Below are positions 1 through 64,000 of a DNA stretch of 64,000 bases, one piece after another. Position numbers and translations under genes: made by a program. Each line of letters begins with the position of its first letter. Within the stretch, counting starts at the first letter, position 1. Under the pieces are notes generated by a model that did no database searches, was not told the DNA's origin, and was given only the letters and a program-made list of their open reading frames with translations. The stretch covers positions 29,624,707 through 29,688,706 of the forward strand of contig NC_089852.1 in assembly GCF_036373705.1 (NCBI RefSeq), in the 5' to 3' direction. Origin of the DNA: Amia ocellicauda (lineage: Eukaryota; Chordata; Actinopteri; Amiiformes; Amiidae).

Positions 1-3000
1 AGGACAGTACCATCCAAGCTGAGCACTGTCCTGTTCATCGCACCTAATTACAAAGACATTATCAGTTTCACATACAAATGAAGGTACAACAGAGGGGACA
101 TTTCTCCTCCTTGCTACCCCAGTTCATAGTGTTTTGCTTCCCCTCATATCACACTTCCTGGTCATATTGTAGAGAATAGAAACTCAAATATTGTTTTCAT
201 TTACATTCGATCTGTGCAACTGTGCAATAGAAGCCTGGAGAAACACTGCAATCACAGCTTTCCCAAAGTGTGGAAATCCAAGTCAAGGATTTATTTTTTC
301 TTTCATATTATTCCTGCTTTACACAGATCCACTGAAAAAGTAATAGTAATAGAGTTTGTCGTGTGCGGTGGAAACAGAATCAGTATAATAGAGTCTCACT
401 TGCACAGCAATTGATGCTCATCAGGCAATGTGTTTTAATCTTGATTTGCAGCAACACCAGGAATTAAAAGGAGGGAAGACTCATTTCTCATTCACGCACA
501 GTTTAATCAGAAATTGAAACACTCGGAAGCCAGAAATGTTGCGCAGTTTGCATTTCACTTCAAATTGCTCATAATTCTTAGTTATCAATGCAACATAGTA
601 TACCAGCAACTAAACAGCATACTATCTTATCAAAGATCCAGAGGAATGCATTTAATCCCATAGTCCAACTTTAATATAGATAGCATCTTTAATATTTCAT
701 ACAGATGAAAAGCTTATCCCTTAAACAGATTGGGGGTGAGGGGGGTGCTTTTTAATGGATACTGGGACCAAAGTGAATTATGGAAAAGGAAGAAGAGAAA
801 CGGCTCTTAAAAACTTCAATTGAAGGGCAGGCAGGACACGTAGCCCTGGAGACCATGTACAAAGCAGTTTCTCCCAACTCGGCCTTTCAAAAGACAGAGC
901 TGCAAACTGCAAACATGCTGGTCGATTCCTCTCTGCTACACGGAGGGATTTTCAATCCGTACTCTCAGCCCACGACTCTGACCTCTGTCACTTGACCTCT
1001 CCGGCCCAGAGCTGTTATCCCAGCAGTTCCAGCGGTTCTCACTAATCGAACGGGCACAGAGCCTCGTGAAAATGCGACAAACCCTTCTACACCTAGGGGC
1101 GTTACTCAGAGGTTGTTACTCCGCTTGCACAACTTCATAGGCTCTCCACAGTGGACTTCAATATCTGTTATTGCGCTCTGGACATCTGCAGAGAAAAAAG
1201 CCCAGCCTCCCTGCCAGGAAAGCAATCTTGAACCAGGCTGACCAATTTAATAATGGCCTTGCTTGCTTGCTTTATCATGAAGGGCTGCTTAGCTTGCTCT
1301 CTCAATGTGTTTGGGAAAGTCACCCACATGTCCATGCCCTCTCTCTCACCATGGGATGCAACACAGCAGACCGAACTCAATCACTTTGCAAACGACAGCA
1401 GCAGTTATCTGTAGCTTATTCATTCCTAGGACAATAAGAAAGCCGTACAACTAGCCATGTTCTCAAACCAAAGACAGTATATTAGGACTTACATTAGTTT
1501 TCCTCAATTTCACTCCTGCTGTAAAGCTATTACAGAGCAACGCCAAAACCGTATCTATGCTTCAGAAAAGTAACTGGAATCAACTGCTGCTCGCTCTCCC
1601 AGCTATTTAATTAGAGAACAAGTCAATGCAGTACCAATAGGTATGCTTGCTCTCAAGTGTGTTATTGAAGCTGTCCTCGGAGGTGTTTGTGACACTAACA
1701 ACATTTTGCTTTTGTAACTCGGTGAAAACAGTACAAATCCAGTCAATCCAGTGCCAGAGTTATTCTTGAATAAGGCTAAAGTGGTAGCCAAGGCTCACTG
1801 CGAGTTTTAGGTCAGCTATTCTTGAGAAGGGCTATATATGGCTTCAAGCCTGACTGCTAACCTACTTTGCTTTCCTGATTTGCAGCTCAGTTGAATTAAT
1901 CCTTTGCTTGATCTTTTCACTGCAAGTCTGCTCTCACTGCTTGAGCATCTTAATCTGGGTGGAGGCGTCAGGAAGAGACTGGTCATTTACACAGCTACAT
2001 TCCCATACTTATAAGAGCCTGGAGAATTCTCTCAGTTATTTTGGACTTACCTAGATGATTTTAAAACATTTCCACAATAACATTATTAGACTCGGACAAG
2101 ATTATAGTGGAGTTCAGTTTGCTTTTGCTGGTACCTTGAATGAGTCCTTTAATTTACGTTGACGCACAGAGTAATACCATCCAGATCACCAGCCATATGA
2201 AAACTGGAGACACTAACCCTGGATCTCTGTTTTTGAATCTGTATATATTTTTCTTTATCTGTTGTTGTTATATAGTTTTCTCTGTATAATCATGATCAGG
2301 TACAACTGGATTTTCCAGTCAGTGTGTCTGCAGGTTAAACCTTGAATAATAATTCAGTAAATTAGATTTTTGTGTTTTCATTTTTCAGGAGTGAAGAACT
2401 TGCTGATTTTGATTTACTTAATCCTTTTCATGATTCCTGGAAATATCCAACTGTTACAGAATTTAAACATAATTAAAAAGCTCTAATTAAGGAAATTGTT
2501 AGTTTAATTAGGGGTTCAATTAAATAACTGCGAGCTCAGTTGGAAAGAAAACCAGCAGAAACAAGCATACCCCAGGCCCAGAGCAGATGTAGAAAATGCT
2601 CTTTTTAAGCTTTGGGAGAAGATGAGGATTTAATTGTTAAAAAATCATACCAGATCATTATCACAAGGGGAATGCTTGAAACAACAAAAAGCAACGAGAG
2701 TTGGTTTAAAGTCTTATGTATATGCCAGCCTCCTCACACTGCAGGTATTTTCATTGACTTAATCCTATTACGCTCTGGTCACTGCAAGCCACTGAGATTG
2801 ACTCGCCGATGCCAGGGAATTGCATGGTGAAATATTGAATGGTTAACATTTTTATCACACTGTAAAGTCTTACACACCATTGAGGTGAACGGAAAAATCA
2901 CATCCGGCAGTGGGGCTAAGCGGGCTAAAGTGAATCTGCCAGGTCGTAATGTTTTCATTACCAGCGTGATGACTATTACAGGGTGGATGGCTTATATTCC

Positions 3001-4551
3001 ACTGTGATTTCAGGTCCTCTGTCAAATGCTTTCTTTCCAAACAGGCTCCTGCTGTTCAGAGAGGAGAGAGGTGCAGGCTGGGACTGTATATGGCCAAAGT
3101 GGAGCAGGAACAATACATACAGTACAAACAGAAATACAGCCAAATTTGTAAATTACAGTGAATGACTAGTGAAATGGTTAATATTATTATTATTATTTAT
3201 TTATTGGCAGACACCCTTATCCAGGGAGACCTACACAACATGACATGCAATAAGGTGTTTCCTTCTACCTGAAATTGAAGTATAATTTAAATGACCATTT
3301 TCTTTACATCATTATTACAGGTCTTATTACAAGATTAAACTCTGGCACTCCTCAGCCAGAGACAGGCCACACTTCAGCACAGTGAGAGGTGGGTATAGAA
3401 AAAGAAAGTAATGCAAAGATAAAGTTAATCACTATAATAAAGCAGCAAGAATTATGGTGATCATCTCTGAAACTGTTTACCTTATTTACAAAATTAAAAA
3501 GGTATTCAAATAAATAGCCATAATGGACACTACTTGTGCAGCATACCCATACGCACACGCACACGCACACACAAACACGTGCAGCCTCCCACCACAGACC
3601 GGAGAACACGGGCTCTCAGCACACTCAACTGGCATGTGGAGAAACTTCAAACAGCACACGATGAAACATAAGAAAGGTCAACAGCTCAGGAGAGGACAAT
3701 GGGGCAGAAATAAATGTGCCCAAATACATTCCAACTCCCCAGGCCTTGGATCAGAATGCAAAGGGATTACAGTTGATCTGAGCACATTGTGATTTAAAAA
3801 CTGGACCCCCCCACCCAGCCTCCAGTAATCCCTTATATGTGGGAAGTTGAACCCTAAGGTGATGAAAGAGATCCCCTGAGCCCAATCCCTTTACACCAGA
3901 GATGACACAAGCCAAATCAGACATGTGCGCTTCGGAGCATTAGGCTAATTAATTACTTTAGAAATTAGAGTCTGTCACCTCAGATAACCCCTCATGTAAG
4001 CATGGTCTTTATTTCTATATACTTCTGTTTGCATTGACTTAATTATGATCATAACTAAACATGGTATGAAATGTCGCTTGGTTTGTGTTGATCTTGCCTA
4101 ATTCCAACATTTTACAAAATTTTAAAAACATTTATGCAGTATTCTTTATTAAAACCCGTAAAGTGCTTCTCTTACTATGGTTTTTCAGTTTTTATGTGAT
4201 TTTTACATTTTATCCCCTTCAATATAGCACAATATATACCAACTTTTTTGGTCTTGTCAAAAAGTTACTGTGCTGTTGCTCTGGGTACATTCAAAGGAAT
4301 ACTTAATTAAACACAAAGACATTAAAACATTTTGTCAATAGATATTATTATTTCTGACAATTTCAAGGGCACCGTGTAAAGCCACAAAAGCCAAGAAAAC
4401 CCTGGCGGATTTCCAGTCCACCCAACCTTGTTAACTGGGCAGCCCGTTAAGGGTCAGCCCAAGGCTAAAACAGAGCCAATATTAGAACCAACCCCTGGAC
4501 TATGGAGCTCAACCTGCTCTCCGAGCTGAGGAGCCACTAGGAAGAGCCACA
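1..4551. other. intergenic, no gene recognised
   Basis: No open frame here has a recognisable domain or a convincing exon structure. The stretch is A+T-rich with scattered TAATTA-like motifs, densest around 2395-2560, where a regulatory element is possible. A short CA-type repeat lies at about 3550-3575, and a fragment of an interspersed repeat at 3195-3250. Confidence 0.6.
3195..3250. repeat. fragment of a dispersed fish repeat
   Basis: A short stretch contains the phrase 'ttatccagggagacctacac', which matches the core of the better preserved copy at 47740-47925 ('ttatccagggtgacttacat'). It is preceded by an ATT-rich run, as the other copy is. Only the first ~55 bases of the repeat can be seen, so this is a truncated relic. 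Confidence 0.5.
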
Positions 4552-4760
4552 TATAGTGGGGGAAAAAAGTATTTGATCCCCTGCTGATTTTGTACGTTTG
4601 CCCACTGACAAAGAAATTATCAGTCTATAATTTTAATGGTAGGTGTATTTTAACAGTGAGAGACAGAATAACAACAACAAAATCCAGAAAAACGCATTTC
4701 AAAAAAGTTATAAATTGAATTGCATGTTAATGAGGGAAATAAGTATTTGACCCCTTCGAC

Positions 4761-5488
4761 TTAGTACTTGGTGGCAAAACCCTTGTTGGCAATCACAGAG
4801 GTCAGACGTTTCTTGTAGTTGGCCACCAGGTTTGCACACATCCCAGGAGGGATTTTGTCCCACTCCTCTTTGCAGATCCTCTCCAAGTCATTAAGGTTTC
4901 AGAAAAACACCCCCAAAGCATAATGTTTCCACCTCCATGTTTGATGGTGGGGATGGTGTTCTTGGGGTCATTCCTCCTCCTCCAAACACGGTGAGTTGAG
5001 TTGATGCCAAAGAGCTCGATTTTGGTCTCATCTGACCACAACACTTTCACCCAGTTCTCCTCTGAATCATTCAGATGTTCATTGGCAAACTTCAGACGGG
5101 CCTGTACATGTGCTTTCTTGAGCAGGGGGACCTTGCGGGCGCTGCAGGATTTCAGTCCTTCACGGCGTAGTGTGTTACCAATTGTTTTCTTGGTGACTAT
5201 GGTCCCAGCTGCCTTGAGATCATTAACAAGATCCTCCCGTGTAGTTCTGGGCTGATTCCTCACCGTTCTCATGATCATTGAAACTCCACGAGGGGAGATC
5301 TTGCATGGAGCCCCAGACCGAGGGAGACTGACAGTTATTTTGTGTTTCTTCCATTTGCGAATAATCGCACCAACTGTTGTCACCCTCTCACCAAGCTGCT
5401 TGGCGATGGTCTTGTAGCCCATTCCAGCCTTGTGTAGATCTACAATCTTGTCCCTGACATCCTTGGACACCTCTTTGGTCTTGGTCAT
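4761..5488 (-). pseudogene. Tc1 transposase, middle deleted and frameshifted
   Basis: Translation from the ATG at 5488 gives a Tc1-type transposase start ([20 protein letters not shown]), two helix-turn-helix regions, the first catalytic aspartate in '[11 protein letters not shown]', and then '[12 protein letters not shown]'. At about 4897-4901 the sequence jumps to the C-terminal tail, which resumes in another frame ('[14 protein letters not shown]' ... 'NKGFATKY' stop at 4761). The block with the second catalytic Asp and the final Glu is missing, so no active transposase can be made from this copy. The deletion removed roughly 100 codons by comparison with family members. The 228-aa open frame that runs through the junction ends in unrelated out-of-frame residues. 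Confidence 0.9.
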
Positions 5489-5530
5489 GGTGGAGAGTTT
5501 GGAATCTGATTGATTGATTGCTTCTGTGGA

Positions 5531-5627
5531 CAGGTGTCTTTTATACAGGTAACGAGCTCAGATTAGGAGCGCTCCCTTTAAGAGAGTGCTCCTAATCTCA
5601 GCTCGTTACCTGTATAAAAGACACCTG
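5531..5627. repeat. 44-bp-arm palindrome with mirrored TATA boxes
   Basis: Left arm 5531-5574 and right arm 5584-5627 are reverse complements with only two mismatches in 44. The left arm holds a TATAAAAGA on the minus strand (5545-5537), about 50 bp upstream of the transposase ATG, so it is the probable transposase TATA box. The right arm carries the same box on the plus strand (5613-5621), pointing out of the element. Confidence 0.85.
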
Positions 5628-5857
5628 GGAGCCAGAAATCTTGCTGATTGATAGGGGATCAAATACTTATTTCCCTCATTAACATGCAAATCAATTTATA
5701 ACTTTTTTGAAATGCGTTTTTCTGGATTTGTTTGTTGTTATTCTGTCTCTCACTGTTAAAATACACCTACCATTAAAATTATAGACTGATCATTTCTTTG
5801 TCAGTGTGCAAACGTACAAAATCAGCAGGGGATCAAATACTTTTTTCCCTCACTGTA

Positions 5858-8800
5858 TTTCCTTTTTTGGGATGCTATTAGAGCTCATTCTGCTTTCATG
5901 AAAGTGTGCAGGGGGTGATGGGTTTTCATCACACACAATCTCTGTCTGCACAATAGGTAAGGAGGCTTTGGGAATGGGACAATGTTACCAGGGGCTACCT
6001 GTGGCTCTTGATGTAGGAGGTTGATGGGTTCGGCAGAAGGGGAAAGCAAAGGCGACAGTTGCAGTATTCCGCTTGTCAGGGTAAAACAAATGAAGGCTGT
6101 GGGGACACTGCGGCTTCAAGCACTTGCAAAGCCTCAGGACACTGAGAAAAGCAATATAAAGAAGGCGAGACAGTTATTAGAAAATGAAGATTAACCTGGG
6201 TCAGGAGCATTACAAGGTAATTACAAAGCCTCGCACCTGACATCTCCCTGACAATAGAGAGCGGTAATTGAGAAGAATTATTTTACCTGACAAATATCTG
6301 GCGAGTTATTTAATGCAAAAAGCATCAAGAAAGCCTCCACTTTACCTCCTCTCCACCAATCCTGTGTAACCATGGAAACAAAGACCCCCCCAACCCAACC
6401 CAGACAGACAGACACCCCCTACACTCCTCGTAACAGTGAATCGTCCCTTATATAAAAAAAAAAGAATAAAACATCCGTGAGCAGCAGCAGATCTTTGTTG
6501 GTTATTAAGTAAAGCACCATTCTGTCTGTGCAAGGACTCACTTCATCAAAGCCCTCCTACCGGGTTTATACACAGAGATATTTTTCACTGGGTCAAACTC
6601 ATAACTAGCTATAAATAATCATATAGCCTGCTTACTCTGAGGGGCGGCACTAATTAAGTCTCCCAAAGCACACAGAATCACTTTGCATTCGCAGGCACGC
6701 TTGGAAATTAAAGACCAAAATATATATATATAAATAAAACAAGGAGATGGAGAAAAGATGATAAATAAGACAGAGGGGGAGGAAGGGTGGGGGGGGGGTA
6801 CAACAGCAACAACTGCCATCACATCAGCAGTTAGAGGACAATTTCATATCAATTTCAGTGTTAATTTAGCAGCAGGGGCAGCTTGTTAAAATGATTTACT
6901 GCAGGAAATTTCATTAGACAGTAAATTAAGAAAACCAAAGTGTAATAAAGAAAATGGCAACTATATGTTTTTAATGCAGCTAGTGGATTGGGAAGCTATG
7001 CACCTACCTTGCTGATGTACTGGCATGTTATGAATGATCTCATTAAATGTCAGAGACTAGAACACAGTCAAGTCAATCTTCATGACCTCATACAGGTGGG
7101 CGGGGCTTAGACATGTAGGTGCTACAACAATGCCATTCAAAATCAGAATGGATCTCCAATCCAGCAGATAAATAAACCCCCTGAATACCAGCCCCTCAAG
7201 GATGAACCTTCTTAGTTCATAACTAATGTGTTCCCAGTTTTCAGAACTTGGTGATTTAGGGTGACCTATAAAACTAACTGTGTTGGAGTTCTCCGGGACT
7301 AGGCTGGGAGACCATTAATCCAAGTTCATCATTGATGCCGCCTTCTCTTCTCTTTACACTCCAGCTTCTAACTGTTCATTGCAGTGAATCCTGCAGTATT
7401 ATTTCTTTAGGAATTCGTGGACAACATTTTAAAATGTTAACATCTGATTTTCCTAGTAACACATAAACACATACATGTAGTACATTTAATACATCTTTAG
7501 TTGTGACTACAGGGAAGTAAATTAATTGATGAGCATGAGAAAAATTACAAATGAGAGGAGGCTATTTGGACCATGTAATCAATCCAAGAATTTCACCTGA
7601 CCATGTCTTGAAGGAATTCTGCAAGTTCATTTTGTTCCAGACCCACTAATGACCTCTGGTCCTTGTTTAATTGTTGAGCTTCAAGTAGCCCTGTAGGCTG
7701 GCATTGTTAATATCTTTGATGATTCAGAATATTTTACTCCAATCCCCTCCTAATCTCCTCTGTTTGAGATTTAGGGGATTCTGTTCCTTTAACCTGTCTA
7801 AGACATACCTTTGAGAAAAAGACTTACTATATTTGTTCTTATTTTAAGGGCAATTATTTCCTTTTGCTATCGTAATGACTAAATCTCAATAATCCTATTT
7901 ATTTGTAAAGGTTGTGTCTTTAAGTGCAGTGCCATTCAAGTATGCTTATGTATAGTATGCTATACTATACAATCCTGCCTTAAGTATTTTGAGCTTGTTC
8001 ATTTTACATGTAATACATGCTGTTTCTTCCCAGTCCTCTCCAAATATAATACATTTGTGTGATCTGAAATATAACAAGCTTACCAAGCATACCAGCTATA
8101 CAGTATATCATTAAATTATTTACCAAGTAATTACTCTGAATGCATGTTATTTATTCATCCCCTTGTGACCTCCCCAACCCATTGTAGGATGTTGGGCATT
8201 CTGCGCTGGAATTAATTCGGAAACAGACATCAAACCGAGATTACGCCTGTTCTACCAGCCTTTGAAGAGTCCCAGGACACCCTTTCAAAGAACAAGAGAC
8301 CTGTAATCTTTCACATGTTGGCCACTTTCCTGCATACATCCATTATTTAAAAAACAAACAAAAGAACATCAATTACGATTATAGTCCCTAGGAATTATTT
8401 TCACATGACATTATTTTGGTATGACTCCCCCCACCCCAAAAAAAAAATTCTTCTGTGGTTATCAAAGACAGGCCACTATGTAAAACAATTCAGTCATATT
8501 AAGGAAATGCTGCATGTTTTAATGTATCTCTACATCCAGACGTCCGTGCATTGAAGGCTCTTGAAGAGCAGCTACCCTGCGAACCCCCAGGTGGAAAACG
8601 TGCGGATCTGCTCTCGTCCTGCAGCAGAGACCTGCAGCCCCAGCTTGAGCAGGAGCAGCTCAGCACCGCACTCTGACAAGGGAAGCTGGCTCTGATACGG
8701 CACCAGATGCTCCTCAATTACTGGCACCGAGGCGGCCACATTTTCTCAGAAAGCAGATTCTTGACAAGGAAACAAAAGGGAGAGGAAAAAAAAAAAAAAG

Positions 8801-11125
8801 CCTCTGTAGTTTAATGGCGTTTGGATGCAGATGATGCACCTGCTTCCCCGACGGAGGGATATGGTAACCAAGAGACAGGGGTCATCTGTTGCATCTCACA
8901 GAGGGAGCATCACACCCAGCGCAGGGAGAGTTACGAGGACACAAACTCAGAGCCCAATTTTGGACTGCGACCATTTAAGAGAAGCTGAGCCCCCGTGGGC
9001 AATTTCACTCTCACACCTGTTTACAGGCCCACAAGTTACTATACAGCAATGTACCAGGCAGACTACTTCTGCTGTGAGCAGGAATGCACTCTGGATCCAT
9101 TGCAGACTGTCAGGAATTGCAAACTGCTACACTGGCAAGAGGTCAGCCATCTTTAATATAGAGCAGAGCGTTACGGACCTCTTCACACCCATACGACTTT
9201 TGAAATGGCAAATCCGGACCACCCACATTTGCACAATACAGACATGCTTCATGACTTCATTTCATTTACTAACTGGTTAATGTTAGGTTTAAACATCAAA
9301 CCAAGACAAGAGAAAACTCAATCCTTTATTCAATCCCCAATGAGCAACTGGCAGGGTTGAGATGCTTGAAGTCAGATAGGCTTCCTTCTGCCTCTCATGT
9401 AACACCGACTCTTCAGTTTTACTCTCTACAATGCCTTGAGTCTGCTGTTGGTGCTAATATTTTAAGCATATTCTGCCATATTTAATAGACCTTCTAGGAG
9501 TGCTGCATAAGACAGTACTATTTAAATAAATCCAATTTAAAATTGGCTTAAACCAAACCACTTTCATCCAAGTACATACTGCAGATTAAGATTGTATCAC
9601 TGAAACATGATTCTTTAGTATAATTGAATTGCATTTGAACTATAGCAGAGACTAGCACTTGGACAACTATGCAAGTATAAAAGTAAATGTTTATTGGAAA
9701 ACCAAATCCGAACTGCAGTAGTAACAAGATGCATTGGTTTTGTTTTTTTACACTATTCATTCACTCTAGGTGAGGAAGTCCGCCAAGAAAAACTATTATC
9801 AAGGGTCTTCCTTCTTTGAGAAATCCCCAAAGACAAGATGTCACATTTAGAATGAGACTCGAAAATAAGGGAAACTCAATACCATAGGGATGTTGGAGAG
9901 CACAGGTGGCGGCAGTAATAACCATTTGAAGAGGCTGAAACCATTTTATCTGTCATTTACTTATTATGCCAAAGTCAGAGGTATTTAGCCAAGTCGTGCA
10001 TGACATTCTGATTCAATACCGCTTCTCTTCCAATTATTCGTTATGAAAACACCGGATAGAAAGCAGCTTTAACCAGGCTTGCTCTGCAATGCCTTGGGTG
10101 GAGGCAAATGCATTTCATTCATGGTGAGGTATTCTATATGCAGATTGTGCGCGAGAAAACATCTTTGGCACGGTTTGAATAAGACATCCAACAGCCCACC
10201 CCCTCCCCATCCAAATCCCCATTGTAAGATGCTAGCTTTCAAGATAGATCATTTAAGTTCTCCATCAAAGGAGGAGAGTCATTTCTCATGGGCACATGCC
10301 TGCTTGACAGACAGGGCATTTATCACTATGAAGCTCATTAGCACCACCCTCTGCCAGAAGAGAAAAAGGGGTGGAGCAGCAATAAACCAGCAGAAGCAGG
10401 ACAAATCAACCCTACCAACATGTTCCTGCAGTTTAAAAGACATTTCCAGAAAGCAGTTATAAAGCAGAAGTTCGTACCTTTTCCACTCCAAGACATGCAT
10501 TTAATTCACACTAGGTTTTATTCGTGTAATCAAGCACAACTCAGAAAAGGCTTCCATCTACTTGTGCGGAGGGTTTACTACAAACTATTCTCTGCATAAG
10601 GTCAGGTACTGGAAAGAAGTCTTCGATATGCAATACACTATAAAGTAAGAGGAAATCCCTGAGGGTTTTAAAGAAACAAAACCAGAACAGTTTCAAAAAA
10701 TACAATAAGTTTACCACTGGCTTTAGAGATTTTATTGGGTCATGTTTTTCCAACAGTCCATTCACAACTATTCAATTTAAATGCCATAAAGTAGATTAGG
10801 GGAAAGCACAAAGTCATCTGAAAAGAACCTAGAAAAGTACATGCGAAGGGCAGTTCAGTAGTATAGGCAACTTAAAGACACCCTTACCAAAACAATTAAA
10901 CCTAGACAATTCCCCCCCCCCCCCTCGATACAACTGAAATCACTTATTTAAGTCTGCTGGACCCAGGGTTGCGAGACACCGTCTACACACAAGCCCGGTT
11001 TGAAAAAGTAAATTAAAAAACAAATCTATACCCAATTCCCTTTCACTCGGTCTTGCGGCCAGGAAGACCGTTATATTTCTAGAATCCTATTTACAAAAGA
11101 AAGCCTCCCCACCGCCCGTGAGGCT
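5858..11125. other. intergenic, gene-poor
   Basis: No gene recognised. The stretch holds a decayed LINE-tail-like repeat (7530-7810) and short homopolymers, including a C run near 10914-10924. The longest open frame (8825-9280) shows no domain. The 3' untranslated region of gtf3a should occupy the right-hand end. A minus-strand AATAAA (TTTATT on plus at 10731-10736), about 390 bp past the stop codon, is the nearest polyA candidate seen. Confidence 0.55.
7530..7810 (-). repeat. decayed CR1/L2-like LINE 3' tail, antisense
   Basis: The text 'acaaatgagaggaggctatt' is the complement of the LINE 3' tail seen at 46960-46990 ('ggcctcctctcgtttgcaaa'). Downstream phrases such as 'ttccagacccactaatgacc' and 'cctctggtccttg' resemble a repeat that follows this tail elsewhere. 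The copy is old and interrupted by small indels. Confidence 0.5.
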
Positions 11126-14100
11126 CTAGGAGGCAGTGCTGACCCGCCGTGCTGGCTTCAGGTCAAACAGCTCTCTCAGGCTGACCTCCGTCTCCACGCG
11201 GCGGGGGATCTTGCGCTCGTTGAAGAGGCCCGAGAGGTCAGCCTCCACCTTGCCACGTCCGGGGAAGCGCAGGCGCAGGGCAAAGAGCCGCCGCAGGTCG
11301 TCCTCCACCAGGGGAGCCTTGTGGCCACTGCTCCCCCCAAGGCGCTTCTGCCACTTCTTGCTTGGCCGCCGGTGCTTCAACTGCAAAGCAACCAGAGGTC
11401 AGGGCTTCCAGCCGCACACCCAGAGCAGCTTGCACGTGAAGAGGGGCGGAAAGCAGGCTGCCACAGTAGCGGGGAATTTGACATCCCATCCTCCCCTCAG
11501 TTTATAATAAGCTCAAAAGGTCCAACAAGCGAAGTCTATTTACAGTCACGGCTGAGAAATCCCACTCACACCTAACCATTACACCCAAATTATTATTGCT
11601 TTCTTGCACAAGAGGATGCAAATAAAAACACCTTTAGCCCTCGTCTTGTGAAGGCACTTTCCTGGTAAACCCCATCCTCAGAATACACATCAGGCTGTCA
11701 TTAATGATAGGGACCAATAAAGCCTTCAAAAATTTCATTAAACGGACGATTGGTTTATTCCTTACCTTAACATTCCCATCGAGATCATGATGAGCAACGT
11801 GCCGGGTGAGACTCTCCTGCAGGAAACAGTCAGAGGTCAAGTACACAAGTATGAACTTTTTAGATGTAGGGGAGAACTAATGCATGGGAACTTTAATTTG
11901 GACTATACATTCACTATTCATGAGATTTAAAAGATTGAATAATCTGAGCCAGGCTTTAATCCATCTTTAAAGAGGATCAGCTTGTGTATTGTGCTCATCA
12001 CACAGACCCTTTCACCAGCACTAGAGTTCCCTTGCTCTTAAACTGAAGCTTTAGAGAGATTTACCCCAGAGAAAAACATTATACTGAAGTGATTTTTTTT
12101 TTTTTTTTTACACAAGGGATTTAATTTCCTCCGACCAATGAGGAAGGAAAGGTTACCCTATTACTGTGGTAATGAAAGTGGAAAGGGGTTACAGCACACT
12201 AAGGTACATAAAACACCTTGGGGATGGGTCTCAAAGATTACCAATGGGCATAACCTCACTTTGACACGACTTCCATATATTCAATTACTATTACTTCAGT
12301 TTTCCTGGAAGACTCCTTTGGGACGCAAGTCAATAGTCTTGCATGTACAACTCAAATTACACAATCAGAATTGGCACAAAAGCCTCTACAGACCGAGGGA
12401 GAAACTGCATTTAAAGTGTACTAGAAAGAGTACACTAAAGGAAGCTATTAGACCAGGAGCAGGCAATCAGCCATTGAGAGCCACAGGGGTCTCTGGTTTG
12501 CATTCCAGCACAGGTTATGATTGAAGTAATTTATACAAGATGCCAAAGGACTTGTATAGTTCATTGAAAGGCACCTATAAGACCTACAGTAACCAAGGCC
12601 TGCAAGACTAGAATCACTGCACCCCTGTGATCAGGTTTCAGAGAGCACTTACTGGGGACACGACAGACTGGAAAATGACAGTCAGTGCTGCAACTATCAG
12701 AGGGAGACCCAAATACCCATTAAAGACCGTTACAAGAAGATCACTTGGCTCAGAGTACAGATTTCCACAAGCTCTCAGACCCTAGCAAGAGCCCCAGATC
12801 AGGGCCGCCTGGGACTCACCCGCATGGCAAAGACTTTGGGGCAGTCGGGGTAGTAGCAGTGGTATTTGAAGAGCTGGAGGTGCACCTTGCGGATATGGTG
12901 CTGCAGGTTGAAGGTGGTGGTGAAGTAGGCCTTGCAGCCCTCACTGGGGCAGAGCAGCACGGGCTTCTGCTGGGCATGGGAGCGCTTGTGGCGCCGCAGG
13001 GAGTCCAGCTTCTTGAACTCCTTCTTGCACTGCTGGCAGGTGTGCACCGCTGAGGGGAGAGGGGTTAGACCACACTGACTGGCTCAAGCTTGGACACCAC
13101 TCTGGGGTTACCAGCCATGCCACTTCGGTTTAGAGGTAGCTGGGTAGTGCCATCTGTTTGCAGCAGTACACTAGGAAACTACAGGGTACAAACTTGGTAG
13201 ATACAAATAGTCCTGGCATTTATAGCTTTAGAGGCACCATCAGGAAGTGGTTCTTGAATACATGACCTTGATTTTGGCAATTACCATTAATGACCACACA
13301 CCCACACCAGAACCCCCTTCCCCTCACGGCTGCTGGCTACCAAATTTAAATCTCAAAGCGCAATTTAAATTTTATGGAAAAGTTTAACTAGGGAGTACAA
13401 TTGCTACATTTAAAAAAAAAAAAAAAAAAGCTTGCTGTCCCCATTCCTTCATTTCATCTCTTCCTTCTCTTGATCTTTTCACATTACCGTGCAGATTATT
13501 TTTGGCTCACGCAGAAGAGGAATTCGAGCCTTTAATTTCACAGTATACCTTCAAGACAACAGGCACTGCAAAACACAATGGCACATAAAGGAACCAGCAG
13601 CAACCCGTTCCTAATTAGAAATTAGGACAGACCAGTTGTCATGCCTCCCCCCCACAACCAACCTATGTAGTTTCATTGATGCATTTCCCTGCTGGTTTTT
13701 ACAAGCAGAGTGAATAACATTTAGTCTCTAAACCGAAAAAACTACATGCATACATTCACAATCCTAAGAGCACATTTTATGAACGGTTTATTCAAATGTT
13801 CAGTGATGTCTGCAACATGCTGTGCAGTTCTGACAGACGTGTGATTAAATAAGGCACTGCAACAAGAAACTGAACATCTAAATATAGGCAAAACTATTTC
13901 CTGGATTGCAGCAGTGTCACAAGTCCCAGAGAGAGGTTACCTGGGTGTTTCACCATGTGTTTCTGCAGCTTCCCCCAGGTGGGCATGACAATCTGGCAGC
14001 CAATGGCCTTGCAGGCATACCCTGGTGTGGAAAAATCTCTGCGTGAGTGCTGACAGTTTGATTAATGAGGTTTAAGGAATAAACCAATTTTAAAATTTTA

Positions 14101-16439
14101 TATTTACATTAAAAATACAGGATTTGCATGCACGTCATTAACTACCAAGAGCCAAGAATAGGTTCCTTTGGGACCATCCAACAACGCCATAAAAAAAAAA
14201 AAAAAAAAAAAAAAGCCCTTCTGAACTCACCTCCATGTCTCTTCTCATGTGCTCTGCGTGCTGCTCTGGTTTCAAACCTCATCCCACATCCATCCTTCTG
14301 GCATCTGAAAGGACACCCGTACGGTACGAATATGGGGATTTTGACCAAACATTGAGTGTTTATCAACTCATTTACTGTGCTCTGTATCCTGTACATTTTT
14401 ATTCCCAATAAGCACAACCAAGCACCCATTTCAGTTTTAGTCCAAAGTCAAACTGAAACATTGCTTGACTGGAGTACATGCATAGAGGTGAACACTTGTT
14501 CAGGCCTGCACCCTAATCCGATTAAACATTCTAGCTTCAGACCTCTTCAGTAAGGTCTGCACTCAAAACGTACAATTAAAATGTGAAGATGCAATCAGTC
14601 ATGTTAAAGTCAGACTCCTAGTATTGCCAGAGAAATACCCCTTAACCATAAAGAGATTTATTTAACAAAGTGGACAATACTTGTTACAAAATGTTTCTAA
14701 ACAAAACGGTTCTACTAAAATCCAAATTAAGCATCAGATGCAGGAAATAGAAAGTTCAAATACAAATAGCAGCTGCTTCCAATTATTTCAGAAGCATGGG
14801 AAATGGTTAATAGTGTAGCTCAAGGAGGGGGGATTGTGGAGATCCAACCCAGCAGTAGGACAGCTCTATCTCAGTGTCACAGACGGGGCCTCTGGGGAGG
14901 AGAGCCCCCCCCCCCCAAAGAAAGGGAAAGACCAAGACAAACTGCTCCTCACAACACAACTGCATGACAGACGCGAAACCATTAGCATCAAGCAACACCG
15001 GTCTGGAATTTAATTTACCAGCACACTGCAGATAAATCAAAACGCAGGAAATGCATCGTTGTACCATTAATTAGAGGAGCACAAGCTAGTAGGTGTAAGC
15101 GGAGGCTCAGAGAAGGATCGAGCCATGATGATTGCTAAAGAGGGGTGGGGGGGACAATGATTATGCCTGCTGCACTGAAGGTGTGGCTCAAATTAGAATT
15201 TCATTAACTCCCCATAGAGATGAAAGCTTTACAATTCTTGTTAATCAACTCTTTAAAAATGTACTTGCACCAGCCATCTAATGGATTATTCCCTCATCCC
15301 ATGGGCAATTCAATTATACACGGTTTAAGACTTCAGTTGCAAATTCATCATTAATACAAAACTACATGTATTGTGATGAAGGGAGTTATTAAGCAGGAGA
15401 AAAAACAAATACCTGAAAGACAGGGTCGGGCTGTGCTCATTTAAGTGCATCTTGTAAGTCCTGCGCTTCTTGAAGCTCTTGTCACAGCCTTGGTATTGGC
15501 ACTGAAAGGAATGCATGCTTTAGGAGTCAAGCATTAGTGTAAATCAACTTTACTCAGAACACAGCCTCACAAATGCAGCCAGTGCTTTTGAAAAACCAAC
15601 AAAAGATGGTTTATTTGACAGTCCATACAGGTTTGACTTCCAAACATTGAGAAGTGAAGGGTTGGCAGATCGAGACGCTTTATAGTCCATGGCGTGCATA
15701 CCTTGAAGCAGCCGTCCTCGGCCCCGTGGACGCAGCGGACGTGTCGGGTCAGGTTGTCCCGGGTGAAAAAAGCCTGGGAGCAACCGACATGGGTACACCT
15801 GGCGTCAGACAGAGAGCCGTTAAACATTTTCAAAAGCCTCAACTACTAACCATTGTTTTCTAGTAGCGTATAAATGGGTCCCTATGTAAACCCAGCTTCC
15901 GACTTTGACGCTGTATAGTTTGAACAAAAGCAAGCCGGCACGCCTGCTCTGCGTGTTTGCGGAGACCCTTTACCTGAAGGCCCGCTGCCCGCAGTGGCGC
16001 AGCCGGTGGCGCCGCAGGTGAGCGCTGCGGGAGAAGCGGGCGCCGCAGTCCGGGGCGTCGCAGACCAGCGGCCGCTGCGGAGAGAAGCACCTCCAGGTGA
16101 GTTACAACTGGAAGAGCCCAAAGCGCGTAGGCCATGCCAAGTTAGTAACCACTTGGTACAAGAAGCACGGTTAACAAAATGTCTGCCACCCCGGGCATCT
16201 TACAAAATGCTAAACCGCACTGACGGACTACGCCCAGACCACGAGGCCTGTAGCTTAACGCGTACAATGACAAACCCGAAGCCGCCACTGCTCCCCGGCC
16301 TCACCTCGCCGCTGTGCGCAGTCCCATGCTCCCGGAGCCGCCACTCCCGAGTGAACACGGCCCCGCAGCCCTGCTGAGGACAGCTGTACCGCGGCTGACG
16401 AGGAAGGGCGTCAAGGCTGTCCATGGACGACAACTCCAT
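11126..16439 (-). CDS. gtf3a: general transcription factor IIIA (TFIIIA), nine zinc fingers
   Basis: TFIIIA binds the internal control region of 5S rRNA genes to start Pol III transcription, and binds 5S RNA itself. Exons read by eye on the minus strand: 16439-16305, 16074-15974, 15798-15702, 15501-15413, 14304-14231, 14021-13941, 13049-12820, 11816-11766 and 11380-11126, all with GT-AG ends and matching phases, giving 370 aa. Nine C2H2 fingers follow in order from residue 20 to 279. Finger 3 and finger 8 have H-x4-H spacing and finger 7 has a CxxC pair. Finger 6 has 'IVMPTWGKL' where the usual Phe would be. A basic stretch (about 287-302, '[13 protein letters not shown]') and a C-terminal tail follow. 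Nine fingers with these irregular spacings are diagnostic of TFIIIA. The ATG at 16439 is preferred: an in-frame extension to 16466 begins with GTG, not ATG. Confidence 0.95.
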
Positions 16440-16474
16440 ACAATCGCCGGTGGCCTTTCTTCTCACAGGCGCTG

Positions 16475-16481
16475 TTATATA
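16475..16481 (-). promoter_or_regulatory. candidate TATA box of gtf3a
   Basis: The minus strand reads TATATAA here, 36-42 bp upstream of the gtf3a ATG. A start site about 30 bp downstream would fall near 16450 and leave a very short leader of around a dozen bases. It is a motif call only; the gene may equally use a TATA-less start. Confidence 0.4.
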
Positions 16482-16482
16482 T

Positions 16483-19400
16483 GCTACCTAGGGGTGGCAG
16501 CGCCTGTGGTCAATTGAGTAATTACTGCAGTTTGACACCTTGAATGGGTCGTTTGGGATTGTCCACATTGTCCTCCTCATTTGGGTCATAATTATTCGTA
16601 CTTGTAACATGTATGACGTTATACAAAGACATGAAACACACTTCAGGACTGCATTGCTTAAATAGCACTGATTGAAGCACAAAAAGGGGTAATACAACAA
16701 GTGTAGGGAAATAAACCAAAATAAGTGATTGTTTTTAATCGACAGCTATTTAAAAGGGCAGGGAACAAATGCACGTTTTTATAACATGAATCATTTTAGC
16801 CTTTCATGCCAGAAACATAATTTCTTCAAGGCTTAAAAACTGTCAAAACATATACATTGTGATTCACCATTTATCATAAGTGATTGTATTTGTCTACCAG
16901 TCACTTCCCTGTACACCAAGGTACAGAAAATTGAAAAAGGTACAAATAAGTTTCAGACTGTTCCTCCTGAGGAAATGTTTAACTTTATATAAGTTATACC
17001 AAAAACATGGTCATTCTGAAAACAGCCTAAAGCTACAAAATGTCAAATGCAACAGCAAAGGAAAAACTCATAATTGGGGCCATCTCAATTTAAATCCTAA
17101 ATAAATTGATTAACAGATTATGTAAATGTGACCGTAGCTGTATGCTCTAGTTCATTCTCTCAGAATGCATTTGTTCCTAAGTATGTCTGAAAAAACATAT
17201 TTAAAGTGGAGATAATCCTGGCTGAATTAGTTGAACAACAAACCAACTATTAATGCGGTATAGATAGTGACTGCAATTCCAACTTAAAACCTGGCTTTTA
17301 GAACTTGCGTGTCTCAATTTAAGAGCTGGGAGAGAGATTCAGAGACAGCGCTGTAAAATCTGTGTGTGTTTTGTGTTCTCTAGTGTCTTGGCAGCTTCTG
17401 AAGATTTAGACATCCCTGCGGGGTCAGGGTGAATGAAATGTCCGAGGTCCGTAATTCACACTAGACATAAAGGTGTCCAACAAAGGTATTGAGGGCACTG
17501 CATGTTGTTAAAGACTTGTATAATACTGTACCTTTATTATATCCCTTGCCTTTGGGCCATTAAAAGATATTACACTTTTTAACAATCTTTCTGCTGTTGT
17601 TTCTGCAGTCTTTCCCCTCACCTACTGTTTTTATGAGAAGTCACACATTTCCTGTTTAAAACACTGTAATCCAGCTGTCCCGAGCCGGTTCCTAGAGAGT
17701 TGCCGTTTTCCTTGATATCTAAACATCTTGTGGGGAATTGAAATCAGCAGGAAGATTATTATTAGTTATATATTAGCCTTTCAGACAATCAACCTGAATC
17801 AACCAGTGTCTTTATCTCTACCTCAGTCACTATTGTCTGCATGGCTAGTTATTCTGTATCTGTTGATTGTGGTCTGCATTCCATTAAAACATAAGATGTT
17901 TGATAGGGACTGAACTCAGAGAACACTCTTCCTGGTGAAGGGAATCTATTTAAACAAAATCAATATATTTTATCTTGTTCTTTAGCCTTGATAATGCACC
18001 AGACACACAATTTCTGGGGAGGCATTCAGGTAAAATGCCAGTAAAACAGTTTGTTTGTTTTTTAAGCTACAAAATAAACTCAGAGGAAACTCGGAGTAAC
18101 ATCACTCATGAACCTCATGGTGAAAATAAATATCTTATTTTACTGGAGAAAAACATATTTTCCCCTGTCTTCTCAGTTTTCCCTGCCATGCTTGTAAGAT
18201 CAGCCTCAACAGCTATAAACATCACAAGCATGTTCAATGCACTTTGAATCCTTATCGGCTCCCGCAGTCACCCTGCTTCTGTCTGTACTCTGCGTTTTGA
18301 AGTCTTAAAGAAATATATTATCCATGGTTCTTAGTGGCTGATGTCAGCCTCTGAATCAGGGCTGGCCACATTTTCTTACAATGTTGTTTTATCCAAACCA
18401 TTTAATAGCATTTGCAACTGATGTTTGGGAGGACGATGGTCCCAATTGTACGCCTGACTTCCGCCTTACTAAGCATAAGTATCTGGCAACAAACACACTT
18501 TCCCACATTTGTTGCTTGGCCTCCCTCCTCCACCCCCAACACCGCCTCTGCAGCAGCAAATCGGCTCATTCCACCAAGTGAGGGGCCGGAGGAGAGGTGG
18601 TCCGCCAGGGCCAGGGTTGGGAACCTCTGATTTAGACTATAGAGACCTTTAAACCATACAGCACAGTGGATCTGCTGAAACAGGGTTGGCCACCACTGCT
18701 CTAAACTGCATCTCAGATAGCAATGGTTGCATTTCGTGCATGTGTCAGACTTGCTAAATGCCATGGTTCAAATGACAGGCTGAATTATAACAGCGGTTTT
18801 ATATGAACAAGTCCTTACCATTTTTGTCCAGATGGGCTTGCCATGCTGCTGTCAGACTTGGAAGGGACTTGCTCTCAGACATATGTCAGCTGTGATTTGA
18901 ACACTGCATACTTATAATTATAGTTGAAAACATGGAATACAAGGATAAAGCTACTAATATGTGATGAGAAGTTTTCTTCCATTTTCTTTTCTGTCAATGT
19001 GCACGTGTTTGTGGTGCTGCTTTATTTTAAATGTTTTTGTAAAAATATTTTATTCGCAATGCTTGAAGCAAGTTTTAAGAGCAATCCACATGGCAATGGC
19101 AGTGTGTGGATAAGAAAACAGTCCCTAAAAAAATAATCAATCCCATCTGGACAGAAATGGTAATGACATGATTTGTGGCACAGTTGTTGTAAGTCAGCCT
19201 AACCCATTTAAATCTGCCACTTAAATGTCAAGACATTTTCTAAAACTAAACACACACATGAGAAAAATGGGTTCTAAATTACAGTTTAATTTATTTTCTG
19301 GGTTTTCCTGTTCTCTGGGTGACTTTTTAGTTAATTCTTTTTCAGTGCTCGAGAGATATGGCGTTCCATATTTAATTCCTGGACAGGCCTGTCTTCTGGA

Positions 19401-19745
19401 TTTTGTTTCAGCCCAGCTCTGTTACTTAATTGGTCTAATTACATGATTAACTGGATTAATTCACAACTTCCCTCCAGGCTTGGAAGAGTTCTGTTCAAAC
19501 TGTATCTTGAATCAACAGCTTATTGTAAACCATCAGCTGTAAAAAGAAAATAATTGTACAAAAAAAAGAAAAACTAAATAGGTCTAATTGGAGAAATCAT
19601 TAAATTAATTGAGTACACCCAGAACAAAAAACAGAAGATAATATGGCCCTCCTGGAAATTTGGTTGACCCTGTTTTCACTGTATTAACTATATAATGCAG
19701 GATACTCTGGTGTGAAATACATACTTTATACATTTGTTTACATTG

Positions 19746-19795
<50 letters not shown>

Positions 19796-19801
19796 GTTAT
19801 T

Positions 19802-19835
<34 letters not shown>

Positions 19836-21730
19836 TAATGAGTATTTGAGATGTAGAAAGAGCTGGAAATCTGCTGGACCAGGACTGAGGAACTCTGGGC
19901 TAATCCAGTGAGGGCCAGTACTGCAGGTTTAGTAGGTTTCTTTACAAACCATGCTTAATGCTTAATAAACAGATCATTTAAGCCATTGAGAGATGGGGTG
20001 GAACAAAAAACAGAGCCCTGTTCTAGTGAAAATATGTGTCACTTACTGTAAATGCAGTGGAGGGCAAGTGTGACACAAAGGCTCTGACCATGAGCTGCCA
20101 CACGAGGGCGCTGTGGTATCACGCCGCTCTCTGTCACCACCAGCTGCAGGAGTGTAATAGATACTGTGTAACAGATAGGACCTACTGCTGTGACTTCACA
20201 ACCACCAGGGGAGGCAGCCAGTGAGATGCCAATTTCCACTTGTCAGAAATCATTAATTTTAATTAAAACTCCCACCTTGTGCAAAGAAAAAACTAAATTG
20301 ATCTCATTTTAATGGGATGAATGCAGGTCATTTGTTAATCAATTCATTTAAATTCAGGAAAGCCGTAAGCACAGACTCCAAGTTTCCATTTTAATTTGTA
20401 TTTCAGATGTGTATCCTGCTGGGGTTGATGGGAGCACGGAGCTGCCTGTTGGGGTTATGAATGAAGGATTAACTATTTACTACAGTGACTCTGATGGCCG
20501 TTACATGTAAAGTAGCTACACAAATGAGATTGTGGCCACTGTGAGGCATTTAGTCCTAGTCCTGGAAACCCAACAGGCAGTTCTGCAGCTTTTGTAGGTC
20601 TCTGTACATCCCCACCTGCTCACCTTGAAAAAAGGCTTAGTTGGTCAGTTTAGTAAATAAATAGTCCTGATTTAAAAGATTGGATTCATCTGGGTTACAG
20701 AGTACCCAACCTAAGAAACATTGGGTTGTCCATACAGTGATCATCTGTGTCTTGGAAACCAGCCCTTTATTTTCTAAAGGTGGTCAAATATTTACCAGCA
20801 GTTTAGATACAGTTTCTTGCATATGGCAGTTTTTCAAGTGAAGATAATTTATGGATGCTAATTGCAACCATTTTGTGAATATGTCACAGATTGCGACTAA
20901 AACATACTTTATCACAGTTATTTTCTTCACTTTAATGATCTGCACCATTTTATTACCCTGCCCCCTCCTCTCGGTCTCTGAGAGGACAGCTCACCTGTAA
21001 CCAGGAGAGCGGTTTGTGTCAGTGGTTATAGACAGCAAACGGTGGGAACACCAGGAAAGAAATGAGATTTGTGTCCCGGGCTGAGAAGAGAAGCATAACA
21101 AGAGCCTCTAGAGAACAGGGGTTAACTAAGTATGTTGACTGTCTTTCTTTTCTTGGCTCCTGTTGTGTCTTTAGAGTGTTTACATTCTCTTTAGAGAGGA
21201 TGTTGATTTCAGACGGGTAAATACTGTGATAATGTGACTTTATGACTTTTAATGGACTGTCAGAAAGAAGAAGGGACTGCTTTTTGTTTTGTCTGTCTGT
21301 TCTCTTCTGGTGGTGGTACCGGTGTCTGAGAGGCTTGCTGGGCAGGATCTGTAGGGAGAGGCACCAGATGGCTTTTAGTGAACATGGTTACCAGTCTTGC
21401 AGCTAGGAGAGACGGGGGGGCGTACCTGACAATCCCTACACAGACACGGTCCCAGTGAAAGAGAGAGAGAGGCATCATTATGAGTGAAAGAAGGGACATA
21501 TTCCCTGCAAAAGTATTGTAATAACTGAGGTTCCATTTGGCACACACCCTCTGTAAACCTGCGCTTAATTTAATTACTTGCATTCTCAGTTATTTGCCTA
21601 TTATATATAAATGGCAACTGGTGCATGGAGAGAGAAGGGGGTGCAGGGAGAGCGCAAGGTGAGACGGCACACTTTCGACTTATAGAGATTGGGGCTTTTT
21701 GGAACTTGAGACTGAACTTAAATGTCCACA
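16483..21730. other. intergenic, no gene recognised
   Basis: No recognisable coding exon was found on either strand. It holds a hairpin-forming ATT/AAT microsatellite (19744-19834) and otherwise A+T-rich single-copy-looking DNA. The open frames of 60-120 codons show no domain and no splice-supported continuation. Confidence 0.55.
19744..19834. repeat. (TTA)n followed by (AAT)n, inverted trinucleotide repeat
   Basis: About 60 bases of TTA/ATT units (one GTT interruption at each end) switch at about 19804 into about 30 bases of AAT units. The two halves are complementary, so the strand can fold back on itself. Confidence 0.95.
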
Positions 21731-21732
21731 TA

Positions 21733-22230
21733 CGGTTAGGTCCATAAATATTTGGACAGTGACACAATTGTCATCATTTTGGCTCTGTACGTCACCACAA
21801 AGGATTTGAATGGAAACAATCAACGGAAGGCAAAACGCCCCAAATACAAGCAGGATCTAAAGACAGCTGCAGTGCAGGCCTGGTAGAGCATCACCAGGGA
21901 AGAAACCCAGCGTCTGGTCATGTCTATGGGTTCCAGACTTCAGACAGTCATTGACTGCAAAGGATTTGCCACCAAGTATTGAAACTCACAATTTAATTAA
22001 TGATTATGATACTTTGTACTTTTGAGCCGCTAAAATTGGGGGACCACATATACAAATGTGTGTAATTCCTACACCGTTCACCCAATTTGTATGTAACTAC
22101 CCTCACATTAAAGATGAAAGTCTACACTGAAAGCACATCTTGATTGTTTCCTTTCAAATCCTTTGTGGTGGCGTACAGAGCCAAAATGATGACAATTGTG
22201 TCACTGTCCAAATATTTATGGACCTAACTA
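21733..22230. mobile_element. Tc1-like deletion derivative (MITE), 498 bp
   Basis: Flanked by TA at 21731-21732 and 22231-22232. Inverted ends of about 60 bp carry the phrase 'ggtccataaatatttggaca' on the left and its complement on the right. The interior still codes for a Tc1-type transposase C-terminus on the plus strand ('VIDCKGFATKY' then stop at about 21981, compare 'NKGFATKY' in the element at 4554), with an in-frame stop upstream. The catalytic core is gone, so any movement would need a helper transposase. Confidence 0.88.
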
Positions 22231-22784
22231 TATGTCTGTCTAACTTACATATGTGAATATCCGTCTTTAACTATACCTGTTCCCCGTTTGTAGGTGTAAC
22301 TTATGTATTTTATTGATATTAAGAGTTGTTTTAGCCATTTTTGTAAATAGTCCTTCCCTCTTTTAGAGTTGAATCCCCAATTAATAAGCCAAATAGGGCT
22401 TCTGTTTTGTGTGGTTAATATTGCATACATCTTCTAATATATATTTATGGTGATTATAAGTTTATAAAGTATGTACATTTTGTTAATTGAATTGTTTGAT
22501 TGTGGTTTCCTTTACACTTTGGGTTATAAAACTACCCCTTAGTATTCCACACCAATCATAGTTTGTACAGGTAGAGATAGCAGGGGGGTATATGTAGTTT
22601 GTTTGCTTTTAATAGTAATTAATAATTTTCATTGACCTTCTCTCAATTGTTCTCTTGTTTTGCATGTTACCCTGGTGTGAGAATTTTGTCCTCCCTAGTT
22701 TATTTATAAAAGTACAAAATGCTACAGTATTACTACAGAGTGTGTGTTATTGACAGAGGTTTCGCTGTTCTCTGCCTCTCTCAG

Positions 22785-22879
22785 CTGGACATGATTCCTG
22801 GATTCGGGTCACAGATATGGCTACCCTGAGGCAAAAGATGCACTCGCGCTACGGTAAGAAGCGACGCATCGCCATGTGA
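22785..22879 (+). other. unassigned exon-like stretch
   Basis: A pyrimidine tract and AG acceptor ('ctctgcctctctcag') precede an open frame that reads GHDSWIRVTD, MATLRQKMHS, RYGKKRRIAM and then stops at 22877-22879. Inside it, after the Tyr codon, 'ACGgtaagaag' also resembles a splice donor. It could be a terminal exon, an internal exon or chance. I recognise no family, and no partner exon was found nearby. Confidence 0.25.
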
Positions 22880-23289
22880 AAGAAAACCTCACACACGTGT
22901 GCACGCTATCCCTGACCATGGGGCGCACTTCTGTTTTTGCCCCGAGGCTGGTGAGATGGAGCCATCTTGTCTGTCAGACCCGGTTTGTCTTGATTAGAGC
23001 ATGTGTAGACTGTTTGACTGTGTGGTGCACAATACCAGATACCCGTGTGTGTAGTTTTTCCAGTGGGTTGTGTATTGGGATCCTGAACCTGTGAGGGGAA
23101 GTAGAAGAACTGGAGTAATAGAGTTCCTTGCCTTCTTTAAAGTGGAGGTGGTGTAGTACTGCTCCAATATAACTGAACCTGGTAACAGCCAGTGTCTCTT
23201 ACAAACGTAAGCTTTACGTATGTTGGAGTAACTCTGATAAACATGTACCGCCCTTACTCGTGAGTATATTGCACACTGAGTGAGCACAT

Positions 23290-23575
23290 GAGTGAATGGG
23301 GAACTAAGGCTAGCGGTAACCTAGAGGACTACTTCAGGTTCAACAGTGAATCAAAGCTTTGAGGTCACCAGTGGGAATAAAGAGTCACTTCTTTACACAA
23401 TAGGTGGTAGAATTCGGGAATGATCTACTCAGCTATACTGTTAAATACGATTCTGTAGGATCCTTCGGGAAACCTGTGGATTAATCAATGGATCAATAAA
23501 CTATTAGCAACTTCAATGAAGAGCAGGGGTGGAATGGACTCCTCTCATTTGTAACCTTTCATGTGTTTTTATCAG
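23290..23575 (+). repeat. CR1/L2-like LINE 3' tail, diverged subfamily
   Basis: The end 'ggaatggactcctctcattt' followed by 'gtaacctttcatgtg' parallels the tail of the LINE at 46900-46990 ('tggcctcctctcgtttgcaa', then 'actttcttatg'). The preceding bases ('gagtcacttctttacacaat') match the C-terminal coding part 'cacttcttcacacag'. Only the 3' end is present, as is usual for 5'-truncated LINE copies. Confidence 0.55.
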
Positions 23576-26486
23576 CACTATGTTTGAAGTTACCAAGACA
23601 GTCATCCCCCATTTACAAGAAATTGGATCAATGACGATGGTTATTTCCTGATTATAAAAATTACATTTGTGCCATTTACTTAATAATATTGAAGAACTGC
23701 ATTTCTTTCCCTGTGTGTCTGTGTAAACAAGGTCACTGTCTCACTGTCTCACTGTGCTATGGTACTATGCTATAGTGCAACCCTGATACCTAGAAGAACA
23801 GGGTTTGATAAGAACCAGTTTTCCAACAGCAATTTAGGCTTGATACATGGTACAAACCCCCCTTATATTAAACATTACGTATGCCTTAATTCTCCCCGGT
23901 TTGACTATATATTGGTCTTCCTGAGCAATTGTCAGGCAGAAACCGAACTTCCACTCATCACAGGACAGACGTGGGCCTGTTATCTGTCTCTCCTGTCTGG
24001 TCTGCATAAAAGTGCCTGTAGTTTGTAACTTCTCTAAGACTGTTCTTGAGATCGCCTCTTGAACCTCTTCCTTGCAGCTGCTTGTAATAAAAATCTTTTG
24101 ATTGGAGGTACATCTCTCTCCGGATTTCTACGACTCTTCAATATCATACTATGTGAATAACTGCATATCTAGAAACCTACAGAGTACAGTAAATCAGTTA
24201 ACTTAATAACCACCCCACATTTATTGATTTATATATATATATTATACAGGGCAGGGACCCCTATATTTACTTTCATAACAAACAAATTATACAGGTTCTT
24301 TATATTCAGATACAAAATATACACATAGCAGATGCAAATGCTTCAAGTATCAAATGTCTCTGTTTATATAAATGCAATCCAACATACTCAAAGACAATCA
24401 TAAGGCTTAAGGCATTTCATATAACTAAATATCCTTATAAAACCTCTTGCTAGGCTTAAATTAATTCCTTGTTCAGTGCTTGGAATTACTGCCAACCCAC
24501 GTTTGTTTTTGCTTATTTTTAAATTGTATAAATTAAGATTTGCTGACTCAAACTGCCATTCAGTTTAAAAATTCCAGGCACCATACAGCGTTTAAACCAG
24601 AGTAGCTTGAGATAGTACAGTCTTCAGCTCCGGTGTATTACTCCTTATAGCACCTTATTTAGACACTGTAATGGTCTATAAGGACATATGAAGCAGCTAT
24701 AGTCACAGAGTTGTAGGAATACCCAGAAATTCAAAGGGTAAAGGTTTTCAGAAGATCGCTGTTGCCATGTAGTCACCATATGGCTTCATAGTCGCTATGA
24801 CCCTTTGAGACATAACTGGATTTAAAATTACCTTAAAGCATTAACCTTTACTTAGGAAGAGGAAGAACCATAATGCATAAAGGTTTATAATATATTTGTA
24901 ATGTGTATAAGTAGATATTAGGAGTATTCGTTTTTGTTGCTTGTAGTTATGTGTTAAAGTTACGATTTATCTTCTGGTAATCAGTAGTACATTGTATATA
25001 AAACCTAATTACTCTCCCAATAAAACTGTTAACGCTGACCAGCTGTTCTCAGATTTGTCTGATCTGTGGCAGGAATAATGAACAGCGGATGATTGTTACC
25101 TCTTTGCTGTGCACAATAATTAAAGAACAGTCAGGCTTTACATACATTTAGTTTTTTACAATCAATGCAGCCAATGTATAATTCTCAATTGAAAAATGTG
25201 TTTATTTAAGATTAGGGTGAATTTAAAATCATATCCCCTCTCACAGTTTCTGTTAAATTAGTTTGGTTAATTTGTTTTTATATGCACAGGTTTTACTGTA
25301 TAAAACACCAGTCTCTTAGAATTCAAGTTATTGATTTGAATAAAAACTACCATGCCACTGCTTGGAAATGTGGAATTGCTTTTCTACCTGCTTATAGCGC
25401 CCTCCCTGTGATGAGTTGAGATTTTTCAAAGTAAATCAAAAGTGTGAGGTCAGACTTTCTAGGAATTATAAATAACAATGTGTTTGTGTACAAGTTTGTA
25501 ATTTGACATTCACTTGTAGGGCAAAGTTTGGATTTGTTCCTTTCATCCCACTGTAACAAAGTATATAACAAGAAAGACTCAAAGGACATTTTTCCAGACA
25601 AACAATGCCAGAGTCAGAGTTGGCTGCAACAAAACACCTAACGTCTGAAGGAGATTGTTTAGATACAGTAATTTCTGCACTTCCAAAAATGAAACATTCA
25701 AATACAGCAAGCCTACATCCTAGTTGCTAAACCAAAGAGGCTGTGCAGATCCATTGCTCCATGCCTCCATGCTACACTGTTCTGATCATGTCATCCTCGG
25801 TTCAACCCCACTCCCCCACGCTGCTCCACCATTGAGTATCTGTAACTTGTCAGACAACGTTCCCAGGTGCTATCGGACAGGATTTTCCATTGCAAACAGC
25901 TGGCAAAGAGTAACTGCATTCTTGCTGGCTGGCCCCACTTGTTGGCTTCAATCCAGAGCCACAGATTATCATGTATTCCAGTTTGTGTGTAGTCTGCTCC
26001 CACAAAAGGCTTGTTTGTCAATCCTGAGATGAAAAAATAGTGTACAAAATCACTGTGTTAAATTTATGGCCTTTATACAGAGCTAAGCAGAGGAAGGCAC
26101 CTCATGTCACAGAGTCCCTGAGTAGAGCACGGCTCAATGTTTACAATCGCTTCGGTTTTTAAGGCCTACAGTACCATATATTATCATCATATGCTCCTTT
26201 TTAATTTGTTGATTGGTAGGATTTGAAATGTGGAAGAAAACTATGAGTCACTGCAAAGTAAAGAGAGATTTACGTTTAAAATATCTTCTTGTTCAAGAAA
26301 CACACAAAGGCACACACACACTGGATGAAACTTCACATTTTGTATCTCTCCTACCAGTCAAATCTCCTCATAAGATTTTTTTTAATATGCTAGTGATAAT
26401 ATATTAACTGTCAGGAAAAAAGCCTTTGAAGCTTGTAGAGAAAGAAGAGATTCCAGATTCCAGCTGGTCCCCAATAATAAATACAA

Positions 26487-26489
<3 letters not shown>

Positions 26490-26518
<29 letters not shown>
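26490..26518. repeat. (AC)n microsatellite
   Basis: Uninterrupted CA/AC dinucleotide run of about 14 units, followed by TATATATCTCTATATA, next to the left end of a Tc1 element. Confidence 0.97.
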
Positions 26519-26520
<2 letters not shown>

Positions 26521-26536
26521 TATATATCTCTATATA

Positions 26537-27764
26537 CACTCACCTAAAGGATTATTAGGAACACCTGTTCAATTTCTCATTAATGCAATTATCTAACCAA
26601 CCAATCACATGGCAGTTGCTTCAATGCATTTAGGGGTGTGGTCCTGGTCAAGACAATCTCCTGAACTCCAAACTGAATGTCTGAATGGGAAAGAAAGGTG
26701 ATTTAAGCAATTTTGAGCGTGGCATGGTTGTTGGTGCCAGACGGGCCGGTCTGAGTATTTCACAATCTGCTCAGTTACTGGGATTTTCACGCACAACCAT
26801 TTCTAGGGTTTACAAAGAAAAGTGAAAGGTGTGAAAAGGGAAAAACATCCAGTATGCGGCAGTCCTGTGGGCGAAAATGCCTTGTTGATGCTAGAGGTCA
26901 GAGGAGAATGGGCCGACTGATTCAAGCTGATAGAAGAGCAACTTTGACTGAAATAACCACTCGTTACAACCGAGGTATGCAGCAAAGCATTTGTGAAGCC
27001 ACAACACGTACAACCTTGAGGCGGATGGGCTACAACAGCAGAAGACCCCACCGGGTACCACTCATCTCCACTACAAATAGGAAAAAGAGGCTACAATTTG
27101 CACAAGCTCACCAAAATTGGACAGTTGAAGACTGGAAAAATGTTGCCTGGTCTGATGAGTCTCGATTTCTGTTGAGACATTCAGATGGTAGAGTCAGAAT
27201 TTGGCGTAAACAGAATGAGAACATGGATCCATCATGCCTTGTTACCACTGTGCAGGCTGGTGGTGGTGGTGTAATGGTGTGGGGGATGTTTTCTTGGCAC
27301 ACTTTAGGCCCCTTAGTGCCAATTGGGCATCGTTTAAATGCCACGGCCTACCTGAGCATTGTTTCTGACCATGTCCATCCCTTTATGACCACCATGTACC
27401 CATCCTCTGATGGCTACTTCCAGCAGGATAATGCACCATGTCACAAAGGTCGAATCATTTCAAATTGGTTTTTTGAACATGACAATGAGTTCACTGTACT
27501 AAACTGGCCCCCACAGTCACCAGATCTCAACCCAATAGAGCATCTTTGGGATGTGGTGGAACGGGAGCTTCGTGCCCTGGATGTGCATCCCACAAATCTC
27601 CATCAACTGCAAGATGCTATCCTATCAATATGGGCCAACATTTCTAAAGAATGCTTTCAGCACCTTGTTGAATCAATGCCACGTAGAATTAAGGCAGTTC
27701 TGAAGGCGAAAGGGGGTCAAACACAGTATGAGTATGGTGTTCCTAATAATCCTTTAGGTGAGTG
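26537..27764 (+). mobile_element. Tc1/mariner DD36E-type transposon, copy A (1228 bp)
   Basis: Bounded by TA (26535-26536, 27765-27766) with short inverted ends 'cactcacctaaaggattatt' and its complement. It is nearly identical along its whole length to copy C (45051-46271) and to the ends of copy B (42926-43396). It lies just downstream of, and antiparallel to, the sialyltransferase gene, ending 140 bp beyond that gene's stop codon. Coding damage is described in the pseudogene entry. Confidence 0.95.
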
Positions 27765-27798
27765 TATGTGTGTATACACAGTGAATAACTGTAAATAA
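26685..27798 (+). pseudogene. DD36E Tc1 transposase, frameshifted near N-terminus
   Basis: The ATG at 26685 corresponds to the start in copy C. At about 26815-26830 this copy reads 'aaagaaaagtgaaaggtgtg' where copy C reads 'aaagaatggtgtg', a net gain of 7 bases that breaks the frame inside the DNA-binding half. The remaining 314 codons stay open from 26854, including Asp in 'WSDESRF', Asp in 'QQDNAPCH' and Glu in 'NPIEHLWD'. The normal TAG stop after 'GGQTQY' is mutated to GAG, so the frame runs on through the inverted end into flanking DNA. It is inactive as an autonomous source. Confidence 0.9.
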
Positions 27799-27903
27799 AA
27801 TTCCAAGTGCAAATAATTGAACCCAGGTCTGTCTGCCTGTGTTTCTTGTGGAAGTGAAAATAAATGCACTACGTGATACAGTCACAGAGCTCAGTGCAGT
27901 GCG

Positions 27904-30359
27904 TCAGTGCCGCAGTGGGGAGACGGGGGGGTGGAGCGAGGGTGTGGCCCTCCTGGTGCCGGCCTGGCATTTTCCGAGTTGAACCCTAATGATGCCCTGG
28001 TTATGGAGCATGAGCAGATGGCTGAATTCAGTGGACATGGCGTGGATAGTCTTCTTGGCCTGCTGGTCATCGTAGTAGTGGTTGGTGAGTGGGTGCTTGC
28101 TGTGGGGGTCCTTGGAGAAGGGCCAGAAGCCGTAGAGCTGCACATTAGCACAGAGCTCCAGGGCCAGGCTGGCCATGATGAGCCCAGTGCTGAGACGTAT
28201 CGCCTGCAGGCCCTGTGCCTTCCAAAAACGTGCCAGGTTGTGCAGGTACTCTGGGTTCAAGAAGACGGGGCGTACAGGGCTGTCAAAGTCCTGCAGGGTG
28301 TAGAGGGCCCGCAGGGACACGGGGGTGTTGCGGCTGTAGGAGAAGGCAGGAAGCACCAGCAGGGGATCCCCGTAGCTGCCCAGGCTGTCCACAAAGGGCC
28401 GCCGGAGCTCCATCAACCCATTGAACCTGAGGGGGGCGAGAGCACGGCAGTGAAAAGCCACACAGAATCAGCCTGGTTCAGTCATTCTTGGTGTGATGAT
28501 GTCCTTGTGACCATTAACAGTTTTGTCAGCTGGGTTGCTCTGCCTTTAAGACAGCTCTGGTAAAGCCCGTACTTAGAAAACAAACTAATTCAGATACCTG
28601 ACTAACTTCAAATTATCCTTTCGCGGCTAAGGGTTTTGCAAAGGTAGCATTTAAACAAATCGATAGTTTGCTCAGTAATAATACTTGAGAAGTTCCAGTC
28701 AGGGTATATAGCCCATATCATATCACAAAGATGGCTCTGGTCAAAAAAAGTTGGTTATTGACTTAAATATTTGTACAGTTTCAAATGCTGTCATTGTACT
28801 TGATCATCTCACAACATTGGTAGACCTGTTCAGAACTGTCTTGACATCACTTACAAACAAGCAGTCTGTTTCTAAAACAAAAGGTATTGTTCGTGGCGTC
28901 CTTCTGGGTTCTGTTCTGGGTCCTGTGGGATTTATTTTTATATTGCATTACTATTTTCTATATACTTTTACCATTAGGTGTAATTATTGGATAAATTGTA
29001 ATTGTTATACTGAAGATACAGATTATCTTGTCAAAACATCAGCAACATTAGTAATATTCCATCTGAGAAGGAAAAAAGTGACAATAGTAAGTACAAACGT
29101 TTAAATTAAGGATTTAAGTGAAGGTATTTTGTTGTCTTACAATTGGCTTCACTACATTCGCTCCCTAGTACATTGAAGGATTGATTTAAAAAATATGTTA
29201 TTAACATATAAAGCATTAATTGATTGAAATTTAACAGAGATGCCTACATCCTATAAGCCTGCACCTTTATGGAGGCCAGCTGACAACAGCCTTCTTTGTG
29301 TTCTTTGTAACAAAACAAGTGATCTTAATTATTCTCCAAACAATTATGTGAATTAAGTAATTAAGATCTTAGGAGGAAAGACCAGGACAGGAACTGTCCA
29401 GCTCTATCCGTATGATATTATCAATTGGGATGCCCACCCTAACTCTGACTCACTTATCAAGAAGGATGCTGGGATTGGCAGTCACCAGGCTGGTCTTGTT
29501 ACCCACATCCCTCTGATAGCCATGGTCCACGGGGGGAAGATTACACCTGTGCAGCACAGAGACAGAGAAGGCGTCGGGTCACACACCAACTTATACAAAC
29601 AAATGAACATATACCCAACATGCATCCTAGTGCAATAGAGAGAGAGAAGCAGTGATACACTAAGGCAGGTATTGCATGCACACAAAAATACAATGGTACC
29701 CAGAAATAACACATTATTATCCAGATGGGCTGCTCTGAGGAGGGCAGAGGAGAAACTGAATAGTGCCTACTTCCAGTCCATCCATCCACTCTCACACACA
29801 CACAGTTACAAGGCAGGTTTGAGGATCCCCAGAACCAGGGGGCAGCAAACGAGCAGGGGAAGCACATGGCCATCTGACTCCTCAAGACTTGTCCTGTTCT
29901 CCTGCAGAGGAGAGCGAAGAGTAGTGTGGAAAATACTGGATGTGGACTGGATTGTGGTAACAGACTTTGTTTATATGGACTTTGATCTGGTTTTGAGTTT
30001 TTGTTCAAATAAACTTTTGTTTCTTTTGCTAAACACAGTTGTGCGCCTGCCTGTTTGATTACAGCAGTGAAGGTCACCCATGACAGAGGGATCTGTAATA
30101 CGTTTATCATGAGCACTGTGTTTAACAAATCACGTTCTGCTCTCCACATCCCTACCTTATGAACGCCTGTGTTTCTTGGCAGTTTGACAAGCGGCGGAAC
30201 TACACCCATCAGGCAGCGCGAAAGCACGCCGGACGAGGTGAGCAGCGGGGGAGTGGGGCCGATGCTCGACGGTAATGACATTTTAATCACGCCATTTGAA
30301 GCCCGTTCTACTGCTATAACACGTGACAATGGCAGTGTGGAGACCAAAGCTGTCTCTGA

Positions 30360-30401
<42 letters not shown>

Positions 30402-31032
30402 CCTGATGACAAACTGGGCTTCATCGATCTCTCCTCCGCAGCTGCTGTTCATGAGAATCCCTCCATTCCCAACCACAGCACATGACGTGAAAGTCCGATT
30501 TCCAAAAGGATGCTCCTAAAGGAGAGACACACAACACACAGTCACACACCCTGCTCAAACAACTGCTTGTTACACCTGTGTAGTGACTTCAGCCCCAGTT
30601 ACTGACACCACATCACCATCCATGTCTTCTAGCAGAACATTGGCTTGTATTGATTAACTACCGGTTTAGCCCAGGTGTAATCCTCAACTGAAACATGACT
30701 TTGTGTGCAGTGTGAATTATAAAACCCTATCCTGCCTCTAAGTTCCATGGGTTGTTGTGTATTTGTTCCAATCACACTCTGATTCTCTGGAAATCAGACA
30801 ACAGTGAATACATACAGTCTAGCCAAGACACATGGGCTATTGTTATCAGCAGCACAATACTGTTACTTCACACTCGTTTCAGTAGCTGCAGTGTCTCATA
30901 TACAGTGCCTTGGCATATCTGCTGGACAGGAGTTCACATCACTTTTACTAAATGGTTAAATGGTTGTGAAATTGCAGTTTGTGACTTTTTTTTAACATTT
31001 TAAATTTGTGTGAAGCAAATACAAGTGCATTT

Positions 31033-31087
<55 letters not shown>

Positions 31088-33771
31088 TGCTCGCTCTCAG
31101 ATTTGAATTTGAAATTCAATTATCTTTATTGTGACCTGACTTTTCCTCCTCTCTCTCTCTGTCTGTCTCTCTCTTTTTGTCTGTGTACCCAATTAGACTT
31201 TGCTTTACATTTGGGATGCAGCTGTGGTGAATCTGAGAGGCCATAAATAAAAGCTTTGGACAAATAAATACTTAACAACTATAACTATCGGAACAGTAGC
31301 CATAAAGACAGTTAATAGTTAAGTATTAACTGGTTTGTGGTAGTAGAATTCCTGGTGCTGTGTTGTGAAAGGACAGCTGTACTCAGACTTATAGGAACAG
31401 ATGTCTTGTCTCAGGACTGAAACATCAATCCTGACACACAAAGAGCCTCTGATCCTACTTATATATAGCAGATGTTTTAATGTGTTTTTTTTAACACCAG
31501 AAAAGGAAGGGCTGAAGTTGTTCCCTCGACAAACCCAGCAGGGTTTCAGTATGGAGAAGGTGCTGGTTCCTGCACTCCACCCCCCTCCCCTCCCTGAGAG
31601 AGCAGTCTCCCACCTTGGGGAAGGTGCTGAACAGTTTGGGGGTGACCTGGATGGGCTTCCTCTTTTCCCCGTCATACACAACCTTTGACCCCAGGGGGGT
31701 GTTGGTCTGTGAGATGATGGCCTTGGAGAGACCGTCACACCTGCTGTTCAGCTGAGCCCTGGAGCATAAAAAGAGATTCAGAGAGAGAGTCTCTGACAGA
31801 GAATGCATTACGTTTTTATTGGCATTTAAGCAATTAAAGTCCAGTGAATAACCTGAAATGGTACAAAGGTACGCGGTAAACGAGTTAATAAATAATGTTT
31901 AGGTTACCAAAAACTGAAAATAATGTACATTTCAAAGTATATATTGTGTTACTACAGCCTCTTAAGCATTATTTGGTAGTGTTATGCACAGCTCCTGTGT
32001 ATAGAAGTTACACTGTATTCCTACAATGCGCACATCGTTTGAAAGCTTATTCTCTTGGCTACCAGCGTGTTTCATTCTCAAACACATCCGATTTACAGTT
32101 TCTGTGTCACCTGCCGTCATTCAGAGCCCGGGGGTAAATGCTCAGTGTGCTCTGGGGGGGGGGGGGGGGCTTATTCAGACGGTCACAGATCACAGAACAA
32201 CCTAACGACCAGTATATGTTATTTGATGTTGTATCAAACAAAGTGAAGTTTAGATCCAATTCAATATAAATTCATTGTGTATTAGTACACTGTAAACATA
32301 GTTTTCCATCTTGACATTTTGAGCTCTCTATGGGTGTGTGTTGCTTCTTCCAAAACATCGATGTCTTGTTTTGATCAGTAGACTGTCTGGTTCGAGAATA
32401 TGTCATAATTGTCAATATTTTCTGAGATTTTGTATTCCTACTCAGACCAGGTATCCCCCCACCCCCCCCCCATTTCAGAATGCAGGGGGGGTATCAGAGA
32501 ATGCTTCAGAATCGTTAGAAAGCTAAGAGTCTCAGCTCTCATGGGATACCAAACACTTGGTAAACAACACAACAGTGAAGAGCACACATGGATTTGGTGC
32601 CCTTTAAAGGGTACCAGAGGGGTTTGTCAGCTTAAGGGGTTAAAATTTGTTAAACAAAACAATTCCATGATTTCTTTTTTATCTCCAATTGTTTATTTGT
32701 TCTATGCTTTAATTTCAGAGTACATTGAGACATGAAACTGCGTAAATTTCAATAACAACTGGAAACATTTAGGTGTTCAAAAACTTTTGACAGGTAGTAT
32801 TTCCTCAAAAACGGATTATTGCAACGGCTTGTTTGTCTGTTTCCACTACTATTCTGAACAGACTGCAATATTTTTAAAAACATCAGTCACTACACAACTG
32901 ACTTAAAAAAAGCAGTTCTCCTTTTTAACCTCTTCGAACCCAGTCTTATATGATAATCAAGAAGCGACTTTGGTGGCTTATGTTGTAATACATGTACATG
33001 TACATCCTGTTCACACCAAGGTGCTCAAATAAAATGTCAATACCCAGCCACCCATAATGTTTTAGTGTATGCGTGTGTATTCAGTGTGTGTAGAGTATCT
33101 AAACAGAAGTAAATGAACTACTAGAAATGGAGGGCAAACCTAGCTGCACAGGTCCATGTGTACCTAGGAAAGATTAACAAGAAATGCTTTTTTACCTGAA
33201 ACTCTGGAATTTGTGTTCCTGTTTCTCCCAGTCAACAATGTGTGTCTGCAGCAGCCTGTCAATCACAGACTGTTCCCTGAAACGCAGAACAGACAGGCAG
33301 TGACGCTGGCTTCTGCCCTTTCAATACATTTGAACCACAGTTGTGCATGGGGCTCAGATCACACACACATAAGGCTTTTGTGAGAAAGCAGAGTAAAATG
33401 TCATATTTCTTTGTGTGGTGCTGTGCAAATATTACCAGCTGTACTATTTTTCCGAACTTGGATTATTCCACATTTTATCATCAGTTTTTAAGTGTGTTTT
33501 ACCAGCTGAGCTCCACCCTCTCTCTCTCACTCTCCCCCCTTCTAGCTGCTATCAGCCCTTTTCTGCCCCCTCACCCTCCCTGCAGACTCATCTCTTGATC
33601 TTGATATTACCCCGCCCTCCCACCCATCTGCCTACATCTCTGCTCACCCATTACCTCTATAGGAAAGACATATAAATTACATTTTTCCTGCAGTAACTTA
33701 AAAAGTCCAAACATTCAGATCTGGAAAAAACTGAACAATGGAGATGACACTCATCACATGCTCATTATATT

Positions 33772-33821
<50 letters not shown>

Positions 33822-35006
33822 TAGCATCAAAGAGATTTAATTTTACAGCAAGTCACAAATTAAACAAGATTTTTCTGTAATTAGGTTAGTGTTTTGGGGC
33901 GACTCGTGACTCAGCATCAGAACATCTGTTGGTTTTGATCCCAGTGGGCAGATATTTGGACTGCCATTCTCCATTGTTATTTTATGTTTTTTAAGATTTT
34001 AATGTTTGGACTTATTTTCAAAGCTTAAGCATCCACCATTATTCAACTACTTTGAAGAGTGCAACTAAACTCCTTCTTCTATATGAAAATGCATATGAAT
34101 GTCTATACAAATACAATTCAGCAAACATTTACACTTGTACCTGAAAAACTATGTTGCAAATAACTTATATAAATCCATTTAGTTTATTTTTTAAGATTGT
34201 ATTGTATTTCAAAAATATAATTCAATTGACATGTTACTATATATATGGATATGTTTATAGATATGTATATTTCCCTTCTCAAACCCTGAACATCTTCCCT
34301 TCCTACCCTCCAGCCCCCCAGAACCCCCAACCCTTCAAACCCTTACCTGCAGTTCTGACATTTTTCGGACACTGTTTTTTTCACTGCTGGGTGTGTCACT
34401 CTGACATTGCTGTGGCAATACACACACTCACTCAGTCAGTATAAAACATCCATGGCAAACAAGAACAGCTTTTAGTAAAAACCCTTCCTTCACATTTACA
34501 GTATTATCACGTTGTATAACAAGATCAAATTTGCTTTACTGTCATGACTTGGAATTGTGTTTCCAAAATACTTACAAGGTTTTACTTTGTACTTTATACT
34601 TTGTTGCTGCTGTTACTCTTTCACACACACCATGCCCTACCTGGCTGCATTCTAGACACACTGTACTCTGTGCCTTAAAGATTAAGAACATGTCCACACA
34701 CAAAATGATATATATAAATATGCATAATTTATTCATACTGATGAAGGCTGATGGGTCGCCAATAAACGACGAGGAAGAATTTTTTTTTTAAATAAAGAAG
34801 ATGTTTGAGTTGAATACTTGTCGTTTTGAATGTAGACCATTTGCCTTTTGGAAATGTCTTTCTCCCGAGGCTGTCAGTGTGCAGTCTGTGGCTGTGGCCC
34901 TCACTCACCTGTAGCTGAAGGTGTACCAGAAGCTCATCAGTACTGTCCCCAGGATGAACAGACACAGCATCAACGAAAACAGCAACTTCACAATGAATCG
35001 CCTCAT
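27904..35006 (-). CDS. alpha-2,8-sialyltransferase (ST8Sia family)
   Basis: Transfers sialic acid from CMP-sialic acid in alpha-2,8 linkage to sialylated glycans, in the Golgi lumen. Minus-strand exons: 35006-34909, 34409-34347, 33276-33196, 31758-31614, 30515-30403, 29546-29454 and 28426-27904. Phases agree at all six junctions, giving 371 aa. Residues 1-32 form a short basic cytosolic tail and one membrane anchor (type II). Sialylmotif L runs about 140-167 ('[11 protein letters not shown]', 'NSSCGGEID', 'FVIR'), followed by 'CNLPP'. Motif S runs about 275-301 ('[16 protein letters not shown]', 'LYGFWPF'). Motif III is 'HYYD' (314-317), motif VS H326-x4-E331, and the C-terminal Cys is 351. 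The stem has a CxxC ('EKCQNC'). The shape fits the GD3-synthase-like branch (ST8SIA1/5/6 and fish-only members); ST8SIA6-like is my best guess, so no symbol is given. Confidence 0.9.
28740..29340 (+). repeat. L2/CR1-type LINE fossil inside a sialyltransferase intron
   Basis: On the plus strand, antisense to the host gene, decayed reverse transcriptase can be read: '[15 protein letters not shown]' (compare the family block GVPQGSVLGP) and '[11 protein letters not shown]' (compare CYADDTQLYL), then 'LLTYKALI' near 29200 (compare LLTYKALNG). Frames shift between these pieces. It lies wholly in the intron between the last two coding exons (28427-29453). Confidence 0.7.
30361..30398. repeat. (CT)n microsatellite in a sialyltransferase intron
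   Basis: A CT run that begins only 4 bases from the splice donor of the motif L exon (exon edge at 30403, donor 30401-30402). On the sense strand it is a GA run directly after the donor, so its length could affect splicing. Confidence 0.95.
31036..31083. repeat. (CT)n microsatellite
   Basis: About 24 units of CT in the intron between coding exons 4 and 5 of the sialyltransferase, with further CT-rich sequence to about 31175. Confidence 0.95.
32154..32169 (+). repeat. G16 homopolymer
   Basis: Sixteen consecutive G in a sialyltransferase intron, preceded by 'cccgggggtaaatg' about 25 bases upstream. C-rich runs recur on the same strand near 32455-32470. Confidence 0.9.
33774..33816. repeat. 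(AT)n microsatellite
   Basis: About 21 units of AT in the intron between coding exons 2 and 3 of the sialyltransferase. Confidence 0.95.
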
Positions 35007-35600
35007 TACTCTCCCCTCCCCTCTTTCTCCCCTCTTCTCTCCTAACCTCCTTCTCCCTCTCCCTCTCCCTTTCCCAATCTCTCCTTCCCTCACTCGCTCC
35101 GTGTCCCCTTCTCTGCTGCCTCCCTATCTTTCTCTAGATCTCCCTCCTCTCTGCACCTTGTTTGTCTGTCCTTCTGTCCCACTCCTTTTCCTCTCTGTCT
35201 CTTTCTCTATCACACTTCTTCTTTTTTCTCTTTATCTCTTTTACTACTCTCTCTTCCTGTAGCTTTCTCCCCCCCGGTTCTATACCTCCTCCACTTCACC
35301 CCAGTCTTCTCTGGCTTGTCCTGCCTGTAACCTTTTTCCAATACCCTCCACACTTCTTTCCTCTCACCCTTCTGTCCCCCTCCTCACCTTACAGCAGAAG
35401 TGACTGTCTTTTCATTTTCTTTATTTTTTCCACTATTTATTTTCCTATCAGTTTCTCTCACTCTCTCAGTGTAGTTCAGCCTACTACGTTCCAGCTTTTC
35501 CCAAGACTCCCATAATCTCAGCAATTGCTCCTTGCGTCTCCCCCTCCCTCCCTCACACACACTCTCACAGTCACTCTCTCTCCGTTTTTTCCCACCCTGT
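35007..35600 (-). other. purine-rich region upstream of the sialyltransferase
   Basis: On the sense (minus) strand about 600 bases directly upstream of the ATG are overwhelmingly A and G; the plus strand is CT-rich with few purine breaks. It may be leader plus promoter, or an intron before a non-coding first exon. An in-frame upstream extension to 35093 begins with GTG, so the ATG at 35006 is kept as the start. Confidence 0.7.
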
Positions 35601-35702
35601 TCTGATTCCCCGCCCCTCTGTCTTCGGCACTGATTTGAGCAGAGCCAGTAATTTGAGTGCCTGGTACTGAATTAGCTGCTGTTCTGTGCTGGATTGTGTG
35701 AG

Positions 35703-35729
35703 TGGGGGTAGGGGGTAGGGGGTAGGGGG
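35703..35729 (+). other. perfect four-tract G-quadruplex motif
   Basis: Four G5 tracts separated by TA loops of two bases ('gggggtagggggtaggggg' and one more unit). Further G tracts follow to about 35765. It lies about 700 bp upstream of the sialyltransferase ATG, on the template strand of that gene. Confidence 0.9.
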
Positions 35730-36081
35730 ATTGTTGCAGGGGGAGGATTGGGGGTGTGGGGGGCGTCTGGTAACTCTGTTTATATTAAGGCAGGCTTTGA
35801 CAGCCAATCAGGACCAGCCAAGGCTATCAGCCAATCAGATTCTCTATCAGCCCCTTTTCTGCTGTCTCACCCCTCCCCCCATGCTATCTCTCTCTCTCTC
35901 TCTCCCTCTCTCTCTCTCTCGCTCTCTCTCTCTCAACTTCTTAAACTCTCTTCAAATACACACATAAGATCTTGGTATCAGGGGAAGAGAAAATATTGTG
36001 ATTGACATTGTTCCCTGTCTGCAGGGACATCTTCTTGACATTGTTCCCTGTCTGCAGCTGATTCTTGAAAAATGTCAGAAA

Positions 36082-37392
36082 GGGAACTCTGACATTTCTT
36101 TCAGTCACCTGAGTCACCAAGGCCATCTCAGTCCTCAGGTTACTGCCAAGACATACAGGATACATACATGGCAAATGTTGCACTCTTAAGTTTTCATCTA
36201 TATTATAAATGTTACGTGGACAAAAATAGCTCTAAACTTCAGCTCAGGTGATGAGTACATATTTAAAATTAAACAAATAATCTCCCAAAAATATGCATTG
36301 GATTTGCTCATGTTTGTACTGATAAAAACTTGGTAATAATTTTCTAAAATAGCTTAATGTTGTAGTTACCATTCAGGGACTATCAAATTATATCCTCAGG
36401 GTCAAAGGTTTTCCTCTACAAAGAGCAGAAAGTACACAGCATGGGGCAAAGTTCTGGGGGGGGGGGGAATTAAAATAAACCTGTTTGTATGCATCTACTA
36501 ATGCTTCACATAAAGAATACAAACACACAGTTATGGTATGGAATATGCATCAGAACATAAGAAAAGTTACAAACAAAAGCGGGACAAAATCAGCATTTTC
36601 TAGTAGTTAATCAGCTCAAACTTCATACCAATGTTTCTTGAAGGACTTCAGAGAGCCAGCCTCAGACACCTCAGTGCATGCTTTGCTCCAGACCTCTACA
36701 TCTCTTTGTGTAAAGAAGGCTCCTATTTTTAGTAACTGTATTTGGTCCAGACCCTTTAGGAATACAAGTAACTGAATCAGATCCCCTAGTAATTATTAAT
36801 TCACCTCAATAGAGAGTTCCTTACAACCTTGTGTAAACAATTTACAATTATAGACTATGTTTAAAAAATATCTGCTCATCTTAATTAATTTCCGTTTTGT
36901 ACACCCACATCGTTACTACTATTTATTATTATTATTATTAGTAGTAGTAGTAGTAGTAATAGTAGTAATAGTAGTAGTAGTAGTAGTAGTAGTAATAGTA
37001 GTAATAGTAATAGTATTTGGCTCACGCAAAAAAGACTGGTGCCCATTGTGCATTCACTTTGTATACTTGTTACTTATTAGAAATAATAATAATAATAATA
37101 ATAAAAATAATAATAACGTATTCTATTTTTTCACAGAAATGACACAGACGTGCAAACTGGGACATATGGGAATACTTTCATTTATGTGTAGGTCTTCAAT
37201 TAAGTCTTCTTCATCTCCCAGAAGCTTCATATACCAGGGATGTATTCTATACATTCATATTTATACGTCTGTATTTATATTTATTGCCTGGCTTGAATTT
37301 AATTATTTTCTGCTGTACTGTCTAGTATGTTTTTCCACTGGACTGTACATTGTTTCAGTCCCTATGAGACTGCAGAGGCATGACTGGAGTTT
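36082..37392. repeat. duplicated unit, copy 1
   Basis: Matches 40018-40876 nearly base for base in the same orientation. Copy 1 contains 486 bp (36159-36644) that copy 2 lacks, and lacks about 65-70 bp that copy 2 has near 40760-40828. It includes the antisense LINE tail at 36545-36840 and a GTA/AGT-type trinucleotide run (36937-37016). The long frame 36857-37444 is just a translation of that microsatellite. Confidence 0.9.
36545..36840 (-). repeat. CR1-like LINE 3' tail region, antisense
   Basis: Begins 'agaacataagaaaagttaca', the complement of the LINE end 'gcaaactttcttatgttctt' at 46981-47000. The following bases ('tttcttgaaggacttcagag', 'ctctttgtgtaaagaaggct') continue as in other copies of this repeat class. 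The same stretch, truncated at its start, recurs at 40093-40265. Confidence 0.6.
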
Positions 37393-40017
37393 TAACACTT
37401 CGCTGTCGTTAACCGTCACCCCCACACACCCGAGTCCTCTGTAGCCCCTGCCACACAATGTTACTCCACAGACAGCTCTAAAGTTGGCTCCCTGCTTTGA
37501 TCAGTCAGCATAGTAACTTCCCTCAAACTATAATCTCTAATATAACACCATTTGGCACCAAATTGCATCACTTGCAAAACTTTATGTGTTTTAGAAAGAA
37601 CAAGAAGTTTGTTCATCATCATACCAGGGGACACAGTGTGCTTCTGAGGAAGCTCATTAATTAAGCAACTTGGCTGACTATGAAGGGGCTATAAGGACAA
37701 ACTGATAGTTCAGCAACATCAACAAAAGGACTGCACATGATAAGAAGTGATGAAGTAATGCTATGTGCAGAGAAATAGAGAGTGTGTGTGTAACGAACTG
37801 GAGCGTAGTGTGCACATGCTGATTTATCCCTTGATTAGGATAATATTGACTTTGGGGAAACCTCCTGGTTAGTGAATCATAGAATGGGTCAGCATGTCAA
37901 TGTGTGGACTGTGTATAGTATGTATATGCAGGTGCAAGGGCTTAAATCTTGTCATTTTTTTCTCAAACCCCAAAATGCTGTACAGATTGGCATTGGCAAA
38001 ATATGACATTATTATGTGTACTAATTCTGTTTGTACATTCAGTTCAATGCATTCTATCTCATTATTATATATTTTCTAAAACACCCAAAACTGATCAACA
38101 AATATCACCCTGAATTGATGACCCCATTTCTTTGTTTGTGGACCTAAAGTGAGGTAACAACCAGGTTGGGAACCACACATTTCTAAATGATCCAAGATCC
38201 GTCTGATTTTGAATGATCCCAACTAGTCAGCTTCCACAACATGGCTGGGGAGATCTCCACCTCTCTGTGTGAAGACGTGTGCCCCGTTTTCATTTCTGAA
38301 TGTCAGTTTACATTTGTGGAAACCGTGTATCAATATTGATCTTGAAGAGGTCTTTGAACTACACATCTCTTTCTTCTAGTGTTTCACCAGAATTGCACAC
38401 AGTTGGAAGATGTTAAGATCTGTACAATATGTTCTCTGACAGCAAGGTATTTGGCTTTGTTTCATAATTATTTGCATCTGGAGTATATATATTGCATACA
38501 TGCACTGAGCCAAGCATATAATCAGACACTTTCCCACACCCTGGACACCTGTAGGACCGCCCTCATACTTCATGGAAAGTTTCAGAATGAATCGGTCTGA
38601 CTGTCTGAAACATCAAGGCTAAAACTTGATGACAACCCACAGATTTCTGATCCACTGTTGCAACACGATCTCGGCTTTAAAAAAATCAAGTTCGGCGTGA
38701 CCTTTCTCAGAAACCCCCGAGTAACATCTTCAGTAGCGGATTCTATCTCTCTGATGAGACACACATACACAGATGGATTGATCTAATTCACAATCCTACA
38801 CGATTTTCCAGGAGAGCTCTAATTAGTGCACTGTAGACTTTTAATAATGCTACTGCATGTTTTAAGTGCTCCCTGTACTAGATGTGTATGAGCACATCTA
38901 TCTTTGTGTCTCAATCTGTATGAGTGTGTGTGTGTATATCTGTGTGTGTGTGGATGTCTGTGACTGATTTGGAATTTATCATTCTTAGTTGCCCCCCCCC
39001 GGCCGCTTCTCCATGTGGCTAGACAGACTGTTCCTTGATGCCTGAAGGAGGAGCTGGTATATAAACAGTTATATTGTACTGCCACTCCATCTCTCACTTC
39101 CCCTGCATGGTATACTCTAGGGCTGACCTCATCTTCCATCAGATCTCAGCTGAGGTTATGACTTCTGCTCCTGTACAATATCCGATAGCCGGGATAAAGA
39201 CCAAACTTTATTAAACACCCCATGAGTACTGCATATACCCAGCTGAGTCTGTTATCTCATTCTTCTGTCACAGCCCAGAGGTACTGCGGAGAGAGAGAGA
39301 GCCAATGTGTCTTTGTCCCTGATTTGGTCTTCATCAGAGACGATTGGGCTTCTGAAACCAAAGGTATTGGGGGGAAGAGCTGTCTTTTACAAGCCTTATA
39401 ACACACACACACACACACGGACACACACATTTCCCCGCAGGGTAATCTACTCCCCCTGGCAAGACCTAACTAGGTCAGTCAGCTTCTCTCCAGGGTGCTG
39501 GAGCAGAATTCGGCTCACAGGATGTCAGTAGCAAGAGTCTTATGTGAAACAGCTGACTCGGGCGCATTCCTCGGGAGCTGTGCTCGGGGCAGGGAGAGCG
39601 GAGGCTGAGATACAGAGACAGAAGCAGGAAGGGAAACAATAGGAGACGCAGGGGGAGAGGTGGGGAAAGACAAGGAGAGGGAAGAGGATGGGGAACAGGG
39701 AGAGAGGCGGGTGAGAGACAGGAAGGAAGACAGGGAGAGGGGCAAGGAGAGAGAGGTGTCAGAGTCAGGGAGAGGATTGGTGGGAGAGTCAGGAGAGAGC
39801 AGTAATGTCTGAGCAGAGTTAATCACAGGCCCGGCACACCAGCTCAACGTACACAAGAACCGACCCCCGTAACGGTGATTATTCTCAACAGAAGTTCCCA
39901 GCCTCCTTCACTTTGTGGTAAACAAGCCCCGAGGCCTCCCTCCTCCCAGGCACACGATGTCTGCTCTCCCTGCACATCTCCAGATCCTAGATTAAAGCAC
40001 TTCTGTTATGAATCACA
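37393..40017. other. spacer between the two duplicated units
   Basis: No gene recognised. It contains a GT/TG-rich run near 38925-38950, a C9 run at 38991-39000, a CA run at 39401-39419, and a purine-rich stretch at 39575-39805 (plus strand). Confidence 0.55.
39575..39805 (+). repeat. purine-rich GA/GGGA low-complexity stretch
   Basis: About 230 bases dominated by GGGAGAG/GGAGA words with few pyrimidines, and no exact unit length. The minus-strand open frame over it (39515-39856) is a Ser/Leu/Pro-rich artefact of this composition. Confidence 0.8.
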
Positions 40018-40876
40018 GAACTCTGGCATTTCTTTCAGTCACCTGAGTCACCAAGGCCATCTCAGTCCTCAGGTTACTGCCAAGACATACAGACTTCAGA
40101 GAGCCAGCCTCAGACACCTCAGTGCATGCTTTGCTCCAGACCTCTACATCTCTTTGTGTAAAGAAGGCTCCTATTTTTAGTAACTGTATTTGGTCCAGAC
40201 CCTTTAGGAATACAAGTAACTGAATCAGATCCCCTAGTAATTATTAATTCACCTCAATAGAGAGTTCCTTACAACCTTGTGTAAACAATTTACAATTATA
40301 GACTATGTTTAAAAAATATCTGCTCATCTTAATTAATTTCCGTTTTGTACACCCACATCGTTACTACTATTTATTATTATTATTATTAGTAGTAGTAGTA
40401 GTAGTAATAGTAGTAATAGTAATAGTATTTGGCTCACGCAAAAAAGACTGGTGCCCATTGTGCATTCACTTTGTATACTTGGTACTTATTAGAAATAATA
40501 ATAATAATAATAAAAATAATAACGTATTCTATTTTTTCACAGAAATGACACAGACGTGCACACTGGAACATATGGGAATACTTTAATTTATGTGTAGGTC
40601 TTCAATTAAGTCTTCTTCATCTCCCAGAAGCTTCATATACCAGGGATGTATTCATATACATTCATATTTATATGTCTGTATTTATATTTATTGCCTGGCT
40701 TGAATTTAATTATTTTCTGCTGTACTGTCCAGTATGTTTTTTCCACTGGACTGTACACTGTGTCCAGACCTCCCTGTGAACCTCAGCCTCACACAGAGTC
40801 AGACCTGGATTTGAATGGAGGGGGGATCAGGACATTGTTTCAGTCCCTATGAGACTGCAGAGGCATGACTGGAGTT
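40018..40876. repeat. duplicated unit, copy 2
   Basis: In the same orientation as copy 1, 3.9 kb away. The left part (40018-40092) joins directly to the part equivalent to 36645 onward, so a 486-bp block is absent. The trinucleotide run is shorter (from about 40388). A block of about 65-70 bp around 40760-40828 is present only here. Confidence 0.9.
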
Positions 40877-42878
40877 AGTTAGTTAGTTAGTCACTTAGTT
40901 AATTTAGCCGAGCAGCAGTGCTTTCTAACCACAGATCTGTTTACAGTAACTCATCATTTCCTAGATGCTGATGAGTACTAAACAAATCAGTCTCCTCCTG
41001 ATATTAATAATGCAGGGAAATCTGCCATCTAAAACTATTGGGGGACATATGTCTGCTTTGTCCAGATGCCCTTATGAAAGTTGGGTGCAGTTTGGTAGAG
41101 ACAATGCTAAGAACCAAGATCTTGAACTGGGAGCCAGTGGAGAGAACATCTGAGGAGTATCTCTGTCACAAACCAGAGAAGACATGACAGCTTCATCTTT
41201 TAAACAGGATCAATGATACAGGTCTTTTGGAAGACTGTTAACTAGCAACTATATAGTAACTTCATAGATGAAGACAGTGGGCAACTGGTTTAAGCAAAAT
41301 AGGGTAAAGAGAACTTGGGTGAAGCTCTAGGTGAATATAAAAGCAATAAACCCAATAATCAAATAGAGTTGTGTTTACAGCTTTGCAGTGACCTGGTACG
41401 AACCTCACCTCTCCCCTGCCTCTGCTCCGTAAACAGCTCCTCCAGTCCCACTGTCACAAAAATAGCCACACTATTACCCATGTATGTAGCTCTGAGCGCC
41501 CCCTGCTGGGAACAGGATAAACTGACTACATTTCTCAAACATAGTCATCCCTGATTTTTGTATATTAGTCTAATATTGGTTTAATTCCCCTTGATTCATT
41601 ATTACATTATTTTAGGTCACTTTTTTTGTGGTACTGTATGAATTATTACATTTTTCCCCCACCACCCGCAAGAACACCCTGTGGGTCCTTGGTGTGAGAG
41701 AGTTTACAGAGCCTGTAAAATGAGGGGCCATTACTGCAGTGAGATTATTCAGGCTGGGGCCTCAGCAGCAACCAGTACAGCTCGCTTAAGCAGCTAACAA
41801 GCGAACCTCAGTGCCCATCTACACAAACCCCGCTGTTCACCCCAGGGCGTCTGCCAAATTGCTCTCCTGGCGCTTTGCCATAACCATAGAGACCAGTGGC
41901 ACCCAAATTCTGAGCTCCCCACCGATTAATACCCAACATAAGCTCAAGTTTCCTCCTTATCAGAAGTATACAGAAATGTAATTTTAAAACAACACACATT
42001 ACAGATTTGTATATTTTTTACCTTCGTACACACTATGTACTCCTTTTTCCTGTACTCGTTCTAGTGTATGTTTGTTTTACATAAGGGCCTCTTTGTGCTT
42101 CTGTAGTAGAAACCGTGTATTTTTGTAATACCAGGAAAAACTAGCCTGATATTTTTACAAATCTTTCATTAGCGGTTAAACCGAGGCAAACTGCCACTGA
42201 AATTAGAAAGTCGGTGTGGAAAGTCAAGTTGTTGTTGTTTGCTGTTCAATGTTAAACAGAAAGTTTGCTGAATCCATTTAAGACAAATATCCACATAATC
42301 AACAAACCTGATCTCCGATACAAATTATAATTGAGCATGCAGGTGCTTCATTTAAAAATAGACCCAAATGTATCCATCGAACTTTCCTGGAATAAATACT
42401 ATTTTACACAAAGAGCTTGTTGACAGAACTATGGGTCAAGTACAATGAAGGCCATGATCAATCCCTCCAATCAATACATGTACAATTGTGAACACCACTA
42501 TGTATACATACTAACTATGTGTCTAAAGGGGTTAGAATGGTGTTTTTTAAATAGGATACACATATTAATATATTGTTTGCCTTGACATAAATTAATGCAT
42601 CATCTCTTAACTTTTCAGTCCTGCAAGAATCGACAGAATAATTTAAAAAGCTTAAAGGATATAACAGTAGGCCCCACAGGTACAGAGAACAGCCACAAGA
42701 GGAAGACAGAGGTACCCAAATATTGAGATTGACAGAATCCCCATTATGCCTCGCGGAAAACAATTGTGCAGATAATCTAAATGTATTTGAGTGAGAGTTA
42801 AAATTAAACCATATGTGTGTGCTGATATACATTTAAATAACAACATATTTAATTACCAGATTTATACTGGAAGAAAAT

Positions 42879-42923
<45 letters not shown>

Positions 42924-42925
42924 CA
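40877..42925. other. intergenic, no gene recognised
   Basis: No domain-bearing frame. A TTAG tetranucleotide run lies at 40875-40890, and a mixed CA/TA microsatellite at 42878-42923 abuts DD36E copy B. Confidence 0.5.
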
Positions 42926-43248
42926 CACTCACCTAAAGGATTATTAGGAACACCATACTCATACTGTGTTTGACCCCCTTTCGCCTTCAGAACTGCCTTA
43001 ATTCTACGTGGCATTGATTCAACAAGGTGCTGAAAGCATTCTTTAGAAATGTTGGCCCATATTGATAGGATAGCATCTTGCCGCATACTGGATGTTTTTC
43101 CCTTTTCACACCATTCTTTGTAAACCCTAGAAATGGTTGTGCGTGAAAATCCCAGTAACAGAGCAGATTGTGAAATACTCAGACCGGCCCGTCTGGCACC
43201 AACAACCATGCCACGCTCAAAATTGCTTAAATCACCTTTCTTTCCCAT
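42862..43248 (-). pseudogene. transposase remnant: DNA-binding half fused to C-terminal tail
   Basis: From the ATG at 43248 the frame reads the first 57 residues of the DD36E transposase (MGKKGDLSNFERGMVVGARR ... 'GKTSSMRQ', the first helix-turn-helix) and then, in frame, the last 38 or so ('DAILSIWANI' ... 'GGQTQY'). The stop is lost (TAG to GAG-type change), so translation runs into the flanking microsatellite. All three catalytic residues are gone. Whether it is expressed is unknown; such truncated products can in principle bind element ends without cutting. Confidence 0.8.
42878..42923. repeat. (AC)n(AT)n compound microsatellite
   Basis: An AC run followed by an AT run, ending at the left edge of the DD36E deletion derivative. 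A second TA run (43396-43418) marks the other edge, so the element inserted in or seeded a TA-rich array. Confidence 0.93.
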
Positions 43249-43396
43249 TCAGACATTCAGTTTGGAGTTCAGGAGATTGTCTTGACCAGGACCACACCCC
43301 TAAATGCATTGAAGCAACTGCCATGTGATTGGTTGGTTAGATAATTGCATTAATGAGAAATTGAACAGGTGTTCCTAATAATCCTATAGGTGAGTG
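42926..43396 (-). mobile_element. DD36E Tc1 deletion derivative, copy B (471 bp)
   Basis: Both ends match copies A and C (left 'cactcacctaaaggattatt', right 'ggtgagtg' followed by TA at 43397-43398). About 750 bp of the interior are missing. The right-hand TA is intact; on the left the AC/TA microsatellite has blurred it. Deletion joint at about 43080-43083, where GCA is shared by both parents of the joint. Confidence 0.92.
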
Positions 43397-44433
43397 TATA
43401 TATATATATATATATATAGCTTCACCGTAGAGAGACAGGTACTGGATCTGAGTGAATTACATGTTACAATTTCCCTAGTAGGATCTAACAGAGCCAGTAG
43501 CCTGTACATCAGCATGGCTTTAGAGCAAATGAATGTTAAATTACTACTTCGCTTTATCAATTTAAAACCCTTAGCTCTTTTATTAGGGAACCAACCAGAG
43601 AGAGTACCTGCATTGATTTGATATTTTCAAATGACCAAGATAGAGTTAGAGAACCAATGGTGAACTGTGATCACAATATGGTTAGCTTCAAGGCATACTT
43701 AAAAAAAACAAGGACCAAGTCTAAAACAATGGCCTACAATTTTAGAAAAGCAAACCTTGAAGGTATGAGAAGAGATGGAGCACACTGTATACAGATTCAG
43801 TCAAAAATTGATGGTTATTTTTCAAGAATATACTACTAGAGGCTCAGGGGAAATTTGTACCAAAACTTAGCAAATTGAGGACCAAAAAACATTGGTCAAA
43901 ATGGTTTAATAGAAGTATGCAATAAAATATCAAGAGAAAGAAAATGTTGTATAGCATGTACAAAAGGAATAGAGACTAAACAAAATACAAACAATACAGA
44001 AAACTACACAGATCTTAAAAGGGATCAGGAAAGCAAACAGGGAAATATAAAGAAACATAGCTATTGGAGCTAAAACTAATGCAAACCGTTTTTTTTCAAT
44101 ACAACAACAGCAAGAGGTCAATAATGGAGGAAGTGAAATGGGTACTAAAGGCTAAAAATTGAAGTATCTTAGAAAACAAACAATATGTGGCAAATGTTCT
44201 AAATGAGAATTTTTACAAAATAAAAAAAACAGATAACATGCCAAAGGTTAACAATCAGTCCACAAACCCTAAGAGAGATCAGGATACATGAGGAGGAGGT
44301 ACTAAAGGGACTAGCAGAATTAAAAACAAACAAATCACCTGGGCCAGATGGGATATTTCCAACAGTACTTTACCTTTATTTATACACCATTAACTTCAAC
44401 TGCAGATCACATGAAAGCATATGATATGATGTA

Positions 44434-44685
44434 CAGTGAGGGGAAAAAAGTATTTGATCCCCTGCTGATTTTGTATGTTTTCCCACTGACAAAGAAATGA
44501 TTCCCTCATTAACATGCAAATCAATGTATAACTTTTTTGAAATGCGTTTTTCTGGATTCTTTTGTTGTTATTCTGTCTCTCACTGTTAAAATACACCTAC
44601 CATTAAAATTATAGACGGATCATTTCTTTGTCAGTGGGCAAACGTACAAAATCAGCAGGGGATCAAATACTTTTTTCCCTCACTG
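44434..44685. mobile_element. 252-bp MITE of the Tc1 family seen at 4554
   Basis: TA at 44432-44433 and 44686-44687. It consists almost only of the two inverted ends of the 4554-5855 element ('cagtgaggggaaaaaagtat' left, complement right), with the whole transposase removed. The arms are nearly complementary, so the element is close to one large hairpin. It interrupts the LINE directly before 'YLDFQKAFDKVPH'. Confidence 0.93.
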
Positions 44686-45050
44686 TACTTAGATTTTCAG
44701 AAAGCTTTTGATAAGGTTCCACACCAAAGACTGATCCTAAACTTGGAAGCTGTAGGCATTCAGGGTAATGTAAGTAGATGGATTATGAACTGGTTGATGT
44801 ATAGGAAACAGAGGGTGTCGATTAGAGGAGTCTCTTCTAACTGGAGTGAGATTGTAAGTGGAGTTCCACAGGGATCAGTACTAAGGCCTTTGCTTTTTCT
44901 AATCTAAATTAATTATCTAGACTCTGGGATAGTTAGCAAACTTGTCACATTTGCAGATGATACTAAAATAGGTGGCTCAGCAGATACAATCTCGGCAGCA
45001 CAGGCTATTCAAAGGGACTTGGATAATATTCAGACAAGTGCAAGGTATTA

Positions 45051-46271
45051 CACTCACCTAAAGGATTATTAGGAACACCTGTTCAATTTCTCATTAATGC
45101 AAGTATCTAACCAACCAATCACATGGCAGTTGCTTCAATGCATTTAGGGGTGTGGTCCTGGTCAAGACAATCTCCTGAACTCCAAACTGAATGTCTGAAT
45201 GGGAAAGAAAGGTGATTTAAGCCATTTTGAGCGTGGCATGGTTGTTGGTGCCAGACGGGCCGGTCTGAGTATTTCACAATCTGCTCAGTTACTGGGATTT
45301 TCACGCACAACCATTTCTAGGGTTTACAAAGAATGGTGTGAAAAGGGAAAAACATCCAGTATGCGGCAGTCCTGTGGGCGAAAATGCCTTGTTGACGCTA
45401 GAGGTCAGAGGAGAATGGGCCGACTGATTCAAGCTGATAGAAGAGCAACTTTGACTGAAATAACCACTCGTTACAACCGAGGTATGCAGCAAAGCATTTG
45501 TGAAGCCACAACACGTACAACCTTGAGGCGGATGGGCTACAACAGCAGAAGACCCCACCGGGTACCACTCATCTCCACTACAAATAGGAAAAAGAGGCTA
45601 CAATTTGCACAAGCTCACCAAAATTGGACAGTTGAAGACTGGAAAAATGTTGCCTGGTCTGATGAGTCTCGATTTCTGTTGAGACATTCAGATGGTAGAG
45701 TCAGAATTTGGCGTAAACAGAATGAGAACATGGATCCATCATGCCTTGTTACCACTGTGCAGGCTGGTGGTGGTGGCGTAATGGTGTGGGGGATGTTTTC
45801 TTGGCACACTTTAGGCCCCTTAGTGCCAATTGGGCATCGTTTAAATGCCACGGCCTACCTGAGCATTGTTTCTGACCATGTCCATCCCTTTATGACTACC
45901 ATGTACCCATCCTCTGATGGCTACTTCCAGCAGGATAATGCACCATGTCACAAAGGTCGAATCATTTCAAATTGGTTTCTTGAACATGACAATGAGTTCA
46001 CTGTACTAAACTGGCCCCCACAGTCACCAGATCTCAACCCAATAGAGTATCTTTGGGATGTGGTGGAACGGGAGCTTCGTGCCCTGGATGTGCATCCCAC
46101 AAATCTCCATCAACTGCAAGATGCTATCCTATCAATATGGGCCAACATTTCTAAAGAATGCTTTCAGCACCTTGTTGAATCAATGCCACGTAGAATTAAG
46201 GCAGTTCTGAAGGCAAAAGGGGGTCAAACACAGTATTAGTATGGTGTTCCTAATAATCCTTTAGGTGAGTG
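45051..46271 (+). mobile_element. Tc1/mariner DD36E-type transposon, copy C, ORF-intact (1221 bp)
   Basis: TA at 45049-45050 and 46272-46273, with inverted ends 'cactcacctaaaggattatt' and complement. It holds one uninterrupted transposase gene (45199-46239). It is inserted in the reverse transcriptase region of the LINE at 43430-46995, so it is younger than the LINE. It differs from copy A at very few positions, which means recent activity of the family. Confidence 0.95.
45199..46239 (+). CDS. Tc1/mariner transposase, DD36E type, intact
   Basis: A 346-aa cut-and-paste transposase that would bind the element's inverted ends and integrate at TA. The N-terminal half carries two helix-turn-helix regions (about 8-50, with 'ISQSAQLLGFSRTTISRVYK', and about 70-115). 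The catalytic core shows Asp155 ('WSDESRF'), the glycine-rich block 'AGGGGVMVWGMF' (189-200), Asp246 ('QQDNAPCH') and Glu283 ('NPIEYLWD'). There are 36 residues between Asp246 and Glu283, two more than the classic DD34E spacing. That fits the published DD36E ('Incomer') group of vertebrate Tc1/mariner elements. Start ATG and TAG stop are intact; no frameshift seen. Transcription and activity are unproven, and a missense defect cannot be excluded. Confidence 0.92.
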   Translation: MGKKGDLSHFERGMVVGARRAGLSISQSAQLLGFSRTTISRVYKEWCEKGKTSSMRQSCGRKCLVDARGQRRMGRLIQADRRATLTEITTRYNRGMQQSICEATTRTTLRRMGYNSRRPHRVPLISTTNRKKRLQFAQAHQNWTVEDWKNVAWSDESRFLLRHSDGRVRIWRKQNENMDPSCLVTTVQAGGGGVMVWGMFSWHTLGPLVPIGHRLNATAYLSIVSDHVHPFMTTMYPSSDGYFQQDNAPCHKGRIISNWFLEHDNEFTVLNWPPQSPDLNPIEYLWDVVERELRALDVHPTNLHQLQDAILSIWANISKECFQHLVESMPRRIKAVLKAKGGQTQY

Positions 46272-47739
46272 TACATGCAGGTAACAAAAATGTCCACTAT
46301 AATTACACTATGGGAGGAATAGAACTAGATGAAGTCACACATGAGAAAGACCTAGGAGTCTATGTGGACTCCTCACTTTCTCCATCCAAACAATGTGGGG
46401 AAGCAATAAAAAAGGCAAACACAATGTTAGGGTATATTGTCAAAAGTGTAGAATTGAGAACAGGGGCAGTGATGTTCAGACTGTACTGCACTAGTTAGAG
46501 CTCATCTGGATACTGTGTGCAGCTCTGGGCTCCACACTTCAAGAAAGATATCGCTGCTCTAGAGGCAGTTCAGAGGAGAGCAACCAGACTTATTCCAGGT
46601 CTGAAGGGAAAGTCCTACTGAGAGACTGAGGAACTGAACCTTTTCACCCTGGAACAGAGGAGACTACTGGGGACTTGATTCAAGTCTTCAAAATCATGAA
46701 AGACATCGACCACATCACACCAGAGGAGCTTTTCCAGATCAGCAGGGACACACGCCCCCGGGGACACAAATGGAAATTGGGCTTCAAGGCATTCAAGACA
46801 AAAAACAGGAGACACTTCTTCACACAGAGAGGCGTCACAATCTGGAACAAACCCCCCAGCGATGTGGTAGAAGTGGACAATTTGGGAACATTTAAAAATA
46901 GACTGGACAGGATCCTTGGATCAGTTAGTTATTAATGGACACCAAACAAGCACCATGGGTCAAATGGCCTCCTCTCGTTTGCAAACTTTCTTATGTTCTT
47001 ATATTTACATTTCCCAGGAAAAGCAAAATCCCCCATTTTATTTTTAAATAAATAGCAGTATGGGTTTCATCATAAACCAAATTTACATTTAACAACTAAA
47101 GCCAAGATGACAAGCGCCTTATTCTAAATTAGTTTGGAGAATTAAGTTAACAATTCTATAGATAAGGTTGCATTTCAGATACAGTAGGATTTCTAATGTT
47201 TAACTAGCAATATTTACCCCACAATAATAGGAAAACCAAACTGTGAATGCTGGAGTAAATAAAACAAATAAATAATTAAATACCCCAAATGAGGGAATAT
47301 CTTTTGGAAGAATGTGTTCATCCCTCCAGTAGAGTCCAGAGACTCGTAGAATCTGTGCCAAGAGCATCGAAGCTGTTCTGATGGCTCGTGGTGCCAAACA
47401 CCTTACTGAGACACTTTATGTTGGTTTGTCCTTTACTTTGTCACCCATCTGTATATACAACCAAGACTCTGTATTCCATTTGAATGTCTAATGTACATAT
47501 TAAGATGTTAATTAAAATCATAACTCAGAACTACATGAATCATACAGTCCTTGATCAACACTCGGGTCAGACCGCCCCCACACTCACGGCCCATTTCACC
47601 TCATGTTATGAAACCCAGACCAAGAGGTGGCCAGCTCAATCACAGGCAGAATGGTCAGAGCAAACCTGCTGTTACTAGAAGCTACAATACTCTGCTGCAT
47701 AATTTCACTAACGTAATTAACTTTTCCTAAAAATCTAAA

Positions 47740-47925
47740 TTATTATTATTGTCATTTAGCAGACGCTCTTATCCAGGGTGACTTACATTTGTACCCATTT
47801 ATACAGCTGGGCATTTTACTGGAGCAATCTAACTGAAGTACCTGCTCAAGGGTACAACAGCACTGCTCTACCCGGGATTTGAACCCACAACTTTCCACTA
47901 ACCACTACTCCACAGTGCTGCCTAA
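47740..47925. repeat. dispersed fish repeat (SINE-like)
   Basis: Starts after an ATT run with 'gcagacgctcttatccaggg', continues through 'tacagctgggcattttactg', and ends with 'cccgggatttgaacccacaa' and 'ccactactccacagtgctgc'. The 'gatttgaaccc' phrase looks like a tRNA-type B box on the opposite strand. A truncated relative is at 3195-3250. I cannot name the family with certainty. Confidence 0.7.
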
Positions 47926-48477
47926 ATTAAAAAAAATAAAGGGGTAAATCTAATTCTTGTGGATATAAATATACACATATTCATGGAATAAGGACAATGT
48001 CTCGGCATTGATCTAATTTCCAATAAAGCAAGCATTTGGCTCACTGAGAAAAAAAAAACAGCTTCCTACTCAACAGTACTTTACAATTCTCAACAATGGC
48101 ACAGTCTCTCTATAATCAGATCAAGACAATATTCAATACCTTGGTTTACATGCCAGGCTCCCAAATTATTGAGTTTAGGTCATTTTCCCAAAACATTAAC
48201 TCTGGAGGGCAATTTTAAATGTATTACATTAAATATATGCCTGTCATATCAAAGGCTATTGAATCTCCATCTTCCCAACAAGACACACCTTGACATTTGG
48301 AGGCAGACAAATTGCCAAAATAATAATTTTATATGTACTTATATGTTAGTAGGAGTGTATAAATTATAGGTTTGACTCTATAATTAAAAAACAAAACAAA
48401 AACTCCTCACAATCAATGCAACAGTACATAGCAGGAAGGGCAGCTCTCATGGGCAGACATGATGTTTCAATACTTAC

Positions 48478-48574
48478 CAGATGACAGAATACTCTACAGC
48501 TAAGAGCAGAGGAGTGGTCTTTCCAGCAGCACCTATGTTCAGTGTCACAGTGGCCATGACTGTGTCCACCACAA
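48478..48574 (-). other. unassigned exon-like stretch
   Basis: On the minus strand an AG acceptor ('ttaaaatccag') and a strong donor ('CATCTGgtaagt') bracket 97 bases that are open in one frame: VVDTVMATVTLNIGAAGKTT then PLLLAVEYSVI. A second short piece at about 49008-49047, between 'ctttag' and 'gtaagtgcc', could be an upstream exon. No family was recognised; it may come from a repeat. Confidence 0.22.
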
Positions 48575-49631
48575 CTGGATTTTAAAGTAGCCTTTAAATG
48601 GAAAGACTACATTTTAAATCAAGCATCATTTACACTGTTGCCAAATTAACACCAGTTGCATTGCAATAAGTGCAACACAATAGTTTTATTCATTTGTGCT
48701 TTAGTACTATAAAGTTGCCGTTTATCTTAATTATGAACACTAGATGGACCACCTGTTGACATACTGTATATTTCTGTATTTTGCATTACTTTTCTGTATA
48801 ATTTTTATTTCAAAAAGCACCTGCTAATTTATAAAGGCGCAGTCTCTTCTGATGAAAGCAACTTCAAGCCACATGGTAAAGGAGAGGGAAGAAATATCCC
48901 ACATGTATTGCCATACAACTGAAGATCTGAAATATTCACACCCTTGCACAGTGCCAGTTAAAAGTATAGGCTAAACTCATAACATAGGATGGATCAGGCA
49001 CTTACAGGAGCCCTTTTGGTGGCTTTCCAGTCCTCGACTAGTCCACCTAAAGTACCAGTGGGTAGTCCATGACTAGAGCTATTCTCGGTCTGTGAAAGCA
49101 GACCTGTAACTCTTCGCACAATTAAATACAACACTGAAATCCTTTAACGGTTTTATCTTGAACCTCAAACAATCCTCCTCTACCCTCGCAGCGCAGGCAC
49201 ACGCATTTGCACCATTTCAATAAGCAGCCTAGATCTGGTCGGAGAAGGAAGTCCACTGTAGGACTATCGTGCCCTTCAACTCCCTCACCCAGGTCAGTGG
49301 TAGCCAATCCAGCCCCACTACCAGTGCATGTGCCCCCCACACCAGCCAACACCATTACCCAGGTGGTGCCGGTGTGAAGGGGCTGGCGATGACAGTGTAA
49401 CACCTTCTGATCACAGATTGCAAGTCACCTCACGGAGTAAAATCTACTTAATAGGCTGTAATGTTGCAACCAATGAATTCTAATAAAAGCGAGTTCTGTA
49501 GAATACACAAGTTGGCCATTAATTTTTATATTAAACTAAGCTCTGATGCCCCCCCCTCCCCTCCCCTCCCCCCCTTCAGCTAGAGCAGACCATTTAAATG
49601 AGAATGCGAGAGGTTGTGTCTTTCTGTACAC

Positions 49632-49637
49632 TTTATT
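49632..49637 (-). terminator. polyA signal of rpl19
   Basis: AATAAA on the minus strand (TTTATT on plus), 26 bp past the stop codon at 49663. This gives the short 3' untranslated region usual for ribosomal protein genes. Confidence 0.85.
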
Positions 49638-49662
49638 AACGAAGAGAAAGTGGGGACAAGGC

Positions 49663-53955
<4,293 letters not shown>

Positions 53956-53975
53956 GGCTGCTGCTGTTTGAGAGA

Positions 53976-53990
53976 AAAGAAAGAGTCAGA
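53976..53990 (-). promoter_or_regulatory. 5'TOP-like pyrimidine tract of rpl19
   Basis: The minus strand reads 'ctctttcttttctctc' about 20-35 bases upstream of the ATG. Ribosomal protein mRNAs start with a C in such a tract, which puts them under mTOR-linked translational control. The exact start base cannot be fixed from the sequence. Confidence 0.65.
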
Positions 53991-54820
53991 GTCAGGCGGA
54001 GCCATACCATTATCAGGAAAGGGAGATCCCATCGCCACCAGAAAGGCACACACTCTCTAAAATAGATCTCTCTTAGCAAGAGGGCAGTTTATAGACAATA
54101 CGCTACCGTTATTTGAACGTTGTTTTTAATGAAAATGTTTTAAAACTATTAGCTATAAGTTAAAACAGAACAAGTAGATTGTCGGAAACGGGATCTCCCT
54201 ACGCTGATTACAAATGGTATGTCCCCAAAGCCACACTTTGCCCCGGTGCATGCTGGGATAAAGGTGATGCCTCTCTGCGCAGTTCTGCGTCGCCGCCAGA
54301 CGGCACTGAGGAGCCGTGAGGAAACACCGGGGAATATGACTGTAATTGATCCGCTTCATCCCCGATAATGTATTCCACATGAAATATCAATACAGCGACA
54401 CATACCGTGTGTTATATTTCTACTCCTGCTAAATAATCATACAATTATTATTAGCAAACGATATATGAATAAATAGCTGTGAAATAAGTCCTATTCAACT
54501 TTGGATATAATCACCCCCGTTTTGTCCACCATTCTTGCCAGTTTCTCGCCTAGGCAGCAGCTATCTGTCAACGGTTTAATGTCACACCGTGAACTTCCTC
54601 TGCTTCTGTGTTGAAATGCTAAAGAGAGAGTTATGTAAACAGTTTAACAGCTCTCACTCTTCTCCAGACACTTGGCGTGTGTGGGTCTGCTGTCCATCAT
54701 TGCACGCAGGGCGCAGCGCCTCGGACGGCCGGGTATCGGGGCTCTGCACTCGGGGGGAAACTGACTGGCAGCCAAGACAAGGCAATAAAGTGAAAATAAA
54801 TCAGTAATATTTCCCATGCA
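53991..54820. other. rpl19 upstream region
   Basis: No coding exon recognised. The part nearest the gene should be the rpl19 promoter; no clear TATA box was seen. CpG dinucleotides are enriched relative to surrounding DNA around 54230-54350 and 54690-54770. Confidence 0.45.
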
Positions 54821-54892
54821 AGGGGGCATCCGGATTTGAAGCGGGGACCTCTTGATCTGCAGTCAAATGCTCTACCACTGAGCTATACCCCC
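54821..54892 (-). tRNA. tRNA-Cys (GCA), T arm degenerate
   Basis: The reverse complement folds into a cloverleaf: acceptor GGGGGTA pairing with TGCCCCC (one G-T), D arm 'GCTCAGTGGTAGAGC', anticodon stem TTTGA/TCAAG with loop CTGCAGA (anticodon GCA at 54860-54858), and T loop TTCAAAT. The T stem is faulty: CCCGC against CCGGA leaves two mismatches, including the normally fixed G53-C61 pair. The B box reads GCTTCAAATCC where GGTTCAAATCC is expected. It may be a weak gene or a recent pseudogene. Located between rpl19 and cacnb1, on the rpl19 strand. Confidence 0.8.
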
Positions 54893-55689
54893 CACTGCAT
54901 ACGTGTCTCTATCGCATACCTTTGTGTAATTAAACACCTGAAGTTTTAAATTCGGACATCTATGTTCTGTTCTATCTAGTGCCTTTCTAAACTTTAATAT
55001 TGAATTACTGAGATACTGCGCTCATGGTTAGCCTATTGTCCACCGTTGTGTTTTATCACCTGGATAGGTATTTATTATGTCACGGATTTTAATTAAGAGA
55101 GCGAACTTACTCTGATTATGCTTTAAAATAGGTAATATCTAACGGAATAGTATATTTTAATAATAGCCTACATTATTAATTATTACTTATATAACTAAAT
55201 ATATAAACAGAAGCATTTCAAAATGAAGGCGCAGCAGGATTTTAATCGGTTAATTTGTAATCTACAATCAATGTCCCGCAACCAGGGGCATGTCTGGTCA
55301 TAGGGGTGTCTGACCTAAGAAATTAACTTTAAATAATTGACTGTTATATTATTCTTTAACCGCTGGTCTAGTTATTTGATCGATTTAGCTTATATACAAG
55401 ACAAGTCGATATTTCCAAAAATCAGAAACGTGCCGTATTATACAGCTGAGCTATATAGTTAATTATACAATTCAAGAATTCTATCAAATAAATCAAATAC
55501 AATGTTTAAAATAATTAAGTACATCTCTAGCGCAAAAGCTATTCAAACAGTAGGGAGGGGCACTGAGGGTAATTCTGCAATGTAAGTTTTGTATGTATTG
55601 TTTAATCATTGTTGTATTTTGTGTGGTGTGTGTTGTTGTGTTGTAAGCCAATTAATCTTTAATAATTTTTCTACCCTGAAAAAAGGACA
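54893..55689. other. intergenic, no gene recognised
   Basis: A+T-rich DNA with no domain-bearing frame and no clear repeat family. An old repeat edge may begin near 55560 ('tctgcaatgtaagttttgta' ... 'ctaccctgaaaaaaggacaa'). Confidence 0.5.
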
Positions 55690-56270
55690 ATAAAGCTTTT
55701 TGAATTGGAATCGAACCGTTAAAGTCTTGTGGATCTTCTGTGTGCTCTTTGGTGAACTTCAGGTGGGCAGAAATGTTCTTCCATGAACACCATTATTGTT
55801 CAGTCTTTTTCTGATAGTTGAGTCATGAGCATTCACATTAGCCAAGGTGAGAGTGGCATGCAGAACCTCGGGTTCTTTGTGACTTCCTGGATCATTTGCT
55901 GGTTTGTTCTTGGAGAGATTTTGCTAGGACAACTGCTCCTGGGTAGAGCGACTGTGTTCTTGAGCTTTCGTCTATTGTCTGATGGTGGATTATTGCTACC
56001 CTGTCTCTTTAAAAATGGTTTTGTAACATTTTCTAGAGTGAAGAGCATCAATAATTGTTTTTCAGAGGTCCTCAGATTTTTCTTTTGATCATGGCATGAT
56101 GTGTTTCCACACACCTTTACCTTCAAAGTCTCTGCTCTTTATTTGGGGCCTCCCAAAGTCATCCCTGAAGATCTACCTAATAATTTAAACACCTGATTAT
56201 ATAATCTTTAATTAAGTTGATGGAGCCAGGGTTCACTTACTTTTTTACATACCCTGAATCTTAATAATTC
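55690..56270 (-). mobile_element. decayed Tc1-like transposon fragment
   Basis: On the minus strand the frame 56126-55833 contains 'LPRSSCPSKISPRTNQQMIQ' followed by 'EVTKNPRF', matching the linker between the two DNA-binding regions of Tc1 transposases (compare '[20 protein letters not shown]' in the element at 4554). More transposase-like coding follows toward 55720 in shifted frames. The catalytic core was not found. No clean inverted ends or TA flanks could be set, so the limits are approximate. Confidence 0.7.
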
Positions 56271-58440
56271 ATTGTTTGTCTATATTCATACTTCATTATG
56301 TTTCTAAAGACATGGAATTGGTTACTATAAACCCTACTGGATATTTAACAAAAGACTAGTTTTGATTCAAGAAGGTTATCATGGTAAAACTAAGGAAATT
56401 CTGTAATTATTATGGGGGATTGGACAGATGAGGGCCTGTAGGTAACTAGGTGCAGTCTGGTTGAGAGAACGGTAAGAGTCAAAGTCTTGAACTGGATGCG
56501 AGCTGAGATCAGGAGCCAGTGAAGGGAGCGGAGAAGTGCAGTACCATGTGTCAATCGAGGCAGAGAGAACAGCAGACGAGCAGACGGTGTCTGGAATTCT
56601 TGTAGCCCCAGTACTATAGAGATAAAGAGGTAAGGGTATAAATAATTACTTTTGCAAGTGAGCTCCCGATGCTTTAGAATGACCTAGTGCACCCCAGTCA
56701 CCCTTCACTTCAGGAGAAAGACAGTAGCTGGTTTTGTATTGTTAACATTAACCCGCCAGGCCACCATCACGGGCAATCCCATTAATAACTAGTGCACTAA
56801 GTGGAAGGCATTGATTGAAAAAAGCTTTTGCTCTTATTACCAGACACTCCATTTCACCCCTTGCTATTGTAACAAGGAGCCCGTGACATCTTGTTTCTAC
56901 CTTGGATCTGGGGATGAGAAAACTAGGCCTTTTGTGGCCTTGGCAACCCACCATGAACCACATCAGAACAGAACTGAAGTAGCAAAATCGTTTTCTTTGT
57001 AATCTATTCCAGTTCAGGGCTACCCTTAAAATGTGATAGAGCATGATTGTTTGAAAATAAGAGATTTTCTCAAATGCAAAGATACCCAATTGTCAGAGAC
57101 GCACTGCTTCACTCCCTCATGCGCAGATCCAAGCCCAGGATGTCTATGATTTCAGTTCTAGAATGTCAGCAGAATTCCACGGGCTCCGTCTGCAGGTGAT
57201 GTTGCCATGGAGAGAGGGCACTAACACTGCTGTCAGGCCTGCAGTGCAGAATTCAATGGGACTGTTGTAAACGCTGTAATTTTGAAGCAAAAACATGTTA
57301 GGGAGACCACATTTAGGCTGAGGCAAAATAACATATATTGAACTAACTGCCTGGTTATGAAAACAGAGACTTTCTGGATCTGAAAACCCGAGCTAAACGC
57401 ATAGCTGTAAACCAATTAAAGCAAAACTGGAGCTCGCTGTTCAGTTGCTAAGGAACTCATACTTATTTACAGATGGTAGATTAAAAAAGGAAGAATTAAA
57501 ACCTGCCAGGAGTTTTTTTTATTTTGGGTCTGGACATTCACCGCAGCGAATTAACATTTTAGGCACTTTAAGGAAGCACTAAAACATACAAAAAGGAAAG
57601 CAAAAATAAATCTTGATTATGGCAGAGTAACGTATTAAAAAAACCAAACTCCTTGTGTAAGGTCATCAAACCAACAAGAAAAGAAACTCTTTTCATCATG
57701 TAGTGTAGCAGCTATTTTATTGGGTCTGTTCTTAGAGTAATGAATTAGAAAAAGAGTTTATTTTTCTCAAGTTCCCAACACTAAACCACCTTTACACTCA
57801 ACTTGATGGCACAGTGAAGATGAACTGTCCAATTGGGGTTTCAAAACGTTAAAGAGCCTGCTTTGGAATAAACAGGCTGCACATTAATGTAGTAATGGTG
57901 ATACAATCAGAAATGTTCTCGGTACAGGTAGAGATCTTTCCAAAACACAATCGCCAAACCACTCGCCCACTCACTGCGAATATTTTACCAATAACACGTC
58001 TAACACACGCCGGTTGATGTGCTCTGTGCAGTTAGGGATGTTCATGCAAAACATCATTAGAGTTACACAAGATCAACACATCCTCTTTGTTAAATAAAAA
58101 CGGTGTGTTTTGCAGTGTTTTCCGCTTCATCGTCCCAGCTCGGCTGCTGCGTATACCACCACTCTCCCCACCGTGAGCGAATAACGGGCCACAAGCATGC
58201 AACCCCCCAGGAAATGGCATCTCCGGGAAAGCAGAAGCGGTTGTGTTTGCTTCTTTTATACAAGACAAACAAAACAAGAGCTCTAACTTGATCAAACAAA
58301 AGGCGAACCCACGTTGAGTATAGGTTTATGCCACACTTGGGGTTTGAAAGACAAACAAACGACACAATGACATCCCTATCTGATACATGTTCAAACACAC
58401 GACGAATTGGTAACAGTTGCTTTTCAATGTGTGCCTCCCT
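56271..58440. other. cacnb1 upstream region, no gene recognised
   Basis: No recognisable exon or repeat family. The sequence is A+T-rich to about 58100 and then becomes richer in CpG approaching the cacnb1 first exon. Confidence 0.5.
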
Positions 58441-58629
58441 GGCTGTGCGCGCAAGCCACGCCCCTCAGATGTGACTAGGCCGAAAGTGACGGCTACTCCA
58501 GCCAATCGCAGGGCGGGAGTGTGTGGCTTGTCCAACAGCCATAGGCGCTGATAGGTGGCGAGGGCGGGCCTTGCTGGGGGGTGGGGGTGCTCTCCCTGCA
58601 GCTGGAAACTCAAGCTTATTGTCCGCGGC
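58441..58629 (+). promoter_or_regulatory. candidate cacnb1 promoter (CpG-rich)
   Basis: A G+C- and CpG-rich block upstream of the cacnb1 start codon, with a CCAAT at 58500-58505 and GGGCGG-like words nearby ('gggcgggagtg', 'gagggcgggcc'). No TATA box was found. The transcription start is not determinable by eye. Confidence 0.5.
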
Positions 58630-58638
58630 GAGGAGGAG

Positions 58639-58686
<48 letters not shown>
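58630..58686 (+). repeat. (GA)n microsatellite in the cacnb1 5' region
   Basis: GAGGAGGAGG then about 22 units of GA, ending 130 bp before the cacnb1 ATG, so probably in its 5' untranslated region. A GA run at this place would bind GAGA-type factors and is likely length-variable. Confidence 0.93.
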
Positions 58687-58687
<1 letters not shown>

Positions 58688-58815
58688 CAGCAAGGCGCAG
58701 CTGTTTATTCATACTGGGAGGAAAGCATATTGGAAAAGAGCAATTATCAATTTCTACCCGCTGACAATGATTGCATTGTGAATAATAATAATAATACAAA
58801 AACAACGGTAATTCA

Positions 58816-58902
58816 ATGGTACAGAAAAGTAGTATGTCCAGGACGCCTTCTACTTCTACCCAGGAGATCCAAATGGACATTTTTGATAATCCTAGTTCCC
58901 AG
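58816..58902 (+). CDS. cacnb1: voltage-gated calcium channel beta-1 subunit, first coding exon (partial)
   Basis: The ATG at 58816 opens 29 codons, MVQKSSMSRT PSTSTQEIQM then DIFDNPSSQ, ending in a clean donor (CAG|gtaagg) in phase 0. From memory, mammalian CACNB1 starts MVQK.SMSR......QEI.M..FD and its next exon begins GKYSKRKG, so position, length and splice phase fit. The beta-1 subunit is a cytosolic protein that binds the alpha-1 pore subunit, controls its surface delivery and gating, and is essential in skeletal muscle excitation-contraction coupling. The SH3 and guanylate-kinase-like domains lie in later exons, which I could not find before 64000. Head-to-head with rpl19, as in human. 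Confidence 0.9.
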
Positions 58903-61611
58903 GTAAGGAAAAAAAAAACCTAATAAGACACAAGCTTGTTTTATAAATAGGGTGTAGAGGGGGGAAGGGACGAGGTATCAAACCAAATAAAACATCGGCA
59001 ATAAACGAATAGTCAAATGTGGAGTCCAACTGCTCAAAGTGAGGTATCCAACTCAGAATGAACTGCACTGTCAATTACGTTAATTTGTATTTTGAAAATA
59101 AATTACAGTCATTTATATATTCACATATGCTTTTCATCGTATTACTCTATTTATGACTATGGTGTTTGTAAAATAAGGTATTGGTTCACATAATCGCTAT
59201 TATTATTATTGCTATTGATAACATTGATGTATAGCTGATTAAAAAGGTTAATGTATATACTGTATTAGTTACTGTCTACTCACTCGGCTTAAACCTAATT
59301 TTATGTTCTTATTGTAAGTGGCGTGCTGATGTGTAAGTTAACATGTAGCCTATATATAAATTATAATGAGTAAATCAACATTATATATACATTCTTCTTT
59401 AGAATGCGGGCAATGTTCCATTTTTCTTCTTCTTTATAAACCTACATTTTAAATCAATAGAAACCCATTTGTGCTGTTGCTCTGGTACAACTGTATACTG
59501 TTAATAGGAGTGGTCAAAACCTATGTTTTTCAATTATTTCTGTACAGCTTTGTATTACTCTAAAGTTATCGCGATTTATACATTAAATTGTAATGTCATT
59601 GGTGTATTTTCATTTAAACCTTTAAAGTGTTAATATTGTAATTACGATGGTTTACAGTTTGTGTTCAGGACAGGTGCTGGTGCCTTGATTGCTCAACCGT
59701 AAGAAGGGATAATCAAATCAAATAAAGATGTACGTGTTATCCAGTCTAGGATATACAGGGGATTGCCTGCCCTGACATCAACAGTATAGTTTTAGAAGTC
59801 TCTCAAAACACTACCTGTACTAACTCTGTAGAGTTGGGCAGGTGTTTGATTAGTTTGTATAGTTATGGTTACACTCAAGATTAGATGTTCAATATACTTA
59901 ATCGGTATGTTGTCTGTTTTAAATACAATTAGACACACCGTGGTGTTTACAGATCCTAACTAGATATTTGGTTAGTCATCACCCGCCCCAAATGGCTGGA
60001 TTATTGAATCTATTGAAGTCTCTAGCTTGCTACAAAATATGGACTATAACGTATGATGTTAAAACCAACACACGATTATATCTCAAACACAATTAGCCTT
60101 ATTACAACACATTTGGAGAGGGGGCTTAAATGGTTCACATGACAGTATCATTGACAACACTTGATTCTTTCACTGAAGACTGAAGGAAGGTGACTGCATA
60201 TTAAATTAATTACAATTTGCTGAATTATTTATGGTTCAAATGTATTGGTTTGTCTTTAATTCTGATACGTGTGTGTGGTTTCCTATTGTGCTGTATGTAT
60301 GTGATATTACTATCTACGCTGTCTGTTCTCTGTTTATTATTATTTATGTTTTGATTTTTCTCCAGATATTTTTCAAAAACTACATATAACAATGCAGTCT
60401 TTGAATATCTATAGAAGGGATCTACGTATCCACACAATTCTTCATATAACACTATGCCAGTGGTTTTGGGAAGGTTTATGTATTTCTCCATATAATTAAT
60501 TCCTTCCTGGGATATTTTTCAAGGAGTCAGACCTCGGGGCAGATTATAACGAAACTTTGATCCACCTTGTTACCATAAAATGACAAACCTGGTGGTGGCT
60601 TAATTTTTGGCCAGATGCTTCATTCTTTTACTCCTAAATAAAATCACTGTCAAGTACATATGTACTTTACTATTAGCAGGTGTGTTTTGAATTAATCCAC
60701 CCCCTAGTGTCTGAAATTTTCTAGGTTGGCTTTGCAGGTGCAGAACTTGTGGGCATTGTAATAAAACATTGAATGTAAACGTCAATGATTAATCAGCCGA
60801 AATGAAGCAGATTTAGCTTCCATAGAAAGGAAAACAATGTAGGACATGAGGAGATGAGGTATAGACTGAGGCATATTCTTGATGTTCTGTACACTATTAT
60901 CACCTCTGATGACATGCATACCATTGCTTTTAATTGATAAACCCCCTGTAGTCATTTGATTTGTAATCTCAACTTCTAGTTTAGGGAAATTCCTTGGTGA
61001 CTGGCTTAGCATTCATGAACTCAAGGTCACAGAATCTCAAGTGACCGTTTGATAAATTGCTTTAAATGCTTCATCATATAAAAAAGGAAGCGTTAAACTT
61101 AATATATCTCACAGCTGCCCGAGACTCTTTTACCTTACTTTAGTCAGGGGATTTCCCTTTGGTTTTCTGAAATATGATTGCAATTTGTTGTACTGAACAC
61201 TACCAGTTTTGATTTTCTTCATCTAGGTCTATCACATATTTATATAGATTTGATAATTATACAATTATTAAAAGAAAGCTAGTAAGACCAACCATTTAAT
61301 GTGTCATGCAATTCTTGATGTCCCTAAACATTAATTTGTATATTTGTTCATACTTAATGTGGAAACTGTTCTCACTCATTAAAAATGAGCATGGTCTTAT
61401 TAAATATGACATATTATTGTTTTAAAATTTGTTTTTTCTAATTTGATGGCCTTTTAATTGGCTGTACTTAAAGTGAATGTGCCACACAGGACCTCAGTGA
61501 AGTATTGCTGAATCATTTATGCTTTCTGTGAAAACGCCTCTTGTGAACTGTGTGTACCTGCAAACATAATTTGTATACACATTCATTTGTATACCTATCA
61601 TATCATATGTT
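58903..61611 (+). other. cacnb1 first intron, left part
   Basis: No exon recognised. The DNA is A+T-rich and single-copy-looking. The next cacnb1 exon (starting with a Gly-Lys-Tyr-Ser-Lys-type block) was searched for by eye and not seen, so the intron probably extends past the window. Confidence 0.6.
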
Positions 61612-61792
61612 CACACAGAGAGTTGTCACAATCTGGATCAAACTACCCAGCGATGTGGCTGAAGCTGAAAGTTTGGGAACATTCAAAAATAGACTGGATA
61701 GGATCCTTGGATCACTTAGTTATTAAGGAACACCAAACGAGCACAATGGGTCAAATGGCTTCCTCTTGTTTGTAAACTTTGTTATGTACTTG
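61612..61792 (+). repeat. CR1-like LINE 3' end, truncated copy
   Basis: Parallels 46830-46990 of the larger LINE: 'cacacagagagttgtcacaa', 'cccagcgatgtggctgaagc', 'aaaaatagactggataggat' and the tail 'gggtcaaatggcttcctctt'. It begins deep in the C-terminal coding part, so it is a typical 5'-truncated insertion. It lies in cacnb1 intron 1, in the sense direction. Confidence 0.85.
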
Positions 61793-62075
61793 TACCCCCT
61801 GGCAAGGGTTGTGGGCAAGCTAGAGCCAATCCCAGCAGGCATAGGGCACAAGGCAGGAATACACCCAGGACAGGCATCACACAGCAATTTAGAGAGACCA
61901 CTCAAACTAACTCACATGTCTTTGGACAGTGGGAGGAAACCAGAGTGCCCAGAGAAAACCCACATGGAGAACATGCAAACTCCACACACACAGTCCCCCC
62001 CAAGCCAGGACTCAAACCCAAGCCCTCAGAGCTGTGAAGCAGCAGTGCTAACCACCACACCACTTTGCCACTCAC
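61793..62075. repeat. dispersed vertebrate repeat ('gggaggaaacc' type)
   Basis: Contains 'atgtctttggacagtgggag', 'gaaaacccacatggagaaca', 'tgcaaactccacacacacag' and 'gtgctaaccaccacaccact', a combination that recurs in many fish genomes. It directly abuts the LINE tail at its left. Family name not assigned. Confidence 0.75.
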
Positions 62076-64000
62076 CTATCATTGTGTTTAATTTTGTCAA
62101 TTATTTATTGACTTAAGTTCTAATTCACTATTCACTCTTTATCAAAGTTTTGATAAAATCCTGGCATTATGTTTTGCTTTTCATAGAGAATAAAATGATG
62201 AGCTTAGGTTGGATGGAGATCTAGAAATTAATTTTTTCAATCAGTTTGCCTCAATTAGAATAGTTCTGTTCTATGTGAAATACAAAGTTTAAATTGAAAT
62301 ATGTAAAAGTCAGTATTGTTAGCCTTTAAATCCTGCTAAATACATTTTCTAGTCTCTTTAGTAAAATCTACAGTGCATGTTACTTCAGCTGTCTGACCAA
62401 AGTTATTAAACATACAGTAAAGCCAAGATTGATTAAATCCTCTTTCTATATAGCAAGACTGGATATTCTGAAGGAGTTTAAGCTAATGAGGTTTAAATAT
62501 AAAATGCAATATATTGCCTTGGATTACATGCAGTATTTAGGCTGCACAGTAATTATAGTTTTCTAAGCGATCCCTAAAGTTCCTCTTTACCCCTTCACTT
62601 TTAAAAGGTATGCTGAATGCAGTGTATGAATTACTTCACATGTCAAAGCTTCACATCACCCTAGACCAGTTTAAGGCAGATTATGTCTCACTTAGGCAGA
62701 CAACAGTTTTGAAATGGGAGAGGATATTCTGTATACAGACGGGTGGCAACTTCTACATACTGTACACACTTATGTTAGCACTATTGTTAATCATTCTTTC
62801 TTACTATGAGCCCTTTCAGACAAAACAATTGGTCACATTTAGGCAGCTGGTTTCTTGTAAAACAGTACTTTTAATGTGAAGATCTCAAATTACACCTATA
62901 ACATCTACCATAAAGTGTATTTGATGATGTTAAAATAGGATACAACCATTTTATGACATTTTGAAATACAATAAAATGCAATAAAGAAAATAGTTTCTGC
63001 AATTTCATTTCAGATTTCATTTTCTGATAAATGGCTACTTTTTTCCCGGGGTGGCAGCCCTTCAAAGAGTTAATGGATCATTTGGGAACCTCAGTGAGTC
63101 TGCTGAGGAAGAACAATTAAGACATTTTTGTTGTTTGAACTATGGAAATGCTGGGAACAGTCTGAGAGGGAAAGAGACCACTTAGGAAACTTAAGTTTAC
63201 ATTATGTTCTGCATGTGGGACTTTATGCAGGTTTTTGTGAGGCCAAATTAAATTAGTTTCAAGAACGCGTTTATTTTTTATATTGATTTAACAAACAAAG
63301 GAATGCTTGAGGGCAAGTTTGCATGAATGAAGAAGGTGTGTATTTTAAGGTGGAGCTGATTCTCACTATACTGTAGCAAATTGTCTGTGTCTGAAAACAA
63401 TCTTATCCATCAGGCTTCTGATTGCTACCAAATACAATTAGTGGGCAATGTGTTTCCATGACAACATGGCCGCAGCAGGGGCTAATTTAATGTAGCGCTC
63501 TGACTGAACGGCAGAGGAGATTTGCCGGGTCTTGGCCAATTGGATTAGAGAAAAAAGTCCCACGACAGGCCGTTAAGAAGGTTGTTAATGGGGGTTGTCT
63601 TCAAATAAATTAGTTGATCCTGAGGCAAATGGTTGTTTTAAGTGTGCTAAAGGGGCTCTTCAAATGTTATACGTTTATTTTTGCTTTCGGTGTGTAATGT
63701 GTTATTATGAGAGATCTTAATAATAGAGAGTTAAATACTGAAAGCTGCTATGCACCCATCCAAGGACTGTATAACATTACTGTTTTAAGTATATTATGTT
63801 TCCAATGACCAAGTGAATGGAGATGTGGAGTCAGTGAGGTCAGAACTGAGAACAGCACTATTTCTAAATCTGGAGTTTATGGAACTGGTGATCTACCGTG
63901 AGAGTTAAAGATCATTAAATATATCCTGTTGATTTAATATGTTGTCACTGTCTATGACAGTGACGTCAGTTTATCTCACCTCCTGGAGTGACCAAGGCAT
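62076..64000. other. cacnb1 first intron, continued
   Basis: No exon or repeat recognised. The part 63420-63640 has a more balanced composition than its surroundings and could be a conserved non-coding element. Confidence 0.45.

Follow-up and report, generated by a model that had tools for sequence, protein, structure and literature searches.

Does the element at positions 45051–46271 of this window (the whole 64-kb stretch of DNA that we analysed) represent a young and possibly active transposon, and does it carry information on horizontal transfer among vertebrates? We find that this element, which we call copy A, is very probably a DD36E/Incomer DNA transposon of autonomous type that inserted recently into a decayed LINE, and that the window also holds two non-autonomous sisters, copies B and C.

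Copy A is a full-length Incomer-type DD36E Tc1/mariner element of 1221 bp on the forward strand. Its inverted ends (TIRs) comprise 29 bp each (left TIR 45051–45079, + strand; right TIR 46243–46271, − strand) and are identical to each other at 29 of 29 bases. They are flanked on both sides by a TA target-site duplication (45049–45050 and 46272–46273). The 64-kb window contains six matches to the TIR with three or fewer mismatches, whereas 100 dinucleotide shuffles yielded 0.00 on average. A single ORF (45199–46239, +) encodes a transposase of 346 aa with a catalytic triad of D155, D246 and E283, in which 36 residues separate the second aspartate from the glutamate. We rejected a chance origin of this ORF, as the longest one obtained in 500 base-shuffles of the element has 200 aa. 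The original prediction of a complete 346-codon transposase, a DD36E Tc1/mariner triad with this spacing, and intact inverted ends with TA duplications is thereby confirmed, and its coordinates are exact.

The element is inserted into an older LINE, which extends over 44683–46500 (+), coordinates that do not fix its outer limits. A reverse-transcriptase piece of the LINE occupies 44683–44904, and the LINE reading resumes from 46274. The piece upstream of copy A matches RVT_1 with an E-value of 6.3e-10. When the flanks of copy A are joined with a single TA, one continuous frame runs across the site (DKCKVLHAGNKN). The reconstructed empty site (left flank, TA and right flank) reads ...DKCKVLHAGNKNVHYNYTMGG..., with the frame unbroken at the junction, and includes DKCKV..HAG, a usual LINE motif. 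This continuous reading places copy A within the LINE, so that the nesting proposed earlier holds and the boundaries agree to the base. Upstream of the insertion site, the reverse-transcriptase reading contains an internal stop and a frame change, indicating that the LINE is already decayed. A second piece resembling the downstream part of the LINE is found at 61610–61794 (87% identity over 185 bases). The LINE piece is also adjoined by an inverted repeat at 44441–44679, with 61-nt arms that are 97% complementary and 117 nt apart; it resembles a short non-autonomous DNA element located within or beside the same LINE.

The copy A transposase exceeds the Pfam cut-offs for HTH_23 (residues 10–47), HTH_Tnp_Tc3_2 (residues 71–142) and DDE_3 (residues 151–295), while a fourth match, HTH_29, falls under its own cut-off. 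The sequence reads GRKC at residues 60–63. Among solved structures, Sleeping Beauty SB100X (5cr4) is the clear match (E-value 5.9e-44), with an alignment that covers residues 119–346 of copy A and reaches the last residue of both chains. Copy A has two more residues than SB100X between the second aspartate and the glutamate. Tc3 (E-value 0.75) is the only further match to a solved structure up to an E-value of 10. A single-sequence structure model of the transposase is too poor to define the fold (mean pLDDT 36.1, pTM 0.22): 303 of the 346 residues lie below a pLDDT of 50, and only the first helix-turn-helix region reaches the seventies.

Copy B (26537–27764, +) is also full-length, with identical TIRs and a TA on both sides, and its ORF is frameshifted. 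The cause of the frameshift is a 7-bp insertion near codon 44, and a further base change lies beside the insertion (codon 46 of copy A), where the alignment is difficult. Downstream of the insertion, copy B carries L261F and H284 relative to copy A. A sialyltransferase-family ORF (27907–28461, −; Glyco_transf_29, E-value 8.2e-33) lies 142 bases from copy B; it is probably an exon, and represents the one host gene identified in the window. A fish host would fit the known hosts of the Incomer family and the repeats typical of fishes, a question on which this ORF is not decisive. A tRNA-Cys (GCA) at 54820–54893 (−; 60.3 bits in Rfam) is either a gene or a tRNA-derived repeat.

Copy C, a third copy that is absent from the original prediction, is a 471-bp derivative located at 42926–43396 (−), 1,654 bases from copy A. 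It has lost 750 bp internally at a shared GCA; the deletion is a multiple of three and the frame is kept, an outcome expected by chance in one case in three. The resulting ORF of 128 aa (42862–43248, −) retains the first helix-turn-helix and the last 40 residues of the transposase, and continues beyond the right TIR into the flank. It matches HTH_23 with an E-value of 1.9e-5 and 24.8 bits, barely over the cut-off of 24.6. One of the copy C TIRs has a mismatch (28/29). The right end adjoins a TA; the two bases next to the left end are CA, with a TA two bases farther outward, and CA slippage in the adjoining repeat could be the source of this CA. If expressed, the 128-aa product, which combines an end-binding helix-turn-helix with the lack of a catalytic domain, could bind the TIRs and damp the transposition of copy A. 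We regard this as unlikely; if true, copy C would be a self-made repressor within a MITE-sized Incomer derivative. Copies C and A, 1.65 kb apart, are inverted relative to each other, with 320-nt arms that are 99% complementary, and a transcript spanning both copies could fold into a long hairpin.

Copies A and B differ by 10 substitutions in 1221 positions (0.82%) in addition to the 7-bp insertion. The near identity of A to a second copy, as originally described, thus stands, and the spacing of 18 kb given for the pair is corrected to 17,286 bases. Over the 471 positions of copy C, we count six substitutions between A and C (1.27%) and three between B and C (0.64%). This divergence of 0.6–1.3% among three copies bears out the earlier proposal of recent transposition. 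The near identity of A and B shows recent copying inside the genome, not transfer between species. If the neutral rate, which is assumed here and not measured, lies between 1e-9 and 1e-8 per site and year, copies A and B split approximately 0.4–4 million years ago (95% limits, 0.2–7.5 million years), which dates the common ancestry of the two copies and not the entry into the host. Copy A alone neither dates nor reveals horizontal transfer.

At four sites (45103, 45223, 46215 and 46237), copies B and C are identical to each other and unlike A. Position 45223 affects residue 9, and position 46237 belongs to the stop codon, where A has TAG and both of its sisters have GAG. Copy A most likely retains the ancestral stop and the loss is common to B and C, since the crystallised chain of Sleeping Beauty terminates at this same residue and Incomer transposases typically have approximately 346 aa. 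The common loss places B and C in one sublineage and A in another, and at least two sublineages are thus present in the window. Of the four sites, the stop is the only one to which we assign a polarity.

The three copies fall within 20 kb, which would fit a local duplication of the region that gave rise to A, B and C without separate transposition. We consider such an origin highly improbable, as the flanks are unlike (A is bordered by LINE sequence, B and C by CA/TA repeats) and the matches between copies extend no farther than the TIRs and the adjoining TA. Even less credence, practically none, is given to the adoption of the copy A transposase as a host gene: the ORF is intact, as it would be in that case, but the intact TIRs and TA, the near-identical defective copies nearby and the low divergence are those of an ordinary young transposon.

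Is copy A competent? As far as can be judged from the sequence, its ends, ORF and triad would allow activity. In a simulation restricted to substitutions, 271 of 400 neutral copies remained free of stops at 0.8% substitutions; the open frame of copy A is thus weak evidence of activity, and we rejected it as proof of selection. Copy A may be young but dead, having been disabled by a private change and either moved in trans or broken after its insertion. Residue 284, directly after the catalytic E283, is a tyrosine in A and a histidine in B, and residue 9, situated in the DNA-binding part, is a histidine in A, whereas C and the corresponding codon of B specify an asparagine. Y284 and H9, by which copy A departs from its sisters, may reduce its activity. 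However, the active transposase SB100X has an asparagine after the glutamate, so that a histidine is not strictly required at this position in an active relative, and the triad, domains, ORF and ends of copy A are all intact. We regard a dead copy A as possible, if somewhat doubtful.

The reading that we prefer, a recent insertion of an autonomous-type element with two non-autonomous sisters, has its direct basis in the anatomy, the precise insertion, the low divergence and the common alleles; the chemistry, the cross-mobilisation and the present competence are carried over from the family. The 346-aa transposase would bind the 29-bp ends via its helix-turn-helix units, and the D155–D246–E283 site would excise the element and integrate it at a TA, which is duplicated in the process. 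Copy A landed in a TA of the decayed LINE. B and C belong to the other sublineage of the same family, and C, formed by internal deletion, would be movable only via the transposase of a copy like A. The window combines an intact young copy with defective sisters, which makes it a handy example of a recently amplified family, and copy A would be a reasonable choice for an activity assay.

We searched for relatives of copy A in viral contigs (with the protein and two DNA strings), in genome contigs (with a 22-base string and the protein) and in phages (with the protein), and found none; among the genome contigs, none of eight pattern-matching stretches encoded a relative. No viral or bacterial carrier was seen, but the viral, phage, plasmid and contig collections scanned are not made up of fish genomes, and this result carries little weight. 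The TIR and other strings of copy A (six in all) had no match in the main texts of the open-access papers covered. One paper considered as related literature (PMC11008031) was discarded, as its accessible part concerns a hAT element.

How does copy A compare with known systems? The NCBIfam model transpos_IS630 of the bacterial IS630 elements matches the copy A transposase with an E-value of 8.5e-26 and 91.1 bits, which is below the cut-off of 100, and two plasmid records contain IS630-annotated matches that are distant (21.8% and 30.2% identity). Elements of the DD34E/Tc1 (Sleeping Beauty) type share the helix-turn-helix and DDE architecture of copy A, but their signature of 34 residues is absent, since copy A has 36 between the second aspartate and the glutamate. 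The TIRs also differ: according to the available excerpts of PMC9777934, those of SB/ZB elements measure 180–300 bp in 330 of 350 intact elements, whereas those of copy A measure 29 bp. The same excerpts indicate that DD36E/IC and some further families seem nested in DD34E/Tc1. A truncated Sleeping Beauty-type Tc1 transposase is encoded elsewhere in the window (4802–5488, −; HTH_SB, E-value 3e-24); it is 31% identical to copy A and is a separate Tc1 lineage.

Incomer, as described in the available part of Sang et al. 2019 (PMC6875036), is an element of approximately 1.2 kb with a DD36E transposase of approximately 346 aa, TIRs of 22–32 bp and TA duplications. Intact fish Incomers have 1169–1229 bp, 314–356 aa and TIRs of 24–32 bp, again with TA (PMC6875036). 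Copy A lies inside these published fish ranges in element length, ORF length, TIR length and target-site duplication, and its spacing of 36 agrees as well; among the features compared with that part of the source, no property distinguishes the two. The DNA-binding criteria for Incomer are two helix-turn-helix motifs, a GRPR-like motif and an NLS, and copy A has HTH_23, HTH_Tnp_Tc3_2 and GRKC. With its lengths, TIRs, TA and spacing, an Incomer-type DD36E Tc1/mariner identity of copy A, assigned from anatomy and not from a tree, is supported. The excerpts further report that Incomer, found mainly in ray-finned fishes, occurs in 132 species of this group, of which 76 have full-length copies and 33 have intact ones, and describe internally deleted derivatives (MITEs) from bats (PMC6875036). 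Repeated horizontal transfer among vertebrates was inferred there by comparison with RAG1, and the family is considered possibly active at present in fish (PMC6875036); later works cite Incomer and its transfers (PMC7731502, PMC7093834 and PMC9777934, each as far as accessible). Taken together, copy A looks like a well preserved, ordinary member of the known Incomer family, which is common in fishes.
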